From Ectothiorhodospiraceae bacterium (lineage in GTDB: Bacteria; Pseudomonadota; Gammaproteobacteria; XJ16; Halofilaceae): a stretch of DNA of 64,000 nucleotides. Below are positions 1 to 64,000 of this stretch, in pieces. Below the pieces are notes generated by a model. The model searched no databases, was not told where the DNA came from, and was given only the letters and a program-made list of their open reading frames with translations. The number at the start of each line of letters is the position of its first letter. Position 1 is the stretch's first letter. The stretch covers positions 62,001 through 126,000 of the forward strand of contig SLKC01000071.1 of assembly GCA_007134775.1 (NCBI GenBank), given 5' to 3'. The translations under genes were made by a program, and so were the position numbers.

Positions 1-1880
1 AACTCCATGTCGCGCGGGACAAGTCGGGCAAGCGCCGGAAGAAGTCCCACAAGACCTCCCGCGCCGCGCCGGTGCAAACCCAGACACGGCACGGATTCGA
101 AAAGCCGACGCAACCGATCAAGCGTGATGTCGGGGTTCCCGAGACGATCACGGTCGGTGAGCTGGCCAACAAGATGGCCGTCAAGGCGCCTGAACTCATC
201 AAGATCCTCATGAAGATGGGGGTCATGGCCACGATCAATCAGACCTTGGATCAGGAGACTGCGCTCCTCGTTGTGGAGGATGTTGGGCACAATCCTGTCC
301 CCCAATCAGATGCGGATGTGGAGCAGGCGCTTGCCCAGGATGTGATCCCGGAGTTGACGGCAGAGCCGCAGCCGCGCCCGCCCGTGGTGACGGTGATGGG
401 GCATGTCGATCATGGCAAGACTTCGCTGCTCGATTATCTGCGCCGAACGCGCGTGACCGCGGGTGAAGCCGGTGGCATCACGCAGCATATCGGCGCCTAC
501 TCCGTGGCGACGCCGACGGGCGGCAGTGTGACCTTCCTCGACACGCCGGGTCACGCCGCCTTCTCCGCGATGCGCGCGCGCGGTGCGCAGTGCACCGACA
601 TTGTGGTGCTGGTGGTGGCGGCGGATGACGGTGTCAAGCCACAGACCATCGAGGCGATCCAGCATGCGCGTGCCGCTGAAGTGCCGCTTGTGGTCGCGAT
701 CAACAAGATGGACAAGGATGAGGCCGATCCGGATCGGGTGAAGAATGAGTTGGTCGCCCAGGAAGTGGTGCCAGATGACTGGGGCGGCGATACGATTTTC
801 ACCCCGGTTTCCGCGCTGAAGGGCGATGGCGTGGACGAGCTCCTTGAGTCGATTCTACTGCAGGCCGAAGTGCTGGAACTCGCTGCGCCTGCTGAGGGGC
901 CGGCCCGCGGTATCGTCGTCGAGGCGACCGTCGAGAAGGGCCGGGGACCGGTGGCCACGCTGCTCGTCCAGGCCGGTGAGCTGCACACAGGCGAGAGCAT
1001 GATCTGCGGCACCGAGCATGGACGAGTGCGTGCCATGTTTGATGAAGCGGGTAAGAAGATTCGTCGTGCGGGCCCGTCGCAACCAGCGGTGGTGCTGGGG
1101 CTTTCCGGCGCGCCGCGCGCGGGTGATGACTTCGCCGTGGTCGACGACGAGCGCAAGGCGCGCGAGTTGGCCGAATTCCGGCAGGAAAAATCACGTGACC
1201 AGCGTTTAGCGCAACGGCAGGCGGCCTCGGCCGAGGATATCTTTTCACAGGTACGCGAGGATCAGACCAAGGTCGTTAATGCCGTCGTCAAGGCCGACGT
1301 GCAAGGGAGTTTTGAGGCGCTGCGCGATGCGCTTGAGAAGCTCTCGGGGGATGAAGTCCGGGTCAAGGTCATCGGTGGAGGCGTCGGAGGCGTCAACGAA
1401 TCCGATGTCAATCTTGCCATGGCCTCCAATGCCCTGCTCGTCGGCTTCAATGTGCGCGCTGACTCGGCAGCTCGACGCCTGCTCGATGAGAGCGACACCG
1501 ATGTCCGCTACTACAGCGTCATCTATGATGTCATTGATGATGTGAAGTCGATGATTTCGGGCCTGCTGGAGCCGGAGATTCGTGAGCGGATCATCGGTCT
1601 CGCCGAGGTCAAGGAGGTGTTCCGCTCGCCGAAGTTCGGGCAGGTTGCCGGATGTTTGGTTGTGGATGGTGTGGTCAGGCGGTCTGCGCCCATTCGCGTG
1701 CTGCGTGACAACGTGGTCATCTACGAGGGTGAGCTGGAATCGCTGCGCCGGTACAAGGATGACGTGAACGAGGTGCGCATGGGAACCGAGTGCGGCATCG
1801 GCGTGCGCAACTATAACGACGTGCGCGCGGGTGATCAGATCGAAGTCTTCGAACGTACTGAAGTCGAACGGACGATCTGA
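1..1880 (+). CDS. infB: Translation initiation factor IF-2, 5'-truncated by the window edge
   Basis: IF-2 is the GTPase that brings fMet-tRNA to the 30S subunit and promotes subunit joining. The reading frame is open from position 3, so the gene enters from the left and the GTG at 72 is internal. Visible parts in order: a basic linker, the conserved N2 segment ([16 protein letters not shown]), the G domain with G1 GHVDHGKT (about 399), G3 DTPGHAAF, G4 NKMD and G5 SALKG, then the beta-barrel and C-terminal fMet-tRNA-binding domains to the TGA at 1878-1880. The N-terminal domain lies outside the window. rbfA follows after 11 bases, the usual infB-rbfA-truB order. Identification is certain; only the upstream extent is unknown. 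Confidence 0.98.
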
Positions 1881-1891
1881 GCGAGCGACTC

Positions 1892-2245
1892 ATGGCCCGA
1901 GACTATCCGCGGCGTTACCGTGTCGCTGACCAGCTCCAGCGGGAGCTGGGCGAGTTGCTGCGCGGCGTCAAGGACCCGCGTGTAAGCGGCATGGTCACGA
2001 TATCGGGCGTCGATGTGAGTCCGGATCTGCGCAATGCGCGGATCTACGTGACGATTCTCGATCATGCCGATCCGGCCTCCGTGATCGAGGGGCTCAATGC
2101 GGCCCGGGGCTACCTCCGTGGCCGCCTCGCGAGTCGGCTTGAGCTACGGGTGGCACCGGAGTTGCGCTTTCACCACGACACTACGCCCGATGATGCCGAT
2201 CGCGTCGAACGGTTGCTGCGCGACGCCTTCGACGAACGCCGGTGA
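1892..2245 (+). CDS. rbfA: 30S ribosome-binding factor RbfA
   Basis: This 117-residue protein belongs to the RbfA family of KH-fold factors that bind the 30S subunit and assist maturation of the 16S rRNA 5' end. Recognisable features are the N-terminal YPRRYRVADQLQRELGELL, then DPRVSGMVTISGVDVSPDL and the motif NARIYVTIL. Length is close to the family norm (about 115-135). It begins 11 bases after infB and ends 10 bases before the truB ATG, so it is surely part of the infB operon. ATG 1892 is preceded by a purine-rich stretch (gagcgag). Confidence 0.96.
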   Translation: MARDYPRRYRVADQLQRELGELLRGVKDPRVSGMVTISGVDVSPDLRNARIYVTILDHADPASVIEGLNAARGYLRGRLASRLELRVAPELRFHHDTTPDDADRVERLLRDAFDERR

Positions 2246-2255
2246 GGATTGGACC

Positions 2256-3176
2256 ATGGGACGACGTCGGCGCCGCGGGCGCGATGTGCACGGTATCCTG
2301 TTGCTCGATAAGCCTGTTGGGATGACGTCGAACCAGGCACTGCAGGCGGTGCGCCGCCTGTATGGGGCGCGTCGGGCCGGGCACACGGGGAGTCTGGATC
2401 CGCTCGCAACGGGGCTTCTACCCATCTGTCTGGGGGAGGCGACCAAGATCTCGGGATTCCTTCTGGCGGCTGACAAGCGCTACCGCTTCACGGTGCGCTT
2501 GGGAGAAATCACGGACAGCGGCGATGCCGATGGGGAGATGCTCGAACGTCGCGCCATCGAGGGAGTGAATCGCGAGGCGATTGAGCGCGCATTGTCCGGA
2601 TATCGCGGCGAGATCGAGCAGGTACCGCCGATGCACTCCGCAGTGAAGCAGGGAGGGCAGCCGCTCTACCGGCTCGCGCACCGTGGTGAAGTGGTCGATC
2701 GTGAGGCACGGCCTGCCACGATCCATCGACTCGAGCTGTTCGAGTTCGATGGTCGGGATATCGTACTCGAGGTCCATTGTTCGAAGGGGACCTATGTGCG
2801 CACCCTGGCCACGGAGCTGGGAGAGGATCTTGGGCCGGGTGGCCATATTGTGGCCCTGCGCCGTATTGGGGCGGGGCCCTTCGACGATGATGGTTCGCTA
2901 TGGACCCTGTCGGCCCTGGAGGAGCGGGGCGAAGCCGGCGGTTTCGCCGCTCTTGACGAAATCCTGCTGCCGATCGACGCGGGATTGAGCGACTGGCCGG
3001 CTGTCGAGATGGGAACGGAGATGGCGGATTTCGTTCGCCAGGGGCAGGCGGTTCAGGTGCCGCGCTCGCCGCGGGCTGGTCGAGTGCGTCTGTACGATCG
3101 CGAACAGGGATTCTTCGGCATCGGCGCGATCGAGGACGACGGGCGGGTCGCGCCCCGGCGGCTGATGCATCTCTAG
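2256..3176 (+). CDS. truB: tRNA pseudouridine(55) synthase TruB
   Basis: TruB makes the universal pseudouridine 55 in the T-loop of tRNAs and also acts as a tRNA chaperone. The 306-residue product starts [19 protein letters not shown]; the catalytic-Asp motif [15 protein letters not shown] is present, followed by the family motif [19 protein letters not shown] and a C-terminal PUA-like region. The frame is open upstream to 2097 inside rbfA, but ATG 2256 gives the family length, fits the N-terminal homology and lies 10 bases after the rbfA stop. A separate promoter for rpsO follows the gene. Confidence 0.96.
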
Positions 3177-3193
3177 ATGGAGGGTCGCAGGCC

Positions 3194-3221
3194 TTGTATA
3201 GACGCCTGTGGCTGCTACAAT
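3194..3221 (+). promoter_or_regulatory. Sigma-70-type promoter for rpsO
   Basis: A TTGTAT hexamer (3194-3199) and a TACAAT hexamer (3216-3221) are separated by 16 bases in the short truB-rpsO gap. Transcription would start near 3228, giving a leader of about 30 nt before the rpsO ATG at 3260. In E. coli rpsO also has its own promoter between truB and rpsO. Assigned by eye only. Confidence 0.6.
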
Positions 3222-3259
3222 TCACCGTTTGTCAGAGTCCGGTTTACAGAGGTAAATGC

Positions 3260-3532
3260 ATGTCTGCGCTCAACGCCGAGGAAAAGGCCAGGATCGTCAA
3301 CGATTTCCGTCGTAGCGAGGATGATACGGGATCGCCGGAGGTGCAGGTCGCGCTGCTGACGGCTCGCATCGCGCACCTGACCGAGCATTTCAACACCCAC
3401 AAGCATGATCACCATTCCCGTCGCGGACTGCTGAAGCTCGTCAGCCAGCGGCGGAAGTTGCTCGATTACCTCAAGCGTAACGACCTCGGGCGATACCAAG
3501 AGCTCATTCGGCGCCTAGGCCTGCGGCGCTGA
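3260..3532 (+). CDS. rpsO: 30S ribosomal protein S15
   Basis: S15 is a primary 16S rRNA-binding protein of the platform that nucleates binding of S6/S18. The 90-residue product has the family sequence: N-terminal [18 protein letters not shown], the rRNA-binding [15 protein letters not shown] segment and C-terminal [22 protein letters not shown] 3260 is chosen over an in-frame upstream TTG (3194) because it gives the canonical N-terminus and length and has an upstream AGAGGT ribosome-binding site. It is followed by pnp after 26 bases, as in most proteobacteria. S15 represses its own translation in E. coli through a pseudoknot; whether that exists here was not determined. Confidence 0.97.
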
Positions 3533-3558
3533 GCCGTTCGCGGAAGGAGAAAGGAATA

Positions 3559-5649
3559 GTGACAGTCCATCGCAAGACCTTCGAGTACGGCGGGCAATCG
3601 GTAACGCTGGAGACCGGCCGTATCGCACGCCAAGCCAGCGGAGCCGTGTGGGTGCAGATGTCGGACACGGTCGTTCTGGTAACGGCCGTCGGGCGGCGCG
3701 AAGGCGACCCGAACAAGCCATTTTTTCCGCTCACCGTGAACTATCAGGAGCGAACGTACGCGGCGGGTAAGGTACCGGGCGGTTTCTTCAAACGGGAGGG
3801 CCGCCCCTCCGAGAAGGAGACGCTCACCTGCCGTCTGATCGATCGCCCCATCCGCCCGCTCTTTCCCAAGGGGTTCACCAACGAAGTCCAGGTCATCGCG
3901 ACCGTGATGTCGGCCAATCCCGACGTCGACCCCGATATCCCCTCGTTGATCGGTGCCTCTGCTGCGCTCGCACTGTCGGGCATGCCCTTCCAGGGGCCGA
4001 TTGGTGCGGCACGAGTCGGCTATCGGGATGGTGAATACCTGCTCAACCCGAAACGGGGGGAACTCGAGGAGTCGGCGCTGGACTTGGTCGTCGCCGGCAC
4101 GCGGGATGCCGTGCTCATGGTCGAGTCGGAGGCCGATCAGCTCCCCGAATCGGTCATGCTCGATGCCGTGATGTTTGGTCACGAGCAGATGCAGGTGGCG
4201 ATCGACGCAATCAACGAGTTGGTCGATGAAGCCGGGGAGCCGAAGTGGGACTGGCAGCCGCCGGTAGCCGATGAGTCGGTTGCAGAGGCGGTGCGCAACG
4301 CATGCGAGACGGCCCTTTCGGAGGCCTATCAGATCGCGAGCAAGCCCGAACGTCAGATTCGGATCGATCAGCTTCGGCAGGAGGCTTGCGATTCCCTTGC
4401 TGGCTCGGATCCCGGTGGAGAATGGAGCGTCGAGGAGGTTAAGGAGGCCTTCGCGGGTCTGGAGAAGCGCATCGTCCGCGAGCGCGTGCTCGCCGGAGAG
4501 AGCCGGATCGATGGCCGTGGAGCCACAGAGATTCGACCGATCGAAGTCAGTACCGGGGAGCTACCGCGCACGCACGGATCGGCCATTTTCACGCGGGGTG
4601 AGACCCAGGCGGTCGTGACCGCTACGCTGGGGACGAGCCGCGACGCACAGATCATTGATGCGCTCGAGGGCGGGCATCGCGAGCAGTTCATGCTCCACTA
4701 CAACTTCCCGCCGTACTGTACCGGCGAAACGGGCTTCATGGCCGGGCCCAAGCGCCGGGAGATCGGCCACGGCAAGCTGGCCAAGCGCGGCCTCGAGAGC
4801 GTCATGCCCGACGACGAGAGCTTTCCCTACGTCATTCGGGTCGTCTCGGAGATCACGGAGTCGAATGGTTCGAGTTCAATGGCGACCGTGTGTGGTACGA
4901 GCCTGGCACTGATGGATGCCGGCGTGCCGGTGAAGGCGCCAGTTGCAGGTATTGCAATGGGGCTGGTCAAGGAGGGGGAGCAATTCGCGGTGATCTCCGA
5001 CATCCTCGGTGATGAGGATCATCTCGGCGACATGGATTTCAAGGTCGCGGGTACAGGCGAGGGCGTGACCGCGCTCCAGATGGATATCAAGATCACCGGC
5101 ATTACGCGCGAGATCATGGAGAAGGCGCTCGCGCAGGCCCAGGACGGGCGCCTGCATATTCTGGAGGTTATGAACAAGGAGCTGGTCGAGCCACGATCCG
5201 AGCTCTCCGAGCATGCGCCACGCTTCGTGACCGTGAAGATCGATCCGGAGAAGATCGCGTCGGTGATTGGCAAGGGAGGATCGGTCATTCGCGGACTGAC
5301 CGAAGAGACCGGTGCCTCGATCGACATCGAGGATGATGGCCTGATCAAGATCGCCTCGGCCGACAAGGAGGCTGCCGAGGAGGCACGCCGACGGATCGAG
5401 CAACTGACCGCGGATGTCGAGGTTGGCAGCGTCTATCAGGGCAAGGTCGCCAAGATTATGGACTTCGGTGCCTTCGTCAACATCCTGCCGGGCAAGGATG
5501 GCCTCGTCCATATCTCGCAGATCTCGGATGAACGCGTACAGAATGTCAGCGATGCGCTGACAGAAGGTCAGACCGTGCGTGTGAAGGTGCTCGAGGTCGA
5601 CAAGCAGGGGCGCATCCGCCTCTCGATGAAGGAGGTCGACGCGGCCTGA
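3559..5649 (+). CDS. pnp: Polyribonucleotide nucleotidyltransferase (PNPase)
   Basis: PNPase is the phosphorolytic 3'-5' exoribonuclease of the RNA degradosome. The 696-residue protein has the full architecture: first RNase PH domain (about 1-145), alpha-helical linker, second catalytic RNase PH domain (about 310-550), a KH domain with [11 protein letters not shown] (about 565-590) and a C-terminal S1 domain with [20 protein letters not shown] (about 630-690). The start is GTG 3559, directly behind a strong AAGGAGAAAGGA ribosome-binding site. The gene follows rpsO and probably shares its transcript. Nothing unusual was seen in the catalytic core. Confidence 0.98.
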
Positions 5650-5717
5650 CCCGCGGCGACTGAACAGGGGAGGCCGGTGCGCGTCGGCAGAACGGCGCAG
5701 CCGGCATCCCGCGAACG

Positions 5718-6221
5718 ATGCCCGAAAAACCTTCCGCTTGCGATTCGGCCTGGATGGAGCTGGCGCTCGAGGCGGCCCGCCGGGCCGCAGCCGCCGGCGA
5801 GGTCCCGGTCGGCGCGGTGGCAGTCCGTGACGGCAGAGTGCTTGCCACGGCGCATAATTCGCCCATCTCATCTCACGATCCCACCGCGCATGCCGAGATA
5901 CTTGCCCTGCGGCGCGCTGCGCGCGTGTGTGCGAACTATCGGCTGCCTGACGTGTCCCTCTATGTAACCCTTGAGCCTTGTCCGATGTGCGTGGGGGCAA
6001 TGATCCACGCGCGGATTGCACGGCTCGTCTTCGGGGCCCATGATCCGCGCACGGGCGCGGCCGGATCGTGTTTCGATCTCGCCAACGCGCCGCAGCACAA
6101 TCACCGTATGGAGGTGATCGGCGGCATCGGGGCGGATGTCGCGGGCGAGTTGCTCAGGGATTTCTTTCGCCAGCGCAGATCCCAAGCCACGGATTGCCAA
6201 CGCCGCGAGCCGGGAGGCTAA
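5718..6221 (+). CDS. tadA: tRNA-specific adenosine deaminase TadA
   Basis: TadA deaminates A34 of tRNA-Arg(ACG) to inosine, an essential step for decoding CGN codons. The 167-residue product carries the cytidine/deoxycytidylate deaminase zinc signature: His58-Ala-Glu60 in DPTAHAEILAL, and PCPMC with Cys88 and Cys91. The preceding EVPVGAVAV and following ARLVFGAHDPRTGAAG are typical of TadA rather than a free-base deaminase. It lies 68 bases after pnp, and its TAA stop nearly abuts the start of the following HAD gene, so the two are probably co-transcribed. Confidence 0.95.
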   Translation: MPEKPSACDSAWMELALEAARRAAAAGEVPVGAVAVRDGRVLATAHNSPISSHDPTAHAEILALRRAARVCANYRLPDVSLYVTLEPCPMCVGAMIHARIARLVFGAHDPRTGAAGSCFDLANAPQHNHRMEVIGGIGADVAGELLRDFFRQRRSQATDCQRREPGG

Positions 6222-6224
6222 TTG

Positions 6225-6929
6225 ATGGTTCCATATGGAATGCCCAAGGTGGTGTCGTTCGATCTCGATGACACCCTGTGGCCATGCGATGACGTCATCG
6301 GCCGCGCCGAGCAGGCGCTCTATAATTGGCTTGCGAGCCACTTTCCGGCAATCACCGGCACCTACAGTCTCGACGACATGCGCCGGATCCGCCTGGATAC
6401 GGCCGAGCGTCGGCCGGAACTGGCGATCGACCTAACCGGTCTGCGGCTGATGACACTGCGGGCGCACGCCCGCGAATTCGGTTATCCGGAAGGCCTGGCT
6501 GAGGCCGGAGTCGAGGTATTTCTGGCGGAACGCCACCGGGTCGTTCTCTATCCCGACGTCGAGCCGATCCTCACTGCGCTGCGGCAGCGGATACCGCTGG
6601 TCGCGCTGACCAATGGCAACGCCTGTGTCGAGCGCGCCGGGCTGGATGACTACTTTGAACTGGCGTTGACCGCCGCCGATGTCGGTGCGGCGAAGCCGGA
6701 TCCGGCCCTGTTCCACGCCGCCTGCTCGCGACTCGGCGTGCGCTCGGGAGATTTGCTGCATGTCGGCGACGATCCGCTGCGCGATGTGCATGCCGCGCGC
6801 TCACTCGGTGCTGGAGCGATCTGGATCAATCGCGATGGCAGCGACTGGCCGGAGGGCTTGCGGCGGGCGAATCGGGAGATGGCGGATCTGACCGGGCTTG
6901 CGTATTTGCTCGCCGACGCGTCGGCCTGA
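6225..6929 (+). CDS. HAD-superfamily hydrolase, YigB-like
   Basis: A 234-residue class IA HAD phosphatase. Motif I is SFDLDDTLWPC (nucleophile and acid/base Asp), motif II LTNG, motif III lysine in AAKPDPALF and motif IV VGDDPLRDV. The closest remembered family is E. coli YigB, which dephosphorylates 5-amino-6-(5-phospho-D-ribitylamino)uracil in riboflavin synthesis; HAD substrate calls from sequence are weak. ATG 6225 is chosen because of GGGAGG 7-12 bases upstream; an in-frame TTG at 6222 and an ATG at 6240 are alternatives. It starts 3 bases after tadA and ends facing tesA. Confidence 0.85.
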   Translation: MVPYGMPKVVSFDLDDTLWPCDDVIGRAEQALYNWLASHFPAITGTYSLDDMRRIRLDTAERRPELAIDLTGLRLMTLRAHAREFGYPEGLAEAGVEVFLAERHRVVLYPDVEPILTALRQRIPLVALTNGNACVERAGLDDYFELALTAADVGAAKPDPALFHAACSRLGVRSGDLLHVGDDPLRDVHAARSLGAGAIWINRDGSDWPEGLRRANREMADLTGLAYLLADASA

Positions 6930-7000
6930 TGCGGTGGTGCCTGCACCAGGGGGCCGCGCGCGGTCGACGAACGAGTGCCGACGGATGATCCCCGGCCGGG

Positions 7001-7612
7001 TCAATCGTCGACGAGCAGGGGCTCGAGTTCGGCCCAGATATTCTCGAGAATCACGACCTGACCCGCCTCATTGGGGTGAATCTCGTCGTCGAGCATCAGG
7101 TCGCGCCGCCCCTCGAATCCGTCGAGGATGCGGGGCACGAATGCCGGTTCGTGGGCAGCGGCGACCTGCTCATAGGCCTCGCGAAAGCGCTCGCTAAAGG
7201 CGCTGCCGTAGTTGGGCGGCAGCCGGACACCGGCAAGCAGGACCTCGGCGCCAGCACCGCGCGCCTGTTCGATCATGGCCCGGAGGTTGGCCGCCATCGC
7301 ATCGGGGGAGAGGCCGCGCAAGCCGTCGTTGCCCCCGAGTTGCAGGATCACGACTGCGGGTTGGTGGCGCTCGAGTGCATCGCCGAGGCGGCTCTTGGCG
7401 CTGGCCGTCGTAGCACCGCTGACGCTTGCGTTGACGACTCGGTGTGGGTAGCGCGCTTCGTCGAGCCGTTTGTCGAGGAGGGCGGTCCATCCGTCCTCGG
7501 TTGCAATGCCGTAGGCAGCACTGATGCTGTCGCCAACGACCAGAATCCGCGGCGTCTCGGCGTGCGCCACGGATAGCAATGACCATAGGAGTCCGAAAAG
7601 GAACAGGCGCAT
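7001..7612 (-). CDS. tesA: Periplasmic acyl-CoA thioesterase / lysophospholipase L1 (SGNH hydrolase)
   Basis: TesA is a periplasmic multifunctional esterase hydrolysing acyl-thioesters and lysophospholipids. The 203-residue protein has an 18-residue signal peptide ([18 protein letters not shown]) and all SGNH blocks: GDSIS with Ser29, GGND with Asn95, and DEIHPN with Asp176 and His179. It is divergent from ybbA with start codons overlapping on opposite strands, the same tesA/ybbA-ybbP arrangement as E. coli. The frame stays open further upstream, but the signal peptide fixes ATG 7612 as the start. Confidence 0.95.
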   Translation of the reverse strand: MRLFLFGLLWSLLSVAHAETPRILVVGDSISAAYGIATEDGWTALLDKRLDEARYPHRVVNASVSGATTASAKSRLGDALERHQPAVVILQLGGNDGLRGLSPDAMAANLRAMIEQARGAGAEVLLAGVRLPPNYGSAFSERFREAYEQVAAAHEPAFVPRILDGFEGRRDLMLDDEIHPNEAGQVVILENIWAELEPLLVDD

Positions 7613-8297
7613 GGCAAATCTTCCCGATCCCATTCTCACAGCGACGCGATTGGCTAAGCGTGTGCAGGGACCGCATGGCGATCTTACCCTTCTCGACAAC
7701 ATCGAATTCCGTGTGGCTCCAGGAGATGCGTTGGCCATTGTTGGGCCCTCGGGTTCGGGCAAGTCAACCCTGCTTGGGCTGCTTGCGGGTCTCGATACGC
7801 CGTCTGCCGGTGATATCCGGCTCCTCGGGCGTTCCCTCGCTGGTCTGGACGAGGATGGTCGCGCCCGCTTGCGCGCGGGGCGTGTCGGCTTCGTTTTCCA
7901 GTCGTTCCAGCTGGTGCCCGGCCTCACCGCACTGGAGAATGTAATGCTGCCACTGGAACTCGCCGGGCGCAGCGACGTCCGCTCGCAAGCGACCGCGGCA
8001 CTCGAGCAGGTCGGTCTCGCCGACCGAGCCGATCATGCATCGAGCCAGCTCTCTGGCGGTGAGCAGCAGCGGGTCGCACTGGCCCGCGCCTTCGCCGTCG
8101 ATCCGGCTATCCTGTTCGCCGACGAGCCGACCGGAAATCTCGACCAGCGTACCGGCGAGCAGGTTATCGATATCCTGTTCCAGCTGCGCGCGGATCACGG
8201 GACCACCCTGCTGCTCGTGACCCACGACCACTCCGTGGCGTCGCGCTGTGACCGTCGTCTGGCGATGGTCGATGGCGGGATCTCGGAGGCCGCGTGA
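7611..8297 (+). CDS. ybbA: ABC transporter ATP-binding protein, YbbA/LolD family
   Basis: A 228-residue ABC ATPase with Walker [11 protein letters not shown]-loop VFQSFQLVP, signature LSGGEQQR, Walker [13 protein letters not shown] and H-loop LVTHD. It belongs to the MacB/LolD type that partners FtsX-like permeases. It overlaps the next gene by four bases (GTGA), so the two products form one transporter, the YbbAP type linked in E. coli to lipid or peptide export; its substrate here is unknown. ATG 7611 shares two bases with the tesA start on the opposite strand. Confidence 0.92.
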
Positions 8298-10780
8298 GGC
8301 CCGACGGACGTCACTGGCGTGCGCTGCGCCGTGATCTGCAAGCGCGTGAGCCGCGGCTCCTGGCGCTGGCGCTCGCGATCGCCGTGGCCGCGGTCGCTGC
8401 TGTCGGCTTCTTCGTCGACCGGGTTGAGCAGGGCCTGGAACAGCGTGCCGCGGCGCTGCTCGCCGCCGATGTCATGGTCGAATCCTCCCGCGAGATCCCC
8501 GACCGTTTCGCCGAAGCGGCGCATGACAGAGGTTTGTCCACGACCCGAACCGTTTCGTTCCCGACGGTCGTTGTGGTTGACGATCGCACGGAACTCGTTT
8601 CGGTCAAAGCGGTGGGCGACGGCTATCCGCTGCGCGGAACGGCGCGGATCGCGGAGCACCCGGTCGGTGCGGGTGAACCGGCGGCGCGGCCACCGCAAAC
8701 GGAAACGGTCTGGCTCGATCCACGGCTCTTCGGGCAGCTCGATGTGGCGGTCGGCGACACCGTGCCCGTGGGTGACCGCGAGTTTGCGGTCGGAGCTGCG
8801 CTAACGTATGAGCCCGACCGGGCCGGCGAGCTGTTCCAGCTCGCCCCCCGCCTGATGCTGCATCTCGATGACCTCGGTACCACGGGCCTGATCACCGAAG
8901 ACAGCCGCGTGACCTACGCACTACTGGTCGCCGGCGATGCCACCGAGGTCGCCGCGTACCGCGATTGGGCCGAAGCCGAGGGCGGCCGGGATTTCCAGGT
9001 CCAGGGGGTCGCCGACGCCCGCCCGGAGATGCGGACCACGCTCGACCGAGCGACCGGTTTCCTCGGGCTGGCAGCGATGACGGCGGTATTGCTCTCGGGA
9101 GCGGCGATTGCGATCGCGGTGCATGCTTTCAGTGGCCGCGAAGCCAGCGTGGCGGTCCTGATGCGCTGCTTCGGCGCGACACAGCGCATGGTCGTGACGG
9201 GACTCGTGCTGCGCCTGCTCGTGGCCGGCGTACTGGCGAGCTTGGTCGGTCTCGGTGTGGGTTGGTTCGCCCAGCACGGCCTGGTCTGGCTCATTGGCGA
9301 ATGGTTCGATCAGGCGCTGCCTGCGGCAAGCCTGCGTCCTGCTATTGTGGCGCTGGCCGCGGGCATGGTCACCCTGCTCGGGTTCGGGCTTGTGCCGGCC
9401 TTGCGCATTCGGCGCGTGCCCGTGATCCACGTCCTGCGGCGTGACGCCGGCTTGCCCGAACCCTCGGCGATCGCGGTCGGCGGCGCGGCATTGCTCGCCG
9501 TCGGGGTTTTGCTCTATTACCAGGCCGGCGACTTCGAGCTCGGTACCTACATGCTCGGCGGTGCGGTTGCGATGCTGGCCGTTCTCGGCGGCGTCGCCTG
9601 GCTTCTGGTTCGCGTCGCCGGGCGGGTGCGCGGACGCGGGCTGTCACCGTGGCGCTTCGGCCTGGCGAGCATCGCCCGGCGCCCGCGCACGAGTACGGTG
9701 CAGGCGGCGGGCTTCGGTCTCGGTCTGCTCGCCCTGTTGCTGCTGGCGGTGGTCAGAGTCGACCTGCTCGATACCTGGGAGGCCCAGATCCCGCCCGATG
9801 CGCCGAATCAGTTCATGATCAACGTACAGGGCGATGATGTCGCAGCGGTGCGTGATGCCCTGGGGACGGCCGGTATCGACGTCGAGCGTTTCTATCCGCT
9901 GGTACGGGGGCGACTCGTGCGGATCAATGACCGCGAGGTCCGTCCGGATGACTACGAATCCGAACGTACCCGTAGCCTGGTCGATCGCGAATTCAACCTT
10001 TCGTGGTTGGACTCGGTTCCTGACGGCAACGAGATCCTCGCGGGCAGCTGGTGGCCGGCGGATGCCGATGGATCCGAGTGGTCGATCGAGGCGGGGATCG
10101 CCGAGCGCCTGGACATCGATGTCGGCGACGAATTGACATTCCGGATTGCGGGTGAAGAGGCAACCGGGACGGTGACCAATCTTCGTGCAGTGAATTGGGA
10201 AACCTTCCGTCCCAATTTCTTCGTGCTGGCCAGCCCGGCACTGCTCGAACAGCATGGTGCCGACTGGATGACGGCCTATCGTGCAACCGGTGAACAGGTA
10301 CAGGCCGTTGCTGGCATTGCACGCGAATTCCCAGGCGTCACGGTGCTGGACGTCGAGGCCCTGATCGAACAGGTCCGCAGCGTGATCGACCAGGGCACGC
10401 GCGCGGTGGAGTATGTCTTCCTGTTCAGTCTGGTGGCCGGTCTCGTCGTGCTTGTTGCAGCCGTGAATGCGAGCCGGGAGGAGCGCCGTGCCGAGATCGG
10501 TCTATTGCGCGCGTTGGGCGCGAGTCGCGGCCGTATCCGGCGCCATGTCGTTGCCGAGTTCGGCAGCCTGGGGGCCATCGCCGGTGCGTTGGCCGGTCTC
10601 GGCGCGAGCGTGATCGGTTGGGCAATCACTCAGCGCGCCTTTGATCTCCCCTATGCATTCAATCCCTGGCTGCTGGTGATTGGTGTGGGTGGGGGCGCGC
10701 TCGGCATCGCGCTCGCCGGCCTGATGACTACGCGTCGCCTGGTCGATGAGTCGCCCATGGGCGTTCTCCGAAGCACCTGA
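8294..10780 (+). CDS. ybbP: ABC transporter permease, YbbP-like FtsX family
   Basis: An 828-residue membrane protein partnering the upstream ATPase. A first membrane helix near residues 18-36 is followed by a large periplasmic domain, a membrane cluster around 260-480 and a second periplasmic domain from about 500. The C-terminal FtsX core helices come last, with EERRAEIGLLRALGASRGRIRR typical of the family. This two-FtsX-module plan matches E. coli YbbP. The GTG start at 8294 overlaps the ybbA stop, implying translational coupling. 143 bases without a gene separate it from relA. Confidence 0.9.
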   Translation: MRPDGRHWRALRRDLQAREPRLLALALAIAVAAVAAVGFFVDRVEQGLEQRAAALLAADVMVESSREIPDRFAEAAHDRGLSTTRTVSFPTVVVVDDRTELVSVKAVGDGYPLRGTARIAEHPVGAGEPAARPPQTETVWLDPRLFGQLDVAVGDTVPVGDREFAVGAALTYEPDRAGELFQLAPRLMLHLDDLGTTGLITEDSRVTYALLVAGDATEVAAYRDWAEAEGGRDFQVQGVADARPEMRTTLDRATGFLGLAAMTAVLLSGAAIAIAVHAFSGREASVAVLMRCFGATQRMVVTGLVLRLLVAGVLASLVGLGVGWFAQHGLVWLIGEWFDQALPAASLRPAIVALAAGMVTLLGFGLVPALRIRRVPVIHVLRRDAGLPEPSAIAVGGAALLAVGVLLYYQAGDFELGTYMLGGAVAMLAVLGGVAWLLVRVAGRVRGRGLSPWRFGLASIARRPRTSTVQAAGFGLGLLALLLLAVVRVDLLDTWEAQIPPDAPNQFMINVQGDDVAAVRDALGTAGIDVERFYPLVRGRLVRINDREVRPDDYESERTRSLVDREFNLSWLDSVPDGNEILAGSWWPADADGSEWSIEAGIAERLDIDVGDELTFRIAGEEATGTVTNLRAVNWETFRPNFFVLASPALLEQHGADWMTAYRATGEQVQAVAGIAREFPGVTVLDVEALIEQVRSVIDQGTRAVEYVFLFSLVAGLVVLVAAVNASREERRAEIGLLRALGASRGRIRRHVVAEFGSLGAIAGALAGLGASVIGWAITQRAFDLPYAFNPWLLVIGVGGGALGIALAGLMTTRRLVDESPMGVLRST

Positions 10781-10923
10781 TGGGAGTCGACGCGGCCCCG
10801 TCAGGTGCGGCGAAATGGGAGTTTGCATCTGACGACGAGGGGCAGTAGGCTGGCGGCCGCTCCCTTGGTACCTCTCCCCGGTTCAATGGCGGGATGCCGT
10901 AGCCACCGCGCACTGATAGCCCC

Positions 10924-13083
10924 ATGAAACCCGCCCTCGAGCAGACCGCCGCGGACATCCTCGGCGAGATTTGCGACCGCCACCCCCAGGCAGTAGATCA
11001 ACTGCGTCGTGCAGCCGATGCGGCGACGGGATCATGCGACCAGCCCGGTTGCCCTGCGCCGGTCGTGGTCGCCTCGATTCTCAACGAGATCGGTGCGGAC
11101 GCCGATACGATCATTGCGGGCATGCTCAGTGCACCGGATGGTGGTGGGCTGGTCGACGAAGAGACGCTGATCGCGGAGTACGGCAAAGCCGTCGCCCGGC
11201 TCGTGCGCAATGCGCGCTGGCTCAATGCGTTCCGCGAGCAGGATGCGGGCACGCGAGACCATGAACCTGCCGAACGGCTGCGACGAATGATCCTGGCCAT
11301 GGCCGAGGATGTCCGCGCCGTATTGATCCGCCTGGCCTACCGGACCGCACGCATGCGCCGGTTGCCTGACGAGCCGGAAGCGGTGCGCGAACGCGTTGCA
11401 CGCGAAACCCTGGATCTCTACGCGCCGCTGGCCAATCGGCTCGGCATCCACCGTCTGAAGTGGGAGCTGGAGGACCTTGCGTTCCGCTGCATTGCGCCCG
11501 ACACCTATCGGGCGATTGCTTTGGGGCTGGCTGAACGCCGAGAGGACCGCGAGCGCTTCGTGGACCAGTTCATCGCCGATCTGCGCCGTGCCCTGGCGGA
11601 GGATGGTTTGCGCAATGCGCGCGTGTCCGGGCGACCCAAACACATCTACAGCATCTGGCGAAAGATGCAGCGCAAGCGCGTGGAATTCGACCAGGTATTC
11701 GATGTCCACGCCGTTCGGGTCCTGGTCGACCGGGTGCAGGACTGCTATCTGGCACTGGGCACCGTGCACGGGCGCTGGACCCACGTACCCAATGAGTTCG
11801 ATGACTATGTCGCCAATCCCAAGGAGAATGGCTACCAGTCACTGCACACGGCGGTGATGGGGCCTTGGGGACGTCCCGTCGAGGTCCAGATCCGCACGCA
11901 CGAAATGAACGAACATGCCGAGCATGGCGTCGCCGCCCACTGGCTCTACAAGGAGGGTACAGGCGAGGCGGCTCGGCTGCAGGACAGCATTAATGCCCTG
12001 CGGGCACTGCTCGACGCAGGAGGTGAGGAAGGGCTGGGAGAGGCATTTCAGCGCGAACTCTTCAATGATCGGGTTTTTGTGTTCACGCCCCGGGGTGACG
12101 TCATCGACCTGCCGCAGGGCGCGACCGTGCTTGACTTCGCCTACCACATCCACACCGATGTCGGTCATCGCTGCCGTGGTGCGAAGGTGAACGGCCGGAT
12201 CGTCCAGCTCAACCATGTCCTGCGTAACAGTGATAGCGTCGAGGTCCTGACTACGCGCGAAGCCCGTCCGGGGCGCGACTGGCTCAATCGCGATCTCGGC
12301 TATCTGCGCACGAGCCGGGCTCGGGCGAAGGTCCGTGCTTGGTTCAATCAGCAGGATCGGCGCGAACACCTCGAGGAGGGTAAGCAACTGCTTGAGCGCG
12401 AGCTGCGCCGGCTCAACGCCCGTGATCTCGATCTTGCCGATCTGCTCGCCGAGACGGGCTACGAGCGTGCCGAGGATCTCTATGTCGCCCTCGCGCGCAA
12501 CGAGATCGGTGGTCAGCGCATCGCGAGGGCCGTGCAGAGCCTGACTCGCTCGACGGAGGAGTCGCAGAGCGCCTCAGCCCAACTCGCAGTGGTGCCGATC
12601 ACCGCGCGCGAGGCGACGCCGGAGCATATTCCCAGTGACGCCGTGCACATCGCCGGGGTTGACAACCTGCTCACCCGAGTCGCCAGCTGTTGCAAGCCCG
12701 TACATGGTGACGAGGTCATCGGCTATATCACGCGCGGTCGCGGTATCACTATCCACCGCCGCGATTGCCACAACGTCCTGCGGCTCGACGGCGCCGACCG
12801 CGACCGCCTGGTCGAAGTCGAATGGGGCGGTGCCGTCTCGAACCGGTGGGAGGTTGACGTCCTTGTCGACGCCTTCGATCGCTCGGGATTGTTGCGCGAC
12901 GTGACCCAGGTGCTCACGGAGAACGGTATCCACATCGTCGATGCCGGCATTGAATCAGTGCCGGACGAGCCCCGTGTCCTGATCCGCCTGCGCATCCTCG
13001 TACGGGATATGGCCGAACTCAATCGCGCGCTGCAGCGCATCGATCAGCTTCCGAACGTGCTTGAAGCGGTACGCAGCAGTTGA
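10924..13083 (+). CDS. relA: GTP pyrophosphokinase RelA
   Basis: RelA makes (p)ppGpp on stalled ribosomes and triggers the stringent response. The 719-residue protein has the long Rel plan: a pseudo-hydrolase HD domain (about 30-190), the synthetase domain (about 225-345, with RPKHIYSIWRKM and NGYQSLHTAV), a TGS domain (about 385-450, VFVFTPRGDVIDLPQGATVL), a helical/zinc-finger region with ASCCKPV and a C-terminal ACT domain. The metal-binding HD...ED motif of bifunctional SpoT/Rel enzymes is absent (AGMLSAPDGGG in its place), so this should be a synthetase only. The start has no evident Shine-Dalgarno sequence. Confidence 0.95.
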   Translation: MKPALEQTAADILGEICDRHPQAVDQLRRAADAATGSCDQPGCPAPVVVASILNEIGADADTIIAGMLSAPDGGGLVDEETLIAEYGKAVARLVRNARWLNAFREQDAGTRDHEPAERLRRMILAMAEDVRAVLIRLAYRTARMRRLPDEPEAVRERVARETLDLYAPLANRLGIHRLKWELEDLAFRCIAPDTYRAIALGLAERREDRERFVDQFIADLRRALAEDGLRNARVSGRPKHIYSIWRKMQRKRVEFDQVFDVHAVRVLVDRVQDCYLALGTVHGRWTHVPNEFDDYVANPKENGYQSLHTAVMGPWGRPVEVQIRTHEMNEHAEHGVAAHWLYKEGTGEAARLQDSINALRALLDAGGEEGLGEAFQRELFNDRVFVFTPRGDVIDLPQGATVLDFAYHIHTDVGHRCRGAKVNGRIVQLNHVLRNSDSVEVLTTREARPGRDWLNRDLGYLRTSRARAKVRAWFNQQDRREHLEEGKQLLERELRRLNARDLDLADLLAETGYERAEDLYVALARNEIGGQRIARAVQSLTRSTEESQSASAQLAVVPITAREATPEHIPSDAVHIAGVDNLLTRVASCCKPVHGDEVIGYITRGRGITIHRRDCHNVLRLDGADRDRLVEVEWGGAVSNRWEVDVLVDAFDRSGLLRDVTQVLTENGIHIVDAGIESVPDEPRVLIRLRILVRDMAELNRALQRIDQLPNVLEAVRSS

Positions 13084-13135
13084 ACTGCGGTCGCGCCGGC
13101 GAGCGGATGCCGACCCCGCGGGCAGCGAAATCCGC

Positions 13136-13149
13136 TACAATCGCGCGCC
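13136..13149 (+). promoter_or_regulatory. -10-like box and GC-rich discriminator abutting the aroC start
   Basis: TACAAT (13136-13141) is followed by CGCGCGCC and then directly by the aroC ATG at 13150. If TACAAT is a true -10 element, transcription starts within one or two bases of the start codon. The same layout occurs before gltX and lolC. No good -35 element and no Shine-Dalgarno sequence are visible. Confidence 0.45.
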
Positions 13150-14259
13150 ATGGCGGGAAATACATTTGGCAAGCTGTTTACGGTCACCAGCTTCGGCGAG
13201 AGCCACGGCGTAGCGCTTGGCTGTGTGGTCGATGGCTGTCCACCGGGACTGGCGCTTGACGAAGAGGATCTGCAGCGGGATCTGGATCGCCGTGCCCCTG
13301 GGCGCAACCGCTACACTACCCAGCGCCGCGAACCCGATGCCGTACGGATCCTCTCGGGTACCTTCGAGGGGCGTACGACGGGAACGCCGATCGGTCTGCT
13401 GATCGAGAATCAGGATCAGAAGTCGAAGGACTATTCCGAGATCGCGCGCCTTTTCCGCCCGGCGCACGCCGACTACACTTATCAGCAGAAGTACGGCATC
13501 CGCGACTATCGCGGCGGCGGACGTTCGTCTGCGCGCGAGACGGCGCTGCGTGTGGCCGCCGGCGCGATCGCCCGCAAGTGGCTGCGCGAGCGCTACGGTG
13601 TCGAGATCGGGGGCTATCTCGACCGCCTTGGCGAAGTCGAACTCGATTCCGCCGGTTTCGATGCCGATGAGGCCGAAAACAACGCCTTCTTCTGGCCGAA
13701 CGCCGGGCAGGTGTCCGAACTCGAGACCTTCATGCACCGCCTGCGCAAGTCCGGCGATTCGGCGGGGGCACGCGTGGTCGTTCGTGCGTCGGGCCTGCCG
13801 CCAGGCTGGGGCGAGCCGATCTTCGACCGCATCGATGCCGATATCGCGAAGGCGCTGATGAGCATCAATGCCGTCAAGGGCGTGGAGTTCGGCGCCGGCT
13901 TTGCGGCGATCGGCCAGAAGGGGACCGAGCATCGGGACGAGATCGCGCCCGAAGGGTTTCGATCCAACCATGCCGGCGGTGTCCTCGGGGGCATCACGAG
14001 TGGCCAGGATATCGTTGCCCGTATCGCGCTCAAGCCGACCTCGAGCATCCATCTTGAGGGCAGCACCGTTGATGTCGACGGCGAACCGGCGACGATCCGT
14101 ACCAAGGGGCGTCACGACCCCTGTGTCGGTATCCGGGCGACGCCGATTGCCGAAGCCATGCTCGCCCTCGTGCTCATCGATCACGCCCTGCGCCAGCGCG
14201 GGCAGAACGCCGATGTGACCTCGACGACGCCCGTAATTCCGGGCGCGGCGCCGGAGTAG
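13150..14259 (+). CDS. aroC: Chorismate synthase
   Basis: Chorismate synthase converts EPSP to chorismate with reduced FMN, the last common step of aromatic biosynthesis. The 369-residue product shows the family signatures: N-terminal [18 protein letters not shown], the [12 protein letters not shown] segment, [13 protein letters not shown] and C-terminal [20 protein letters not shown]. The start ATG 13150 is fixed by homology (MAGNT...). No ribosome-binding site precedes it; instead a -10-like hexamer sits 8 bases upstream. It ends 57 bases before the convergent lpxH. Confidence 0.97.
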
Positions 14260-14282
14260 GGCGGGCGCGCGCAATGACGTCG

Positions 14283-14302
14283 CCGCCGGCCTCTGCCGGC
14301 GG
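14283..14302. terminator. GC-rich hairpin between convergent aroC and lpxH
   Basis: A perfect 8-bp stem, CCGCCGGC (14283-14290) and GCCGGCGG (14295-14302), encloses a CTCT loop in the 57-base gap between the convergent genes. No long U-tract follows on either strand, so its role as a bidirectional terminator is plausible rather than clear. Confidence 0.5.
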
Positions 14303-14316
14303 TCCGTTCCAAGCGG

Positions 14317-15063
14317 TCAATCGAGTCCCACCGCGCGCAGGCCGTTGCGGTCGGCACGCAGCATCGACGCCTGCTCGAACCAGTCGCCCAGGACCCAGCG
14401 TTCGAGCGGGTGGCCATCAACGATGTGGTCATGTCGCGCGGGCCGGTGCGTGTGGCCATGGATAATACGTTCGACCTGCCAGTCGCGGGTGACGGCCCGT
14501 ACCGCCTCCGCGCTGACATCCATGGTGGCGCTGGCCTTGTGTTGCACGGACTCGCGGCTCGCCGCGCGCATGCCCGCGGCGATCTCGCGACGTTCGGCGA
14601 GCGGACGGGCCAGGAACGCGCGACGCCAAGCCGGATCCTGCACCTCACGACGGAAGGCCTGGTGCTCGACGTCGTCGATACAGAGTTCATCGCCATGCAG
14701 TAGCAGCGTGCGCTGGCCATACAGTTCGATCAGTGTGATCTCGTCGAGCAGCCGCACGCCCGTACGGCGTGCGAATGCGGAGCCGACGAGGAAGTCGCGA
14801 TTGCCTGGCAGGAAGTAGGTGCGCACGCCAGCCGCGGTCAGCTCCGCCAGTGTCTCGACTGCCCGATCCCAGGCAGGACCGCGGTCATCATCACCGATCC
14901 ACACCTCGAACAGGTCCCCGAGGATGTAGAGTTCCGCGGCCTCTCGCGCCGGGCCGCGGCAGAAACGCACGAAGGCCTCGGTGATGTCGGGCCGCTCCGG
15001 CGCGATGTGCAGGTCCGCGACAAAGAGCGCGGGCAGAGCGGCAACGGATGGTTCATGGGGCAT
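14317..15063 (-). CDS. lpxH: UDP-2,3-diacylglucosamine pyrophosphatase LpxH
   Basis: LpxH hydrolyses UDP-2,3-diacylglucosamine to lipid X and UMP, the fourth step of lipid A synthesis, at the inner membrane face. The 248-residue product shows the calcineurin-like metallophosphoesterase motifs: FVADLH, GDLFEVWIGDD, GNRDFLVG, LHGDELCIDD and HGHTHRPA. ATG 15063 (MPHEPS) gives a length near the family norm of about 240; an in-frame TTG at 15096 would add 11 residues. It is convergent with aroC and divergent from gltX. Confidence 0.95.
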   Translation of the reverse strand: MPHEPSVAALPALFVADLHIAPERPDITEAFVRFCRGPAREAAELYILGDLFEVWIGDDDRGPAWDRAVETLAELTAAGVRTYFLPGNRDFLVGSAFARRTGVRLLDEITLIELYGQRTLLLHGDELCIDDVEHQAFRREVQDPAWRRAFLARPLAERREIAAGMRAASRESVQHKASATMDVSAEAVRAVTRDWQVERIIHGHTHRPARHDHIVDGHPLERWVLGDWFEQASMLRADRNGLRAVGLD

Positions 15064-15169
15064 GGGGGCGGGTATCCCTTCTTGCAGCCAGCGCAATCAG
15101 TTCATGGCGGGCCTCAGTATCCGCCGTAGCGCAGCATACTGTTCCATGCAGGCGCGAGAAAGCCGATCT

Positions 15170-15186
15170 TGCTACCATCGCGCGCC
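15170..15186 (+). promoter_or_regulatory. Extended -10 box and GC-rich discriminator abutting the gltX start
   Basis: TGC followed by TACCAT (15173-15178) forms an extended -10-like element; the next eight bases are CGCGCGCC, identical to the spacer before aroC, then the gltX ATG at 15187. A transcript from this box would have at most a one- or two-base leader. No Shine-Dalgarno sequence or -35 element is visible. Confidence 0.45.
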
Positions 15187-16644
15187 ATGACTGCAGCCAC
15201 CGTACGTACACGCTTTGCACCCAGCCCGACCGGGTCACTCCATCTCGGTAATGCCCGCACGGCGCTGTTCAACTTCCTCTTCGCCCGCCACTATCAGGGC
15301 GCTTTCGTACTGCGCAGCGAGGACACGGACCGCGAGCGCAGCGATCCGGGCCTGTTGGCCTCGATACGCGGAGACCTTGGCTGGTTGGGTATCACCTGCG
15401 ACGAGGGACCCGATATCGGTGGTCCGTTCGGCCCCTATCGTCAACAGGAACGGGATGCGCACCACCGTCAACTGCTCGACGGACTACTGCGCGATGACCG
15501 GGTCTATCCCTGCTACTGTAGCCGTGAGGAGTTGGCCGAGGCGCGCCGACGGCAGGTGGCAGCGGGGCAGGCGCCCCGTTACCCCGGGACCTGCGCCGGC
15601 CTCTCGGCGGCCGAACGCCGCGCGCGCGAGCAGGACGGGCGCCAGCCGACGCTGCGATTCCGGGTCCCGGCGCAGGGTGAGGTTGGTTTCGATGACCTGG
15701 TTCACGGTCGGCAGCGGTTCCGGCTTGCGGATATCGGGGATTTCGTCATCGCGCGCGGCGATGGCACACCGGCCTTCCTCTTCGCCAATGCGGTTGACGA
15801 TGCTGAAATGGCAATCACCCATGTGCTGCGCGGCGACGACCACCTCGCGAACACCCCCCGCCAGCTGCTGCTACTCGAGGCGCTTGATCGCCCAGCCCCG
15901 GCTTACGGCCATTTCGGCCTGTTGACCAACCGGGAAGGCCAGCCGCTGTCCAAGCGCGATGGCGCGGCCACGCTTGGCGAACTCCGCGATCTGGGGTATC
16001 GCCCCGAGGCGGTGTGCAACCACCTCGCGCGGATCGGACAGGCCGGGCTCCCCACCGATCTCCTCGATCTTCGTTCGCTGGCGGAAGCGTTTGACCTCGC
16101 GCGCGTGAGTCGGGGGCCTGCGGCACACGATGAGGCGACACTCGATGCCTGGCAGCGTCGAGTGGTGGATACGCTCGATACTCGGGATTGGCTCGCTTGG
16201 GCTGAATCCGCCTCGGGGCACTCCCTCGATCTTGTTGCTGACGGGACTGCCCGCGAGGCCTTCGCAGCGACGGTGCGCCCCAATGTGCTATTGCCGTGGG
16301 AGGCGGCGCAGTGGGCGCGGCGGCTGCTCGACCCCGAGTATCCCCCGGATGAGGCCGCTGTGGCAGAGATCACCGCGGCGGGGTCGGCGCTCTTTGAGCA
16401 CGCCCTGGAGCTCGACGAGCCTGATCCGGTTGCCGACTTCGCTGCCTGGACGAAGCAGCTCGCGGCCGTGGCTGGTGTCCGCGGGCGTGGTCTGTATCGG
16501 CCGCTGCGTGCTGCGTTGACGGGCGCGCTCGCGGGACCGGATCTGCAGGGTGTCGCCCAGGTCCTCGGCCGGGAACGGTTGCGGGCGCGTCTTGCTGCGG
16601 CAGCGGCGCGGGCGCGCGCAGACGGACACGGCACACAGGATTGA
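15187..16644 (+). CDS. gltX: Glutamate--tRNA ligase
   Basis: A class I glutamyl-tRNA synthetase of 485 residues charging tRNA-Glu (and, if non-discriminating, tRNA-Gln). The HIGH-type motif is FAPSPTGSLHLGN, the zinc-binding region contains CYC with a later Cys in YPGTC, and the KMSKS-type loop is PLSKRDGA. The usual LRIEDTD segment reads LRSEDTD. The C-terminal half is the alpha-helical anticodon-binding domain. ATG 15187 is chosen over an in-frame TTG at 15169 because the family begins just before VRTRFAPSPTG. A promoter for the tRNA-Pro cluster overlaps its stop codon. Confidence 0.95.
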   Translation: MTAATVRTRFAPSPTGSLHLGNARTALFNFLFARHYQGAFVLRSEDTDRERSDPGLLASIRGDLGWLGITCDEGPDIGGPFGPYRQQERDAHHRQLLDGLLRDDRVYPCYCSREELAEARRRQVAAGQAPRYPGTCAGLSAAERRAREQDGRQPTLRFRVPAQGEVGFDDLVHGRQRFRLADIGDFVIARGDGTPAFLFANAVDDAEMAITHVLRGDDHLANTPRQLLLLEALDRPAPAYGHFGLLTNREGQPLSKRDGAATLGELRDLGYRPEAVCNHLARIGQAGLPTDLLDLRSLAEAFDLARVSRGPAAHDEATLDAWQRRVVDTLDTRDWLAWAESASGHSLDLVADGTAREAFAATVRPNVLLPWEAAQWARRLLDPEYPPDEAAVAEITAAGSALFEHALELDEPDPVADFAAWTKQLAAVAGVRGRGLYRPLRAALTGALAGPDLQGVAQVLGRERLRARLAAAAARARADGHGTQD

Positions 16645-16669
16645 CCGTCCTCAGGCGGTTGCCTACAAT
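16641..16669 (+). promoter_or_regulatory. Strong sigma-70 promoter for the tRNA cluster
   Basis: TTGACC (16641-16646), a 17-base spacer and TACAAT (16664-16669) form a near-consensus promoter overlapping the gltX TGA. The bases after the -10 (CCCGG) are a GC-rich discriminator of the kind associated with stringently controlled stable-RNA promoters. The start near 16676 would lie about 32 bases before tRNA-Pro. Confidence 0.75.
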
Positions 16670-16707
16670 CCCGGTTCTGCGCCCGAGCGCGAGATCCGGT
16701 TCGGCGT

Positions 16708-16784
16708 CGGGGCATAGCGCAGTCTGGTAGCGCATCGGCTTTGGGAGCCGAGGGTCGGGGGTTCAAATCCCTCTGCCCCGACCA
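16708..16784 (+). tRNA. tRNA-Pro(TGG)
   Basis: A cloverleaf with acceptor CGGGGCA/TGCCCCG, discriminator A, encoded CCA, anticodon stem TCGGC/GCCGA and loop TTTGGGA, giving anticodon TGG (16742-16744). TTCAAAT lies in the T-arm. First gene of a five-tRNA cluster. Confidence 0.97.
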
Positions 16785-16836
16785 GTTCACCCTTCGCCGC
16801 GCCGGCAGATGGCCGATTCAGCGTCCGGGGCATCGT

Positions 16837-16913
16837 GCGCCCGTAGCTCATGTGGATAGAGCATCGGCCTTCTAAGCCGAGGGTAGCAGGTTCGAATCCT
16901 GCCGGGCGCGCCA
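16837..16913 (+). tRNA. tRNA-Arg(TCT)
   Basis: Acceptor GCGCCCG/CGGGCGC, discriminator G, encoded CCA, anticodon stem TCGGC/GCCGA with loop CTTCTAA, giving anticodon TCT, which reads AGA/AGG. TTCGAAT lies in the T-arm. 52 bases separate it from tRNA-Pro. Confidence 0.97.
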
Positions 16914-16944
16914 GGCGCCTGTAGTAAAATGGAGTAATGCGACG

Positions 16945-17020
16945 GTGAGCGTAGCTCAGTAGGTAGAGCCCCGGATTGTGATTCCGGTCGTCGTGGGTTC
17001 GAGTCCCATCGCTCACCCCA
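16945..17020 (+). tRNA. tRNA-His(GTG)
   Basis: Acceptor GTGAGCG/CGCTCAC with C73 and encoded CCA. The preceding base 16944 is G, supplying the extra G-1 required by histidyl-tRNA synthetase and pairing with C73. Anticodon loop TTGTGAT gives GTG. Confidence 0.97.
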
Positions 17021-17055
17021 GTTCATAGAAGGACCCCGCCAACAAGACCGTTCAT

Positions 17056-17131
<76 letters not shown>

Positions 17132-17233
17132 TCTTGCAGTGCCACCTCCATGCCCGGCGGGTGTCGTGTCGACGGGGCCTTATGCTACAGTCGCCGGCTT
17201 CGCCGAGGCGCTGCACGGTCCTCTTGCGCGTCG

Positions 17234-17239
17234 TATAAT
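17234..17239 (+). promoter_or_regulatory. Consensus -10 box before tRNA-Leu
   Basis: A perfect TATAAT lies 13 bases before tRNA-Leu in the 121-base gap after tRNA-Lys. No matching -35 element is evident at 16-18 bases upstream, so a separate promoter for tRNA-Leu is possible but not proven. Confidence 0.4.
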
Positions 17240-17252
17240 GTGAGGCAGTGGA

Positions 17253-17339
17253 GCGAAAGTGGCGGAATCGGTAGACGCGCTGGCTTTAGGTGCCAGTGGG
17301 GGTAACCCCGTGAGAGTTCGAGTCTCTCCTTTCGCACCA
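17253..17339 (+). tRNA. tRNA-Leu(TAG)
   Basis: A class II tRNA of 87 bases with a long variable arm. Acceptor GCGAAAG/CTTTCGC, discriminator A and encoded CCA. Anticodon stem TGGC/GCCA with loop TTTAGGT gives anticodon TAG. It is followed after 95 bases by tig. Confidence 0.97.
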
Positions 17340-17434
17340 AACAACTGTGGCCGCGGCCGCCTGGTAGAGCCTCCCGTGAGGGGGAAGCTAAGCCGGAGTG
17401 GCAGCCGCGGACGGACAACGGAGTAGCGAATCCC

Positions 17435-18730
17435 ATGCAGGTTTCACTGGAACGCAAGGAAGGCCTGGAGCGCACGCTCCGGGTCGATATCCCGGGTGAA
17501 CGCGTGCAGAGCGCGGTGGACGAGAAACTCGGCGAGCTCGCGCGCAATGTCCGGCTCGATGGGTTTCGCCCGGGCAAGGTGCCCGTGCGCGTCGTGCGTA
17601 ACCGTTTCGGTGGGCAGGTGCGCCGTGAAGTTCTCGGCGAGCTGATGCAGTCGAGCCTGCAGGATGCGATTGCGCAGGAGGAGCTGCGCCCGGCTGGCAC
17701 GCCCTCGGTTGAGGCGGACGACGCCGATGACGGTGGCGTTACCTTTCGCGCCACGTTTGAGGTGATGCCTGAGGTCGAGGTCCAGGGGTTGACGGGAGTC
17801 ACGATCGAAAAGCCGGTCGCCGAGGTGACCGAGGGGGACGTCGACAACATGGTCGAGACGCTGCGCCAGCAGCGGCGGTCTTTCGAGGAGGTTGAGCGTC
17901 CGGCGGCCGAGGGGGATCAGGTCGTTATCGACTATATTGGCCGCCTCGACGGCGAGGCCTTCGAGGGCGGTAGTGGCCAGGATGCCCCGGTCGAACTCGG
18001 GGCGGGCCGGATGCTCGAAGATCTGGAGCAGGGCATCGTCGGCATGGCGGCTGGTGATACACGCACGGTCACCGTCTCCTTCCCTGAGGACTACCAGGCG
18101 AGCGAACTCGCCGGTCAGACCGTGGAGTTCGAGGTTACGGCGAAGTCGGTGCGCGAGCCCACGCTGCCGGAGGTCGACGCAGACTTCGCCCGTGGCTTTG
18201 GCATCGAGAGCGGCTCCCTTGAGGAGCTTCGCAGCAACCTGCGGGAGAACATGGAGCGGGAACTGCGCCAGACGTTGCGTGGTCAAGTAAAGGAGCGGGT
18301 GCTCAATGCACTGCTCGAGCAGAACGATATCGCGGTGCCTTCGCCCATGGTCGACGAGGAAATCGGGCGGATGCGCGAGCAGATGAAGCAGCGTCTCGGT
18401 GGGCAGATCCCCGATGAGCGCCTCAGCGATGAGATGTTCCGCGAGGAAGCCACGCGCCGCGTCAAGCTGGGCCTGCTGCTCGCTGAGGTCATCCGCGGCG
18501 CGGGTCTGACGGCCGATGCGGAGAAAGTCCGGACTCAGATCGAAGAGATCGCTTCCTCCTATGAGGAGCCGGAACAGGTCACCCAGTACTACTACGAGAA
18601 TCGTGAGGCCCTGTCCGGTGTCGAGGCCATAGTGGTCGAGGATCAGGCCGTCGAGCACCTGCTCGAGGAGGCCGAGGTCACGGAGCAGCCCAGCGACTTC
18701 GACACTGTCATGAATCGTAACGCCGGTTGA
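17435..18730 (+). CDS. tig: Trigger factor
   Basis: Trigger factor is the ribosome-bound chaperone and prolyl isomerase that meets nascent chains at the exit tunnel. The 431-residue protein has the N-terminal ribosome-binding domain with the signature GFRPGKVP (about residues 44-51), a central FKBP-type PPIase domain (about 150-245, [21 protein letters not shown]) and a long alpha-helical C-terminal chaperone domain. Length matches E. coli (432). It directly precedes clpP, the standard tig-clpP-clpX-lon order, with clpP starting 11 bases after the tig stop. Confidence 0.97.
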
Positions 18731-18741
18731 AGGATTCCCAG

Positions 18742-19326
18742 ATGAATCTCGTCCCCATTGTTGTTGAGCAGACGCCGCGCGGCGAGCGCTCCTACGACAT
18801 TTTCTCGCGTCTGCTCAAGGAGCGCGTGGTCTTTATCGTGGGGCCGATCGAGGACCAGATGGCGAATCTGGTCGTGGCACAGCTTCTCTACCTGGAATCC
18901 GAAAACCCGGACAAGGACATCTCGCTCTACATCAATTCCCCGGGCGGGTCGGTGACCGCGGGTCTGTCGATCTACGACACGATCCAGTTCATCAAGCCCG
19001 ATGTGAACACGCTGTGCATCGGCCAGGCCGCCAGCATGGGCGCGCTCCTGCTGGCGAGCGGCACCCACGGCAAGCGCCACGTGCTCCCGCATTCGCGGGT
19101 GATGATCCATCAGCCGCTGGGGGGGTTCCAGGGGCAGGCGACGGATATCGACATCCACGCGCGGGAGATCCTTCAGACGCGCGATCGACTCAACCAGATC
19201 CTCGCGCATCATACCGGTCAGGCCATCGAGCAAGTGCGCGAGGATACCGAGCGGGATCACTTCATGAGCGCCGAGCGGGCCGTAGAGTATGGGCTGGCGG
19301 ACCGCGTGGTGGCGAGCCGGAATTGA
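18742..19326 (+). CDS. clpP: ATP-dependent Clp protease proteolytic subunit
   Basis: ClpP forms the tetradecameric serine-protease chamber that works with ClpX (next gene) or ClpA. The 194-residue product contains the catalytic Ser98 in GQAASMGA and His123 in MIHQP; the third catalytic residue, an Asp, is expected around position 172 near [14 protein letters not shown] 18742 is preferred because AAGGA lies 7 bases upstream; an in-frame TTG at 18727 overlapping the tig stop would add five residues. Unlike E. coli ClpP there is almost no propeptide with this start. Confidence 0.96.
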
Positions 19327-19370
19327 GTCGAACCGGGTCCCGTGTGTCGGTTCACCGGCGGGTGCCGGCC

Positions 19371-19408
19371 GCTTGTGGGGGCAGGCCTTGCAAAAGCCCC
19401 CGCAAAGC
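19371..19408 (+). terminator. Hairpin between clpP and clpX
   Basis: GGGGGC (19377-19382) pairs with GCCCCC (19396-19401), and flanking GCTTGT/GCAAAGC extends the stem with a bulge. No U-run follows. It lies in the 127-base clpP-clpX gap and could attenuate read-through or stabilise the upstream mRNA end. Confidence 0.45.
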
Positions 19409-19453
19409 GGCATTGTGAATATTGTGACCTGAGGGCTTCGGGGCCACCCCTTC

Positions 19454-20785
19454 ATGACCGATCATACCGATGACAGGCAGGACGGCGGTAAGCTGCTGTA
19501 CTGCTCCTTCTGCGGCAAGAGTCAGCACGAGGTGCGTAAGCTCATTGCCGGGCCGTCCGTGTTCATCTGCGATGAATGTGTCGATCTGTGCAACGACATC
19601 ATCCGCGAGGAGATGCAGGATGCCACGCGGGCGTCTACAACGCGGCTACCGCGGCCAAGCGAGATCAATGAAACGCTGGACGACTACGTGATCGGCCAGT
19701 CGTCGGCGAAGAAGATCCTCTCGGTGGCGGTCTACAACCACTACAAGCGGCTCGAGTTTCGCCAAGGCAAGGACGAGATCGAGCTGGCGAAGAGCAATAT
19801 CCTGCTGATCGGGCCGACGGGCTCGGGCAAGACGCTCCTCGCCGAGACCCTTGCGCGGTTGCTGAATGTGCCCTTCACCATCGCCGATGCCACGACGCTG
19901 ACGGAGGCGGGCTACGTCGGAGAGGATGTCGAGAACATCATCCAGAAGTTGCTGCAGAAATGTGACTACGATGTAGAGAAGGCACAAAACGGGATTGTCT
20001 ATATCGATGAGATCGACAAGATCTCGCGAAAGTCGGACAATCCTTCGATCACTCGGGATGTCTCGGGCGAGGGCGTGCAGCAGGCGCTGCTGAAGCTTAT
20101 GGAGGGGACCGTCGCGTCGGTGCCACCTCAGGGTGGACGTAAACATCCGCAGCAGGAGTTCCTGCAGGTGGATACCTCCAACATGCTGTTCATTGTCGGC
20201 GGGGCGTTTGCTGGCCTGGACCGGGTCATTCGGGATCGTTCCGACCACGGCGGGGTTGGGTTCGGCGCGGAAGTGAAGACTCGCGACGAGCGGCCCAATG
20301 TCGGCGAGGTCCTGCGCGATGTCGAGCCCGAAGACCTCATCAGTTACGGCCTGATCCCCGAGTTCGTCGGGCGCTTGCCCGTGGTTGCGACACTCGAGGA
20401 GCTGGACGCGGATGCCCTGGTCCGCATTTTGACCGAGCCGAAGAATGCCATCATCAAGCAGTACGCCAAGCTGTTTGAGATGGAAGGCTGCGAGTTCGAG
20501 ATGCGCGAGTCGGCGCTCTACGAAATCGCACATAAGGCGATGGCGCGTAATACCGGCGCCCGCGGGCTGCGTACGATCATCGAGGGCGTACTGCTCGACA
20601 CCATGTACGAACTGCCGTCACTCTCCGGTGTGCGCCGGGTCATCGTCGATGACGCGGTCGTGCGCGGTGAGGCCTCTCCCTACCTCCTGCTCGAAGGGCG
20701 CGAGAACGATCCGATCCGGGTCGAGGATGCCCCGCGCAGTCAGGAATTGGAACCGTCCTATCGCCGTGCCGCCTCGGACGAGTGA
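19454..20785 (+). CDS. clpX: ATP-dependent Clp protease ATP-binding subunit ClpX
   Basis: ClpX is the hexameric AAA+ unfoldase feeding ClpP and also remodels protein complexes. The 443-residue protein has the N-terminal C4 zinc-binding domain (CSFCGKSQ ... CDECVDLC, about residues 16-41), Walker A GPTGSGKT (about 117-124), Walker [11 protein letters not shown], and the pore and sensor regions followed by the small domain with [13 protein letters not shown]. It follows clpP after 127 bases, long enough to hold its own promoter. Length and motifs are entirely regular. Confidence 0.98.
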
Positions 20786-20805
20786 CCTGCGCGCTCGTTC
20801 GCTGG

Positions 20806-20834
20806 GTTGAAAGGCGCCTGCCCGCGCCCCATCT
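20806..20834 (+). promoter_or_regulatory. Sigma-32 (heat-shock) promoter for lon
   Basis: GTTGAAA (20806-20812) and CCCCATCT (20827-20834) are separated by 14 bases. This closely matches the sigma-32 consensus (CTTGAAA, 13-17 bases, CCCCATNT) and lies in the clpX-lon gap. lon is a classic heat-shock gene, so the assignment fits. Start expected near 20841, about 45 bases before the GTG. Confidence 0.75.
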
Positions 20835-20886
20835 AAGGGTCTGAGAGCCCATCCGGCTGATATCAGACTGTTCTCCAGGAGTTCCA

Positions 20887-23358
20887 GTGGAATCTAACGA
20901 ATCCAACCAGTATCCGGCTTCTACCGACGCATTGCCTGTTCTGCCGCTGCGCGATGTGGTCGTCTACCCCCATATGGTGATCCCGCTCTTCGTTGGCCGG
21001 GAGAAGTCGATCCGTGCACTCGATGCCGGCATGTCCGGTGGCAAGCAAATCCTGCTGGTGGCGCAGAAGAGCGCCGACACGGATGACCCCGGTCCCGATG
21101 ACATGCACGAGATCGGGACGCTCGCGACGATCCTGCAGCTTCTCAAGCTGCCCGACGGTACCATCAAGGTGCTTGTCGAGGGCGCTCGCCGTGCACGGCT
21201 GCGCGATCTGACGAACGTCGACGAGGACTATTATATCGCGAGCGCCGACGTCATCGACGAGACAGCCGTGGACGACGAGCGTGAACAGCAGGTGCTGATT
21301 CGATCTCTCATCAATGTATTCGAACAGTATGTCAAGCTGAACAAGAAGGTGCCCCAGGAGGTGCTGAACTCGCTGCAGGGCATCGAGGACGCCTCGCGGC
21401 TGGCTGATACCGTCGCAGCGCATATGGCGCTGAAGCTTGAGGAGAAGCAGAACTTGCTCGAGATCGCCGATATCCGCGCGCGTCTTGAGCGCCTCATGGC
21501 CCTGATTGAGGGGGAACTCGATCTGTTACAGATCGAGAAGCGTCTGCGCGGTCGTGTCAAGCAGCAGATGGAGAAGAGTCAACGCGAGTACTATCTGAAT
21601 GAACAGATGAAGGCCATCCAGAAGGAGATGGGGGATCTCGAGGATGGCGGTAATGAAGCCGATGAGCTGCAGGAGAAAATCCGCAAGGCAGGCATGACCA
21701 AGGAGGCCCGGGAGAAGGCCGAGACGGAGCTCGGGAAGCTGCGAATGATGTCGCCGATGTCGGCCGAGGCATCAGTGGTCCGTAACTACATAGAAACCCT
21801 GGTCAACGTGCCGTGGAACAAACGCTCGCGCGTTCGGCATGATCTGGCGAAGGCCGAGGAGATCCTCGACGAGGATCACTACGGCCTGGAGAAGGTCAAG
21901 GAACGGATTCTTGAATACCTTGCCGTGCAGCAGCGCGTGCGCAAGATTAAGGGACCGATCCTGTGCCTTGTGGGGCCGCCCGGTGTCGGCAAGACATCGA
22001 TCGGGCGCTCGATTGCGCGCGCAACGAATCGGAAATTCGGCCGGATGTCCCTCGGTGGTGTCCGTGATGAGGCAGAGATCCGTGGCCATCGGCGGACCTA
22101 TATCGGGTCGATGCCGGGCAAGATCATCCAGACATTGTCCCGGGTGGGCAAGAGAAACCCGCTGTTCCTCCTCGACGAGATCGATAAGATGTCGATGGAT
22201 TTTCGAGGAGATCCCGCCTCCGCGCTGCTGGAAGTCCTCGATCCGGAGCAGAATCATACGTTCCAGGATCACTACCTGGAGGTCGATTTCGATTTGTCGC
22301 AGGTGATGTTCGTTGCAACCGCGAACACGACTCATATCCCCGCGGCCTTGATTGATCGCATGGAAGTCATCCGTTTGCCCGGGTATACGGAGGACGAAAA
22401 GGTTGCTATTGCGCGCAAGTATCTTATTCCCAAGCAGATGAAGAACAATGGCCTGCGCGAGGGAGAACTCACCGTCGATGATGACACGATCCGCGAGGTG
22501 GTGCGGACCTATACTCGTGAGGCCGGCGTCAGAAACCTCGAACGGGAAGTGGCCAAGATCTGTCGTAAGGTGGTCAAGGAGCTCCAACGCGGAGATCGTG
22601 AAGGGGCGGTCGAGGTCACTCAGAACAATCTGGAAGACTATCTCGGCGTGCAACGCTACCGCTACGGCCGGGCCGAGGAGGCGGACCGGATCGGGCAAGT
22701 GACGGGACTCGCATGGACCGAGACCGGTGGCGAGCTGCTGACGATCGAATCGGCGGTGATGCCGTTCGGCAAGGGCCGGCAACACTATACCGGCCACCTC
22801 GGTGATGTGATGCAGGAGTCCATTCGGGCCGCCATGACCGTAATCCGGAGTCGTGCGCCCCAACTCGGACTCAAGCCCGGCTTCCATGAATCGATGGACG
22901 TTCACATTCACGTACCGGAAGGGGCGACGCCGAAGGATGGTCCGAGTGCCGGCATTGGCATGTGCACAGCGCTGCTGTCCGCCCTGACGGCGATCCCGGT
23001 GCGCGCCGATGTGGGCATGACCGGGGAGATCACCCTGCGTGGTGAGGTGCTGCCCATTGGCGGGCTCAAGGAAAAGCTGTTGGCGGCTCATCGCGGAGGA
23101 CTTTCGACGATCGTGATTCCGAGGGAAAATGAGAAGGATCTGAGGGATATCCCGGAGAACATCCGGGAAAGCCTGGATATCCGCCCGGTGCGGTGGATCG
23201 ACGAAGTCTTCGAAGTCGCCCTGCAGCGCGCGCCGACGCCGCTGACACCGGAAGAGCTGGCCGAGGCGGAACGCGAGGCCGCGGCAGCCGCTTCTGGCGG
23301 GCACCATCGCAGCAGTAGTGATGAGCCGGATTCATCCGGACCGGTTCGACGCCACTGA
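20887..23358 (+). CDS. lon: ATP-dependent Lon protease
   Basis: Lon is a homo-oligomeric AAA+ serine protease degrading misfolded and regulatory proteins. The 823-residue product shows the N-terminal LAN domain ([15 protein letters not shown]), a coiled-coil/helical region, an AAA+ module with Walker [10 protein letters not shown] and Walker [10 protein letters not shown], and the C-terminal protease domain with the catalytic Ser in PKDGPSAG and a downstream Lys in [10 protein letters not shown]. The C-terminus is a short Ala/Ser/His-rich tail. The start is GTG 20887, behind AGGAG. Upstream lies a sigma-32-like promoter. Confidence 0.98.
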
Positions 23359-23446
23359 TCGGCTCGATCGGCTCTTTCCAAGTATGGGGGATCGCACTTA
23401 TACTACGAGGCCGTGGCGCTGGGGAATCTGACTCGCTCGGCCCGCG

Positions 23447-23476
23447 TTGACACCCGCGAAACGCGGTTGCTATAAA
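23447..23476 (+). promoter_or_regulatory. Near-consensus sigma-70 promoter for hupB
   Basis: A perfect TTGACA (23447-23452), an 18-base spacer and TATAAA (23471-23476). The spacer contains the small palindrome CGCGAAACGCG, a possible operator. It drives hupB and probably the two tRNA genes that follow. Confidence 0.75.
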
Positions 23477-23509
23477 AGCTGCGGGATGTGCGACGCGTTT
23501 CCCGGAGAT

Positions 23510-23534
23510 CGCCGCTGTAGCACGCAGCGCGGCG
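23510..23534 (+). other. Hairpin 1 in the hupB leader
   Basis: CGCCGCTG (23510-23517) can pair with CAGC-GC-GGCG (23525-23534), with a two-base bulge and a 7-base loop. Both arms are GC-rich. Seen by eye; not folded computationally. Confidence 0.5.
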
Positions 23535-23547
23535 ACGTGTTCGGGGG

Positions 23548-23581
23548 GATCACTCTTTTAGCCCTGAAGGATGGAGTGATC
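23548..23581 (+). other. Hairpin 2 in the hupB leader (8-bp perfect inverted repeat)
   Basis: GATCACTC (23548-23555) and GAGTGATC (23574-23581) form a perfect 8-bp stem around an 18-base loop. It lies 82 bases before the hupB ATG. It could be an RNA structure or a protein-binding site. No U-run follows, so it is not an obvious terminator. Confidence 0.55.
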
Positions 23582-23662
23582 TCTGCGTGGCAACGTGGTG
23601 CGCACGAGCGGCAGGTGTCCATCCCGGTTCTGCCATCACAACAATCGCTGAGGGATAACTGC

Positions 23663-23935
23663 ATGAATAAATCCGAGCTTGTAGAAGCTGTAGCCGAGCG
23701 AGCGGATATTTCGAAGGCCGCTGCCGGCAGGGCTGTCGATGCAATGGTCGACGTCATTGGCGACACCCTGCGCCAAGGCGACCAGGTGACGCTGGTTGGA
23801 TTCGGTACCTTCCTCACCCGTCAGCGGGAGGCTCGTCAGGGGCGCAATCCGCGCACCGGTGAAACGATCAACATCAAGGCGTCGCGTGTGCCCAGTTTCA
23901 AGGCTGGCAAAGCGCTTAAAGATGCCGTAAACTAG
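23663..23935 (+). CDS. hupB: DNA-binding protein HU-beta
   Basis: HU is the small histone-like nucleoid protein that binds and bends DNA. The 90-residue product has the HU/IHF signature: N-terminal [18 protein letters not shown], the core [12 protein letters not shown] and the DNA-binding arm [14 protein letters not shown], ending [14 protein letters not shown] 23663 gives exactly the family length (90); the frame is open upstream to 23447 but that part is leader. Position after lon is the standard lon-hupB order. tRNA-Val begins only 14 bases after the stop codon. Confidence 0.97.
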
Positions 23936-23949
23936 CGCCCGCGCTAGCG

Positions 23950-24025
23950 GGGTGCTTAGCTCAGCTGGGAGAGCGTCGCCCTTACAAGGCGAATGTCGGG
24001 GGTTCAAGTCCCTCAGCACCCACCA
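23950..24025 (+). tRNA. tRNA-Val(TAC)
   Basis: Acceptor GGGTGCT/AGCACCC, discriminator A, encoded CCA. Anticodon stem TCGCC/GGCGA with loop CTTACAA gives anticodon TAC. It lies 14 bases after hupB and 7 bases before tRNA-Asp, so it probably depends on the hupB promoter. Confidence 0.97.
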
Positions 24026-24032
24026 CGGATTC

Positions 24033-24109
24033 GGAGCGGTAGTTCAGTTGGTTAGAATACCGGCCTGTCACGCCGGGGGTCGCGGGTTCGAGTCCCGTCC
24101 GCTCCGCCA
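24033..24109 (+). tRNA. tRNA-Asp(GTC)
   Basis: Acceptor GGAGCGG/CCGCTCC, discriminator G, encoded CCA. Anticodon stem CCGGC/GCCGG with loop CTGTCAC gives anticodon GTC. A strong terminator follows 11 bases later. Confidence 0.97.
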
Positions 24110-24120
24110 TATGTACCGAG

Positions 24121-24166
24121 TGACAGGAGGGCGATGACGCCCTCCTGTCACTATATTCTGTTCTTT
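24121..24166 (+). terminator. Rho-independent terminator after the hupB-tRNA unit
   Basis: A perfect 13-bp stem (24121-24133 with 24138-24150) closes an ATGA loop and is followed by a T-rich stretch (TATATTCTGTTCTTT). This is the clearest intrinsic terminator in the window and separates hupB-tRNA-Val-tRNA-Asp from ppiD. Confidence 0.85.
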
Positions 24167-24200
24167 ACGGGGCCTGGCTCCTCGCAAGCCGAGTTGATCA

Positions 24201-26147
24201 ATGCTGCAGGCATTCAGCGACCGTATCCGCAATAGCCGCTGGCTCGGCTACCTCATCGTCGCTGTTATCTCCGTTCCTTTTGCGCTCTGGGGCGTTCAGG
24301 CCTACTTCACCGGGGCAGCACCCGATGAGGTTGCTGAGGTCAATGGCAGCCCGATTTCGACGCAGTTGTTCGACCGCCAAGTGGGTGAACGACGCCAAGA
24401 GTTGCGTGAGCGGTTCGATGGTGAACTGCCCGACGATTTCGATGATATGGAGCTGCGGCGGCGTGTCCTCGATGAACTGATCGATCGGGAGGTGATCGCC
24501 CAGGCTGCTGCAAGTCTGGGGATGATTGCGAGCGACCAGCGTGTCGCACAGATGATCCGCAGTCAGGAGTTCTTCCAGCGCGATGGCCAGTTCGACCCCG
24601 AACTCTATCGCCAGGTTCTGTCACGTAGCGGGATTCGGCCGAGTGAGTACGAGGCGGATATGCGTCGCAGCGACCGCGTGCAGCAACTGCAGGGCGGCGT
24701 CATGGGCTCGGCCTTTACGCTCCCCTCGGAAGCGCGACATCTGGCAACGCTGGAGGGACAGCAGCGCGAGGTAAGCGTCGTTCGCATCGCCGATGAGACC
24801 CTCTTGGGGCGAGTTTCCGTCAGCGATGACGAAGTGCGTGCCTTCTACGATGCCAATGCTGAGCGCTTCCAGACACCGCGGCAGCGGCGCGTAGCCTATC
24901 TTGAACTTGACCGGGACGCTCTGGCTGAAACGATCGATGTAACGGCAGAGGAGATCGAGGCGGAGTACCGGGAGCGGGTGCAGCGCGAAGAGGAGGAGTC
25001 GGTACGCCACGCCTCGCATATCCTGCTGGAGCTGGAGCCGGATGCCGATCCCGAGCGGGAGTCGGAGGTGCGGCGCAGGCTAGAAGAACTCCGTGAGCGG
25101 ATCGTGGGAGGCGAGGACTTCGCCGAACTGGCTCGTGAGTATTCCAACGATCCAGCTTCAGCGCCGGATGGGGGCGACCTCGGTGCCATCTCACCGGGCG
25201 AGATGGTAGATGAATTCGATGATGCGCTCTTTGCCCTGGAAGAAGAAGCGGCGCTGAGTGAGCCAGTCCGCACGCGTTTCGGTTACCACCTCATCCAGGT
25301 CACGCATATCGATGAACCGGAAGGGCCAACGCTCGCCGATTTGCGTGATGAGATCCGGCGAGATCTGCAGCAGCGACAGGCAGAGGAGTTCTTTTTCGAC
25401 CGAGTCGATGCCCTGGTCAATGCCGCTTACGAGAATCCGGGGAGTCTCGAGCCGGCGGCTGAAGCCAGTGGGCTCGAGATCCGCGAAAGCGAGTGGATGA
25501 GTCGCGAATCCGGTGAGGGGATTGGTGGCCATCCGGCGATTCGCGAAGCCGCCTTCGTGGACGAGGGAGTCAGTGAAGGGTACAACAGTGATGTGATCGA
25601 GCTCGATGACCGGCACGTGGCGGTCATTCGCCTGCTCGAGGAGCAGGAGCCGGAGCCCATTCCCTTCGATGAGGTGGAAGAATCCGTCCGCGAAGAGCTG
25701 CAATCCGCGCAGATTGAGGAGCTTCGAAACGACTGGTTGCGTGAAGTCCGCGAACGATTGGATGCGGGTGAATCACTGGACGAACTGGCAGCGCGTGATG
25801 AGCCAGCGATTTCGATTGATGGGCCTGATTCCGTTCGCTTTGGTGATGCCGCGGAGGTCGCCCCCTTCGAGCCCTCGGTACTTGACCGCGCGTTCGCCCT
25901 TCCCGTGCCGGATGATACAACGCGCCCCAGCGTCGATGAGGTGGAGCATGACGGCAGACCTGCGTTGGTCGTGGTGCATGAGGTCGAATACCCTGAGCCT
26001 ACGACCGAGCATGTCGCACAATTCGAGCATCTGCTCGAGCGCGTTGTGACAAATGCGGAGATGGGGGCGTGGATGGCGACGCTGCGCAGCCAGGCCGATA
26101 TCGAGATCAACGAGCGCCGACTACGCCGTGGTGCTCGGGATCAATAG
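24201..26147 (+). CDS. ppiD: Membrane-anchored periplasmic folding chaperone PpiD (parvulin-like)
   Basis: PpiD is an inner-membrane-anchored periplasmic chaperone near the Sec translocon that helps newly exported proteins fold. The 648-residue product has one N-terminal membrane anchor (about residues 16-34), a SurA_N-type chaperone region (about 40-200), a parvulin rotamase domain (about 270-370; VRHASHILLELE, GGDLGAISPGEM, FGYHLIQV) and a second SurA/PpiD-like C-terminal region. The protein is notably acidic. Its position right after hupB and tRNAs matches E. coli (lon-hupB-ppiD). fabI is convergent. Confidence 0.94.
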   Translation: MLQAFSDRIRNSRWLGYLIVAVISVPFALWGVQAYFTGAAPDEVAEVNGSPISTQLFDRQVGERRQELRERFDGELPDDFDDMELRRRVLDELIDREVIAQAAASLGMIASDQRVAQMIRSQEFFQRDGQFDPELYRQVLSRSGIRPSEYEADMRRSDRVQQLQGGVMGSAFTLPSEARHLATLEGQQREVSVVRIADETLLGRVSVSDDEVRAFYDANAERFQTPRQRRVAYLELDRDALAETIDVTAEEIEAEYRERVQREEEESVRHASHILLELEPDADPERESEVRRRLEELRERIVGGEDFAELAREYSNDPASAPDGGDLGAISPGEMVDEFDDALFALEEEAALSEPVRTRFGYHLIQVTHIDEPEGPTLADLRDEIRRDLQQRQAEEFFFDRVDALVNAAYENPGSLEPAAEASGLEIRESEWMSRESGEGIGGHPAIREAAFVDEGVSEGYNSDVIELDDRHVAVIRLLEEQEPEPIPFDEVEESVREELQSAQIEELRNDWLREVRERLDAGESLDELAARDEPAISIDGPDSVRFGDAAEVAPFEPSVLDRAFALPVPDDTTRPSVDEVEHDGRPALVVVHEVEYPEPTTEHVAQFEHLLERVVTNAEMGAWMATLRSQADIEINERRLRRGARDQ

Positions 26148-26152
26148 CCACG

Positions 26153-26170
26153 ACCCTAGCCCAAGGGTTT
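26153..26170. terminator. Weak hairpin between convergent ppiD and fabI
   Basis: ACCCT (26153-26157) and AGGGT (26164-26168) form a 5-bp stem followed by TT, six bases after the ppiD stop. Weak; the rest of the 128-base gap shows nothing else. Confidence 0.3.
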
Positions 26171-26275
26171 CATAGCGGCACCCCGCGCTGTTCGGATTTT
26201 CGCTACCGAGTGCGATATCAATAACGTCGCGCGAGCGGATCGTTCCGGATACCGTGCGGGGGCATTGCACCGCCC

Positions 26276-27058
26276 TCAGGTGGAACTGAAGGCGGTGATG
26301 TTGAAACCGGCATCGACGTATAGGACTTCGCCTGTGACTCCTCGGGCAAGGTCGGAGCAGAGAAACGCGGCGGCGTTACCCACATCCTCTATGGAGACAT
26401 TGCGCCGCAGCGGTGAATCGCGCTCGGTGCGCTCCAACATGCTACGGAAATCACCGATGCCGGCGGCGGCGAGCGTGCGTATCGGCCCTGCGGATATGGC
26501 GTTCACCCGCACCCCTTCGGGGCCGAGCGCATACGCGAGATATCGGGTATTCGCTTCCAGGCTCGCTTTGGCCACGCCCATGACGTTGTAGTTGGGCATC
26601 ACGCGCTGTGCCCCAAGGTAGGAGAGCGTCAGCATTGCAGCATCGCGTTCGCGCATCAGCGGGCGGAGGGCCTTACCCAGCGCCGCGAAGCTATATGAGC
26701 TGATATCGTGCGCCTGGCTGAACCCTTCGCGTGTCAGGTGCTCCAGATAATCGCCCTCAAGGTGATCACGTGGGGCAAATGCAACTGCGTGCACGACGAT
26801 GTCGACATGCCCCCAGCGCTCCTCCACATTGCGCGCGACATCCTCGATCTGTCCGTCATCACTGACATCGAGCGGAAGAAGGAAGTCGGACTCTAGTGAT
26901 TGTGCCAGCTCGCCGACTCGCGGGGCGAGTCGCTCGTTCTGGTAGGTGAAGGCGAGTTCGGCACCCTGGGCATGCATGGCCTCAGCGATACCATAGGCGA
27001 TCGAGCGCTTGCTCGCGACGCCGACGATCAGTGCACGTTTACCGGTCAGAAAGCCCAT
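26276..27058 (-). CDS. fabI: Enoyl-[acyl-carrier-protein] reductase (NADH) FabI
   Basis: FabI reduces trans-2-enoyl-ACP in the last step of each fatty-acid elongation cycle. The 260-residue short-chain dehydrogenase shows the FabI nucleotide motif [21 protein letters not shown], the catalytic Tyr-x6-Lys in [11 protein letters not shown] and the substrate-binding [13 protein letters not shown]. Start [10 protein letters not shown] at 27058 matches E. coli FabI; an ATG two codons upstream (27064) is equally possible. This Ser/Tyr/Lys pattern is the triclosan-sensitive FabI type. It is divergent from pdxJ across a structured intergenic region. Confidence 0.96.
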
Positions 27059-27174
27059 TCGCATGATTCCGTTGTAGCCGTCGTTGTGCTGCATGATAGT
27101 GCACGCACTTCCCCCTGGACAAATCCTGCGTGCAGGAATCCCGGGGGCGCCCGTGCCGGTGCCCGGTATGCCCT

Positions 27175-27230
27175 CAACGGTAGTACGGCAGGCTGTTGCT
27201 GGCGGCAGGCCGCATCGCCTGCTACCGTTG
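27175..27230 (+). repeat. Nested inverted repeat in the fabI-pdxJ divergent region
   Basis: CAACGGTAG (27175-27183) is perfectly complementary to CTACCGTTG (27222-27230). Inside it CAGGC (27189-27193) pairs with GCCTG (27217-27221), and the loop contains GCGGC/GCCGC. The element lies 43 bases before the pdxJ ATG and could be a folded leader or a binding site for a dimeric regulator. Confidence 0.55.
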
Positions 27231-27272
27231 CAGGTATGTTGTTGCCCCATCCCTGAGAACACTGTTGGAACC

Positions 27273-28016
27273 ATGACCTCATTGATACGCCTCGGTGTGA
27301 ATATCGACCATGTAGCCACATTGCGCCAGGCCCGCGGCACGGCGTATCCGGACCCGCTAGCGGCGGCCTTCGTGGCAGCGGACGCTGGCGCCGACGGGAT
27401 CACGATGCATTTGCGCGAGGACCGCCGGCATATCCAGGATCGGGATGTCGAACGAGTCCGTGAACATGTACTGTGCCGACTCAATTTCGAAATGGCGGCG
27501 ACGGTCGAGATGATCGGGATTGCCGAGCGACTGCGCCCGGATGACTGCTGCCTGGTACCGGAGCGCCGCGAAGAGATCACAACCGAAGGTGGGCTCGATG
27601 TGGCAGGCAACGAGCGCGAACTCGGACGCGCGTGCGAGCGCCTCGCAGCGGCGAATATCCGAACCTCCTTGTTCATCGACCCAGAAGAGGAACAGATCGA
27701 AGCTGCACGGCGGGTCGGCTCACCGGCTATCGAACTCCACACCGGGGCTTATGCCAATGCGGCTGGCGAGACTGCACGGGCCGAGGAGCTGGCAAAGCTG
27801 GAGCGCGCGGCCGAGGCCGGGCATCGGGCGGGGTTAATTATCAATGCGGGTCATGGGCTTCATTACCAGAATGTTCAGCCGGTTGCCGCGGTTGCGCACA
27901 TGCATGAACTCAACATTGGCCATGCGATTGTTGCACGTGCTGTCCTCTATGGCCTGCATGAAGCGGTGTCTACGATGAAGGCGCTCATGCGCGAAGCGGC
28001 AGCGCTACGTCGATGA
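27273..28016 (+). CDS. pdxJ: Pyridoxine 5'-phosphate synthase PdxJ
   Basis: PdxJ condenses 1-deoxy-D-xylulose 5-phosphate with 3-amino-2-oxopropyl phosphate to make pyridoxine 5'-phosphate, the ring-closing step of DXP-dependent vitamin B6 synthesis. The 247-residue TIM-barrel protein shows the family N-terminus [19 protein letters not shown], then [18 protein letters not shown] and [14 protein letters not shown]. The frame is open upstream to 27084, but ATG 27273 fits the family start. Its TGA overlaps the acpS ATG (ATGA), the usual pdxJ-acpS pairing. Confidence 0.96.
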
Positions 28017-28405
28017 TCGTCGGGAGCGGGATCGATATTGTCCGTACCGATCGGATGGATCGGTTGCTCAAGCGTTTTGGCCGGCGCTTCGCCGAGCGCA
28101 TCCTGTCACCAGTGGAACTACGCGAATGGGAGTGTTCAGGACAGGGGGCGGAACTGCTTGCTAAGCGGTTCGCCGTCAAGGAGGCGGCTGCGAAGGCGCT
28201 GCGCACGGGGTTCCGGGAGGGTATCCGCTATCGGGATATCAGCCTAGCGCATGATGAGCGAGGCGCGCCGCTGCTGCATTTCTCGGGTGAGGCCGAACGC
28301 CAGGCGCGGGCGCGAACGGTCCATCGTCGGCACGTGTCAGTAAGTGATGAGCGAGGATTGGCGATCGCGCAGGTGCTTCTTGAGGGTGATGATCGCGGCT
28401 CCTGA
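28013..28405 (+). CDS. acpS: Holo-[acyl-carrier-protein] synthase AcpS
   Basis: AcpS transfers 4'-phosphopantetheine from CoA to apo-ACP, activating fatty-acid synthesis. The 130-residue product has both family signatures: [12 protein letters not shown] with the metal-binding Asp, and [14 protein letters not shown] with the conserved KEAxxKA. Length fits (about 126). Start ATG 28013 overlaps pdxJ by four bases, implying coupled translation. It ends 20 bases before the convergent histidine kinase gene. Confidence 0.96.
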
Positions 28406-28425
28406 GGTCGGATCAGGGGCCGGGC

Positions 28426-31119
28426 CTATTGGGGCTTGTCTTGAGTGGGCGGGAGCACGGCGTCGATAGCGTCGAGTAGTTCGTATACGCATTGTTGCAA
28501 GGTTTGCGCGTCCGCGCCATCTCGCTTTGCTTGCTCAACGCGGCGTGCCGCATACAGTAGCCGGGGCTCGTCGCAATAGGCGACAGCGCCGTGAAGACGG
28601 TGCGCGGCATCGCGCAAGGCATCGGAATCGCCGGCATCCTGAGCAGCGATGATCTCGGCACGCGCTTCAGGCAAATGGTTGCGCAGCATTTCCTGTAGTT
28701 CCGCCGCCGTAATGGAGGAAGCGCCCGTGGGGTTTGCCTCGGTGAGGGGCGCGTCGGGCGCCTCCGTACACCGCCGGGCATGTCCTCGCGAAATGGCGGT
28801 AATCAATTCCTGTTGGCGAATCGGTTTGATCAGTATGTCGTCGACCGCTGCGTCGGCGGCTCGGCCATCGTCGGGTGCCCGCGTGTCTGCAGTGATTGCG
28901 ATGATCGGTGTATGTCGGTTTGGGCCAGGTTCGTTGCGCACGCGGCGGGCGACTTCGAAGCCGTCATAATCTGGGAGGTGGAGATCTAGAAGGAGCACGT
29001 CATAGGATTCGCCTTGCGCCCGTAGGACTCCTTGTTCACCGCTCGCGGCCGTCTCTACATGGTGGTAATGCTCGACCAGGTAGCTCCGTAGCAGTTTTCG
29101 GTTGATCGGATGATCGTCGACAACCAGTGCATGTCCCTTGCCCGCAGTGGGCGGACTGGTGGCGGCTGCGCTGTGTCGTGATTCGGCGACAGAGTCTGAG
29201 GTCGCGAACGCGGCGATTCGCGAAATATCGCGCGCGAGGCATGCCGGATTGGCGGTCTTGCTCACAACTTCCCGATAGCCACATTCAAGCAGGTACTCGC
29301 GAGTGGATGCAGAGTGGATGTGACTGTACGCCACGACGGTCGCGTGACTGCGTCCCAGGCTTCGGGTGACGCGGGGGGTCTCGTCGGAAGGGATCGCTGG
29401 TGCGCGGATATGGACGATGAGCACATCGTGCCGAGTTGCGACCCGGGCGGCGGCGGCGGACGAGGAAAATGGGGTGACTCGGGCACCGGCGATCGCGAAC
29501 AGGCGAGCGAGCGGGGCGCTGAGCCGGGCATCCGGTTCAACGAGCAGCACCCGTCCTGATCCGGGTAATGGATCTGCCGGTGTGGGCTCCGTTGGTCCGA
29601 CAATTGGGGGCAGTGGCAGGGTGATCGTGAATACCGAGCCCACTCCCGGCTCGCTGTCGAATTCGACGGACCCGTCCATCAGAAAGACCAGCTCACTGGC
29701 GATATGTAGCCCAAGGCCCGTACCCCCGTGTTCGGGCGCATCGTCATCCGCATGGCCCTGAGCGAACGCCTCGAATAGGCGTTCTCGGGCATCGGCGGAA
29801 ATGCCACAGCCTGTGTCTTCGATACGGAAGCTCACTCGGCGTTCATCCTGTTCTTCACCATCGGTACAGGCGGTAATGAGGATATGACCAGTGTCAGTAA
29901 ATTTGAGTGCATTGCTTGTCAGGTTTAGCAGTATCTGCTTGATCCGGATCGGGTCTGCGACAACGTGCGCCTGAGCGATGGGTAGAGGGACAACGATGAA
30001 TTCGAGGCCCTTGTGGAAGGCTTCGGGCGCGAGGAGGCGAAAGATCCCGTCGAGTAGCTCGTTGAGGTCAGTCTCTTCCGGTGCGAGCTCAATATGGCCG
30101 GATTCGATCTTTGACAGGTCGAGAATCCCGTTGAGCAGGGAAAGTAGACTATTGGCCGATTGGTAGATCGTATCGACGTAGTCTGCATGCACTGGCTCGA
30201 GATCGGCATCGCGCAGGAGGCCGGCGAAACCGAGGATCGAGTTCATCGGTGTGCGAATCTCGTGACTGATGTTCGCGAGAAATCGGGACTTGAACTCGCT
30301 TGCGGTTTCCGCAGCCCGACGGGCTTCGTCGAGTTCCTCGTTGCGCCGCTCAAGCTGGCGAAGTGCATCCTGGAGCTCGCCGGTCGCTGCCGATACGCGC
30401 TTCTCCAACTTTTCTTGGCTGGTGCGGATCTCTTCGACCATGCTGGCGACGCCGCGCTCGAGGCGGCCGAGTTCAGCCGGCGATTGCACTTTCGGTTTGA
30501 CGGAGAGGTCGCCGCTCGAAATGTGCTCGACGGCGCGCGTGATTTCATGTATTGGCCGCGTGGCGCGTCGTCCGACTTGTGCGGCAACAAGACCAATCAA
30601 TACAAGTGCCCCGAGGCTGAGGGCGAGCCCTTCACCGAGAGCCTGCAGTTGTGCTTCGCGCACCGGCGCCAAATCAACGACAAGGTCAACACGGCCAAGA
30701 AGTTCACCTCCTTCCACCGCATGAGTGATGCCGACAGACGTCGGGATGGCAACGATTTCTTCGGTGATTCGTGCCACTGCGCCTTCGTTCCCCGGCACCG
30801 TCGTCTCGTCCCGGCCCGGTTGATGGGACGAGGCGAGCAGAGCACCGTTCGGATCAAGGATGCGAATATGGAGCAGCGTGCGGTTCTCGACCACGATCGA
30901 ACGCGATGCGGCCTGGAGCATCTCTGGTTGCTGCGTGGCAAGGTCGAGTCGGGACAGGGCAGAGAACTGCCGCGCGGTCGCCCGAGCATGCTCGATCGTG
31001 TTTTCTTCCAGTTCTACAACACGGTGGTGGGTGTGATACCCGGTCAGGGTAAGCGCAATCAGTGCAGCGGGTATCACCGCTAGCGTGAGGACCCGGAATT
31101 CGATCCCCCACCTGGGCAT
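28426..31119 (-). CDS. Hybrid sensor histidine kinase, BarA/GacS-like
   Basis: An 897-residue tripartite sensor kinase. Domains in order: membrane helix about 8-27, periplasmic sensor region to about 160, second helix about 165-182, HAMP (183-235) and a coiled coil. Then come HisKA with phospho-acceptor His286 in NISHEIRTPMNS, the HATPase (HGGTGLGLHIA glycine box), a degenerate receiver-like domain (about 530-650), an intact receiver (VVDDHPINRKLL, DVLLLDLHLPDYDG) and a C-terminal HPt domain (AHRLHGAVAY). This is the BarA/GacS/UvrY-pathway architecture controlling Csr-type small RNAs; no cognate regulator gene is in the window. The order to its 3' side is pdxJ-acpS, convergent. Confidence 0.88.
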   Translation of the reverse strand: MPRWGIEFRVLTLAVIPAALIALTLTGYHTHHRVVELEENTIEHARATARQFSALSRLDLATQQPEMLQAASRSIVVENRTLLHIRILDPNGALLASSHQPGRDETTVPGNEGAVARITEEIVAIPTSVGITHAVEGGELLGRVDLVVDLAPVREAQLQALGEGLALSLGALVLIGLVAAQVGRRATRPIHEITRAVEHISSGDLSVKPKVQSPAELGRLERGVASMVEEIRTSQEKLEKRVSAATGELQDALRQLERRNEELDEARRAAETASEFKSRFLANISHEIRTPMNSILGFAGLLRDADLEPVHADYVDTIYQSANSLLSLLNGILDLSKIESGHIELAPEETDLNELLDGIFRLLAPEAFHKGLEFIVVPLPIAQAHVVADPIRIKQILLNLTSNALKFTDTGHILITACTDGEEQDERRVSFRIEDTGCGISADARERLFEAFAQGHADDDAPEHGGTGLGLHIASELVFLMDGSVEFDSEPGVGSVFTITLPLPPIVGPTEPTPADPLPGSGRVLLVEPDARLSAPLARLFAIAGARVTPFSSSAAAARVATRHDVLIVHIRAPAIPSDETPRVTRSLGRSHATVVAYSHIHSASTREYLLECGYREVVSKTANPACLARDISRIAAFATSDSVAESRHSAAATSPPTAGKGHALVVDDHPINRKLLRSYLVEHYHHVETAASGEQGVLRAQGESYDVLLLDLHLPDYDGFEVARRVRNEPGPNRHTPIIAITADTRAPDDGRAADAAVDDILIKPIRQQELITAISRGHARRCTEAPDAPLTEANPTGASSITAAELQEMLRNHLPEARAEIIAAQDAGDSDALRDAAHRLHGAVAYCDEPRLLYAARRVEQAKRDGADAQTLQQCVYELLDAIDAVLPPTQDKPQ

Positions 31120-31169
31120 GACGCCTAGCTCGCTGACAGGTTGGCTGGTTGCATCATGTCTGGCCCCGT

Positions 31170-31886
31170 TCAGTGGGCGTCCAGCAGGAATTCCATCCTG
31201 ACACCGGCTACCTCAAGCACCGCATTATCATGGATCGGGCAGGCGCTGCTGCCAATGGGGTGCCCGTCGATCGTGGGTGGTGACGCCGAATCGCCTTCTA
31301 CATGGACGATGAAATAGCCCCTGGGGCGCCGGCTGATCGCTGCGACCTGGACTCCAGGTTTACCAAGTGTAGTTAGCGGTTTCGTAATCGCCAGCTCTTT
31401 ACCAGCGTTGGCTCCATTGAGAACGCGTATGCGGGCCGTAGACTGGTTTTCTTGTTGCGCCTCGGTCGCCTCGTGGAGATTGGCATCCGGGACTTCGGCG
31501 CCGGCGGCATTGTCCGCCGGATCAAGCGGTTGACTGGAACCGGCCGTCTTGCCCGAGCGCAGCAGGGCGGTGTGTTCGACCTGATCGTCGTCGGGGGCGA
31601 GTGAGCTCTCATAGTGGAGCTGATGCTTGCCGAGCATGATGACATCGCCGTCCTGCAGCGCACGCCTCTTGATCGCCATGCCGTTGACATAGGTGCCGTT
31701 GGTACTGCCGAGATCCTCGATAAATGCGTCATTGGCAATAGCCACGATTCGGGCATGATGGCCGCTGACCGCGAGATTATCGATCTGGATGTCGTTATCC
31801 GAACGGCGCCCGATCGAAATATGCCCCTGTTCGAGCTTGCGCTCTTGGAGCACCTTGCCGTTAAATGTCAGCTTGAGATTCGCCAT
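31170..31886 (-). CDS. FHA domain protein with a second, degenerate FHA-like domain
   Basis: A 238-residue cytoplasmic protein. The N-terminal FHA domain (about 5-95) has the phosphothreonine-binding elements GRRSDNDIQID, SGHHA and STNGTYVNG, so it should bind pThr peptides. After an Ala/Gln/Glu-rich linker, the C-terminal half (about 150-235) is FHA-shaped (TLGKPG, ISRRPRGYFIVH) but lacks the Ser-x-x-His and NG signatures. It lies between the hybrid kinase and a PP2C phosphatase on the same strand, suggesting a Ser/Thr phosphorylation circuit. ATG 31886 gives the natural FHA start; the frame is open upstream. Confidence 0.85.
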   Translation of the reverse strand: MANLKLTFNGKVLQERKLEQGHISIGRRSDNDIQIDNLAVSGHHARIVAIANDAFIEDLGSTNGTYVNGMAIKRRALQDGDVIMLGKHQLHYESSLAPDDDQVEHTALLRSGKTAGSSQPLDPADNAAGAEVPDANLHEATEAQQENQSTARIRVLNGANAGKELAITKPLTTLGKPGVQVAAISRRPRGYFIVHVEGDSASPPTIDGHPIGSSACPIHDNAVLEVAGVRMEFLLDAH

Positions 31887-31951
31887 GACGGAACTGCTCT
31901 TGTCATGATTTCTTGACGGCCACAGGCGTTTTCCGATGCTGCCGTTCGCAT

Positions 31952-32794
31952 TCACTGGAACCAGTCGACTACGCGTTGAAGCCACGAGCGATTTACAGGT
32001 GCCGAGTGTCGCACATCTACGATCGCGGCGGTAATGTTGTCACGACCGCCGTTGGCGTTGGCTTTTTCGATTAGCTGGCAGGATATCTCATGCAGTTCGG
32101 CCTGTTGTTGTGCGAGTAGCGAGCAGATGCAGTCATCCGTCACCATGTTATTGAGTCCGTCGGAGCACAGGAGATAGCGGTCGCCCGCAAGCACGACATC
32201 CTCAATCAAGTCGATCTCAACGCGGCTGTCGACGCCGAGCGCGCGGGTGACGATATTTCGATTGAGTGACGCGTGAGCCTCCTCTTCGGAGTAGTACCCT
32301 CGGTCGACAAGTTCCTGGAGAAGGGTATGATCCCGGGTGAGCTGTTCCAGTCGGCCGCGCCGCAAACGATAGACGCGGGAGTCGCCGACAGATCCGATAC
32401 TCACGGTCGCGCCGCGAAAGACGGCTGCCGCAACCGTTGTGCCCATGCCTTCATATTGAGGTTGATTACTCGCGGTACGCTTGATGAGGTCGTTGGCCTG
32501 CTCAATGGCTGTGCGCATGGCGAGGGGATGGTCGTTGGCGTCCGCAGTGGCAGCAGACCCTGCGTCTCGGTCCAGAGAAGAGATCGTGTCGTAGATTGTA
32601 TCGACAGCCATACGGCTTGCTACTTCTCCGGCGTTGTGCCCTCCCATGCCGTCGGCAACGATCGCGATTCCATAACCTGCATCGAGACGGAAGTAGTCTT
32701 CGTTGTGTGCTCGTCGGCGGCCCGTGTCAAAGTGTCCGGCCATTTCCAGCTCGGTAATCTGTCCCACGCCACGGGATGCCCTACTGGGGTTCAT
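31952..32794 (-). CDS. PP2C-family Ser/Thr protein phosphatase
   Basis: A 280-residue soluble metal-dependent phosphatase of the PppA/Stp type. All core PP2C motifs are present: GRRRAHNEDYF, VADGMGGHNAGEVAS (metal Asp and Gly), GMGTTVAAA, GSVGDSRVYRLR, LCSDGL and NGGRDNITAAIVDV. ATG 32794 is preceded by a near-perfect AAAGGAGG ribosome-binding site, one of the strongest in the window. The next gene downstream is the FHA protein. Its substrates and partner kinase are not encoded in this window. Confidence 0.92.
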   Translation of the reverse strand: MNPSRASRGVGQITELEMAGHFDTGRRRAHNEDYFRLDAGYGIAIVADGMGGHNAGEVASRMAVDTIYDTISSLDRDAGSAATADANDHPLAMRTAIEQANDLIKRTASNQPQYEGMGTTVAAAVFRGATVSIGSVGDSRVYRLRRGRLEQLTRDHTLLQELVDRGYYSEEEAHASLNRNIVTRALGVDSRVEIDLIEDVVLAGDRYLLCSDGLNNMVTDDCICSLLAQQQAELHEISCQLIEKANANGGRDNITAAIVDVRHSAPVNRSWLQRVVDWFQ

Positions 32795-33038
32795 TGATTC
32801 CTCCTTTGTGACCAAAGGCTCAAGGCCAGTTACGCGCCGCTGATGAGGATCATACTCTGTGCCTGTCAATCTGGCAGTGACGGAGTTCACAAAGGTCTTG
32901 CGCATGATGTGCTGTTCGTGATTACGCTGGCGTCGTCGGCGCAGTGGCGTAGATCCTTGGCCAGCCCGTACAAGGGCGCTCAATGAAGCGACACCGCTCA
33001 TGATTCGTGGTCGGGGGCGTGCGCGGCTAGGTGCTATG

Positions 33039-34124
33039 TCAATCCGAATCCCGCTTCTGGAGTGCGTCTTCGGGGACGTTAACGAGGCCACCACGCAGGA
33101 TGCGTACATTAAAACCGCGCTCACCGAGTAGATAGGCGGCAGCAGAACTGCGGCTTCCGGTATCGCAGTACACGATGTACTCGACATCATCGAGAGTGCC
33201 GGCCTTCATGCGCAGGAAGACCAACGGCAGGTTGATCGCACCCTTGATATGGGCTGCCTCATATTCGGGAGGCAGGCGGACGTCAAGCCAGCGCGCGCCC
33301 TGCGCAATCTGTTCCTGGGCTTCGTTGAAATCGATCTTTCGCTGCAACGGCTCCTGCATGAGTTCACGAAAGTCCTGTTTGGACAGGCGCATGACCGTGC
33401 CGTCGCTGACCATGGTTACCGTTGCATTACGGGGGTTATCGGAGATCAACGCCTCTTCGCCGAAGCCGTCGCCGGGACCAAGTTCGGCGAGACGGATGCC
33501 GTCGGGGTGGGTCTTGGTCTTGCGGCTGACACGGCACCGGCCATCCTGAATGATATAGAAGTACTCGCCCTGGTCCCCCTGGCGGATGACTTCGTCGCCG
33601 GCCGATAACTCTCGCGGCTCCATGCGCATGAAAATGGCCTGGATATTCGCAGGGGGAATGCGCCGGAAGGCGTCGGTTTGCAGCAGACGCACCATCCAAT
33701 CCTCAGCTGAAGCGTCGTCGTCGCCGGCAGCGGCTTCCTCGCTGTCGAGTTCGGTGACGCTGTAGCTGCCCGCCTGGTCCCAGGTGAGCATCATGTCGAG
33801 CAGGCTGCGGTCGACTCGGTACACCGTGACATTGCTGCGCGCGATGGCGGTGTAGCGCGCCGGATTGCCGCCCTCGAGCGAGGTGGAGGCGCCCTTCGAT
33901 CCCGCTTCGATTCGCCGCGTGGAGCCATCGGGTTCGACGAGTTCCACGACCCCCTTGGCGAGGAACCACTGGTCGGGGACACCATGTCCCTCGTGAAACA
34001 GTGTCTCGCCAACGATGAATTGCTCCGAGCGGGTCTTGGCTGCGATCTCCTTCAGGTTTTCCCGGCTGAGTGCGTTCAGTGGGGTGAACCCGGCAATGTG
34101 GTGGGTGCTTATGGTCTGGCTCAT
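33039..34124 (-). CDS. Two cyclic-nucleotide-binding-like domains fused to a rhodanese domain
   Basis: A 361-residue cytoplasmic protein. A first cNMP-binding-like beta-barrel (about 10-125) lacks a clear phosphate-binding cassette. A second (about 150-265) has FGEEALISDNPRNATV, which resembles a functional cassette. A C-terminal rhodanese domain (about 275-355) has the active-site loop CDTGSRSS with catalytic Cys. No helix-turn-helix is seen, so it is not a Crp-type transcription factor. The fusion suggests nucleotide-controlled sulfur transfer or a signalling scaffold; its function is unknown. It is divergent from the YafS-like gene. Confidence 0.82.
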   Translation of the reverse strand: MSQTISTHHIAGFTPLNALSRENLKEIAAKTRSEQFIVGETLFHEGHGVPDQWFLAKGVVELVEPDGSTRRIEAGSKGASTSLEGGNPARYTAIARSNVTVYRVDRSLLDMMLTWDQAGSYSVTELDSEEAAAGDDDASAEDWMVRLLQTDAFRRIPPANIQAIFMRMEPRELSAGDEVIRQGDQGEYFYIIQDGRCRVSRKTKTHPDGIRLAELGPGDGFGEEALISDNPRNATVTMVSDGTVMRLSKQDFRELMQEPLQRKIDFNEAQEQIAQGARWLDVRLPPEYEAAHIKGAINLPLVFLRMKAGTLDDVEYIVYCDTGSRSSAAAYLLGERGFNVRILRGGLVNVPEDALQKRDSD

Positions 34125-34232
34125 AGTAGCTCGTCACTATCCATTGGATGGGCTGATGTCACGAAACTAAACGCGCGCGCGCGTGAAAGCAACCGGGTGG
34201 AAATGCCCGCTGCAGGCGGCTGGGGTGCGGTC

Positions 34233-34238
34233 TATAAT
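34233..34238 (+). promoter_or_regulatory. -10 box for the yafS-like-rnhA-dnaQ operon
   Basis: A perfect TATAAT lies 42 bases before the TTG start at 34281. No convincing -35 hexamer is found at 16-18 bases upstream. Its location argues that the methyltransferase gene starts downstream of it rather than at earlier in-frame codons. Confidence 0.5.
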
Positions 34239-34280
34239 TCGGTCACCGGTCCATACGGGCCGAGAGCTGAAGGTCATATC

Positions 34281-35084
34281 TTGTCTGATCCCTGTTTTGC
34301 AAGCTGGCCGCAGGCCCGACAGCGCCTAGCGGACTGGTACGAGACGCCGCTGGGCCTGGAGCTGACGCGACAGATCCACGAGCGCCTGCGGGAAGTGCTC
34401 ACAGATCTGCACGGAGAGCACGGTTTACAGATCGGGGCGGGCGCACGAAGGGACGACAGTTTGGTGCTGGCGAACCTCGGCCATCGCCTGCACCTGCGTG
34501 AGGAAGCCGGGGATGCGCTCGCAGCGGCACCGGAGCGTCTGCCGCTGGCGAGCGGATCGCTGAATCTCTTGGTGCTGTGCCATGTTATCGAGTACCACGA
34601 TGGGCCGGAAATGCTCATCGCGGAGGCGGAGCGGGTGCTGGCACCGGAGGGGCGCCTCGTCGTGGTAGTGTTCAATCCTTGGAGTCTGTTTGGCCTGCGC
34701 CGCCTATTGCCGCACGATGGCGTACCATGGAACGGGCGATTCCCCAGCATGTTGCGCCTCTATTGGTGGTGCCGGCGAGCGGACCTCAGGGTCGAGTCGG
34801 TGGCGGGCTGCTGGCGGCGTCCACCGGCGCACGGCGCCTGCCTGCGATGGGGCTTGGGATGGCTCGAGCGCGGGCCCCGCTTTTTTGATCACTGCGGAGC
34901 CGTTCAGGTCGTGCGTGTACGCAAGCGACGCATCCCCGCGACGCCGGTGAGGCTCAAGGAAGGCTGGCGTCGACGGTTGGCCGCATTGCACCCCGCACGG
35001 CAGCGCCCGACGCCGCCTGGTCGGGCCGCTCGGGGTGTGAGCACGGGCAAGCAGGCGCGGGTACGACGACGGGAAGGGTCATGA
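34281..35084 (+). CDS. SAM-dependent methyltransferase, YafS-like
   Basis: A 267-residue Rossmann-fold class I methyltransferase. Motif I is degenerate (LQIGAG), followed by the post-motif [22 protein letters not shown] and a Methyltransf_11-type [14 protein letters not shown]. The last 60 residues are Arg-rich and poorly conserved. The order with rnhA and dnaQ is the same as yafS-rnhA-dnaQ in E. coli, supporting a YafS call. Substrate unknown. The TTG at 34281, with AAGG 7 bases upstream and a TATAAT further up, is the preferred start; ATG 34203 is an alternative. Its stop overlaps the rnhA start. Confidence 0.75.
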
Positions 35085-35539
35085 GCAGCGCGAAGACGCA
35101 GGTAGTGACGATCCATACGGACGGCGCTTGCCGCGGGAATCCGGGGCCGGGCGGTTGGGCCGCGATACTGCGCATGGGGGAGCGCGTGCGCGAACTCAGT
35201 GGATATGAGCCCTGGACCACGAACAACCGCATGGAACTCATGGCGGTGATTCGCGCGCTGGAAGCCCTGAAGCGGCCCTGTCGGGCCGTTGTGGTCACGG
35301 ATTCGCAGTATGTGAAAAAGGGCATCACGGAGTGGATGTCGGCCTGGAAACGGCGCGGCTGGCGCACGGCGAGTCGGCAGCCGGTGCGTAACGCCGACCT
35401 GTGGCAGCGACTCGATGCCGCATGTGCAGATCATGATATCGAATGGCAGTGGGTCCGTGGCCACCAAGGTCACGAAGGCAATGAGCGTGCAGACGCGCTG
35501 GCGAATCGAGCCATTGACGAGGCGGAGGCGAACGACTGA
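35081..35539 (+). CDS. rnhA: Ribonuclease HI
   Basis: RNase HI degrades the RNA strand of RNA-DNA hybrids. The 152-residue product carries the DEDD catalytic set: Asp in [15 protein letters not shown], Glu in [10 protein letters not shown], Asp in [10 protein letters not shown] and Asp in NERADALAN. Length matches E. coli RNase HI (155). It overlaps the preceding methyltransferase by four bases (ATGA) and dnaQ by one base, so the three are one operon. In E. coli rnhA and dnaQ are instead divergent. Confidence 0.97.
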
Positions 35540-36255
35540 TGCGCCAGGTAGTCCTCGATACGGAAACAACCGGCCTGGAGCCGCAACAGGGGCACCGCAT
35601 CATTGAGATCGGCTGCGTCGAACTCATCGACCGGCGCCACACGGGCAACCGGTTTCATCGTTACATCAACCCCGAGCGAGATGTCGACGAAGGCGCGGTC
35701 GAGGTTCACGGCATCGACTGGCAGAAGCTGTCCGACAAGCCCGTCTTCGCGGGGATCGCCGAGGCGTTCCTCACCTTTGTTCGTGACAGCGAACTGATCA
35801 TCCACAACGCGCCCTTCGACGTCGCCTTTCTCGACGCCGAGCTGGAGCGGCTCGGCCCGGAGTGGGGGCGCACGGGCGATTACTGCCGTATCCTCGACTC
35901 TCTGGTCCTCGCGCGTCAGGAGCACCCGGGGCAGCGCAACAGCCTTGATGCACTGTGCAAGCGCTATGCAGTGGACAATACCGGGCGCGAGCTGCATGGC
36001 GCGCTGCTCGATGCCGAGCTGCTGGCCGATGTCTATCTAGCAATGACTGGCGGTCAGACCTCGCTCGGCCTGGCGGCGGCGGTAACCGCGGAACGGGCGG
36101 CAGCACCCGTCGTCCGTCGCCGTGGCGCTCTGCCTGTGATCCGCCCGAGTGAGGACGAATTACGCGCGCATCAGCAGCGGCTGGACGAGATTCGCCAAGA
36201 GGCCGGCTCCTGCCTGTGGCCGGTCACGGATGGGGCGGCCACGGGCGAAACGTGA
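35539..36255 (+). CDS. dnaQ: DNA polymerase III epsilon subunit (3'-5' proofreading exonuclease)
   Basis: DnaQ is the proofreading subunit of the replicative polymerase. The 238-residue protein has ExoI VLDTETTGLEP, ExoII IHNAPFDVAFLDAEL and ExoIII HGALLDAELLADVY, so the DEDDh catalytic residues are intact. A flexible linker and C-terminal tail follow, where the polymerase alpha-binding segment is expected. The ATG at 35539 overlaps the rnhA TGA. It is convergent with smpB across 18 bases. Confidence 0.96.
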   Translation: MRQVVLDTETTGLEPQQGHRIIEIGCVELIDRRHTGNRFHRYINPERDVDEGAVEVHGIDWQKLSDKPVFAGIAEAFLTFVRDSELIIHNAPFDVAFLDAELERLGPEWGRTGDYCRILDSLVLARQEHPGQRNSLDALCKRYAVDNTGRELHGALLDAELLADVYLAMTGGQTSLGLAAAVTAERAAAPVVRRRGALPVIRPSEDELRAHQQRLDEIRQEAGSCLWPVTDGAATGET

Positions 36256-36273
36256 GCTGACCTCCTAGCGCTT

Positions 36274-36750
36274 TCAAACCGTGTGCCGCAGCAGCCGCTG
36301 CTTCTGCCGTTGCCAGTCCTTCTCCTTCTCGGCCTGGCGCTTGTCGTGCTTGCGCTTGCCGCGAGCGAGACCGATTTCAAGTTTTGCCCGCCCCCGCCGC
36401 CAGTAGAGGCGCAGCGGGATCAGTGTATAGCCGCGACGTTCAACCGCGCCGATCAGGCGGTCGATCTCGCGGCGGTGAAGCAGCAGTCGGCGCGTGCGCG
36501 TCGCGTCCGGCTGGATGTGCGTTGAAGCCGAAGGCAATGGCGGGATCATTGAACCGAGCAGCCAGACCTGGTTATCGCGCACAATGACGTAGGCCTCGGC
36601 GATCTGAGCCCGCCCTGCGCGCAAGCTGCGCACCTCCCACCCCTGCAGCTCGAGCCCGGCTTCGAGTCGATCCTCGATGAAGTAATCGTGGCGCGCCTTT
36701 CGGTTGACGGCGATGACGGGGTCGGTGCTTTTGTCTTGTTTCTTACTCAT
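36274..36750 (-). CDS. smpB: SsrA-binding protein SmpB
   Basis: SmpB binds tmRNA and positions it in stalled ribosomes for trans-translation. The 158-residue protein begins with a short Lys-rich segment, then [20 protein letters not shown] and [14 protein letters not shown], and ends in the basic helix [17 protein letters not shown]. Length fits the family (160). The tmRNA gene is not in this window. Only weak Shine-Dalgarno sequence precedes ATG 36750, and a TATAAT lies just 6 bases upstream, which would make the transcript leaderless. Confidence 0.96.
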
Positions 36751-36756
36751 CCAGCA

Positions 36757-36762
36757 ATTATA
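36757..36762 (-). promoter_or_regulatory. Consensus -10 box 6 bases upstream of smpB
   Basis: On the minus strand TATAAT reads from 36762 to 36757, followed by TGCTGG and then the ATG. A start 7 bases after the box would fall on the A of the start codon. No good -35 element is visible, so this is a candidate only. Confidence 0.4.
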
Positions 36763-36847
36763 CGCGAGGAGGGGCGAGCGACGCAGGGTGTACGGGGACA
36801 ACTACAGAGCCGCATTTTGGTGCATGATGACTTGAGCTGGTCGCCGA

Positions 36848-36856
36848 TTTTCCACA
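36848..36856 (+). promoter_or_regulatory. DnaA-box-like 9-mer in the smpB-ratA gap
   Basis: TTTTCCACA matches the relaxed DnaA consensus TTWTNCACA. It is a single site in the 293-base smpB-ratA divergent gap, which otherwise shows only the smpB -10 box. A chance occurrence is quite possible. Confidence 0.25.
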
Positions 36857-37043
36857 GAATCCGCGTGCCAGCGTGTACCCGCGGAACCTCCTCTGCGGGT
36901 GCGCGCGCCACCGGGTGGGGGCCGCTGCTTGGCTGCGGCCTGCCGACGCGTGCGCGCCACCGTCGCACCCGAGCGTTGCGCGGGGCCGGAGATGGCCTGC
37001 GCCGACCCCCAGTCCGGGTCGATCCAGCATACGGGAGAGGCGG

Positions 37044-37493
37044 TTGCCCCATATCAAGCGTAGTGCGGTCGTGTCGCACAGTCCGCAGGCCATGTTCGAC
37101 CTGGTCAATGACGTCGACCGATACCCCGAATTCCTGCCATGGTGCCGCAGTGCGGCCGTGCTCGCCGAGGGTGACGGCTGGCGGCGCGCACGCGTCGAGA
37201 TGGCAAAGGGACCACTGCACCGCTCCTTCACGACCCGTAATGAGCTCGATCCGGGGGAACGGATCCGGATTCGGCTCGAGGATGGCCCCTTTCGCAAGCT
37301 CTCCGGTGATTGGCACTTTGAGTCGTTTGCTGGTAGCGGCTGCCGCGTAACCCTGGACCTGGAATTCGAGTTCGCTGGGGTCTTCCTCCAGCGTGCTTTC
37401 GGCCCTGTGTTCAATCAGATTGCCTCGACGTTGGTGGAGTCGTTCTGCCGCCGTGCCCATGCCCTCTACGGTGCCGGAGGGGGTGGGCGGTGA
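37044..37493 (+). CDS. ratA: RatA family START-domain protein (ubiquinone-binding/ribosome-association toxin family)
   Basis: A 149-residue START/polyketide-cyclase-like protein of the RatA/Coq10 family. Core motifs are SPQAMFDLVNDVDRYPEFLPWC, RNELDPGERI and VTLDLEFEF. E. coli RatA was reported to block 70S association, whereas Coq10 homologues bind ubiquinone; the sequence does not decide between them. The start is TTG 37044, 3 bases after GGGAGAGG; the frame is open upstream to 36873 but without family similarity. It overlaps rnfH by four bases, the common ratA-ratB pair next to smpB. Confidence 0.88.
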   Translation: MPHIKRSAVVSHSPQAMFDLVNDVDRYPEFLPWCRSAAVLAEGDGWRRARVEMAKGPLHRSFTTRNELDPGERIRIRLEDGPFRKLSGDWHFESFAGSGCRVTLDLEFEFAGVFLQRAFGPVFNQIASTLVESFCRRAHALYGAGGGGR

Positions 37494-37756
37494 AGGTGGA
37501 GGTCGCCTACGCATTGCCGGAACGGCAGTGGCTGCGGGTGGTCGAGGTGGAACCGGGGACAACGGCGGTGGAGGCGGTTCGCCGTTCGCAGATCCCGTTG
37601 GAGCGACCGGAAGTCGATCCCTGGACGGCGCCGCTCGGGCGTTTCGGTCAGCCCTGTGCCGCCGACACGGTCCTGCGAGCCGGCGATCGCGTCGAAATCT
37701 ATCGCCCCCTGCAGGTGGATCCGAAAACGGCGCGTCGGCGGCGGGCCGGGCGCTGA
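37490..37756 (+). CDS. rnfH: RnfH family ubiquitin-like protein (RatB)
   Basis: An 88-residue beta-grasp protein of the UPF0125/RnfH family. It contains VEVAYALPERQWLRVVEV and the typical C-terminal VEIYRPLQVDPKTARRRRA. Its function is unknown: it is often next to ratA and smpB, and some homologues sit in rnf operons. GTG 37490 overlaps the ratA stop (GTGA). It is convergent with bamE. Confidence 0.9.
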   Translation: MKVEVAYALPERQWLRVVEVEPGTTAVEAVRRSQIPLERPEVDPWTAPLGRFGQPCAADTVLRAGDRVEIYRPLQVDPKTARRRRAGR

Positions 37757-37805
37757 TGCGCCCCGGCGTAGGCGTCGCTAGCATGCGAGCGGACTCGCGG
37801 GGCGA

Positions 37806-38276
37806 CTACAGGCCTGGCGTGCCGCCGCCATCAGGCACCGGCGTCGGGCTTGGGTCGCGCGGCGCGGGGGCCTCAGCCTCGCCGGGCGGCGCTTGACCCG
37901 GGATCGGCTCATCCTCTTCGACCTCGGGCAGTTCGTCGGGATCGGGGGGGTCCGGCGGCGAATAGGCATCATCGATGCGCACGAGGCGGTCACCCTCGAA
38001 ATAGAGGCTCAACCGTTCGATCTCGCCGGCGTCCCTTCCTGCCTCGGTGACGTAGTGGATGTAGTCCCAGCGATCGCGATTGAACGACTCGCCGAGCACC
38101 GGCGTGCCGAGCCGGTCGCGAACGGCAGCGCGGGGCATGCCCAGTTCGAGACTCGCGATATCGTCGTGGTCGAGCAGATTGCCCTGCTGTACCTCGATTC
38201 GATCTCCCCCCGGGATGAGTCCGGCGCAACCCGTGGCGAGCAGCAGTGGGAGCGCGGTCCAGCATGTGCGTTGCAT
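37806..38276 (-). CDS. bamE: Outer membrane protein assembly factor BamE, with an acidic/Pro-rich tail
   Basis: BamE is a lipoprotein of the Bam complex that inserts beta-barrels in the outer membrane. The 156-residue product has a signal peptide with lipobox LATGC (lipidated Cys about residue 17), then the SmpA/OmlA fold (IEVQQGNLLD, GMPRAAVRDRLGTP, WDYIHYV, LSLYFEGDRLVRID). The last 50 or so residues are a Pro/Asp/Glu-rich tail not found in E. coli BamE (113 residues). ATG 38276 is used; an in-frame GTG lies at 38285. It is divergent from fur, the usual bamE/fur arrangement. Confidence 0.93.
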   Translation of the reverse strand: MQRTCWTALPLLLATGCAGLIPGGDRIEVQQGNLLDHDDIASLELGMPRAAVRDRLGTPVLGESFNRDRWDYIHYVTEAGRDAGEIERLSLYFEGDRLVRIDDAYSPPDPPDPDELPEVEEDEPIPGQAPPGEAEAPAPRDPSPTPVPDGGGTPGL

Positions 38277-38358
38277 CGTCAACACTCAACAACGGTGATA
38301 GAATGAGTCTAAATTGCATTCATTGCGTGACCCTAAGGTCGCGCGGGAGCGAGGGCGG

Positions 38359-38793
38359 ATGGACCAGCAGCAACTCAGAAAAGCTGGCCTCAAGGTGACT
38401 CTCCCTCGGGTCAAAATCCTGGAGGTCCTGAGCGAGTCCAGGCAGGCCGATGAGCGCCAGCACCTTACAGCGGAAGATATCTATCGGCAACTCACATCGG
38501 CGGGCACCGAGATCGGTCTGGCAACAGTCTACCGTGTTCTTTCGCAGTTCGAACAAGCCGGTCTTGTCAAGCGCCACCACTTCGAGAGTGGCCAGGCGGT
38601 TTTCGAACTCAATCGGGGCGACCATCATGACCATATTGTCTGTGTCCAGTGTGGCCGGGTCGAGGAGTTTACCGACGAGGTGATCGAAGAGCGCCAGCAC
38701 AAGATCGCGCGCTCAAGGCAATTCGATCTCAGTGAGCACAGCCTGGTCCTCTACGGCAACTGCATGGGTTGCGATCATGAGGAGGAGTCGTAG
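38359..38793 (+). CDS. fur: Ferric uptake regulator Fur
   Basis: Fur is the iron-responsive dimeric repressor of iron-uptake genes. The 144-residue protein has the N-terminal winged helix (KVTLPRVKILEVL, ATVYRVLSQFEQAGLV) and the metal-binding C-terminal half: HHDHIVCVQCGRVEEF with the first CxxC and CMGCD with the second. ATG 38359 begins MDQQQLRKAGLKVTLPR, the family start; the frame is open to 38314. It is divergent from bamE. I could not find a convincing Fur box in the bamE-fur gap. Confidence 0.96.
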   Translation: MDQQQLRKAGLKVTLPRVKILEVLSESRQADERQHLTAEDIYRQLTSAGTEIGLATVYRVLSQFEQAGLVKRHHFESGQAVFELNRGDHHDHIVCVQCGRVEEFTDEVIEERQHKIARSRQFDLSEHSLVLYGNCMGCDHEEES

Positions 38794-38796
38794 GCC

Positions 38797-38810
38797 ACGG
38801 CAAGCGCCGT
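38797..38810 (+). terminator. Small hairpin after fur
   Basis: ACGGC (38797-38801) and GCCGT (38806-38810) enclose an AAGC loop four bases after the fur stop, followed by TTGCC. A weak terminator candidate in the 87-base gap between convergent fur and recN. Confidence 0.35.
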
Positions 38811-38880
38811 TTGCCCCCGGTTGGCGTCTGGGTTCGCGCGCTGCAGTCCCGACCGGACGGGCGACGAGATGGTAGCGCCC

Positions 38881-40572
38881 TCAGCCGCTCGCGGCGGAAG
38901 CCGCCTGGTCGTTTCCCGCCAGCATCTCCCGGGCATGTTGTCTGCTCTTGTCCGTAATCCGCTGCCCCCCCAGCATCCGCGCGATTTCCTCGACACGCGT
39001 ATCGCCCGTGAGTTCCTCGAGCCGGGTTGTCACCGAATCCCCGCACGCTTCCTTGCTTACTTGGAGATGGTGGTGGCCGCAGGCGGCAACCTGCGGCAGG
39101 TGGGTGACACACAATACCTGGCGCTGCGCCCCTAGTGCCCGAAGTTTCGCCCCCACCATCGCTGCGGTACTGCCGCCGATGCCGGCGTCGACTTCGTCGA
39201 ATATCTGCGTGGGTATACCCGCCGATGCCGAGGTGATGAGCTGAATCGCGAGGCTGATCCGTGACAGTTCGCCGCCAGACGCAACCTTGTGCAGGGGGGC
39301 GGGGGTTTGGCCCGGGTTGGCCGCCACGCGCAGCTCGACGCGGTCGGCACCGCTTGCGCTTGGCGTCGCCGCTTCACTCGTCTGTACCTCGACCGCAAAA
39401 CGGCCACCCTCCATGCCCAGTGTCTGCATCGCCGCCGTGACCGCTTCGCCGAGAGCCGAGGCGGCGGTTTGGCGCGCTCGGGTCAGCTCCTCGGCCGCAC
39501 TGCGCCAGGCCGCTTGAGCTGCTGCCAGTGCCTCTTCCAGGCCGGCGGCGTCGGCGTCGGCCTGTTCCAACTCATCGCGTTCGGTCTGCAGTTCGCCTTG
39601 CACCGCCAAGAGTTGCTCCGGTTCGGTCCGATGCTTGCGTGCCAGTTCGTGAATCGCGGATAGGCGCTGTTCGACCCATTCATGCCGTCCGGGGTCGAGT
39701 TCGACGCGCTCCGCGGCGCTGCGTAATGTACTCGCTGCCTCCTCGATCTGGATCCGGGCGTTCTCGGTTAGCTCCGCTGCGGATTCGATAGCGGTGTCGA
39801 AGGTAGCCACCTCGCCGAGGCTGTTCGCGACCTGAACGAGGCGCGCCTGCACCGAGCCTTCCTCGTCGTGGAGCAGCGCGAGGCCGCGCTCGCAGGTCTC
39901 CAGCAGGCGCCCGGCATTGGCCAAGCGTCGCTGCTCGGCCTCGAGCTGCTCGATTTCGCCGACTTCGAGATCCAACGCCTCAAGTTCGGCGAGCTGGTAG
40001 TGCACGAGTTCGAGGCGCTGTTGGCGATCGTCTGCCGAACCGCCGAGCCGCTGTAGGCGCTCACGGCTGTGGCGCCACGCCTCGTAGTGGTTACGAACCG
40101 TGTCCAGTTCGTCCTCGTGACTGCCGTAGGCATCGAGCAAGCGCCGCTGCGCTTGGCCATGGCGCAGTGACTGGTGCTCGTGTTGGCCATGGATATCGAC
40201 AAGCTGCTCGCCCAGATCGCGCAAGGTTGCCAGTGGGACTGGGGTGCCGTTGACGAAACCGCGTGATCGGCCTTCGCTGGCCACGACCCGGCGAAGCTGG
40301 CACAGCGCGCCATCATCGAGTTCCTGCTCGGCGAGCCACGCGGCCACTGCGTTCTGCTGGGTGAGGTCGAACTCGGCCGTGATCTCGGCACGCCGCGCGC
40401 CGTTGCGCACCGCGGTGCTATCCGCACGGTCGCCGAGCACGAGGCCGAGTGCGTCGAGCAGGATCGATTTGCCGGCCCCGGTCTCGCCGGTGAGGGCGGT
40501 CAGGCCGGCTTCGAACTCGAGCTCGAGTTCTTCAATGATCGCGAAATCACGAATTTGCAGGTGCTTGAGCAT
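38881..40572 (-). CDS. recN: DNA repair protein RecN
   Basis: RecN is an SMC-like ATPase recruited to double-strand breaks. The 563-residue protein has the N-terminal Walker A GETGAGKSILLDAL, a long central coiled coil (about 160-360) and the C-terminal ABC signature region GGELSRISLAIQ with Walker B IFDEVDAGIGG. The translation starts MLKHLQIRDFAI; ATG 40572 is the family start. It is the last gene after nadK (35 bases away) on the minus strand. E. coli recN is likewise next to nadK and near bamE. Confidence 0.96.
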   Translation of the reverse strand: MLKHLQIRDFAIIEELELEFEAGLTALTGETGAGKSILLDALGLVLGDRADSTAVRNGARRAEITAEFDLTQQNAVAAWLAEQELDDGALCQLRRVVASEGRSRGFVNGTPVPLATLRDLGEQLVDIHGQHEHQSLRHGQAQRRLLDAYGSHEDELDTVRNHYEAWRHSRERLQRLGGSADDRQQRLELVHYQLAELEALDLEVGEIEQLEAEQRRLANAGRLLETCERGLALLHDEEGSVQARLVQVANSLGEVATFDTAIESAAELTENARIQIEEAASTLRSAAERVELDPGRHEWVEQRLSAIHELARKHRTEPEQLLAVQGELQTERDELEQADADAAGLEEALAAAQAAWRSAAEELTRARQTAASALGEAVTAAMQTLGMEGGRFAVEVQTSEAATPSASGADRVELRVAANPGQTPAPLHKVASGGELSRISLAIQLITSASAGIPTQIFDEVDAGIGGSTAAMVGAKLRALGAQRQVLCVTHLPQVAACGHHHLQVSKEACGDSVTTRLEELTGDTRVEEIARMLGGQRITDKSRQHAREMLAGNDQAASAASG

Positions 40573-40607
40573 ATCCACAGCGTTCGATTGTCGAGAATGG
40601 GCGTAGG

Positions 40608-41471
40608 CTAGCCCCAACGCAGTTTCTCGCGCAGGATCCCGTAGTAGTCATAATCGGCCGGGTGTAGGAGCCGGATGCGCGGGTCGCGGCGCTGGATGCG
40701 CAGGATATCGCCCGCAGCCACATCAATGTTGTTCTGGCCGTCACTGACGACCTGCCCGATCTCCCGGATGCCGGGGCAGACCCGTATCTCGATCCGGGCC
40801 GAGGCGTCGACCACGATCGGACGGCTCGACAGGGTATGGGGGCAGATCGGCAACAGGAGCAGCGCCTCTAGCGCCGGGTGCAATATCGGACCGCCTCCGG
40901 ACAGGGCATAGGCCGTCGACCCCGTGGGCGTGGAGACGACTATGCCGTCGGCGCGCTGGATATTGACGAAGGCCCCGTCGATCCAGGTCTCGAACTCGAT
41001 CATGCGTACGACGTTCTTGATCCGCATGACCACATCGTTGAACGCGAGCGCGGACTGAATCACTCGCCCCTCGCGCTCGATGGCCGCGCAGACAAGGAAG
41101 CGCTGCTCCTCCGTGTACCGTCCGGCGAGCATCTCGTCGAGCCGCTCGAGGATGGTATTGGGGGAGATATCGACGAGAAACCCGAGCCGGCCGAGATTCA
41201 CGCCCATGATGGGGACGCCGGCATCGGCGAGTGAACGCGCGGCGGTCAGCAGCGTGCCGTCGCCGCCGACCACGATCGCGAGATCGCAGTGTTTGGCGAT
41301 CTCGCGCCGCGGGGCGGTCTCCTCGAGCGCCAGGACCTGGCTCGTCGTGCGATCGAGTATGACGTCGACACCCCGGTCGACAAGAAAACGGTGGATCAGG
41401 TCGAGCGTGGCGGCGACCTGGCCATCGTCGTCGGTCTTGGCGATGAGCCCGATCGTGCGGAAGTGCGGCAT
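40608..41471 (-). CDS. nadK: NAD kinase
   Basis: NadK phosphorylates NAD to NADP. The 287-residue protein contains the GGDGT motif in VVGGDGTLLTAAR, the FND motif in ALAFNDVV, and the conserved STPTGSTAYALSGGGPI. Length matches E. coli NadK (292). It begins without a clear Shine-Dalgarno sequence; a TACCTT hexamer lies 6 bases before the ATG on the coding strand. Upstream is mutS on the same strand (93-base gap), downstream recN. Confidence 0.96.
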   Translation of the reverse strand: MPHFRTIGLIAKTDDDGQVAATLDLIHRFLVDRGVDVILDRTTSQVLALEETAPRREIAKHCDLAIVVGGDGTLLTAARSLADAGVPIMGVNLGRLGFLVDISPNTILERLDEMLAGRYTEEQRFLVCAAIEREGRVIQSALAFNDVVMRIKNVVRMIEFETWIDGAFVNIQRADGIVVSTPTGSTAYALSGGGPILHPALEALLLLPICPHTLSSRPIVVDASARIEIRVCPGIREIGQVVSDGQNNIDVAAGDILRIQRRDPRIRLLHPADYDYYGILREKLRWG

Positions 41472-41564
41472 CCGCGGAAGGTAGCATGGCGTCGGTCAGG
41501 CGTCATCCGTGGCGAATCGGCGCCACCGGGTGGCACTGCGGCCGCTCAACCGTCCCGAAGCCCT

Positions 41565-44150
41565 TCACTCGCCCTCGTCGGCGAGCGCTCGCAGGCGGTA
41601 GAGTGCTTCCAGTGCCTCGCGCGGCGTGAGCCCGTCCGGATCGATCGCCGTGAGGGCCTGATGCAGCGGATCGGGCGTGGGCGATGCGCCCGGTGTTGGT
41701 GGTGGGGCCGGCTCGAACAGGGGCAGTTGTGCCGTCGCGGCCGCCTGCTCACCCGCCGCCCGATCCTCCAGCGTGTGGAGACGCTCGCGGGCGGCGCGGA
41801 TCACGGCGGGTGGCACGCCGGCGAGCTGGGCGACCTGGAGTCCGTAGCTCTGACTCGCCGGCCCGGGTTGTACTCGGTGGAGGAAGACGATCCGATCGCC
41901 ATGCTCGACTGCCTCGAGGTGCACGTTGGAGATACTCGGCTGCTGCTCGGCGAGAACGGTGAGTTCGAAGTAGTGGGTCGCGAACAGTGTGAAGGCGCCG
42001 ATGCGGCAGGCGAGGTCTTCGGCCACGGCCCAGGCAAGCGCCATGCCGTCGAAGGTCGAGGTGCCGCGGCCGATCTCATCGACCAGTACCAGCGATGACG
42101 CCGTGGCGTTGTGCAGGATGTTTGCCGTCTCCGTCATCTCCACCATAAAGGTGGAGCGCCCCCCGGCGAGGTCGTCCGCCGCCCCGATCCGGGTGAAGAT
42201 TCGGTCGATCGGTCCGATGCGCGCCTGCGTGGCCGGGACGTAGGCACCGGCATGCGCGAGCAGGACGATCAGGGCGGTCTGGCGCATGTAGGTCGATTTT
42301 CCGCCCATGTTCGGGCCCGTGATGACGAGCATGCGTTCGGCGTCGGGCAGGCGGGTGTCGTTGGCCGTGAAGGGCTCGCTGAGACTCGCCTCGACCACGG
42401 GGTGGCGCCCGCCCTCGAGTTCGATCCCCGGTGTCGGGGTCAGCACGGGTCGCCGCCAGTCCAGGGTATCGGCACGCTCGGCGAGCCCGGCGAGCACATC
42501 GAGTTCGGCGATTGCCGCGGCGAGTGTGTGGAGTTCGGAGAGGCCGGCCACGAGGCGATCCAGGAGTTGATCGAACAGTTCCTTCTCCCGGGCGAGTGCG
42601 CGTTCACGCGCGGAGAGGACGCGCTCCTCGAAATCCTTGAGTTCAGGCGTGATGTAGCGTTCAACCTGCTTCAGGGTTTGGCGGCGGATATAGTCGTCGG
42701 GGACGCTTTCGGCGTGGGTTCGCCCCAGTTCGATGTAGTAGCCATGGACGCGGTTATAGGCGACCTTGAGCGCCGCGATGCCGGTACGCTCGCGCTCGCG
42801 GCGTTCCAGGTCGGCGAGGAAGCCATCGGCATTCTCCGCGAGTTCACGCAGGCCATCGAAGGTCTTGTCGTGGCCGGGCGCGATCACGCCGCCGTCGCGC
42901 AGCAACGCCGGCGGCTCCTCGACGAGCGCGGTCTCCAGGATTTCTCGGATCGCGTCGTGGCCGAAGAGCGAGGTGTGCAGTTCCTCGAGGCGCCCCCCGC
43001 CGACCCCCGAGAGCGCTTCTTGTAGGCCCGGCAATGCGCGCAGGGTTGCACGCAGGGCCCCGAGATCGCGCGGACGCGCGGACTTCAGAGCCACTCGGGC
43101 GAGGATGCGCTCGATGTCGGCGATGCCGCGTAGCGCGCTGCGGATCGGCTCGACCCGCGCACCTTCGAGGCAGGTATCGATGGCGTCGTGACGGGCCTCG
43201 ACGGTCTCCCGGTCACGCAGTGGACGGCCCAGCCAGCGACGTAGCAGGCGGCCGCCCATCGCCGTGACTGTGGAATCGGTTACTGCGGCGAGGGTGTTGT
43301 CACTGCGGCCATCGAGCGCGCGCTCGATCTCGAGATTCCGGCGGCTAGCGGCATCGAGCAATACCGCGTCATCGCGGTGCTCGGTACGCAGCCCGCGCAG
43401 GTGCGGTAGCGCTGTGCGCTGGGTCTCGCGCAGATAGGCCAGCGCGGCACCGGCCGCGCCCACGGCCAGCGGCAGGTGGGCGCAGCCGAATCCCGCCAGG
43501 TCGCGGACGCCGAATTGTTCGGTGAGGGCATCGCGGGCGGCATCCGGATCGAAATGCCACGGTGGGCGCCGCCGCACGCCGGGGCGCTCACTCAACGTTG
43601 TCGCGAGCGGAGCCGCTTCGTGGATCAGGATCTCGGCCGGATCGAGGCGGCCGAGTTCGCTGTCGACGGCCTCTTCACCATCGATCTGGCTCACCGCAAA
43701 GTCACCGGCGCTGAGATTGACCTGTGCCAGGCCGAAGCGGTTGCCCTGTTGGTGGATCGCGACCAGCAGCTGGTCGCGGTGATCGGGCAGCAGCGCGTCC
43801 TCGGTGATGGTGCCGGGGGTGACGATGCGCGTGACGCGGCGTTCGACAGGGCCCTTGCTCGTGGCCGGGTCGCCGATCTGTTCGCAAACCGCGACCGATT
43901 CGCCATGGCGCACCAGGCGGGCGAGGTAGTTCTCGACGGCGTGCACGGGAACCCCCGCCATCGGGATCTCTTCGCCAGCGGACTGACCGCGGCGGGTCAG
44001 CGTGATGTCGAGCAGCTCGGCGGCGCGACGGGCGTCGTCATAGAACAGTTCGTAGAAATCACCCATGCGGTAGAAGACCAGGATGTCTGGATGCTCGGCC
44101 TTGATCCGCAGGAATTGGCGCATCATGGGCGTGTGTTGTGGCTCGCTCAT
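41565..44150 (-). CDS. mutS: DNA mismatch repair protein MutS
   Basis: MutS recognises mismatches and recruits MutL. The 861-residue protein has the mismatch-binding Phe-x-Glu in GDFYELF (about residue 33), connector, lever and clamp domains, Walker [12 protein letters not shown] (about residue 618), Walker [14 protein letters not shown] and the helix-turn-helix/dimerisation tail. ATG 44150 is used because the family begins a few residues before [11 protein letters not shown]; the frame is open further upstream. It is divergent from pncC, matching the frequent mutS-pncC neighbourhood. Confidence 0.97.
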
Positions 44151-44334
44151 CGTTGCGACCCGGTCCTCAAGCTCAATGTGGGCGATCCACCGCCAGGTGG
44201 GCAGGGCGGGGGATCGAGGAGTGTAAAGCAACGCCCGTGCGCGATGCAGGGGCAGAGGCGATGCCTGGGGTGACACGTCTGCTAGAGTTCACCGGACGAA
44301 ACCAATGGCTTGCTTCGGACCGGGAAGACTCACC

Positions 44335-44844
44335 ATGACCCCTGATCGCGACTTGTATGACCTCGCCGAGCGGCTCGGCGCAGTGCTCGTCGCCAGCGGC
44401 CGTCGCCTGACAGTCGCCGAGTCGTGCACCGGCGGCTGGATCGCAAAGATGATCACCGATGTCGCGGGCAGCTCGAGCTGGTTCGATCGCGGGTTTGTCA
44501 CCTATTCCAATGCGGCGAAACAGGAGCTTCTGGGCGTGCCCGCGACACTGCTGCAGGAACACGGTGCGGTCAGCGCCGCAGCGGTCGAAGCAATGGCGTC
44601 CGGGGCGCTCGCGGCAACGCCGGGCGCCGATCTCACGGCCGTCACCAGCGGCGTGGCGGGGCCAGGCGGTGGCACGCCGGACAAGCCGGTCGGCCTGGTC
44701 TGGATTGCCTGGGCACGCCGTGGGCATCCCGCAGTGGTTCGGTGCGTTCGGTTCGACGGCGATCGCGAGAGCGTACGCCGCGAATCGGTCCGGGTCGCGC
44801 TCGAGGGGCTGATCGACGAAGCAGAACGACTGACGGAGGGGTGA
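44335..44844 (+). CDS. pncC: Nicotinamide-nucleotide amidase PncC (CinA C-terminal domain protein)
   Basis: PncC deamidates nicotinamide mononucleotide to nicotinate mononucleotide in the pyridine-nucleotide salvage cycle. The 169-residue product is a stand-alone CinA C-terminal domain with AESCTGGWIA, YSNAAKQELLGV and SGVAGPGGGTPDKPVG. ATG 44335 is chosen for family length (165 in E. coli); an in-frame TTG lies at 44305. recA often follows mutS-pncC elsewhere, but here a small coiled-coil gene overlaps the stop by one base. Confidence 0.94.
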   Translation: MTPDRDLYDLAERLGAVLVASGRRLTVAESCTGGWIAKMITDVAGSSSWFDRGFVTYSNAAKQELLGVPATLLQEHGAVSAAAVEAMASGALAATPGADLTAVTSGVAGPGGGTPDKPVGLVWIAWARRGHPAVVRCVRFDGDRESVRRESVRVALEGLIDEAERLTEG

Positions 44845-45125
44845 TGCGATCAGCGCTCTTGTGGCCCGTTTGCCTGTTGGGGGCAGTCCTGATGGCTGTG
44901 CCTGCCCTTGGGGATGGGGCCGAGGCGACGCCGACGCCCGTTGACGAACTGTTGCGCGAGATCGCGGCTCAGGCAGAGGCGCTTGAGGCGGTGCGCGAGC
45001 AGCAGCAAGAGGTCGAGGCCGATCTGGAGGCGTTGCGGGAGCGGCTCGATGAGGTGGAGGCGGAGCGTGACGCCGAAGCGGCGCGTATCCAGGAACTCGA
45101 GAAGGAACTGGGCGACGATGACTGA
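44844..45125 (+). CDS. Small exported coiled-coil protein, unknown function
   Basis: A 93-residue protein I do not recognise. The first 28 residues form a plausible signal peptide (hydrophobic LLWPVCLLGAVLMAVPAL followed by GDG). The rest is an uninterrupted acidic coiled coil from about residue 35, with leucine/glutamate heptads such as LEALRERLDEVEAERD and no charge-free loop. The ATG at 44844 overlaps the pncC TGA, so it is almost certainly translated with pncC. It resembles the YbgF/EnvC-type periplasmic coiled coils only in general character. Confidence 0.7.
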   Translation: MRSALLWPVCLLGAVLMAVPALGDGAEATPTPVDELLREIAAQAEALEAVREQQQEVEADLEALRERLDEVEAERDAEAARIQELEKELGDDD

Positions 45126-45179
45126 AGCGGCGCTTCACTCGGCGCATCGTCAGCGAGGGTTGCTCTGGGCCCGCCGGGG

Positions 45180-46064
45180 TCAGTCCTCGGTTCGCGAGGC
45201 CAGAACGAGGATGCCGATGACGGGGTGATCGATGTAGTGCAGCTCGCCACTACGCATACGGCGATGCTGCTGTACCGGGAAGGAGAGCACCGGTCGCCCG
45301 TCGCGTCCCGTCGCCGCTGCATCGATCAGCGGGCGATCGCTGGCCTCGCCATTGTCATCGGCGCCGCCGCGCAGGCGCGTTGTGGCACCCGCCCGGAGGT
45401 ACTCGTCCGGCGCTTCGGTCCAGTCGACCGGGGCCGTGTAGTATAGATCCGTGTGGATGTGGAGGTAGCGCCGCACTTCCACGCGCACCGTTCCATCGAG
45501 CGGGTAGAGCGTGAACCGACGGGTGCTCGGCAACACACGCAGTGCGCCGTCCTCATCCAGCTCGGGGAGCAGTACCTTGGGGGTGTCGGCGGCCATCGCC
45601 TGCGCGAGAATCTCCTCGATCCGGATGGGCTGTCCGAGCGGGCCCGGCTCGCGGGTCGGCACGTCGATGGTCATCGGCTCACCCGCGCGTAGTCGCAGAG
45701 AGACCGCCTCTGCGGGCTCGGTGGCCGGTTGTCGCCAGGCGACATGGCGTAATACGCGGTAGCTCCGCGAATTGGTCAGGCGCCGGGACTCGTTATGGAG
45801 GCGGAAGTCGTCGCTGTCGATGCGCTCGAAGCCGCTCGGGAGTTCACGCACCAGGGAGCCTAGCAGGGTGTCGTCGGGCTCAAGGTCCACGGCGTTGCCC
45901 AGGCGCGGTATGGTGATGTCCGGGTGCCAGCGCTCGCCGGGACGCTCGACTGCACCGACGTGCTCGAACAGAATCAACTCGACCTCATAGTCGGCGTGGG
46001 CGCTGCCGAGCATGAGCAGCAGGCCGAGCAACAGTGGCAGACGCGTTCGGTGTCCCCTGGGCAT
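45180..46064 (-). CDS. csiV: CsiV family peptidoglycan-binding protein
   Basis: A 294-residue periplasmic protein with a signal peptide (LPLLLGLLLMLGSAHA) followed by YEVELILFEH, the start motif of the CsiV family, and C-terminal RYLHIHTDLYYT and SGELHYIDHPVIGILV. CsiV was described in Vibrio cholerae as a peptidoglycan-binding protein influencing cell wall synthesis. It begins 3 bases after the mfd stop with GGGGAG upstream, so it is co-transcribed and perhaps coupled with mfd, as in Pseudomonas. Confidence 0.85.
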   Translation of the reverse strand: MPRGHRTRLPLLLGLLLMLGSAHADYEVELILFEHVGAVERPGERWHPDITIPRLGNAVDLEPDDTLLGSLVRELPSGFERIDSDDFRLHNESRRLTNSRSYRVLRHVAWRQPATEPAEAVSLRLRAGEPMTIDVPTREPGPLGQPIRIEEILAQAMAADTPKVLLPELDEDGALRVLPSTRRFTLYPLDGTVRVEVRRYLHIHTDLYYTAPVDWTEAPDEYLRAGATTRLRGGADDNGEASDRPLIDAAATGRDGRPVLSFPVQQHRRMRSGELHYIDHPVIGILVLASRTED

Positions 46065-46067
46065 CGT

Positions 46068-49562
<3,495 letters not shown>

Positions 49563-49619
49563 AGTGGCTGGTGTACTCGGTCTGGGTAGTGGGTCGCGTC
49601 AGTGAGGTTATCGGAACAG

Positions 49620-49641
49620 CCGACTATTATCGCATAGTCGG
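49620..49641. repeat. 8-bp perfect palindrome between the small periplasmic gene and mfd
   Basis: CCGACTAT (49620-49627) and ATAGTCGG (49634-49641) flank a 6-base TATCGC spacer. It sits between the stop of the upstream 107-residue-protein gene and the mfd start, in the 121-base gap. It could end the upstream transcript or be an operator for mfd. Confidence 0.5.
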
Positions 49642-49683
49642 TGCGCGTTTGTGGATCGTATCGGGAGAGGCAGGGCGCGTCGC

Positions 49684-50010
49684 TCAGTCCGCGCCTCTCG
49701 CTTGGCGCTCGCCACCGGGGATCACTGAGTGGATGACCCGATCATGCTCGAAGTAGATGATGAACTCGTCGTAAACCCAGCTGCTGATCGGCGGGTCGCC
49801 GACGGGCGGCACCCGGTTCGGGGGCTCACCCAGATCGGCCTCGACCTGTTCCTTCGTTGTGCCGCGCGCTGGCATATCCGGATGGGTAAGCACGATGCGC
49901 CCGGCGTCGACATCGTCAGGCTGGATCTCGGCGTCGGCATGCGCCGATGCGAGCAACAGCCCTGCGCAAGCAACGGCCAGGCCGGCACGGCGGAGAAACG
50001 GATTTACCAT
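49684..50010 (-). CDS. Small periplasmic protein with a BamE/SmpA-like fold, unknown function
   Basis: A 108-residue protein with a signal peptide (LAVACAGLLLASAHADA) and no lipobox Cys. The mature part holds GTTKEQVEADLGEPPNRV, SSWVYDEFIIYFEHDRVI, a pattern of the SmpA/BamE-like fold seen in many small envelope proteins. No specific function is known. It has its own likely promoter and is followed by mfd after 121 bases. Shine-Dalgarno is weak before ATG 50010. Confidence 0.75.
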   Translation of the reverse strand: MVNPFLRRAGLAVACAGLLLASAHADAEIQPDDVDAGRIVLTHPDMPARGTTKEQVEADLGEPPNRVPPVGDPPISSWVYDEFIIYFEHDRVIHSVIPGGERQARGAD

Positions 50011-50051
50011 TAATCAGCACCCTGTCTCGCGCATGGTCATGTGAATGCTGG

Positions 50052-50080
50052 AGCATACCATTCGGCGCGATCTGACCCAA
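50052..50080 (-). promoter_or_regulatory. Sigma-70-type promoter for the small periplasmic gene
   Basis: On the minus strand TTGGGT (50080-50075), a 17-base spacer and TATGCT (50057-50052) precede the gene, giving a predicted start near 50045 and a leader of about 35 nt. It lies in the divergent gap with lolC. Confidence 0.5.
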
Positions 50081-50157
50081 TCGCCTCCCTGCTCAACCGC
50101 CGGTGGAGAGGGCGCGGATGGTGAGCGCGAGACAGGAAGACAACAGGCCGTGCCGTG

Positions 50158-50174
50158 TGCTTCAATTGCGCGCC
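50158..50174 (+). promoter_or_regulatory. Extended -10 box and GC-rich discriminator abutting the lolC start
   Basis: TGC followed by TTCAAT (50161-50166), then TGCGCGCC, then the lolC ATG at 50175. The eight-base spacer differs by one base from those before aroC and gltX. An AAGACA at 50137-50142 could serve as a -35 element with an 18-base spacer. Confidence 0.45.
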
Positions 50175-51417
50175 ATGTTTCGTCCACTGCCACTGTGTAT
50201 CGGGCTGCGCTATACCTCCGCGCGGCGCCGCAATCACTTCATCTCCTTCATCTCGCTGATCTCGATGCTCGGGATCTTCATCGGGGTGACGGCGCTGATC
50301 ACAGTGCTGTCCGTGATGAACGGCTTCGAGCGCGAGCTGCGCGAGCGCATTCTCGGGGTCGCCGCGCATGCCACGCTGGAAGGTTTTAGCGAGCCCTTGA
50401 GAGATTGGGAGCACCTCGCCCAACAGGCGGCGGATCACCCCGAGGTGCTCGGTGCGGCGCCCTACACCGAGGGCCAGGCCATGCTGACGCGCCGCAACCA
50501 GGTCACCGGTGCAATGCTTCGTGGCATATCGCCCGAGCATGAGCCTTCGGTGTCGGATATCCATGAGCACATGATCGAGGGCGCGTACGACAGCCTCGAG
50601 GCGGGCGAATTCGGCATTGTTCTCGGATCGGCACTCGCGCGCTATCTCAACGTCCGGGTAGGGGAGCGCGTCACGCTGATCATGCCCGAGGCGAACGTGA
50701 CCCCGGCGGGTGTGATGCCGCGCCTGCGACGCTTCACGGTCACGGGCATCTTCGAGGTCGGTATGCACGACTTCGACCGCGCCACGGCCTTCATCCATAT
50801 TGCGGACGGACAGCGCCTGATGCGCAAGTCGGAGGGCGAGGTCTCGGGGGTCCGGCTCCGGCTCGACGATCTCTTCCGCGCGCGCATCGTCGCCGAGCAG
50901 CTCTCGGCGACGATCGACGAGCGCGTCTGGGTCAGCGACTGGACGCGCCAGCACCAGAACCTATTCCGGGCCGTACAGACGGAAAAGACGGTGATGTTCG
51001 TCATCCTGGCGCTGATCATTGCGGTCGCGGCCTTCAATATCGTATCGACGCTGGTGATGATGGTCACGGACAAGCAGTCCGACATCGCCATCCTGCGCAC
51101 GCTGGGCCTGTCGCCGCGCGGCGTCATGGGGATTTTCCTCGTCCAGGGCACCTTTATCGGCGTCATCGGCACGCTGCTCGGCATTGTTGGGGGGATCGCA
51201 CTCTCGCTCAATGTGGACGCGATCATGAGTGGGCTGGAATCGGTTCTGGGCTTCGAGATGCTGCCTGCCGATATCTACTACCTCACCGATCTGCCCTCGG
51301 AGCTGCAGGTCAGCGATATCACCCGGATCGGGCTGCTGGCGTTTGGCCTCAGTGTCGTAGCCACGCTCTACCCGGCGTGGCGGGCATCGCGCGTCCAGCC
51401 GGCGGAGGCGTTGCGTT

Positions 51418-51425
<8 letters not shown>
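50175..51425 (+). CDS. lolC: Lipoprotein-releasing permease LolC/LolE type (possible LolF)
   Basis: An inner-membrane FtsX-family permease of 416 residues that, with LolD, extracts lipoproteins and hands them to LolA. It has the family N-terminus [20 protein letters not shown], a first membrane helix (about 22-45), a periplasmic domain with [18 protein letters not shown], and three C-terminal helices around [24 protein letters not shown] 50175 aligns with the E. coli LolC start; ATG 50118 has a better Shine-Dalgarno sequence but no homology. Only one permease gene is present here, so it may be a LolF-type homodimer. Confidence 0.9.
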
Positions 51426-52116
<691 letters not shown>

Positions 52117-52138
52117 CTGGTTCGCTCGATTGATGGGC

Positions 52139-52702
52139 TCAGCCACCCCGATCGCGGTGGCGGTTGATGCGGCGTTTGCGCTGGCGGCGGCGCTCCGCGA
52201 TCCAGGAGACGATGTGCAGGCGCCAGACAATGCGGGTGAGCGCGTAGCCGGCGGTGGCGCTGATCACGGCGAGCAGGGTGCAGCCGAGCAGTAGCGGCTG
52301 CCAGATGGCGAGCATTTCGTCGAAGAACCAGGCCGTCTCGGGCTTGAAATCGAGGTCCTCGACCGCTCTCGGCTCGCGGTCGAGCAGCCAGATACCGAGG
52401 CGATACGCCGACCAGTACATCGGCCCCCAGGTTAACGGGTTCGACACCCAGACTAGGACGACGGCGGTCGGGAGGTTCATGCGCAGCAGGATCGCGATCA
52501 GCGCCGCGGGCATCATCTGGAAGGGGATCGGCATCCAAGCCAAGAACAGGCCGATGGCCATGCCGCCCGAGATCGATCGGCGGTTGAGGTGCCAGAGGTT
52601 CGGATCGGCGAGGCGTCGTCCGATCACGCGGCGCAGCGATCCGCCCTGATCGAGCTCCCCGGTGTCACGCGGTAGGTAGCGGCGGAAGAAACGCTTCGGC
52701 AT
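52139..52702 (-). CDS. DUF2062 family membrane protein
   Basis: A 187-residue integral membrane protein of the DUF2062 family. Features are an N-terminal basic part (MPKRFFRRYLPRD), hydrophobic helices around residues 44-66, 72-92 (SNPLTWGPMYW) and 130-155, and a strongly basic C-terminal tail (RRRQRKRRINRHRDRGG). In Pseudomonas a homologue lies in the same lol-comEC neighbourhood. Function unknown. It is convergent with lolD and divergent from comEC. Confidence 0.85.
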   Translation of the reverse strand: MPKRFFRRYLPRDTGELDQGGSLRRVIGRRLADPNLWHLNRRSISGGMAIGLFLAWMPIPFQMMPAALIAILLRMNLPTAVVLVWVSNPLTWGPMYWSAYRLGIWLLDREPRAVEDLDFKPETAWFFDEMLAIWQPLLLGCTLLAVISATAGYALTRIVWRLHIVSWIAERRRQRKRRINRHRDRGG

Positions 52703-52746
52703 GCGGGTCGTTCGGCCCCAGGGAAGCTGGCGCTGGCGCAGTTAGA

Positions 52747-52755
52747 TTATCCACA
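52747..52755 (+). promoter_or_regulatory. Consensus DnaA box upstream of comEC
   Basis: TTATCCACA matches the strict DnaA box. It lies 21 bases before the comEC GTG in the 74-base gap shared with the divergent DUF2062 gene. A 9-mer can occur by chance in a 64-kb window, so this is only suggestive. Confidence 0.35.
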
Positions 52756-52776
52756 AAACGCAGGGATGCGGAAACG

Positions 52777-55110
52777 GTGCGATTGTTGCATTCACTGGCG
52801 CTGTTGGCCGGCGCCACGACACTCCAGTTCTGGCATGCACTGCCGCCGCCTGGCGTGACGGCGGCGGGCATACTGGTCGGCATAGCGGGCTATTGCTGGC
52901 GCCCCGTGCGCTTGCCCGCGTTGTGCCTGTTGGGTGCGGCGATCGCGCTCACCGTCGCGACGATCCGGCTGGAGGCACCGCTCGCGCCTGAGGTCACAGG
53001 CGAGGCGGTAGAGCTGCGAGGGACGGTGGTGGGTCTGCCCGTGGCGGATGACCGCCAGGTCCGCTTTCGCTTGCGTGTCGAGGAAGCGCGCGTTGACGGC
53101 CGCCCGGTCGAGGTGCCACGGACGGTACGCCTTGGCTGGTTTGGTGCAGCCGGTGACGCAATCCGCCCCGGTGAGCGCTGGCAGTTGATGGCTCGCCTCT
53201 CCCAACCTCGCGGGTGGGCGAATCCGGGCGGTTTCGATTTTCCGCGCTGGCTGTTCCGCGAGGGCATTGGTGCCACTGGTCAAGTCCTCGGGGAGCAAGG
53301 CGCTGTTCGGCTCGATCCGGCCGGGCCGGGGCTCGATCCGCTGCGCTACCGGCTGCGCCACGGGCTGGTCGAGTCGGTGGATCTCGCCCACGAAGGCACA
53401 CTGAGTGCGCTCGCCATCGGCGATCGCGGACTCATTGATGACGCCACCTGGGAAGTGCTCCTGGCCACGGGGACGAACCACCTCTTGGCCATTTCTGGGC
53501 TGCATGTCGGGTTGGCCGCGCTGGCCGGTTTTGGCCTCGGCCGCGCCGGCTGGTACCTCCTCCCGAGCAGGGCACGTCAGCGGTGGCCGCGTCCGATCGT
53601 CGCGGCCATAACGGGCCTCGTGCTGGCGGCGGTGTACGCGGCCCTTGCCGGTTTCGCCATCCCGACCCAGCGCGCTCTGATCATGCTCGCGGTGGTGCTG
53701 GGGATGACCATCCTGCGCCGCGCGTCCTCCCCCGGCGAAGTCCTCGCGCTCGCGTTGGCGGGCGTGCTCGTGATCGACCCGCTGGCCCCAATGGCACCCG
53801 GATTCTGGCTCTCCTTCGCCGCCGTGGCGATCATTCTCTGGACCGTCTCCGGACGCATTGGCCCCTCGGGCCGTCTGCGTGAGTTGGTTCGGTTGCAGAT
53901 TGCCCTCGGCCTGGCGCTGTCGCCACTGCTGCTACTGCTGTTCGCGCGCACATCGATCGCCGGGCCGCTCGCCAACCTGGTCGCGGTGCCCTGGGTGAGC
54001 CTGTTGGTCGTGCCCCCGACGGTGAGCGGGGCCCTGATCTCACCTTGGCTCCCCGGTCTCGGCAGCGCGCTGCTACAGCTCGCCGATCTGGCCTTCACCC
54101 CCCTGTGGTGGCTGCTCAAGCACCTCGCGGAACAACCCTGGGCGCAGTGGCGAGCTGCGGTGCCGGGGGCTGTCGCACTGGGCTTGGCCATTATCGGCTG
54201 CGCGCTGCTACTCGCACCCCGCGGCGTGCCCGGCAAAGCGGCCGGACTCGTTTGCCTGTTGCCGCTGGTCGCCGCAACGCCATCGCGTCCGGCCCCCGGG
54301 CATGTCTGGCTCGACTTGCTCGACGTAGGCGAGGGCGTTGCCGCGGTGGTACGCACGACCGAGTACACCCTGGTCGTGGATACCGGGCCGCGCCGTCCCT
54401 CGGGGTTCGATGCCGGTGCCGCCGCGGTCACGCCCTTTCTGCGGGCCGCTGGCAGTCCGCGTGTCGACGACCTGGTCATCACGCAAGGGCACCGTCATCA
54501 CAGCGGGGGTGCCGAGAGCGTGATCGAGTCGGTGGAGCCGAACCGGGTCCTGGCGCCCGGCCCGGATGTTGGCGATGCCGCGTCGGCGGATGCCTGTCGC
54601 GAGGGGATGCGCTGGCGGCGTGACGGTGTCGAGTTCACGGTCCTGCACCCGCGGGCCGGCGACCGGGAGCGACTCGACGGCGCGGACCACGCCTGCGTGC
54701 TCCGCATTGCTGCGCCGGGTGGGGATATCCTGCTTGTCTCCGGTCTGGGCGAGCGCGCGCAGTGGTTCATGCTCACGCGGGATCTTGCGCTGACCGCGGA
54801 TGTCCTCGTGACCCAGGCTGCGGCTGCGACCGTCGAGGATTTTGCCCATGCAGTTTCGCCCGAGTGGGTCCTCCATGCAGGGGACAGTGGCGGTCCGCAC
54901 ACGGCGTGGCCGCCGCCGTGGGCGGCCGGCCCCGCAGGGCACGCCCGCAGCGATTGCCGCGGGGCCCTGCGCCTGCACATCGGGCCCGGCGAGGGCGTCG
55001 GCACCCCCGCGAGCTGGCACGAGCGTCGCCCCCGTTTCTGGCAGCGCGGGTGCGATTCCGGGGACAAATCCGGTACCATGCCTGCCGTCATGGCGCCCGA
55101 TTCCGACTGA
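52777..55110 (+). CDS. comEC: ComEC/Rec2-like DNA-uptake channel with a degenerate nuclease domain
   Basis: A 777-residue protein of the ComEC/Rec2 family that moves single-stranded DNA across the inner membrane in competence. An N-terminal DUF4131 OB-fold domain (about 60-180) follows two or three helices; the competence domain (about 190-480) has GTNHLLAISGLHVGLAAL and many helices. The C-terminal metallo-beta-lactamase-like domain (about 505-740) keeps LLDVGEG and VVDTGP. But the metal motif HxDxDH reads TQGHRHH (569-575), GD reads GL (LLVSGLGE) and the HHG motif reads TQAAAA. GTG 52777 is the start; no ATG option fits. First gene of the operon to nudF. Confidence 0.88.
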   Translation: MRLLHSLALLAGATTLQFWHALPPPGVTAAGILVGIAGYCWRPVRLPALCLLGAAIALTVATIRLEAPLAPEVTGEAVELRGTVVGLPVADDRQVRFRLRVEEARVDGRPVEVPRTVRLGWFGAAGDAIRPGERWQLMARLSQPRGWANPGGFDFPRWLFREGIGATGQVLGEQGAVRLDPAGPGLDPLRYRLRHGLVESVDLAHEGTLSALAIGDRGLIDDATWEVLLATGTNHLLAISGLHVGLAALAGFGLGRAGWYLLPSRARQRWPRPIVAAITGLVLAAVYAALAGFAIPTQRALIMLAVVLGMTILRRASSPGEVLALALAGVLVIDPLAPMAPGFWLSFAAVAIILWTVSGRIGPSGRLRELVRLQIALGLALSPLLLLLFARTSIAGPLANLVAVPWVSLLVVPPTVSGALISPWLPGLGSALLQLADLAFTPLWWLLKHLAEQPWAQWRAAVPGAVALGLAIIGCALLLAPRGVPGKAAGLVCLLPLVAATPSRPAPGHVWLDLLDVGEGVAAVVRTTEYTLVVDTGPRRPSGFDAGAAAVTPFLRAAGSPRVDDLVITQGHRHHSGGAESVIESVEPNRVLAPGPDVGDAASADACREGMRWRRDGVEFTVLHPRAGDRERLDGADHACVLRIAAPGGDILLVSGLGERAQWFMLTRDLALTADVLVTQAAAATVEDFAHAVSPEWVLHAGDSGGPHTAWPPPWAAGPAGHARSDCRGALRLHIGPGEGVGTPASWHERRPRFWQRGCDSGDKSGTMPAVMAPDSD

Positions 55111-55160
55111 TACGGTTGCGGGTGCTGCCCACCGGTCCGCCCATCCAAAGTGGAGCTGCT

Positions 55161-55796
55161 GTGTTAGAACTCGTCCAAGCTGGTGGCTGGCTGATGGTGC
55201 CCATCCTGGCTAGCTCAGTCCTGGCGCTCGCCATCATCGTCGAGCGGGCGTGGATGCTGCGGCGCGCGCGCGTCGCACCCGGTGACCTCGTGGGTCGTAT
55301 CTGGAAGCAGGCGCGGGCGGGCTCGCTCAGTGAAGATCACATCCGCGCTCTGCGCAATCACTCCCCATTGGGTCGCATCCTCGCCGTGGGGCTGCTCAAT
55401 CGGGGGCGGGATCGACAGGTGATGAAGGAAGCGATCGAAGAGACGGGGCGGGCCGTCGCGCACGACCTCCATCGCTTCCTCAATGCCCTGGGGACGATCG
55501 CCGCGATCACGCCACTGCTCGGGCTGCTCGGCACGGTCGTCGGCATGATCAGCGTGTTCACCACGATCACGGCGCTGGGCGTGGGTGATCCCGCGGAACT
55601 CGCCGGCGGCATCTCGCAGGCGCTGATCACGACGGCGGCGGGCCTGTCGGTTGCGATCCCGAGCCTGATTTTCTATCGCTTTTTTCGCGGTAAGGTCGAT
55701 GAGCTGATCGTCGTCATGGAACAGGAAGCGGTGAAGCTCGTGGAGATCCTGCAGGGTGAGCGCCCGCACGTGCAGGCTGGAGGCGCGCCCGAGTGA
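55161..55796 (+). CDS. exbB: ExbB/TolQ family proton channel
   Basis: A 211-residue MotA/TolQ/ExbB-family membrane protein that forms the pentameric proton channel energising a TonB- or Tol-like system. Three membrane helices lie near residues 13-33, 109-132 and 150-172 (the TITALGVGDPAELAGGISQALITT segment lies between), with the conserved GLLGTVVGMI. The GTG start 55161 lies 50 bases after comEC; the frame is open upstream but without homology. It overlaps exbD by four bases. The pair lies in the same comEC-exbBD-msbA context in Pseudomonas. Confidence 0.92.
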   Translation: MLELVQAGGWLMVPILASSVLALAIIVERAWMLRRARVAPGDLVGRIWKQARAGSLSEDHIRALRNHSPLGRILAVGLLNRGRDRQVMKEAIEETGRAVAHDLHRFLNALGTIAAITPLLGLLGTVVGMISVFTTITALGVGDPAELAGGISQALITTAAGLSVAIPSLIFYRFFRGKVDELIVVMEQEAVKLVEILQGERPHVQAGGAPE

Positions 55797-56221
55797 ACTT
55801 CCAGACCGGTCAACGCGAGGAACTTGAGCTCAATATCACGCCGCTGATCGACATCGTTTTCCTCCTGCTCATCTTCTTCATGGTCTCGACGACGTTTCAG
55901 ACCGAGTCGCAGTTGCACGTCCAGCTACCTGAGGCGAGCGAGGAGCCCGCGATCGACCCGGGTGATCCGCTGGAAGTCGTTGTCAGTGCGGAGGGACAGT
56001 ACGCGGTGGGTGGACGTGAACTCGGTGACAATGCACTCGCGACACTGACCGAGGCGCTCATAAGCGCTGCGGGTAATGACCGCGAGCAGCCCCTGATCAT
56101 CCGCGCGGACGCGCGGGCCCCGCATCAAGCGGTCGTTCGTGCCATGGATGCCTCGTCGCGAGCGGGCCTGACCAACCTCTCCATCGCAACCGCACAACGC
56201 GATGAAGCGGCGGCGGAATGA
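55793..56221 (+). CDS. exbD: ExbD/TolR family protein
   Basis: A 142-residue single-span membrane protein pairing with ExbB. The N-terminal helix (about residues 17-37, ITPLIDIVFLLLIFFMVSTT) contains the essential Asp that carries protons. A periplasmic TolR/ExbD domain follows, with EQPLIIRADARAPHQAVV. GTG 55793 overlaps the exbB stop and the gene ends on the ATGA shared with msbA. No tonB gene is nearby, so its function here is not TonB-specific by context. Confidence 0.92.
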   Translation: MNFQTGQREELELNITPLIDIVFLLLIFFMVSTTFQTESQLHVQLPEASEEPAIDPGDPLEVVVSAEGQYAVGGRELGDNALATLTEALISAAGNDREQPLIIRADARAPHQAVVRAMDASSRAGLTNLSIATAQRDEAAAE

Positions 56222-58014
56222 AGCATAAGGACAAGAAACTCAAGGCCGACCCCGGAACGGGGGTGTTCGATCGGGAGTACAGGGGCAAGGGCGGCGAGAC
56301 CTACCACCGGCTGTTGCAGTACGTGCGCCCCTACTGGGTGCCCTTCGCCATCGCCATTGCCTGCATGGTGCTCTATGCGGCGACCCATACCGCCTTCGCT
56401 GCCCTAATGAAGTACTTGCTCGACGACGGCTTCGTCGAGCAGGAGGACTGGGTCATCCGGGTGATGCCGCTCGCCATCATCGGGGTCTTCTTCGTGCGCT
56501 CGATCGGCCACTTCGGCTCCCATTACCTGATGCAGTTTGTTGGCTGGACGGTGGTCACGGACATCCGCAAACAGATGTTCCGCAAGTACCTCGAGCTGCC
56601 GACGCAGGATTACGATCGGGTGAGCTCGGGCGAGATGATCTCGAAGCTGGCCACGAACACGAAGAAGCTCTCGGCAGCGGCGACCCAGGCGATCACGATC
56701 GTTGTTCGTGACACGGTGACGATTCTCGGTCTGCTCGCCTGGATGATCTACCTCAGCCCCATTCTCACGCTGACGCTGTTGCTCGTCGTCCCCGTGCTCG
56801 CTGCCATCGTGAACTCGATCACGAAGAAGTTTCGGCGCGTCAGCCGCAATATCCAGCAGCAGATGTACGACGTCACGCACGTGATCGAGGAAGCGGTCGA
56901 GGGGAATCGGGTCATCAAGATCTTCGGCGCGCAGGACTATGAGCAGGGACAGTTCGATCGCAGTGCAGAGCGCGTGCGGGACATGAATCTGAAGATGGCC
57001 CGAACCAAGGCGTCTAGCGTGCCGATGGTGCAGTTCCTGGTCGCCCTGGTGATGGCGGGCATCGTTTTCCTTGCAGGCTTCGAGGGCATTGTCGAGGCGA
57101 TCACGGTCGGCACGTTCGTCTCCTTCGTGACGGCCTTGATGCTCATGTTCACGCCCATCAAGAAGCTGACCACGGTCAATGCCCAGATCCAAACCGGCAT
57201 CGCGGCCGGGGAGAGCATCTTCGCCATCCTCGATCGGGCCTCGGAACCGGATACGGGGACACGCACGCTCGATCGCGCCGAGGGCGATGTGCGTTTCGAC
57301 GAGGTCTCTTTCGCCTACAGCGCCGCCAAGGGGGATGTCGTTCGCGAGGTCGATCTCCATATCGCGCCGGGAGAGATCGTCGCTCTCGTCGGCCGTTCCG
57401 GGAGCGGTAAGACCACATTGGCGAACCTGCTGGCACGCTTCTACGAGCCGCGAGAGGGCCGGATCCTGCTCGACGGCGTCGACATCCGCGAGCTCAAGCT
57501 CGACAACCTGCGCGAGCAGATCTCCTACGTCGGCCAGGATGTCACGTTGTTCAACGATACCCTGGCGAACAACATCGCCTTCGGCCGAGTGGGGCATTCG
57601 ACTCGCGCGGAGATCGAGGCGGCCGCGCAGGCAGCCCAGGCGCAGGAGTTCATCGACGAACTGCCCGAGGGCATGGATACCGAGATCGGCGACAACGGCA
57701 TCATGCTCTCCGGCGGCCAGCGCCAGCGCGTCGCAATCGCGCGTGCACTGCTCAAGGATGCCCCCGTGCTGATTCTCGACGAGGCGACCTCGGCCCTGGA
57801 CACCGAGTCGGAACGCTGGGTGCAGATGGGGCTGGAGCGGCTGCTGGAGAACCGCACGACGCTGGTAATCGCTCACCGTCTGTCGACGGTAGAGCACGCC
57901 GATCGTATCGCCGTCATGCAAAAGGGGCGTATCGTCGAGAGCGGCACCCACGCCGAGCTGCTTGCGAAAGAGGGTACCTACGCCGGCCTCTATCGCATGC
58001 AGTTCTCCGATTGA
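56218..58014 (+). CDS. msbA: Lipid A export ATP-binding/permease protein MsbA
   Basis: MsbA flips core-lipid A across the inner membrane. The 598-residue half-transporter has six membrane helices in an ABC membrane domain (about 30-330, with helices near 40-60, 80-100, 160-190, 270-300), then an ATPase with Walker A GRSGSGKTT (about residue 393), signature LSGGQRQR, Walker B LILDEATSALD and H-loop VIAHRLSTV. It starts with a Lys-rich KHKDKKLKADPG. The ATG overlaps the exbD stop, and lpxK follows after 10 bases, the classic msbA-lpxK pair. Confidence 0.96.
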   Translation: MKHKDKKLKADPGTGVFDREYRGKGGETYHRLLQYVRPYWVPFAIAIACMVLYAATHTAFAALMKYLLDDGFVEQEDWVIRVMPLAIIGVFFVRSIGHFGSHYLMQFVGWTVVTDIRKQMFRKYLELPTQDYDRVSSGEMISKLATNTKKLSAAATQAITIVVRDTVTILGLLAWMIYLSPILTLTLLLVVPVLAAIVNSITKKFRRVSRNIQQQMYDVTHVIEEAVEGNRVIKIFGAQDYEQGQFDRSAERVRDMNLKMARTKASSVPMVQFLVALVMAGIVFLAGFEGIVEAITVGTFVSFVTALMLMFTPIKKLTTVNAQIQTGIAAGESIFAILDRASEPDTGTRTLDRAEGDVRFDEVSFAYSAAKGDVVREVDLHIAPGEIVALVGRSGSGKTTLANLLARFYEPREGRILLDGVDIRELKLDNLREQISYVGQDVTLFNDTLANNIAFGRVGHSTRAEIEAAAQAAQAQEFIDELPEGMDTEIGDNGIMLSGGQRQRVAIARALLKDAPVLILDEATSALDTESERWVQMGLERLLENRTTLVIAHRLSTVEHADRIAVMQKGRIVESGTHAELLAKEGTYAGLYRMQFSD

Positions 58015-58024
58015 GGGGCTGGTG

Positions 58025-59026
58025 ATGCCGCCCGTCGCGCGCCGGATCGTTCAGCAGTGGCACCATCCGACGCTAGCCGGTCAGATCCTGTTGCGCCCTG
58101 TCTCCTGGCTGTTCGCGTTGTTGATCGTCGCTCGGCGCGCCGCCTATGGGCTGGGCCTCAAGCGCACCCGACGCCCGCCCATGCCCGTCATCGTGGTCGG
58201 CAACCTCACCGTCGGCGGTAGCGGCAAGACGCCGCTGGTGGGCTATCTCGTCGAACGGCTCGCAGCGGCGGGCTGGCAGCCCGGCATCGTCAGCCGCGGC
58301 TACGGGCGGGACGGAGCCCGTGCGCTGCGCGTCGGCGCGGAAACCACGGTCGCCGAGGCCGGTGACGAGCCGTTGCTGCTCTACCAGCGCACGCAGCGAC
58401 CGGTCGCGGTGGGCGCGGATCGTGCCAGCGCGGTGGCTTTACTGGACGACTGCGATGTGGTGGTCGCCGATGACGGCCTGCAGCACTACGCCTTGGCGCG
58501 TGATCTCGAGATCGCCGTCATTGATGGTGAGTCAGGCCTCGGGAATGGCCGCCTGCTCCCCGCCGGCCCGCTACGAGAACCGCAGACGCGGCTCGCGCAG
58601 GTCGACTTCGTCGCTGTGCGTGATGGCGAATGGCCCCGCGCCTGGCGATTCCGCGTGTGCCCCGGCGAGGCCTGCCGCCTCACCGATGGCGTTCGGTGCC
58701 GGCTCGACGCCTGGCACGATACGCATGTGCATGCCGTTGCCGCCATAGGTGTGCCGGAGCGCTTCTTCGGGCAGCTTGAGGACGCCGGTCTGGAAGTGAC
58801 GCGCCATGGCTTCCCCGATCATCATGCGCTGCAGCCCGCGGATGTCGGATTCGACGATGGCGATCCGATACTGATGACCGAGAAGGATGCGGTAAAGTGT
58901 CGGGCATTCGCCGACGATCGCATGTGGGCGGTGGCCGCGACGGTCGAAGATCGGGACGGCCTCGGCGAAGCCGTATGCGCCCGACTGCAAGCGACTGGGA
59001 GGAACCGTGGATCGCCGACTTCTTGA
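58025..59026 (+). CDS. lpxK: Tetraacyldisaccharide 4'-kinase LpxK
   Basis: LpxK phosphorylates the lipid A precursor at the 4' position. The 333-residue protein starts with a membrane-associated amphipathic region (about 1-45), then the P-loop [14 protein letters not shown] (about 58-71), [11 protein letters not shown] and [13 protein letters not shown] 58025 is chosen, with the msbA stop 10 bases upstream; GTG 58022 is also in frame. Its C-terminal end overlaps the following Trm112-type gene by 20 bases. Confidence 0.95.
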
Positions 59027-59207
59027 AATCCTGGTGTGTCCCCTCTGCAAGGGACCGCTACTACTACGCAAGCGCGAGCAGGAGCTGGTCTGTCTCGGTG
59101 ATCGCCTGGGCTTTCCCATCCGAGATGGAATCCCGGTGATGCTGGAGGACGAAGCCCGCCAGCTCTCCCAGGAGGAGACGGAGACATTGCGCGAGGCGCG
59201 TAATTGA
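59007..59207 (+). CDS. ycaR: Trm112-family small zinc-ribbon-like protein (YcaR)
   Basis: A 66-residue Trm112/YcaR protein. The sequence [18 protein letters not shown], then the C-terminal [16 protein letters not shown], matches E. coli YcaR, which lies in the same lpxK-ycaR-kdsB order. One CxxC (CPLC) and a third Cys (LVCLGD) are seen. Its role in bacteria is not settled; the fold is related to activators of methyltransferases. The GTG start overlaps lpxK and its TGA overlaps the kdsB TTG. Confidence 0.92.
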
Positions 59208-59962
59208 GCGCGGGCGCGACAATCCGGATCGCGATCCCCGCGCGTTACGATTCAACCCGACTGCCCGGCAAGCCGCTGGTGCGCATTCATGGACGGCCGC
59301 TGCTCGAGCATGTTTGGCGATGTGCCTGTGCCGTCGGCGCCGACGAGGTCGTCGTCGCAACCGATGACGAGCGGGTGGTGGAGGCGGCTACGGCTTTCGG
59401 CGCCAAGGTCTGCCTGACGGGGTCGGATCACACCTCGGGCACGGAGCGCCTGGCCGAGGTCGCACGCGAGCAGGCGTGGGCGGCGCACGATATCGTCGTG
59501 AATCTCCAGGGTGACGAACCCCTGACGCCACCGGCCGTGCTGCGCCAGGTTGCTCGCAACCTGGAGGCGCACCCCGACGCCGCGATCGCGACGCTGGCGA
59601 CGCCGATGGGCCGGGGCGAGGATCCGGCCAATGCGAACCTGGTCAAGGTTGTCACCGATGGCCACGGCCGCGCCCTCTACTTCAGCCGCGCCCCGATCCC
59701 GTGCGACCGCGATACCTCGCGCCCGCCTGGCGACTACTGGCGACACATCGGTCTCTACGCCTATCGCTGCGAATTCCTGCAGCAGTATGCCCGCCTGGCA
59801 CCGGTCGAGATCGAACAGCGTGAATCTCTCGAACAACTGCGCGCGCTCTGGCACGGCTTCCGTATCCACGTCGATGTCGCCTGCGAGGTGCCTGGAGCCG
59901 GTGTGGATACCCCGGAAGATCTTGAGCGTGTTGCCCCCTTACTGGGGGGCAGGGATGGCTGA
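59204..59962 (+). CDS. kdsB: 3-deoxy-manno-octulosonate cytidylyltransferase KdsB
   Basis: KdsB activates Kdo as CMP-Kdo for lipopolysaccharide core synthesis. The 252-residue protein has the nucleotidyltransferase N-terminus [33 protein letters not shown], the metal-binding [11 protein letters not shown] and [11 protein letters not shown], all family signatures. It starts with TTG 59204, overlapping the ycaR stop (TTGA). It ends with a tight overlap: the nudF ATG lies 8 bases before the kdsB stop. Confidence 0.95.
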
Positions 59963-60554
59963 CGACTGGGAGCTGGTACGGCGGGAGACGGCCTATGCCG
60001 GCTATTTCCGCATCGATCGCTGCCATCTGCGCCACCGGCGCTTCGATGGTGGCTGGACGCCGGTGCTACAGCGCGAGGTCTTCGAGCGCGGGCATGCGGC
60101 GGCGGTTCTGCCCTACGACGCGCAGCGCGACGAGGTGCTGCTGATCGAACAATTCCGTGTCGGCGCGATCGAGGCGAGCAGCAGCCCGTGGCTGCTTGAA
60201 CTGGTCGCGGGGATCATCGAGGCGGGGGAGGCCGCCGCCGAGGTGGCTCGGCGCGAGGCGGGAGAGGAAGCGGGAATCACGATTGATGAGCTGGTGCCGG
60301 TCTGTGAGTACCTGGTCAGTCCGGGCGGCACCAGTGAGCGCACGGCGCTGTTCATCGGTCGCACCGACCTTGCCGGGGCGGGCGGCATCCACGGACGGGC
60401 GGAGGAGAACGAGGACATCCGGGTCCATGTTGTGCCCGCGAACGAGGCAATCCGCTGGGCTGACACCGGCCGGGTGAACAACGCAGCCGGGCTGATCGCC
60501 CTGCACTGGTTTGCTCGCCACCACGGCGAGCTGCGTCACCGCTGGGGCGCCTAG
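59955..60554 (+). CDS. nudF: ADP-ribose pyrophosphatase, Nudix hydrolase
   Basis: A 199-residue Nudix enzyme of the ADP-ribose diphosphatase type (hydrolyses ADP-ribose to AMP and ribose 5-phosphate). The Nudix box GIIEAGEAAAEVARREAGEEAGI matches the canonical GX5EX7REUXEEXGU. Upstream are VFERGHAAAVLPYDAQRDEVLLIEQFRVGA, typical of NudF. The frame is open upstream to 59550 but only ATG 59955 fits; it overlaps kdsB by eight bases. Its TAG shares bases with the TAG of the convergent gene on the other strand. Confidence 0.9.
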   Translation: MADDWELVRRETAYAGYFRIDRCHLRHRRFDGGWTPVLQREVFERGHAAAVLPYDAQRDEVLLIEQFRVGAIEASSSPWLLELVAGIIEAGEAAAEVARREAGEEAGITIDELVPVCEYLVSPGGTSERTALFIGRTDLAGAGGIHGRAEENEDIRVHVVPANEAIRWADTGRVNNAAGLIALHWFARHHGELRHRWGA

Positions 60555-61084
60555 ATCCCGAGGGGGCGGAACTCCGCCTCTGGCGTGCTGTGCTCCCACA
60601 CCTCATCGAACCAGGTGCGGTACTGAACCGCTGTTGCCCCGGCGGCGAAGTCGACACTGCCCTCATAGCGCTCAGCGATGGGGCGATAGAGCAGACCGTG
60701 GTGGTCGGCGACGACGAAGGCGAAGGACTCCCCAGCCCACTCTTCAGCGGTTCGACGCACCTCGATGTGGCTGGGCAGCGCCTGTACGAGTTGGATCAAT
60801 GGGTGCGCACGGCGCAGCGCCGGCTGCGGATCCTGCAGGAGGATGCGGATGAAGGTGTAGGCGTTGCGCCGCGCCATCGCTGACGCCGCGTCGACGAAGG
60901 CGTCGGTACCGAGCACTTCGGCGTCGAGATCGTGGCTGAATATCCGCACGCCGCGACGGGCCGCCTGCATCAGGGCGAGGGCGGCGTCACGGCAGTCGCT
61001 GAGTCCATGGAGGGCGTGCTCGCCCTGGTCTTCACCCAGTTCGGGTACTGCGCCATCCTTCGTAAAAGGGGTATCGTTGTCCAT
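60551..61084 (-). CDS. Conserved protein with a PLD-like fold, unknown function
   Basis: A 177-residue soluble protein. After an acidic N-terminus (about 1-25) there is a domain with RDAALALMQAARRGVRIFSHDLDAEVLG, then VRRTAEEWAGESFAFVVADHHGLLYRP and a C-terminal WFDEVWEHS. The layout recalls the PLD-like domain (DUF7931 in my memory) found in some acetyltransferase-linked proteins; no catalytic HKD motif is seen, so it need not be an enzyme. It is convergent with nudF and followed by purB on the same strand, 24 bases away in the upstream direction. ATG 61084 with AAGGG 7-11 bases upstream. Confidence 0.65.
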   Translation of the reverse strand: MDNDTPFTKDGAVPELGEDQGEHALHGLSDCRDAALALMQAARRGVRIFSHDLDAEVLGTDAFVDAASAMARRNAYTFIRILLQDPQPALRRAHPLIQLVQALPSHIEVRRTAEEWAGESFAFVVADHHGLLYRPIAERYEGSVDFAAGATAVQYRTWFDEVWEHSTPEAEFRPLGI

Positions 61085-61108
61085 GGGCTACCCTTGCCTG
61101 GCGGCGGG

Positions 61109-62488
<1,380 letters not shown>

Positions 62489-62751
62489 TCATTGGCAACG
62501 GGGAGGATGCGCGATCATACCAGCCCGGGAGCCGGGTCGAGAAACGGTGCATCGACTGCGCGTGTATCCCGGCAGTCGCGCGGGAGCCGACCGCTCGGAC
62601 GGACCGGGAGGGGGCCGCCGGCACGCCGGGAGCGGAGGCGCGGGTTGTATCCGCGACGGGGCGCGGCCATCATGGCGCACGGTCGAGACTGGATGCCCGG
62701 TGCCGCTTGGCCGGGACGCACGCATTGATGCCACGGGGAGCCGAAGCTGAA

Positions 62752-64000
62752 ATGAGCAACGAACAAGTCCGAATCGAGCGCGACAGCATGGGCGAGCTCG
62801 AGGTGCCTGCCGATGCCTTGTACGGGGCACAGACCCAGCGGGCGGTGAATAATTTCCCGATCAGTGGTCGCCCCCTGCCGTTCGCCATTATCCGTGCGGT
62901 CGCGCTGGTCAAGCAGGCCTGCGCCCAGGTCAACACCGAACTCGATCTGCTCGACCCCGACATCGCGGCTGCGATCCGCGACGCGGCTGCCCGGGTTGCC
63001 AACGGCGAGCTCACCGACCACTTCCCCGTCGATGTCTTCCAAACCGGCTCGGGCACGAGCACGAACATGAACGCCAACGAGGTGATCGCGCGGGTCGCGG
63101 GGCAGAGTGCGGGGCAGACCGTGCATCCGAACGATCACGTCAATATGGGGCAGAGCTCGAACGACGTGTTCCCTACCGCGCTCCATGTCGGCGCTTGCCT
63201 TGAGATCCACGAGCGGTTGTTGCCCGCGCTGGAACACCTCGCCGAGACCATCGATGCCCGGGTCGAGGAGCTCGACGCCTTCGTCAAGACGGGACGGACC
63301 CATCTCATGGATGCAATGCCGGTCACTGTTGGCCAGGAGCTAGCCGGCTGGAGCGCGCAGGTGCGCATGGGCATCGAGCGCCTGCAGTCGAGCCTGCCCC
63401 GGCTGCAGGCGCTCACGCAGGGAGGGACCGCGGTCGGCACGGGCATCAATGCACCGGAGGGCTTCGGCCCGCGTGTGGCCACCGAGCTGCGCACGCTCAC
63501 GGGTATTGCGTTCAACAGCAAGGCCAACTACTTCGAGGGCCAGAGCACGCTCGATGCGGCGGTGGAGATGAGCGGTCAGCTCAATGCCGTTGCGACCAGT
63601 CTGATGAAGATCAGCAACGACCTGCGCTGGATGAATTCGGGGCCCCTGGCCGGTCTCGGCGAGATCGCGCTGCCTGCGCTGCAGCCGGGGTCGAGTATCA
63701 TGCCGGGCAAGGTCAACCCGGTCATCCCGGAGGCCGTGGCGATGACCTGCGCACAGGTGACCGGCAACCACTCGACCGTCACCGTGGCGGGGCAGTCGGG
63801 CAATTTCCAGCTCAACGTGATGCTGCCCGTCGCGGCCACTAACCTGGTCGAGAGTATCGTGCTTCTGGCGAATGCCAGCCGCGTGCTTGCCGACAAGGCG
63901 ATCGCCGGTTTCCAGGTCAGCGAGGCCCGCCTGAGCGAACCGCTTGCCCGCAATCCGATCCTGGTGACCGCCCTCAACGCGGTCATTGGCTACGAGACCG
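62752..64000 (+). CDS. fumC: Class II fumarate hydratase FumC, 3'-truncated by the window edge
   Basis: FumC is the iron-free, oxidant-resistant fumarase of the TCA cycle. The visible 416 residues include RIERDSMGELEVPADALYGAQTQR, the GSGTSTNMNANEV loop, HPNDHVNMGQSSNDVFPTA, GRTHLMDAMPVTVGQE and the superfamily signature GSSIMPGKVNPVIPE. Roughly 45 residues of C-terminus are missing past position 64000. ATG 62752 is chosen because it aligns with the family start; an in-frame ATG at 62728 adds eight residues. Confidence 0.95.
   Translation, partial: MSNEQVRIERDSMGELEVPADALYGAQTQRAVNNFPISGRPLPFAIIRAVALVKQACAQVNTELDLLDPDIAAAIRDAAARVANGELTDHFPVDVFQTGSGTSTNMNANEVIARVAGQSAGQTVHPNDHVNMGQSSNDVFPTALHVGACLEIHERLLPALEHLAETIDARVEELDAFVKTGRTHLMDAMPVTVGQELAGWSAQVRMGIERLQSSLPRLQALTQGGTAVGTGINAPEGFGPRVATELRTLTGIAFNSKANYFEGQSTLDAAVEMSGQLNAVATSLMKISNDLRWMNSGPLAGLGEIALPALQPGSSIMPGKVNPVIPEAVAMTCAQVTGNHSTVTVAGQSGNFQLNVMLPVAATNLVESIVLLANASRVLADKAIAGFQVSEARLSEPLARNPILVTALNAVIGYET

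Follow-up and report, generated by a model that had tools for sequence, protein, structure and literature searches.

Results

The comEC gene and its locus

The window, the whole stretch of 64,000 nucleotides that was analysed, carries comEC on the forward strand at 52777-55110. The gene begins with a GTG start and encodes, in one open frame, a protein of 777 amino acids composed of an OB fold, a channel and a metallo-beta-lactamase (MBL)-like C-terminal domain (CTD). The OB-fold domain (DUF4131, PF13567, E 6e-28; residues 23-171, 52843-53289) and the Competence or channel domain (PF03772, E 3e-60; residues 212-480, 53410-54216), which includes GTNHLLAISGLHVGL, both look normal. The CTD lies at 54298-55047, and there the fold appears to be kept while the active site is lost; PF00753 (Lactamase_B) matched the C-terminus with E 0.005, under its curated cut-off. 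The window genome contains a single PF03772 gene, comEC itself, which rules out a second copy. The domains (PF03772 plus DUF4131), the orthologous position and the single copy together identify the protein as the ComEC/Rec2 DNA-uptake channel.

Upstream of comEC, lolC/E and lolD on the forward strand and a DUF2062 gene on the reverse strand occupy 50103-52702, and exbB and exbD follow on the forward strand at 55161-56221. The complete order, mfd, a small gene, lolC/E, lolD, DUF2062, comEC, exbB, exbD, msbA, lpxK and kdsB, is identical in both genus mates compared (G001 and G002), indicating that comEC was inherited rather than replaced. Compared with the genus mates, comEC is 42-50% identical, most neighbours are 56-73% identical and the small gene is about 50% identical. 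The exbB gene (55161-55796) is only about 45% identical to their copy, and its partner exbD is 71% identical.

Within the 3' end of comEC, the 16 bases AAATCCGGTACCATGC (55066-55081) are shared without a change by the window and its two genus mates, and their flanks are less conserved. The element looks like an extended -10 promoter, putatively serving exbB-exbD, and such a promoter would explain the conserved extra C-terminal ComEC residues KSGTM.

Loss of the metal site in the CTD

To compare the active site, 94 ComEC sequences were aligned. Motif II is kept and the active-site motifs are intact in more than 80 of them, and the motif IV Asp is kept in 89. In the window protein, motif II (residues 569-575, 54481-54501) reads TQGHRHH in place of S-H-x-D-x-D-H, with the changes H570Q, D572H and D574H, while H575 is kept. 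Motif III (54673-54702) reads LDGADHACVL instead of GND-SCVL (N636A, S639A), and motif IV (54739-54747) reads SGL instead of GDI, turning the bridging Asp into Gly (D656G). In motif V (54814-54831), QAAAAT replaces PHHGSxTSS; the HHG is lost by an in-frame deletion of three codons, and the Ser has become Ala (S681A). At the positions where a nuclease CTD has H-x-D-x-D-H, the motif IV Asp and the motif V His, the window thus has Q-G-H-R-H-H, Gly and a deletion.

The sequence-only reading had reported TQGHRHH at 54481-54501, with LLVSGLGE and TQAAAA further on, in a full-length protein. It was accurate in these respects: TQGHRHH has those coordinates, SGLGE begins at 54739 and TQAAAA at 54811, and all lie in a single open 777-residue frame. 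The reading had taken the GD ligand as GL; the loss of the ligand holds, but the register does not, as the ungapped alignment pairs GD with SG. It had described the frame and length of the domain as kept, and this is true of the frame only, since besides the three codons lost at PHHGS there are small changes in the next loop. The claim that all ligands are lost applies to nearly all of them, the last His of motif II being retained, and it is weakened further by D572H, because His at this position is also present in three otherwise intact ComECs (L004, L034 and L070). In most metallo-beta-lactamases, His at the second motif II position is the ordinary ligand.

Compared with the Moorella nuclease, in which H598, D600, D602, H603, D700, H725 and S728 correspond to window Q570, H572, H574, H575, G656, the deleted residue and A681, six of the seven metal or catalytic positions examined by mutation (PMC12455585) are changed, and H575 is the sole one kept. 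Single Ala changes at nearly all of these positions abolish or strongly reduce the activity of the Moorella domain (PMC12455585). The loop HAGDSGGPHTAWPP (54868-54918) replaces GYRNRF/WxFP at the position of the proposed strand-separating pin loop, a position set by distance from the motif V Ser and not by aligning the Legionella sequence; elsewhere this loop reads GYRNRFGFP or GYRNRWDFP.

Among CTD columns conserved at 90% or more, 9 of the 10 active-site columns are changed in the window, against 12 of the 37 others. The Fisher test gave p = 0.0015, a value that is indicative only because the ten columns were hand-chosen from the motifs. As judged from the alignment, metal-ligand loss in this CTD exceeds chance. 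Alignment of the CTD with relatives, the check that had been proposed for the sequence-only reading, bore it out: SHLDNDH, GDI and PHHGS are all intact at the same locus in both genus mates. A search of named genomes for close relatives matched distant betaproteobacterial ComECs only, with the site intact in all of them, and a plasmid search with the CTD gave no match.

Predicted fold and constraint on the channel

An AlphaFold model of the full protein matched 9ic4, a crystal structure of the nuclease domain from Moorella ComEC, with Z 27.2 and an rmsd of 2.5 over 240 residues, and RNase J2 was among the closest folds (Z 18.6). A model of the CTD alone reached pLDDT 78 and pTM 0.83. The input was seven sequences only, which is a basis for the fold and not for the side-chain geometry of the site. 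The MBL fold of the window CTD is thus predicted to be retained. Residues kept in the domain include LDVGxG, D535, G537, P553, D564, G577-G578, C607, W613 and C640-V641-L642.

We compared how well conserved columns are retained in each part of the protein. In the OB fold, the window retains each of the 13 columns with conservation of 80% or more. Of the columns that intact ComECs conserve at 90% or more, 28 of 29 are unchanged in its channel and 26 of 47 in its CTD, where the changes fall mainly on active-site or loop residues. Retention in the window CTD is the lowest of the sequences compared, the next lowest being 0.83, in a comparison that left out four fully degraded CTDs. Branch lengths, with the OB and channel sequences setting the topology, showed that since the split from its sister the window CTD has evolved 2.8 times as fast (1.21 vs 0.43), whereas the channel has evolved at 0.79 times the sister rate (0.48 vs 0.60). 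By the ratio of CTD to channel branch, the window ranks fourth of 92 tips, and the three tips ranked above it are other ligand-poor ComECs. These alignment-based comparisons indicate that the loss in comEC is confined to the CTD and that the channel is under normal constraint. The picture first drawn from the bare sequence, in which the nuclease active site is lost and the channel looks normal, is upheld by alignment, relative rates, predicted fold and conserved synteny.

Recurrence in Gammaproteobacteria

We searched 369 genomes of the class with a profile built from 31 intact CTDs and obtained matches in 319, and thirty low-scoring genomes were then read; several cases had already come from the 94-sequence survey. 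Ligands were scored at six positions, namely the four of motif II, the motif IV Asp and the first His of motif V. At least four of the six are altered in at least nine genomes (the window genome, G018, G167, G028, G173, G067, G094, G224 and G347), a lower bound, as only part of the high-scoring genomes was read. These nine span seven families, the eight besides the window genome belonging to six other families, and three more genomes (G070, G303 and G192) have partly altered ligands. In G192 (L162), from yet another family, the CTD reads SHDDARH, with AD for GD and AHG for HHG, a partly degraded site. The changed ligands in the related losses are unrelated residues with no common new set.

By parsimony on the channel-domain tree, built with FastTree and weakly supported at several nodes, the nine ligand-poor genomes plus G192 need seven changes. 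The tree suggests that ligand loss arose independently about seven times; among the gammaproteobacterial ComECs sampled, such a number points to a pattern in evolution rather than to a single aberrant gene. The partly altered G070 (L061) and G303 (L150) group with the fully altered G028 (L096) and G173 (L167) with support of 0.97, and this clade looks like a graded series of ligand loss that would help to establish the sequence of the losses.

G028 and G173 represent two genera of a single family (f27), and both have a full-length ligand-poor ComEC, so the dead-CTD state can last. Their CTDs are 34% identical and their channels 64%, which points to weak constraint on the dead CTD. DprA is present in the ligand-poor G018, G028 and G067. 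Some other ligand-poor lineages look like decay, because a frame break separates the two halves of comEC in G167 (L160), which is either a pseudogene or an assembly error, and because DprA gave no match in G094, where a contig end truncates the CTD.

Other competence genes and nucleases

ComEA, DprA, ComM and PilQ all have open frames in the window genome. ComEA was found by a PF12836 match in a frame of 171 codons, and the matched part is 71% identical to that of G002. Identity to the genus mates is 64% for DprA, 67-70% for ComM and 58% for PilQ.

We also searched the three genus genomes for nucleases that might replace the CTD. Neither the EndA-type nuclease (PF01223), which the same search matched in 4 control genomes, nor endonuclease I (PF04231) gave a match in any of the three, and both were rejected as the replacement. 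The window genome has 9 Lactamase_B matches, compared with 7 and 6 in the genus mates, each mate's count including its own ComEC. Those of the window genome lie on contigs C153, C43, C80, C156 and C64, and some are short. Some of these free-standing Lactamase_B proteins could be candidate trans-acting nucleases.

Discussion

The present analysis observed ligand loss, a predicted fold that is kept, acceleration of the CTD only, a conserved channel, and the presence of ComEA, DprA, ComM and PilQ. The explanation we favour, at somewhat better than even confidence, is that a catalytically dead CTD persists, still folded, as a guide on a channel that remains under constraint. In the window lineage the CTD nuclease would have turned catalytically dead after the split from the genus mates. 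The most likely reason for the survival of the folded CTD is that it lies against the OB fold and helps to form the route by which DNA reaches the channel, where it would act as a non-cutting guide. Single-strand import probably continues, because the channel is constrained and the uptake machinery examined is present, and the non-transported strand may be removed by another nuclease or simply be displaced. What we infer from the observations above is that the CTD lacks nuclease activity and serves as a guide, that the cell still transforms, and what becomes of the other strand. The window ComEC would then be, as the sequence-only reading had proposed, a channel that leaves the non-transported strand undegraded, and other nucleases could degrade it.

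Work in other species bears on this explanation from both sides. According to the current model, the DNA path starts at an entrance built by the OB fold and the CTD; cleavage of the 5'-leading strand by the CTD is proposed to power melting as the opposite strand passes into the channel (PMC12455585). A CTD lacking metal would not be expected to cut. With a metal-site-dead ComEC in B. subtilis, transformation persists at a 10- to 100-fold lower level (PMC8579336), and the inactive CTD of S. pneumoniae was proposed by Silale and others to guide DNA (PMC8579336); the constrained channel and the folded but probably inert CTD of the window are consistent with this. In L. pneumophila, however, the pin loop is essential (F689 and F691), and metal-ligand mutants abolish transformation (PMC12455585). 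The window has lost both, which fits loss of function over reuse, and neither of the two nuclease types searched for as a replacement, EndA-type PF01223 and endonuclease I PF04231, was found. We do not rate the guide role higher mainly because the pin loop is lost and a replacement nuclease was not found.

The main competitor is early decay, in which transformation is no longer selected, the CTD site has been lost first and the channel will follow, and the com genes persist by inertia or through other roles such as twitching, the use of DNA as food, or housekeeping by DprA or ComM. Such decay would account for the joint loss of catalytic site and pin loop, the fast evolution of the CTD, the decayed look of related states (the broken frame of G167 and the missing DprA match in G094), and the graded series from G070 and G303, partly altered, to G028 and G173, fully altered, within one clade. 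We nevertheless consider it rather unlikely, as the channel is not accelerated and keeps nearly all of its conserved columns, the comEC frame is open with its sole deletion in frame, ComEA, DprA, ComM and PilQ are intact, and two genera still have full-length ligand-poor ComECs.

A rebuilt metal site is far less probable. Here H572, H574 and H575, perhaps with nearby residues, would coordinate another metal and still support some phosphodiesterase activity. Three His are left in motif II, and D572H restores the usual metallo-beta-lactamase residue, which otherwise intact ComECs also have; but the bridging Asp, the motif III Asn and the motif V HHG are all gone and the first His is Gln. The proposed general base, D602 of Moorella (PMC12455585), is His in the window, and the related losses do not converge on a new set of ligands. 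That the loss is an artefact of sequencing, assembly or alignment, or that a foreign comEC took the place of the native gene, is hardly credible: although the assembly consists of 201 contigs and the genome is represented once, the many scattered, independent substitutions and the in-frame deletion in one open frame strongly disfavour a reading error, and both the synteny from mfd to kdsB common to two genus mates and the channel tree, which makes the window their sister (support 0.93), argue for inheritance.

Scaffolds of MBL-fold nucleases are known to be retained after losing their catalytic residues, as in RNase J2, CPSF100 and INTS9. The window CTD is likewise a catalytically poor scaffold that was retained; unlike it, those proteins partner an active paralogue, whereas the window genome has a single ComEC. 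Canonical ComEC/Rec2 of B. subtilis, Moorella and L. pneumophila, with its Mn-dependent nuclease CTD, shares the domain order of OB fold, channel and MBL-like CTD, and the window CTD model matches its Moorella structure as described, but in the window the metal site is changed and the pin loop lost. The ComEC of H. pylori and other CTD-less ComECs also do without a working CTD nuclease (PMC12455585), although the window CTD is present and predicted to fold.

The window case is therefore not unique, as there are at least eight further gammaproteobacterial genomes with similar loss, and S. pneumoniae ComEC is a clear published precedent for an inactive CTD (PMC5031224, PMC8579336). That protein has a full-length MBL-like CTD with most metal ligands substituted, keeping only 2 of 7 ligand positions (PMC5031224), and EndA degrades the strand. 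The window differs from it in its Gram-negative host, in whose genome an EndA-family gene (PF01223) was not found, in the deleted HHG and lost pin loop, and in a loss that postdates the split from genus mates. The case is notable for its extent, its recurrence and its Gram-negative setting. In the literature searched, which did not extend to subscription papers, we found no description of near-complete ligand loss in Gram-negative ComECs, of recurrence in multiple families, or of a case whose genus mates have an intact site at that locus.

These results have consequences for how ComEC is studied and annotated. Annotation by domain presence alone would label all ligand-poor CTDs as nucleases. 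Because near-complete ligand loss with an apparently normal channel recurred separately in several families, the window lineage and its intact genus mates offer a natural test of whether CTD cutting is needed for DNA uptake. The fate of the non-transported strand when the CTD does not cut, a question raised in PMC8579336, becomes directly testable, because a Gram-negative bacterium without the site keeps the channel, ComEA, DprA, ComM and PilQ and has intact genus mates. As a tentative generalization, to which we give clearly less than even confidence, nuclease-dead ComEC may be a recurrent and stable Gram-negative alternative in which the CTD guides DNA without cutting it and single strands are imported through displacement or with the help of a trans-acting nuclease. 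If this were true, ComEC transport would not oblige ComEC to degrade the other strand.
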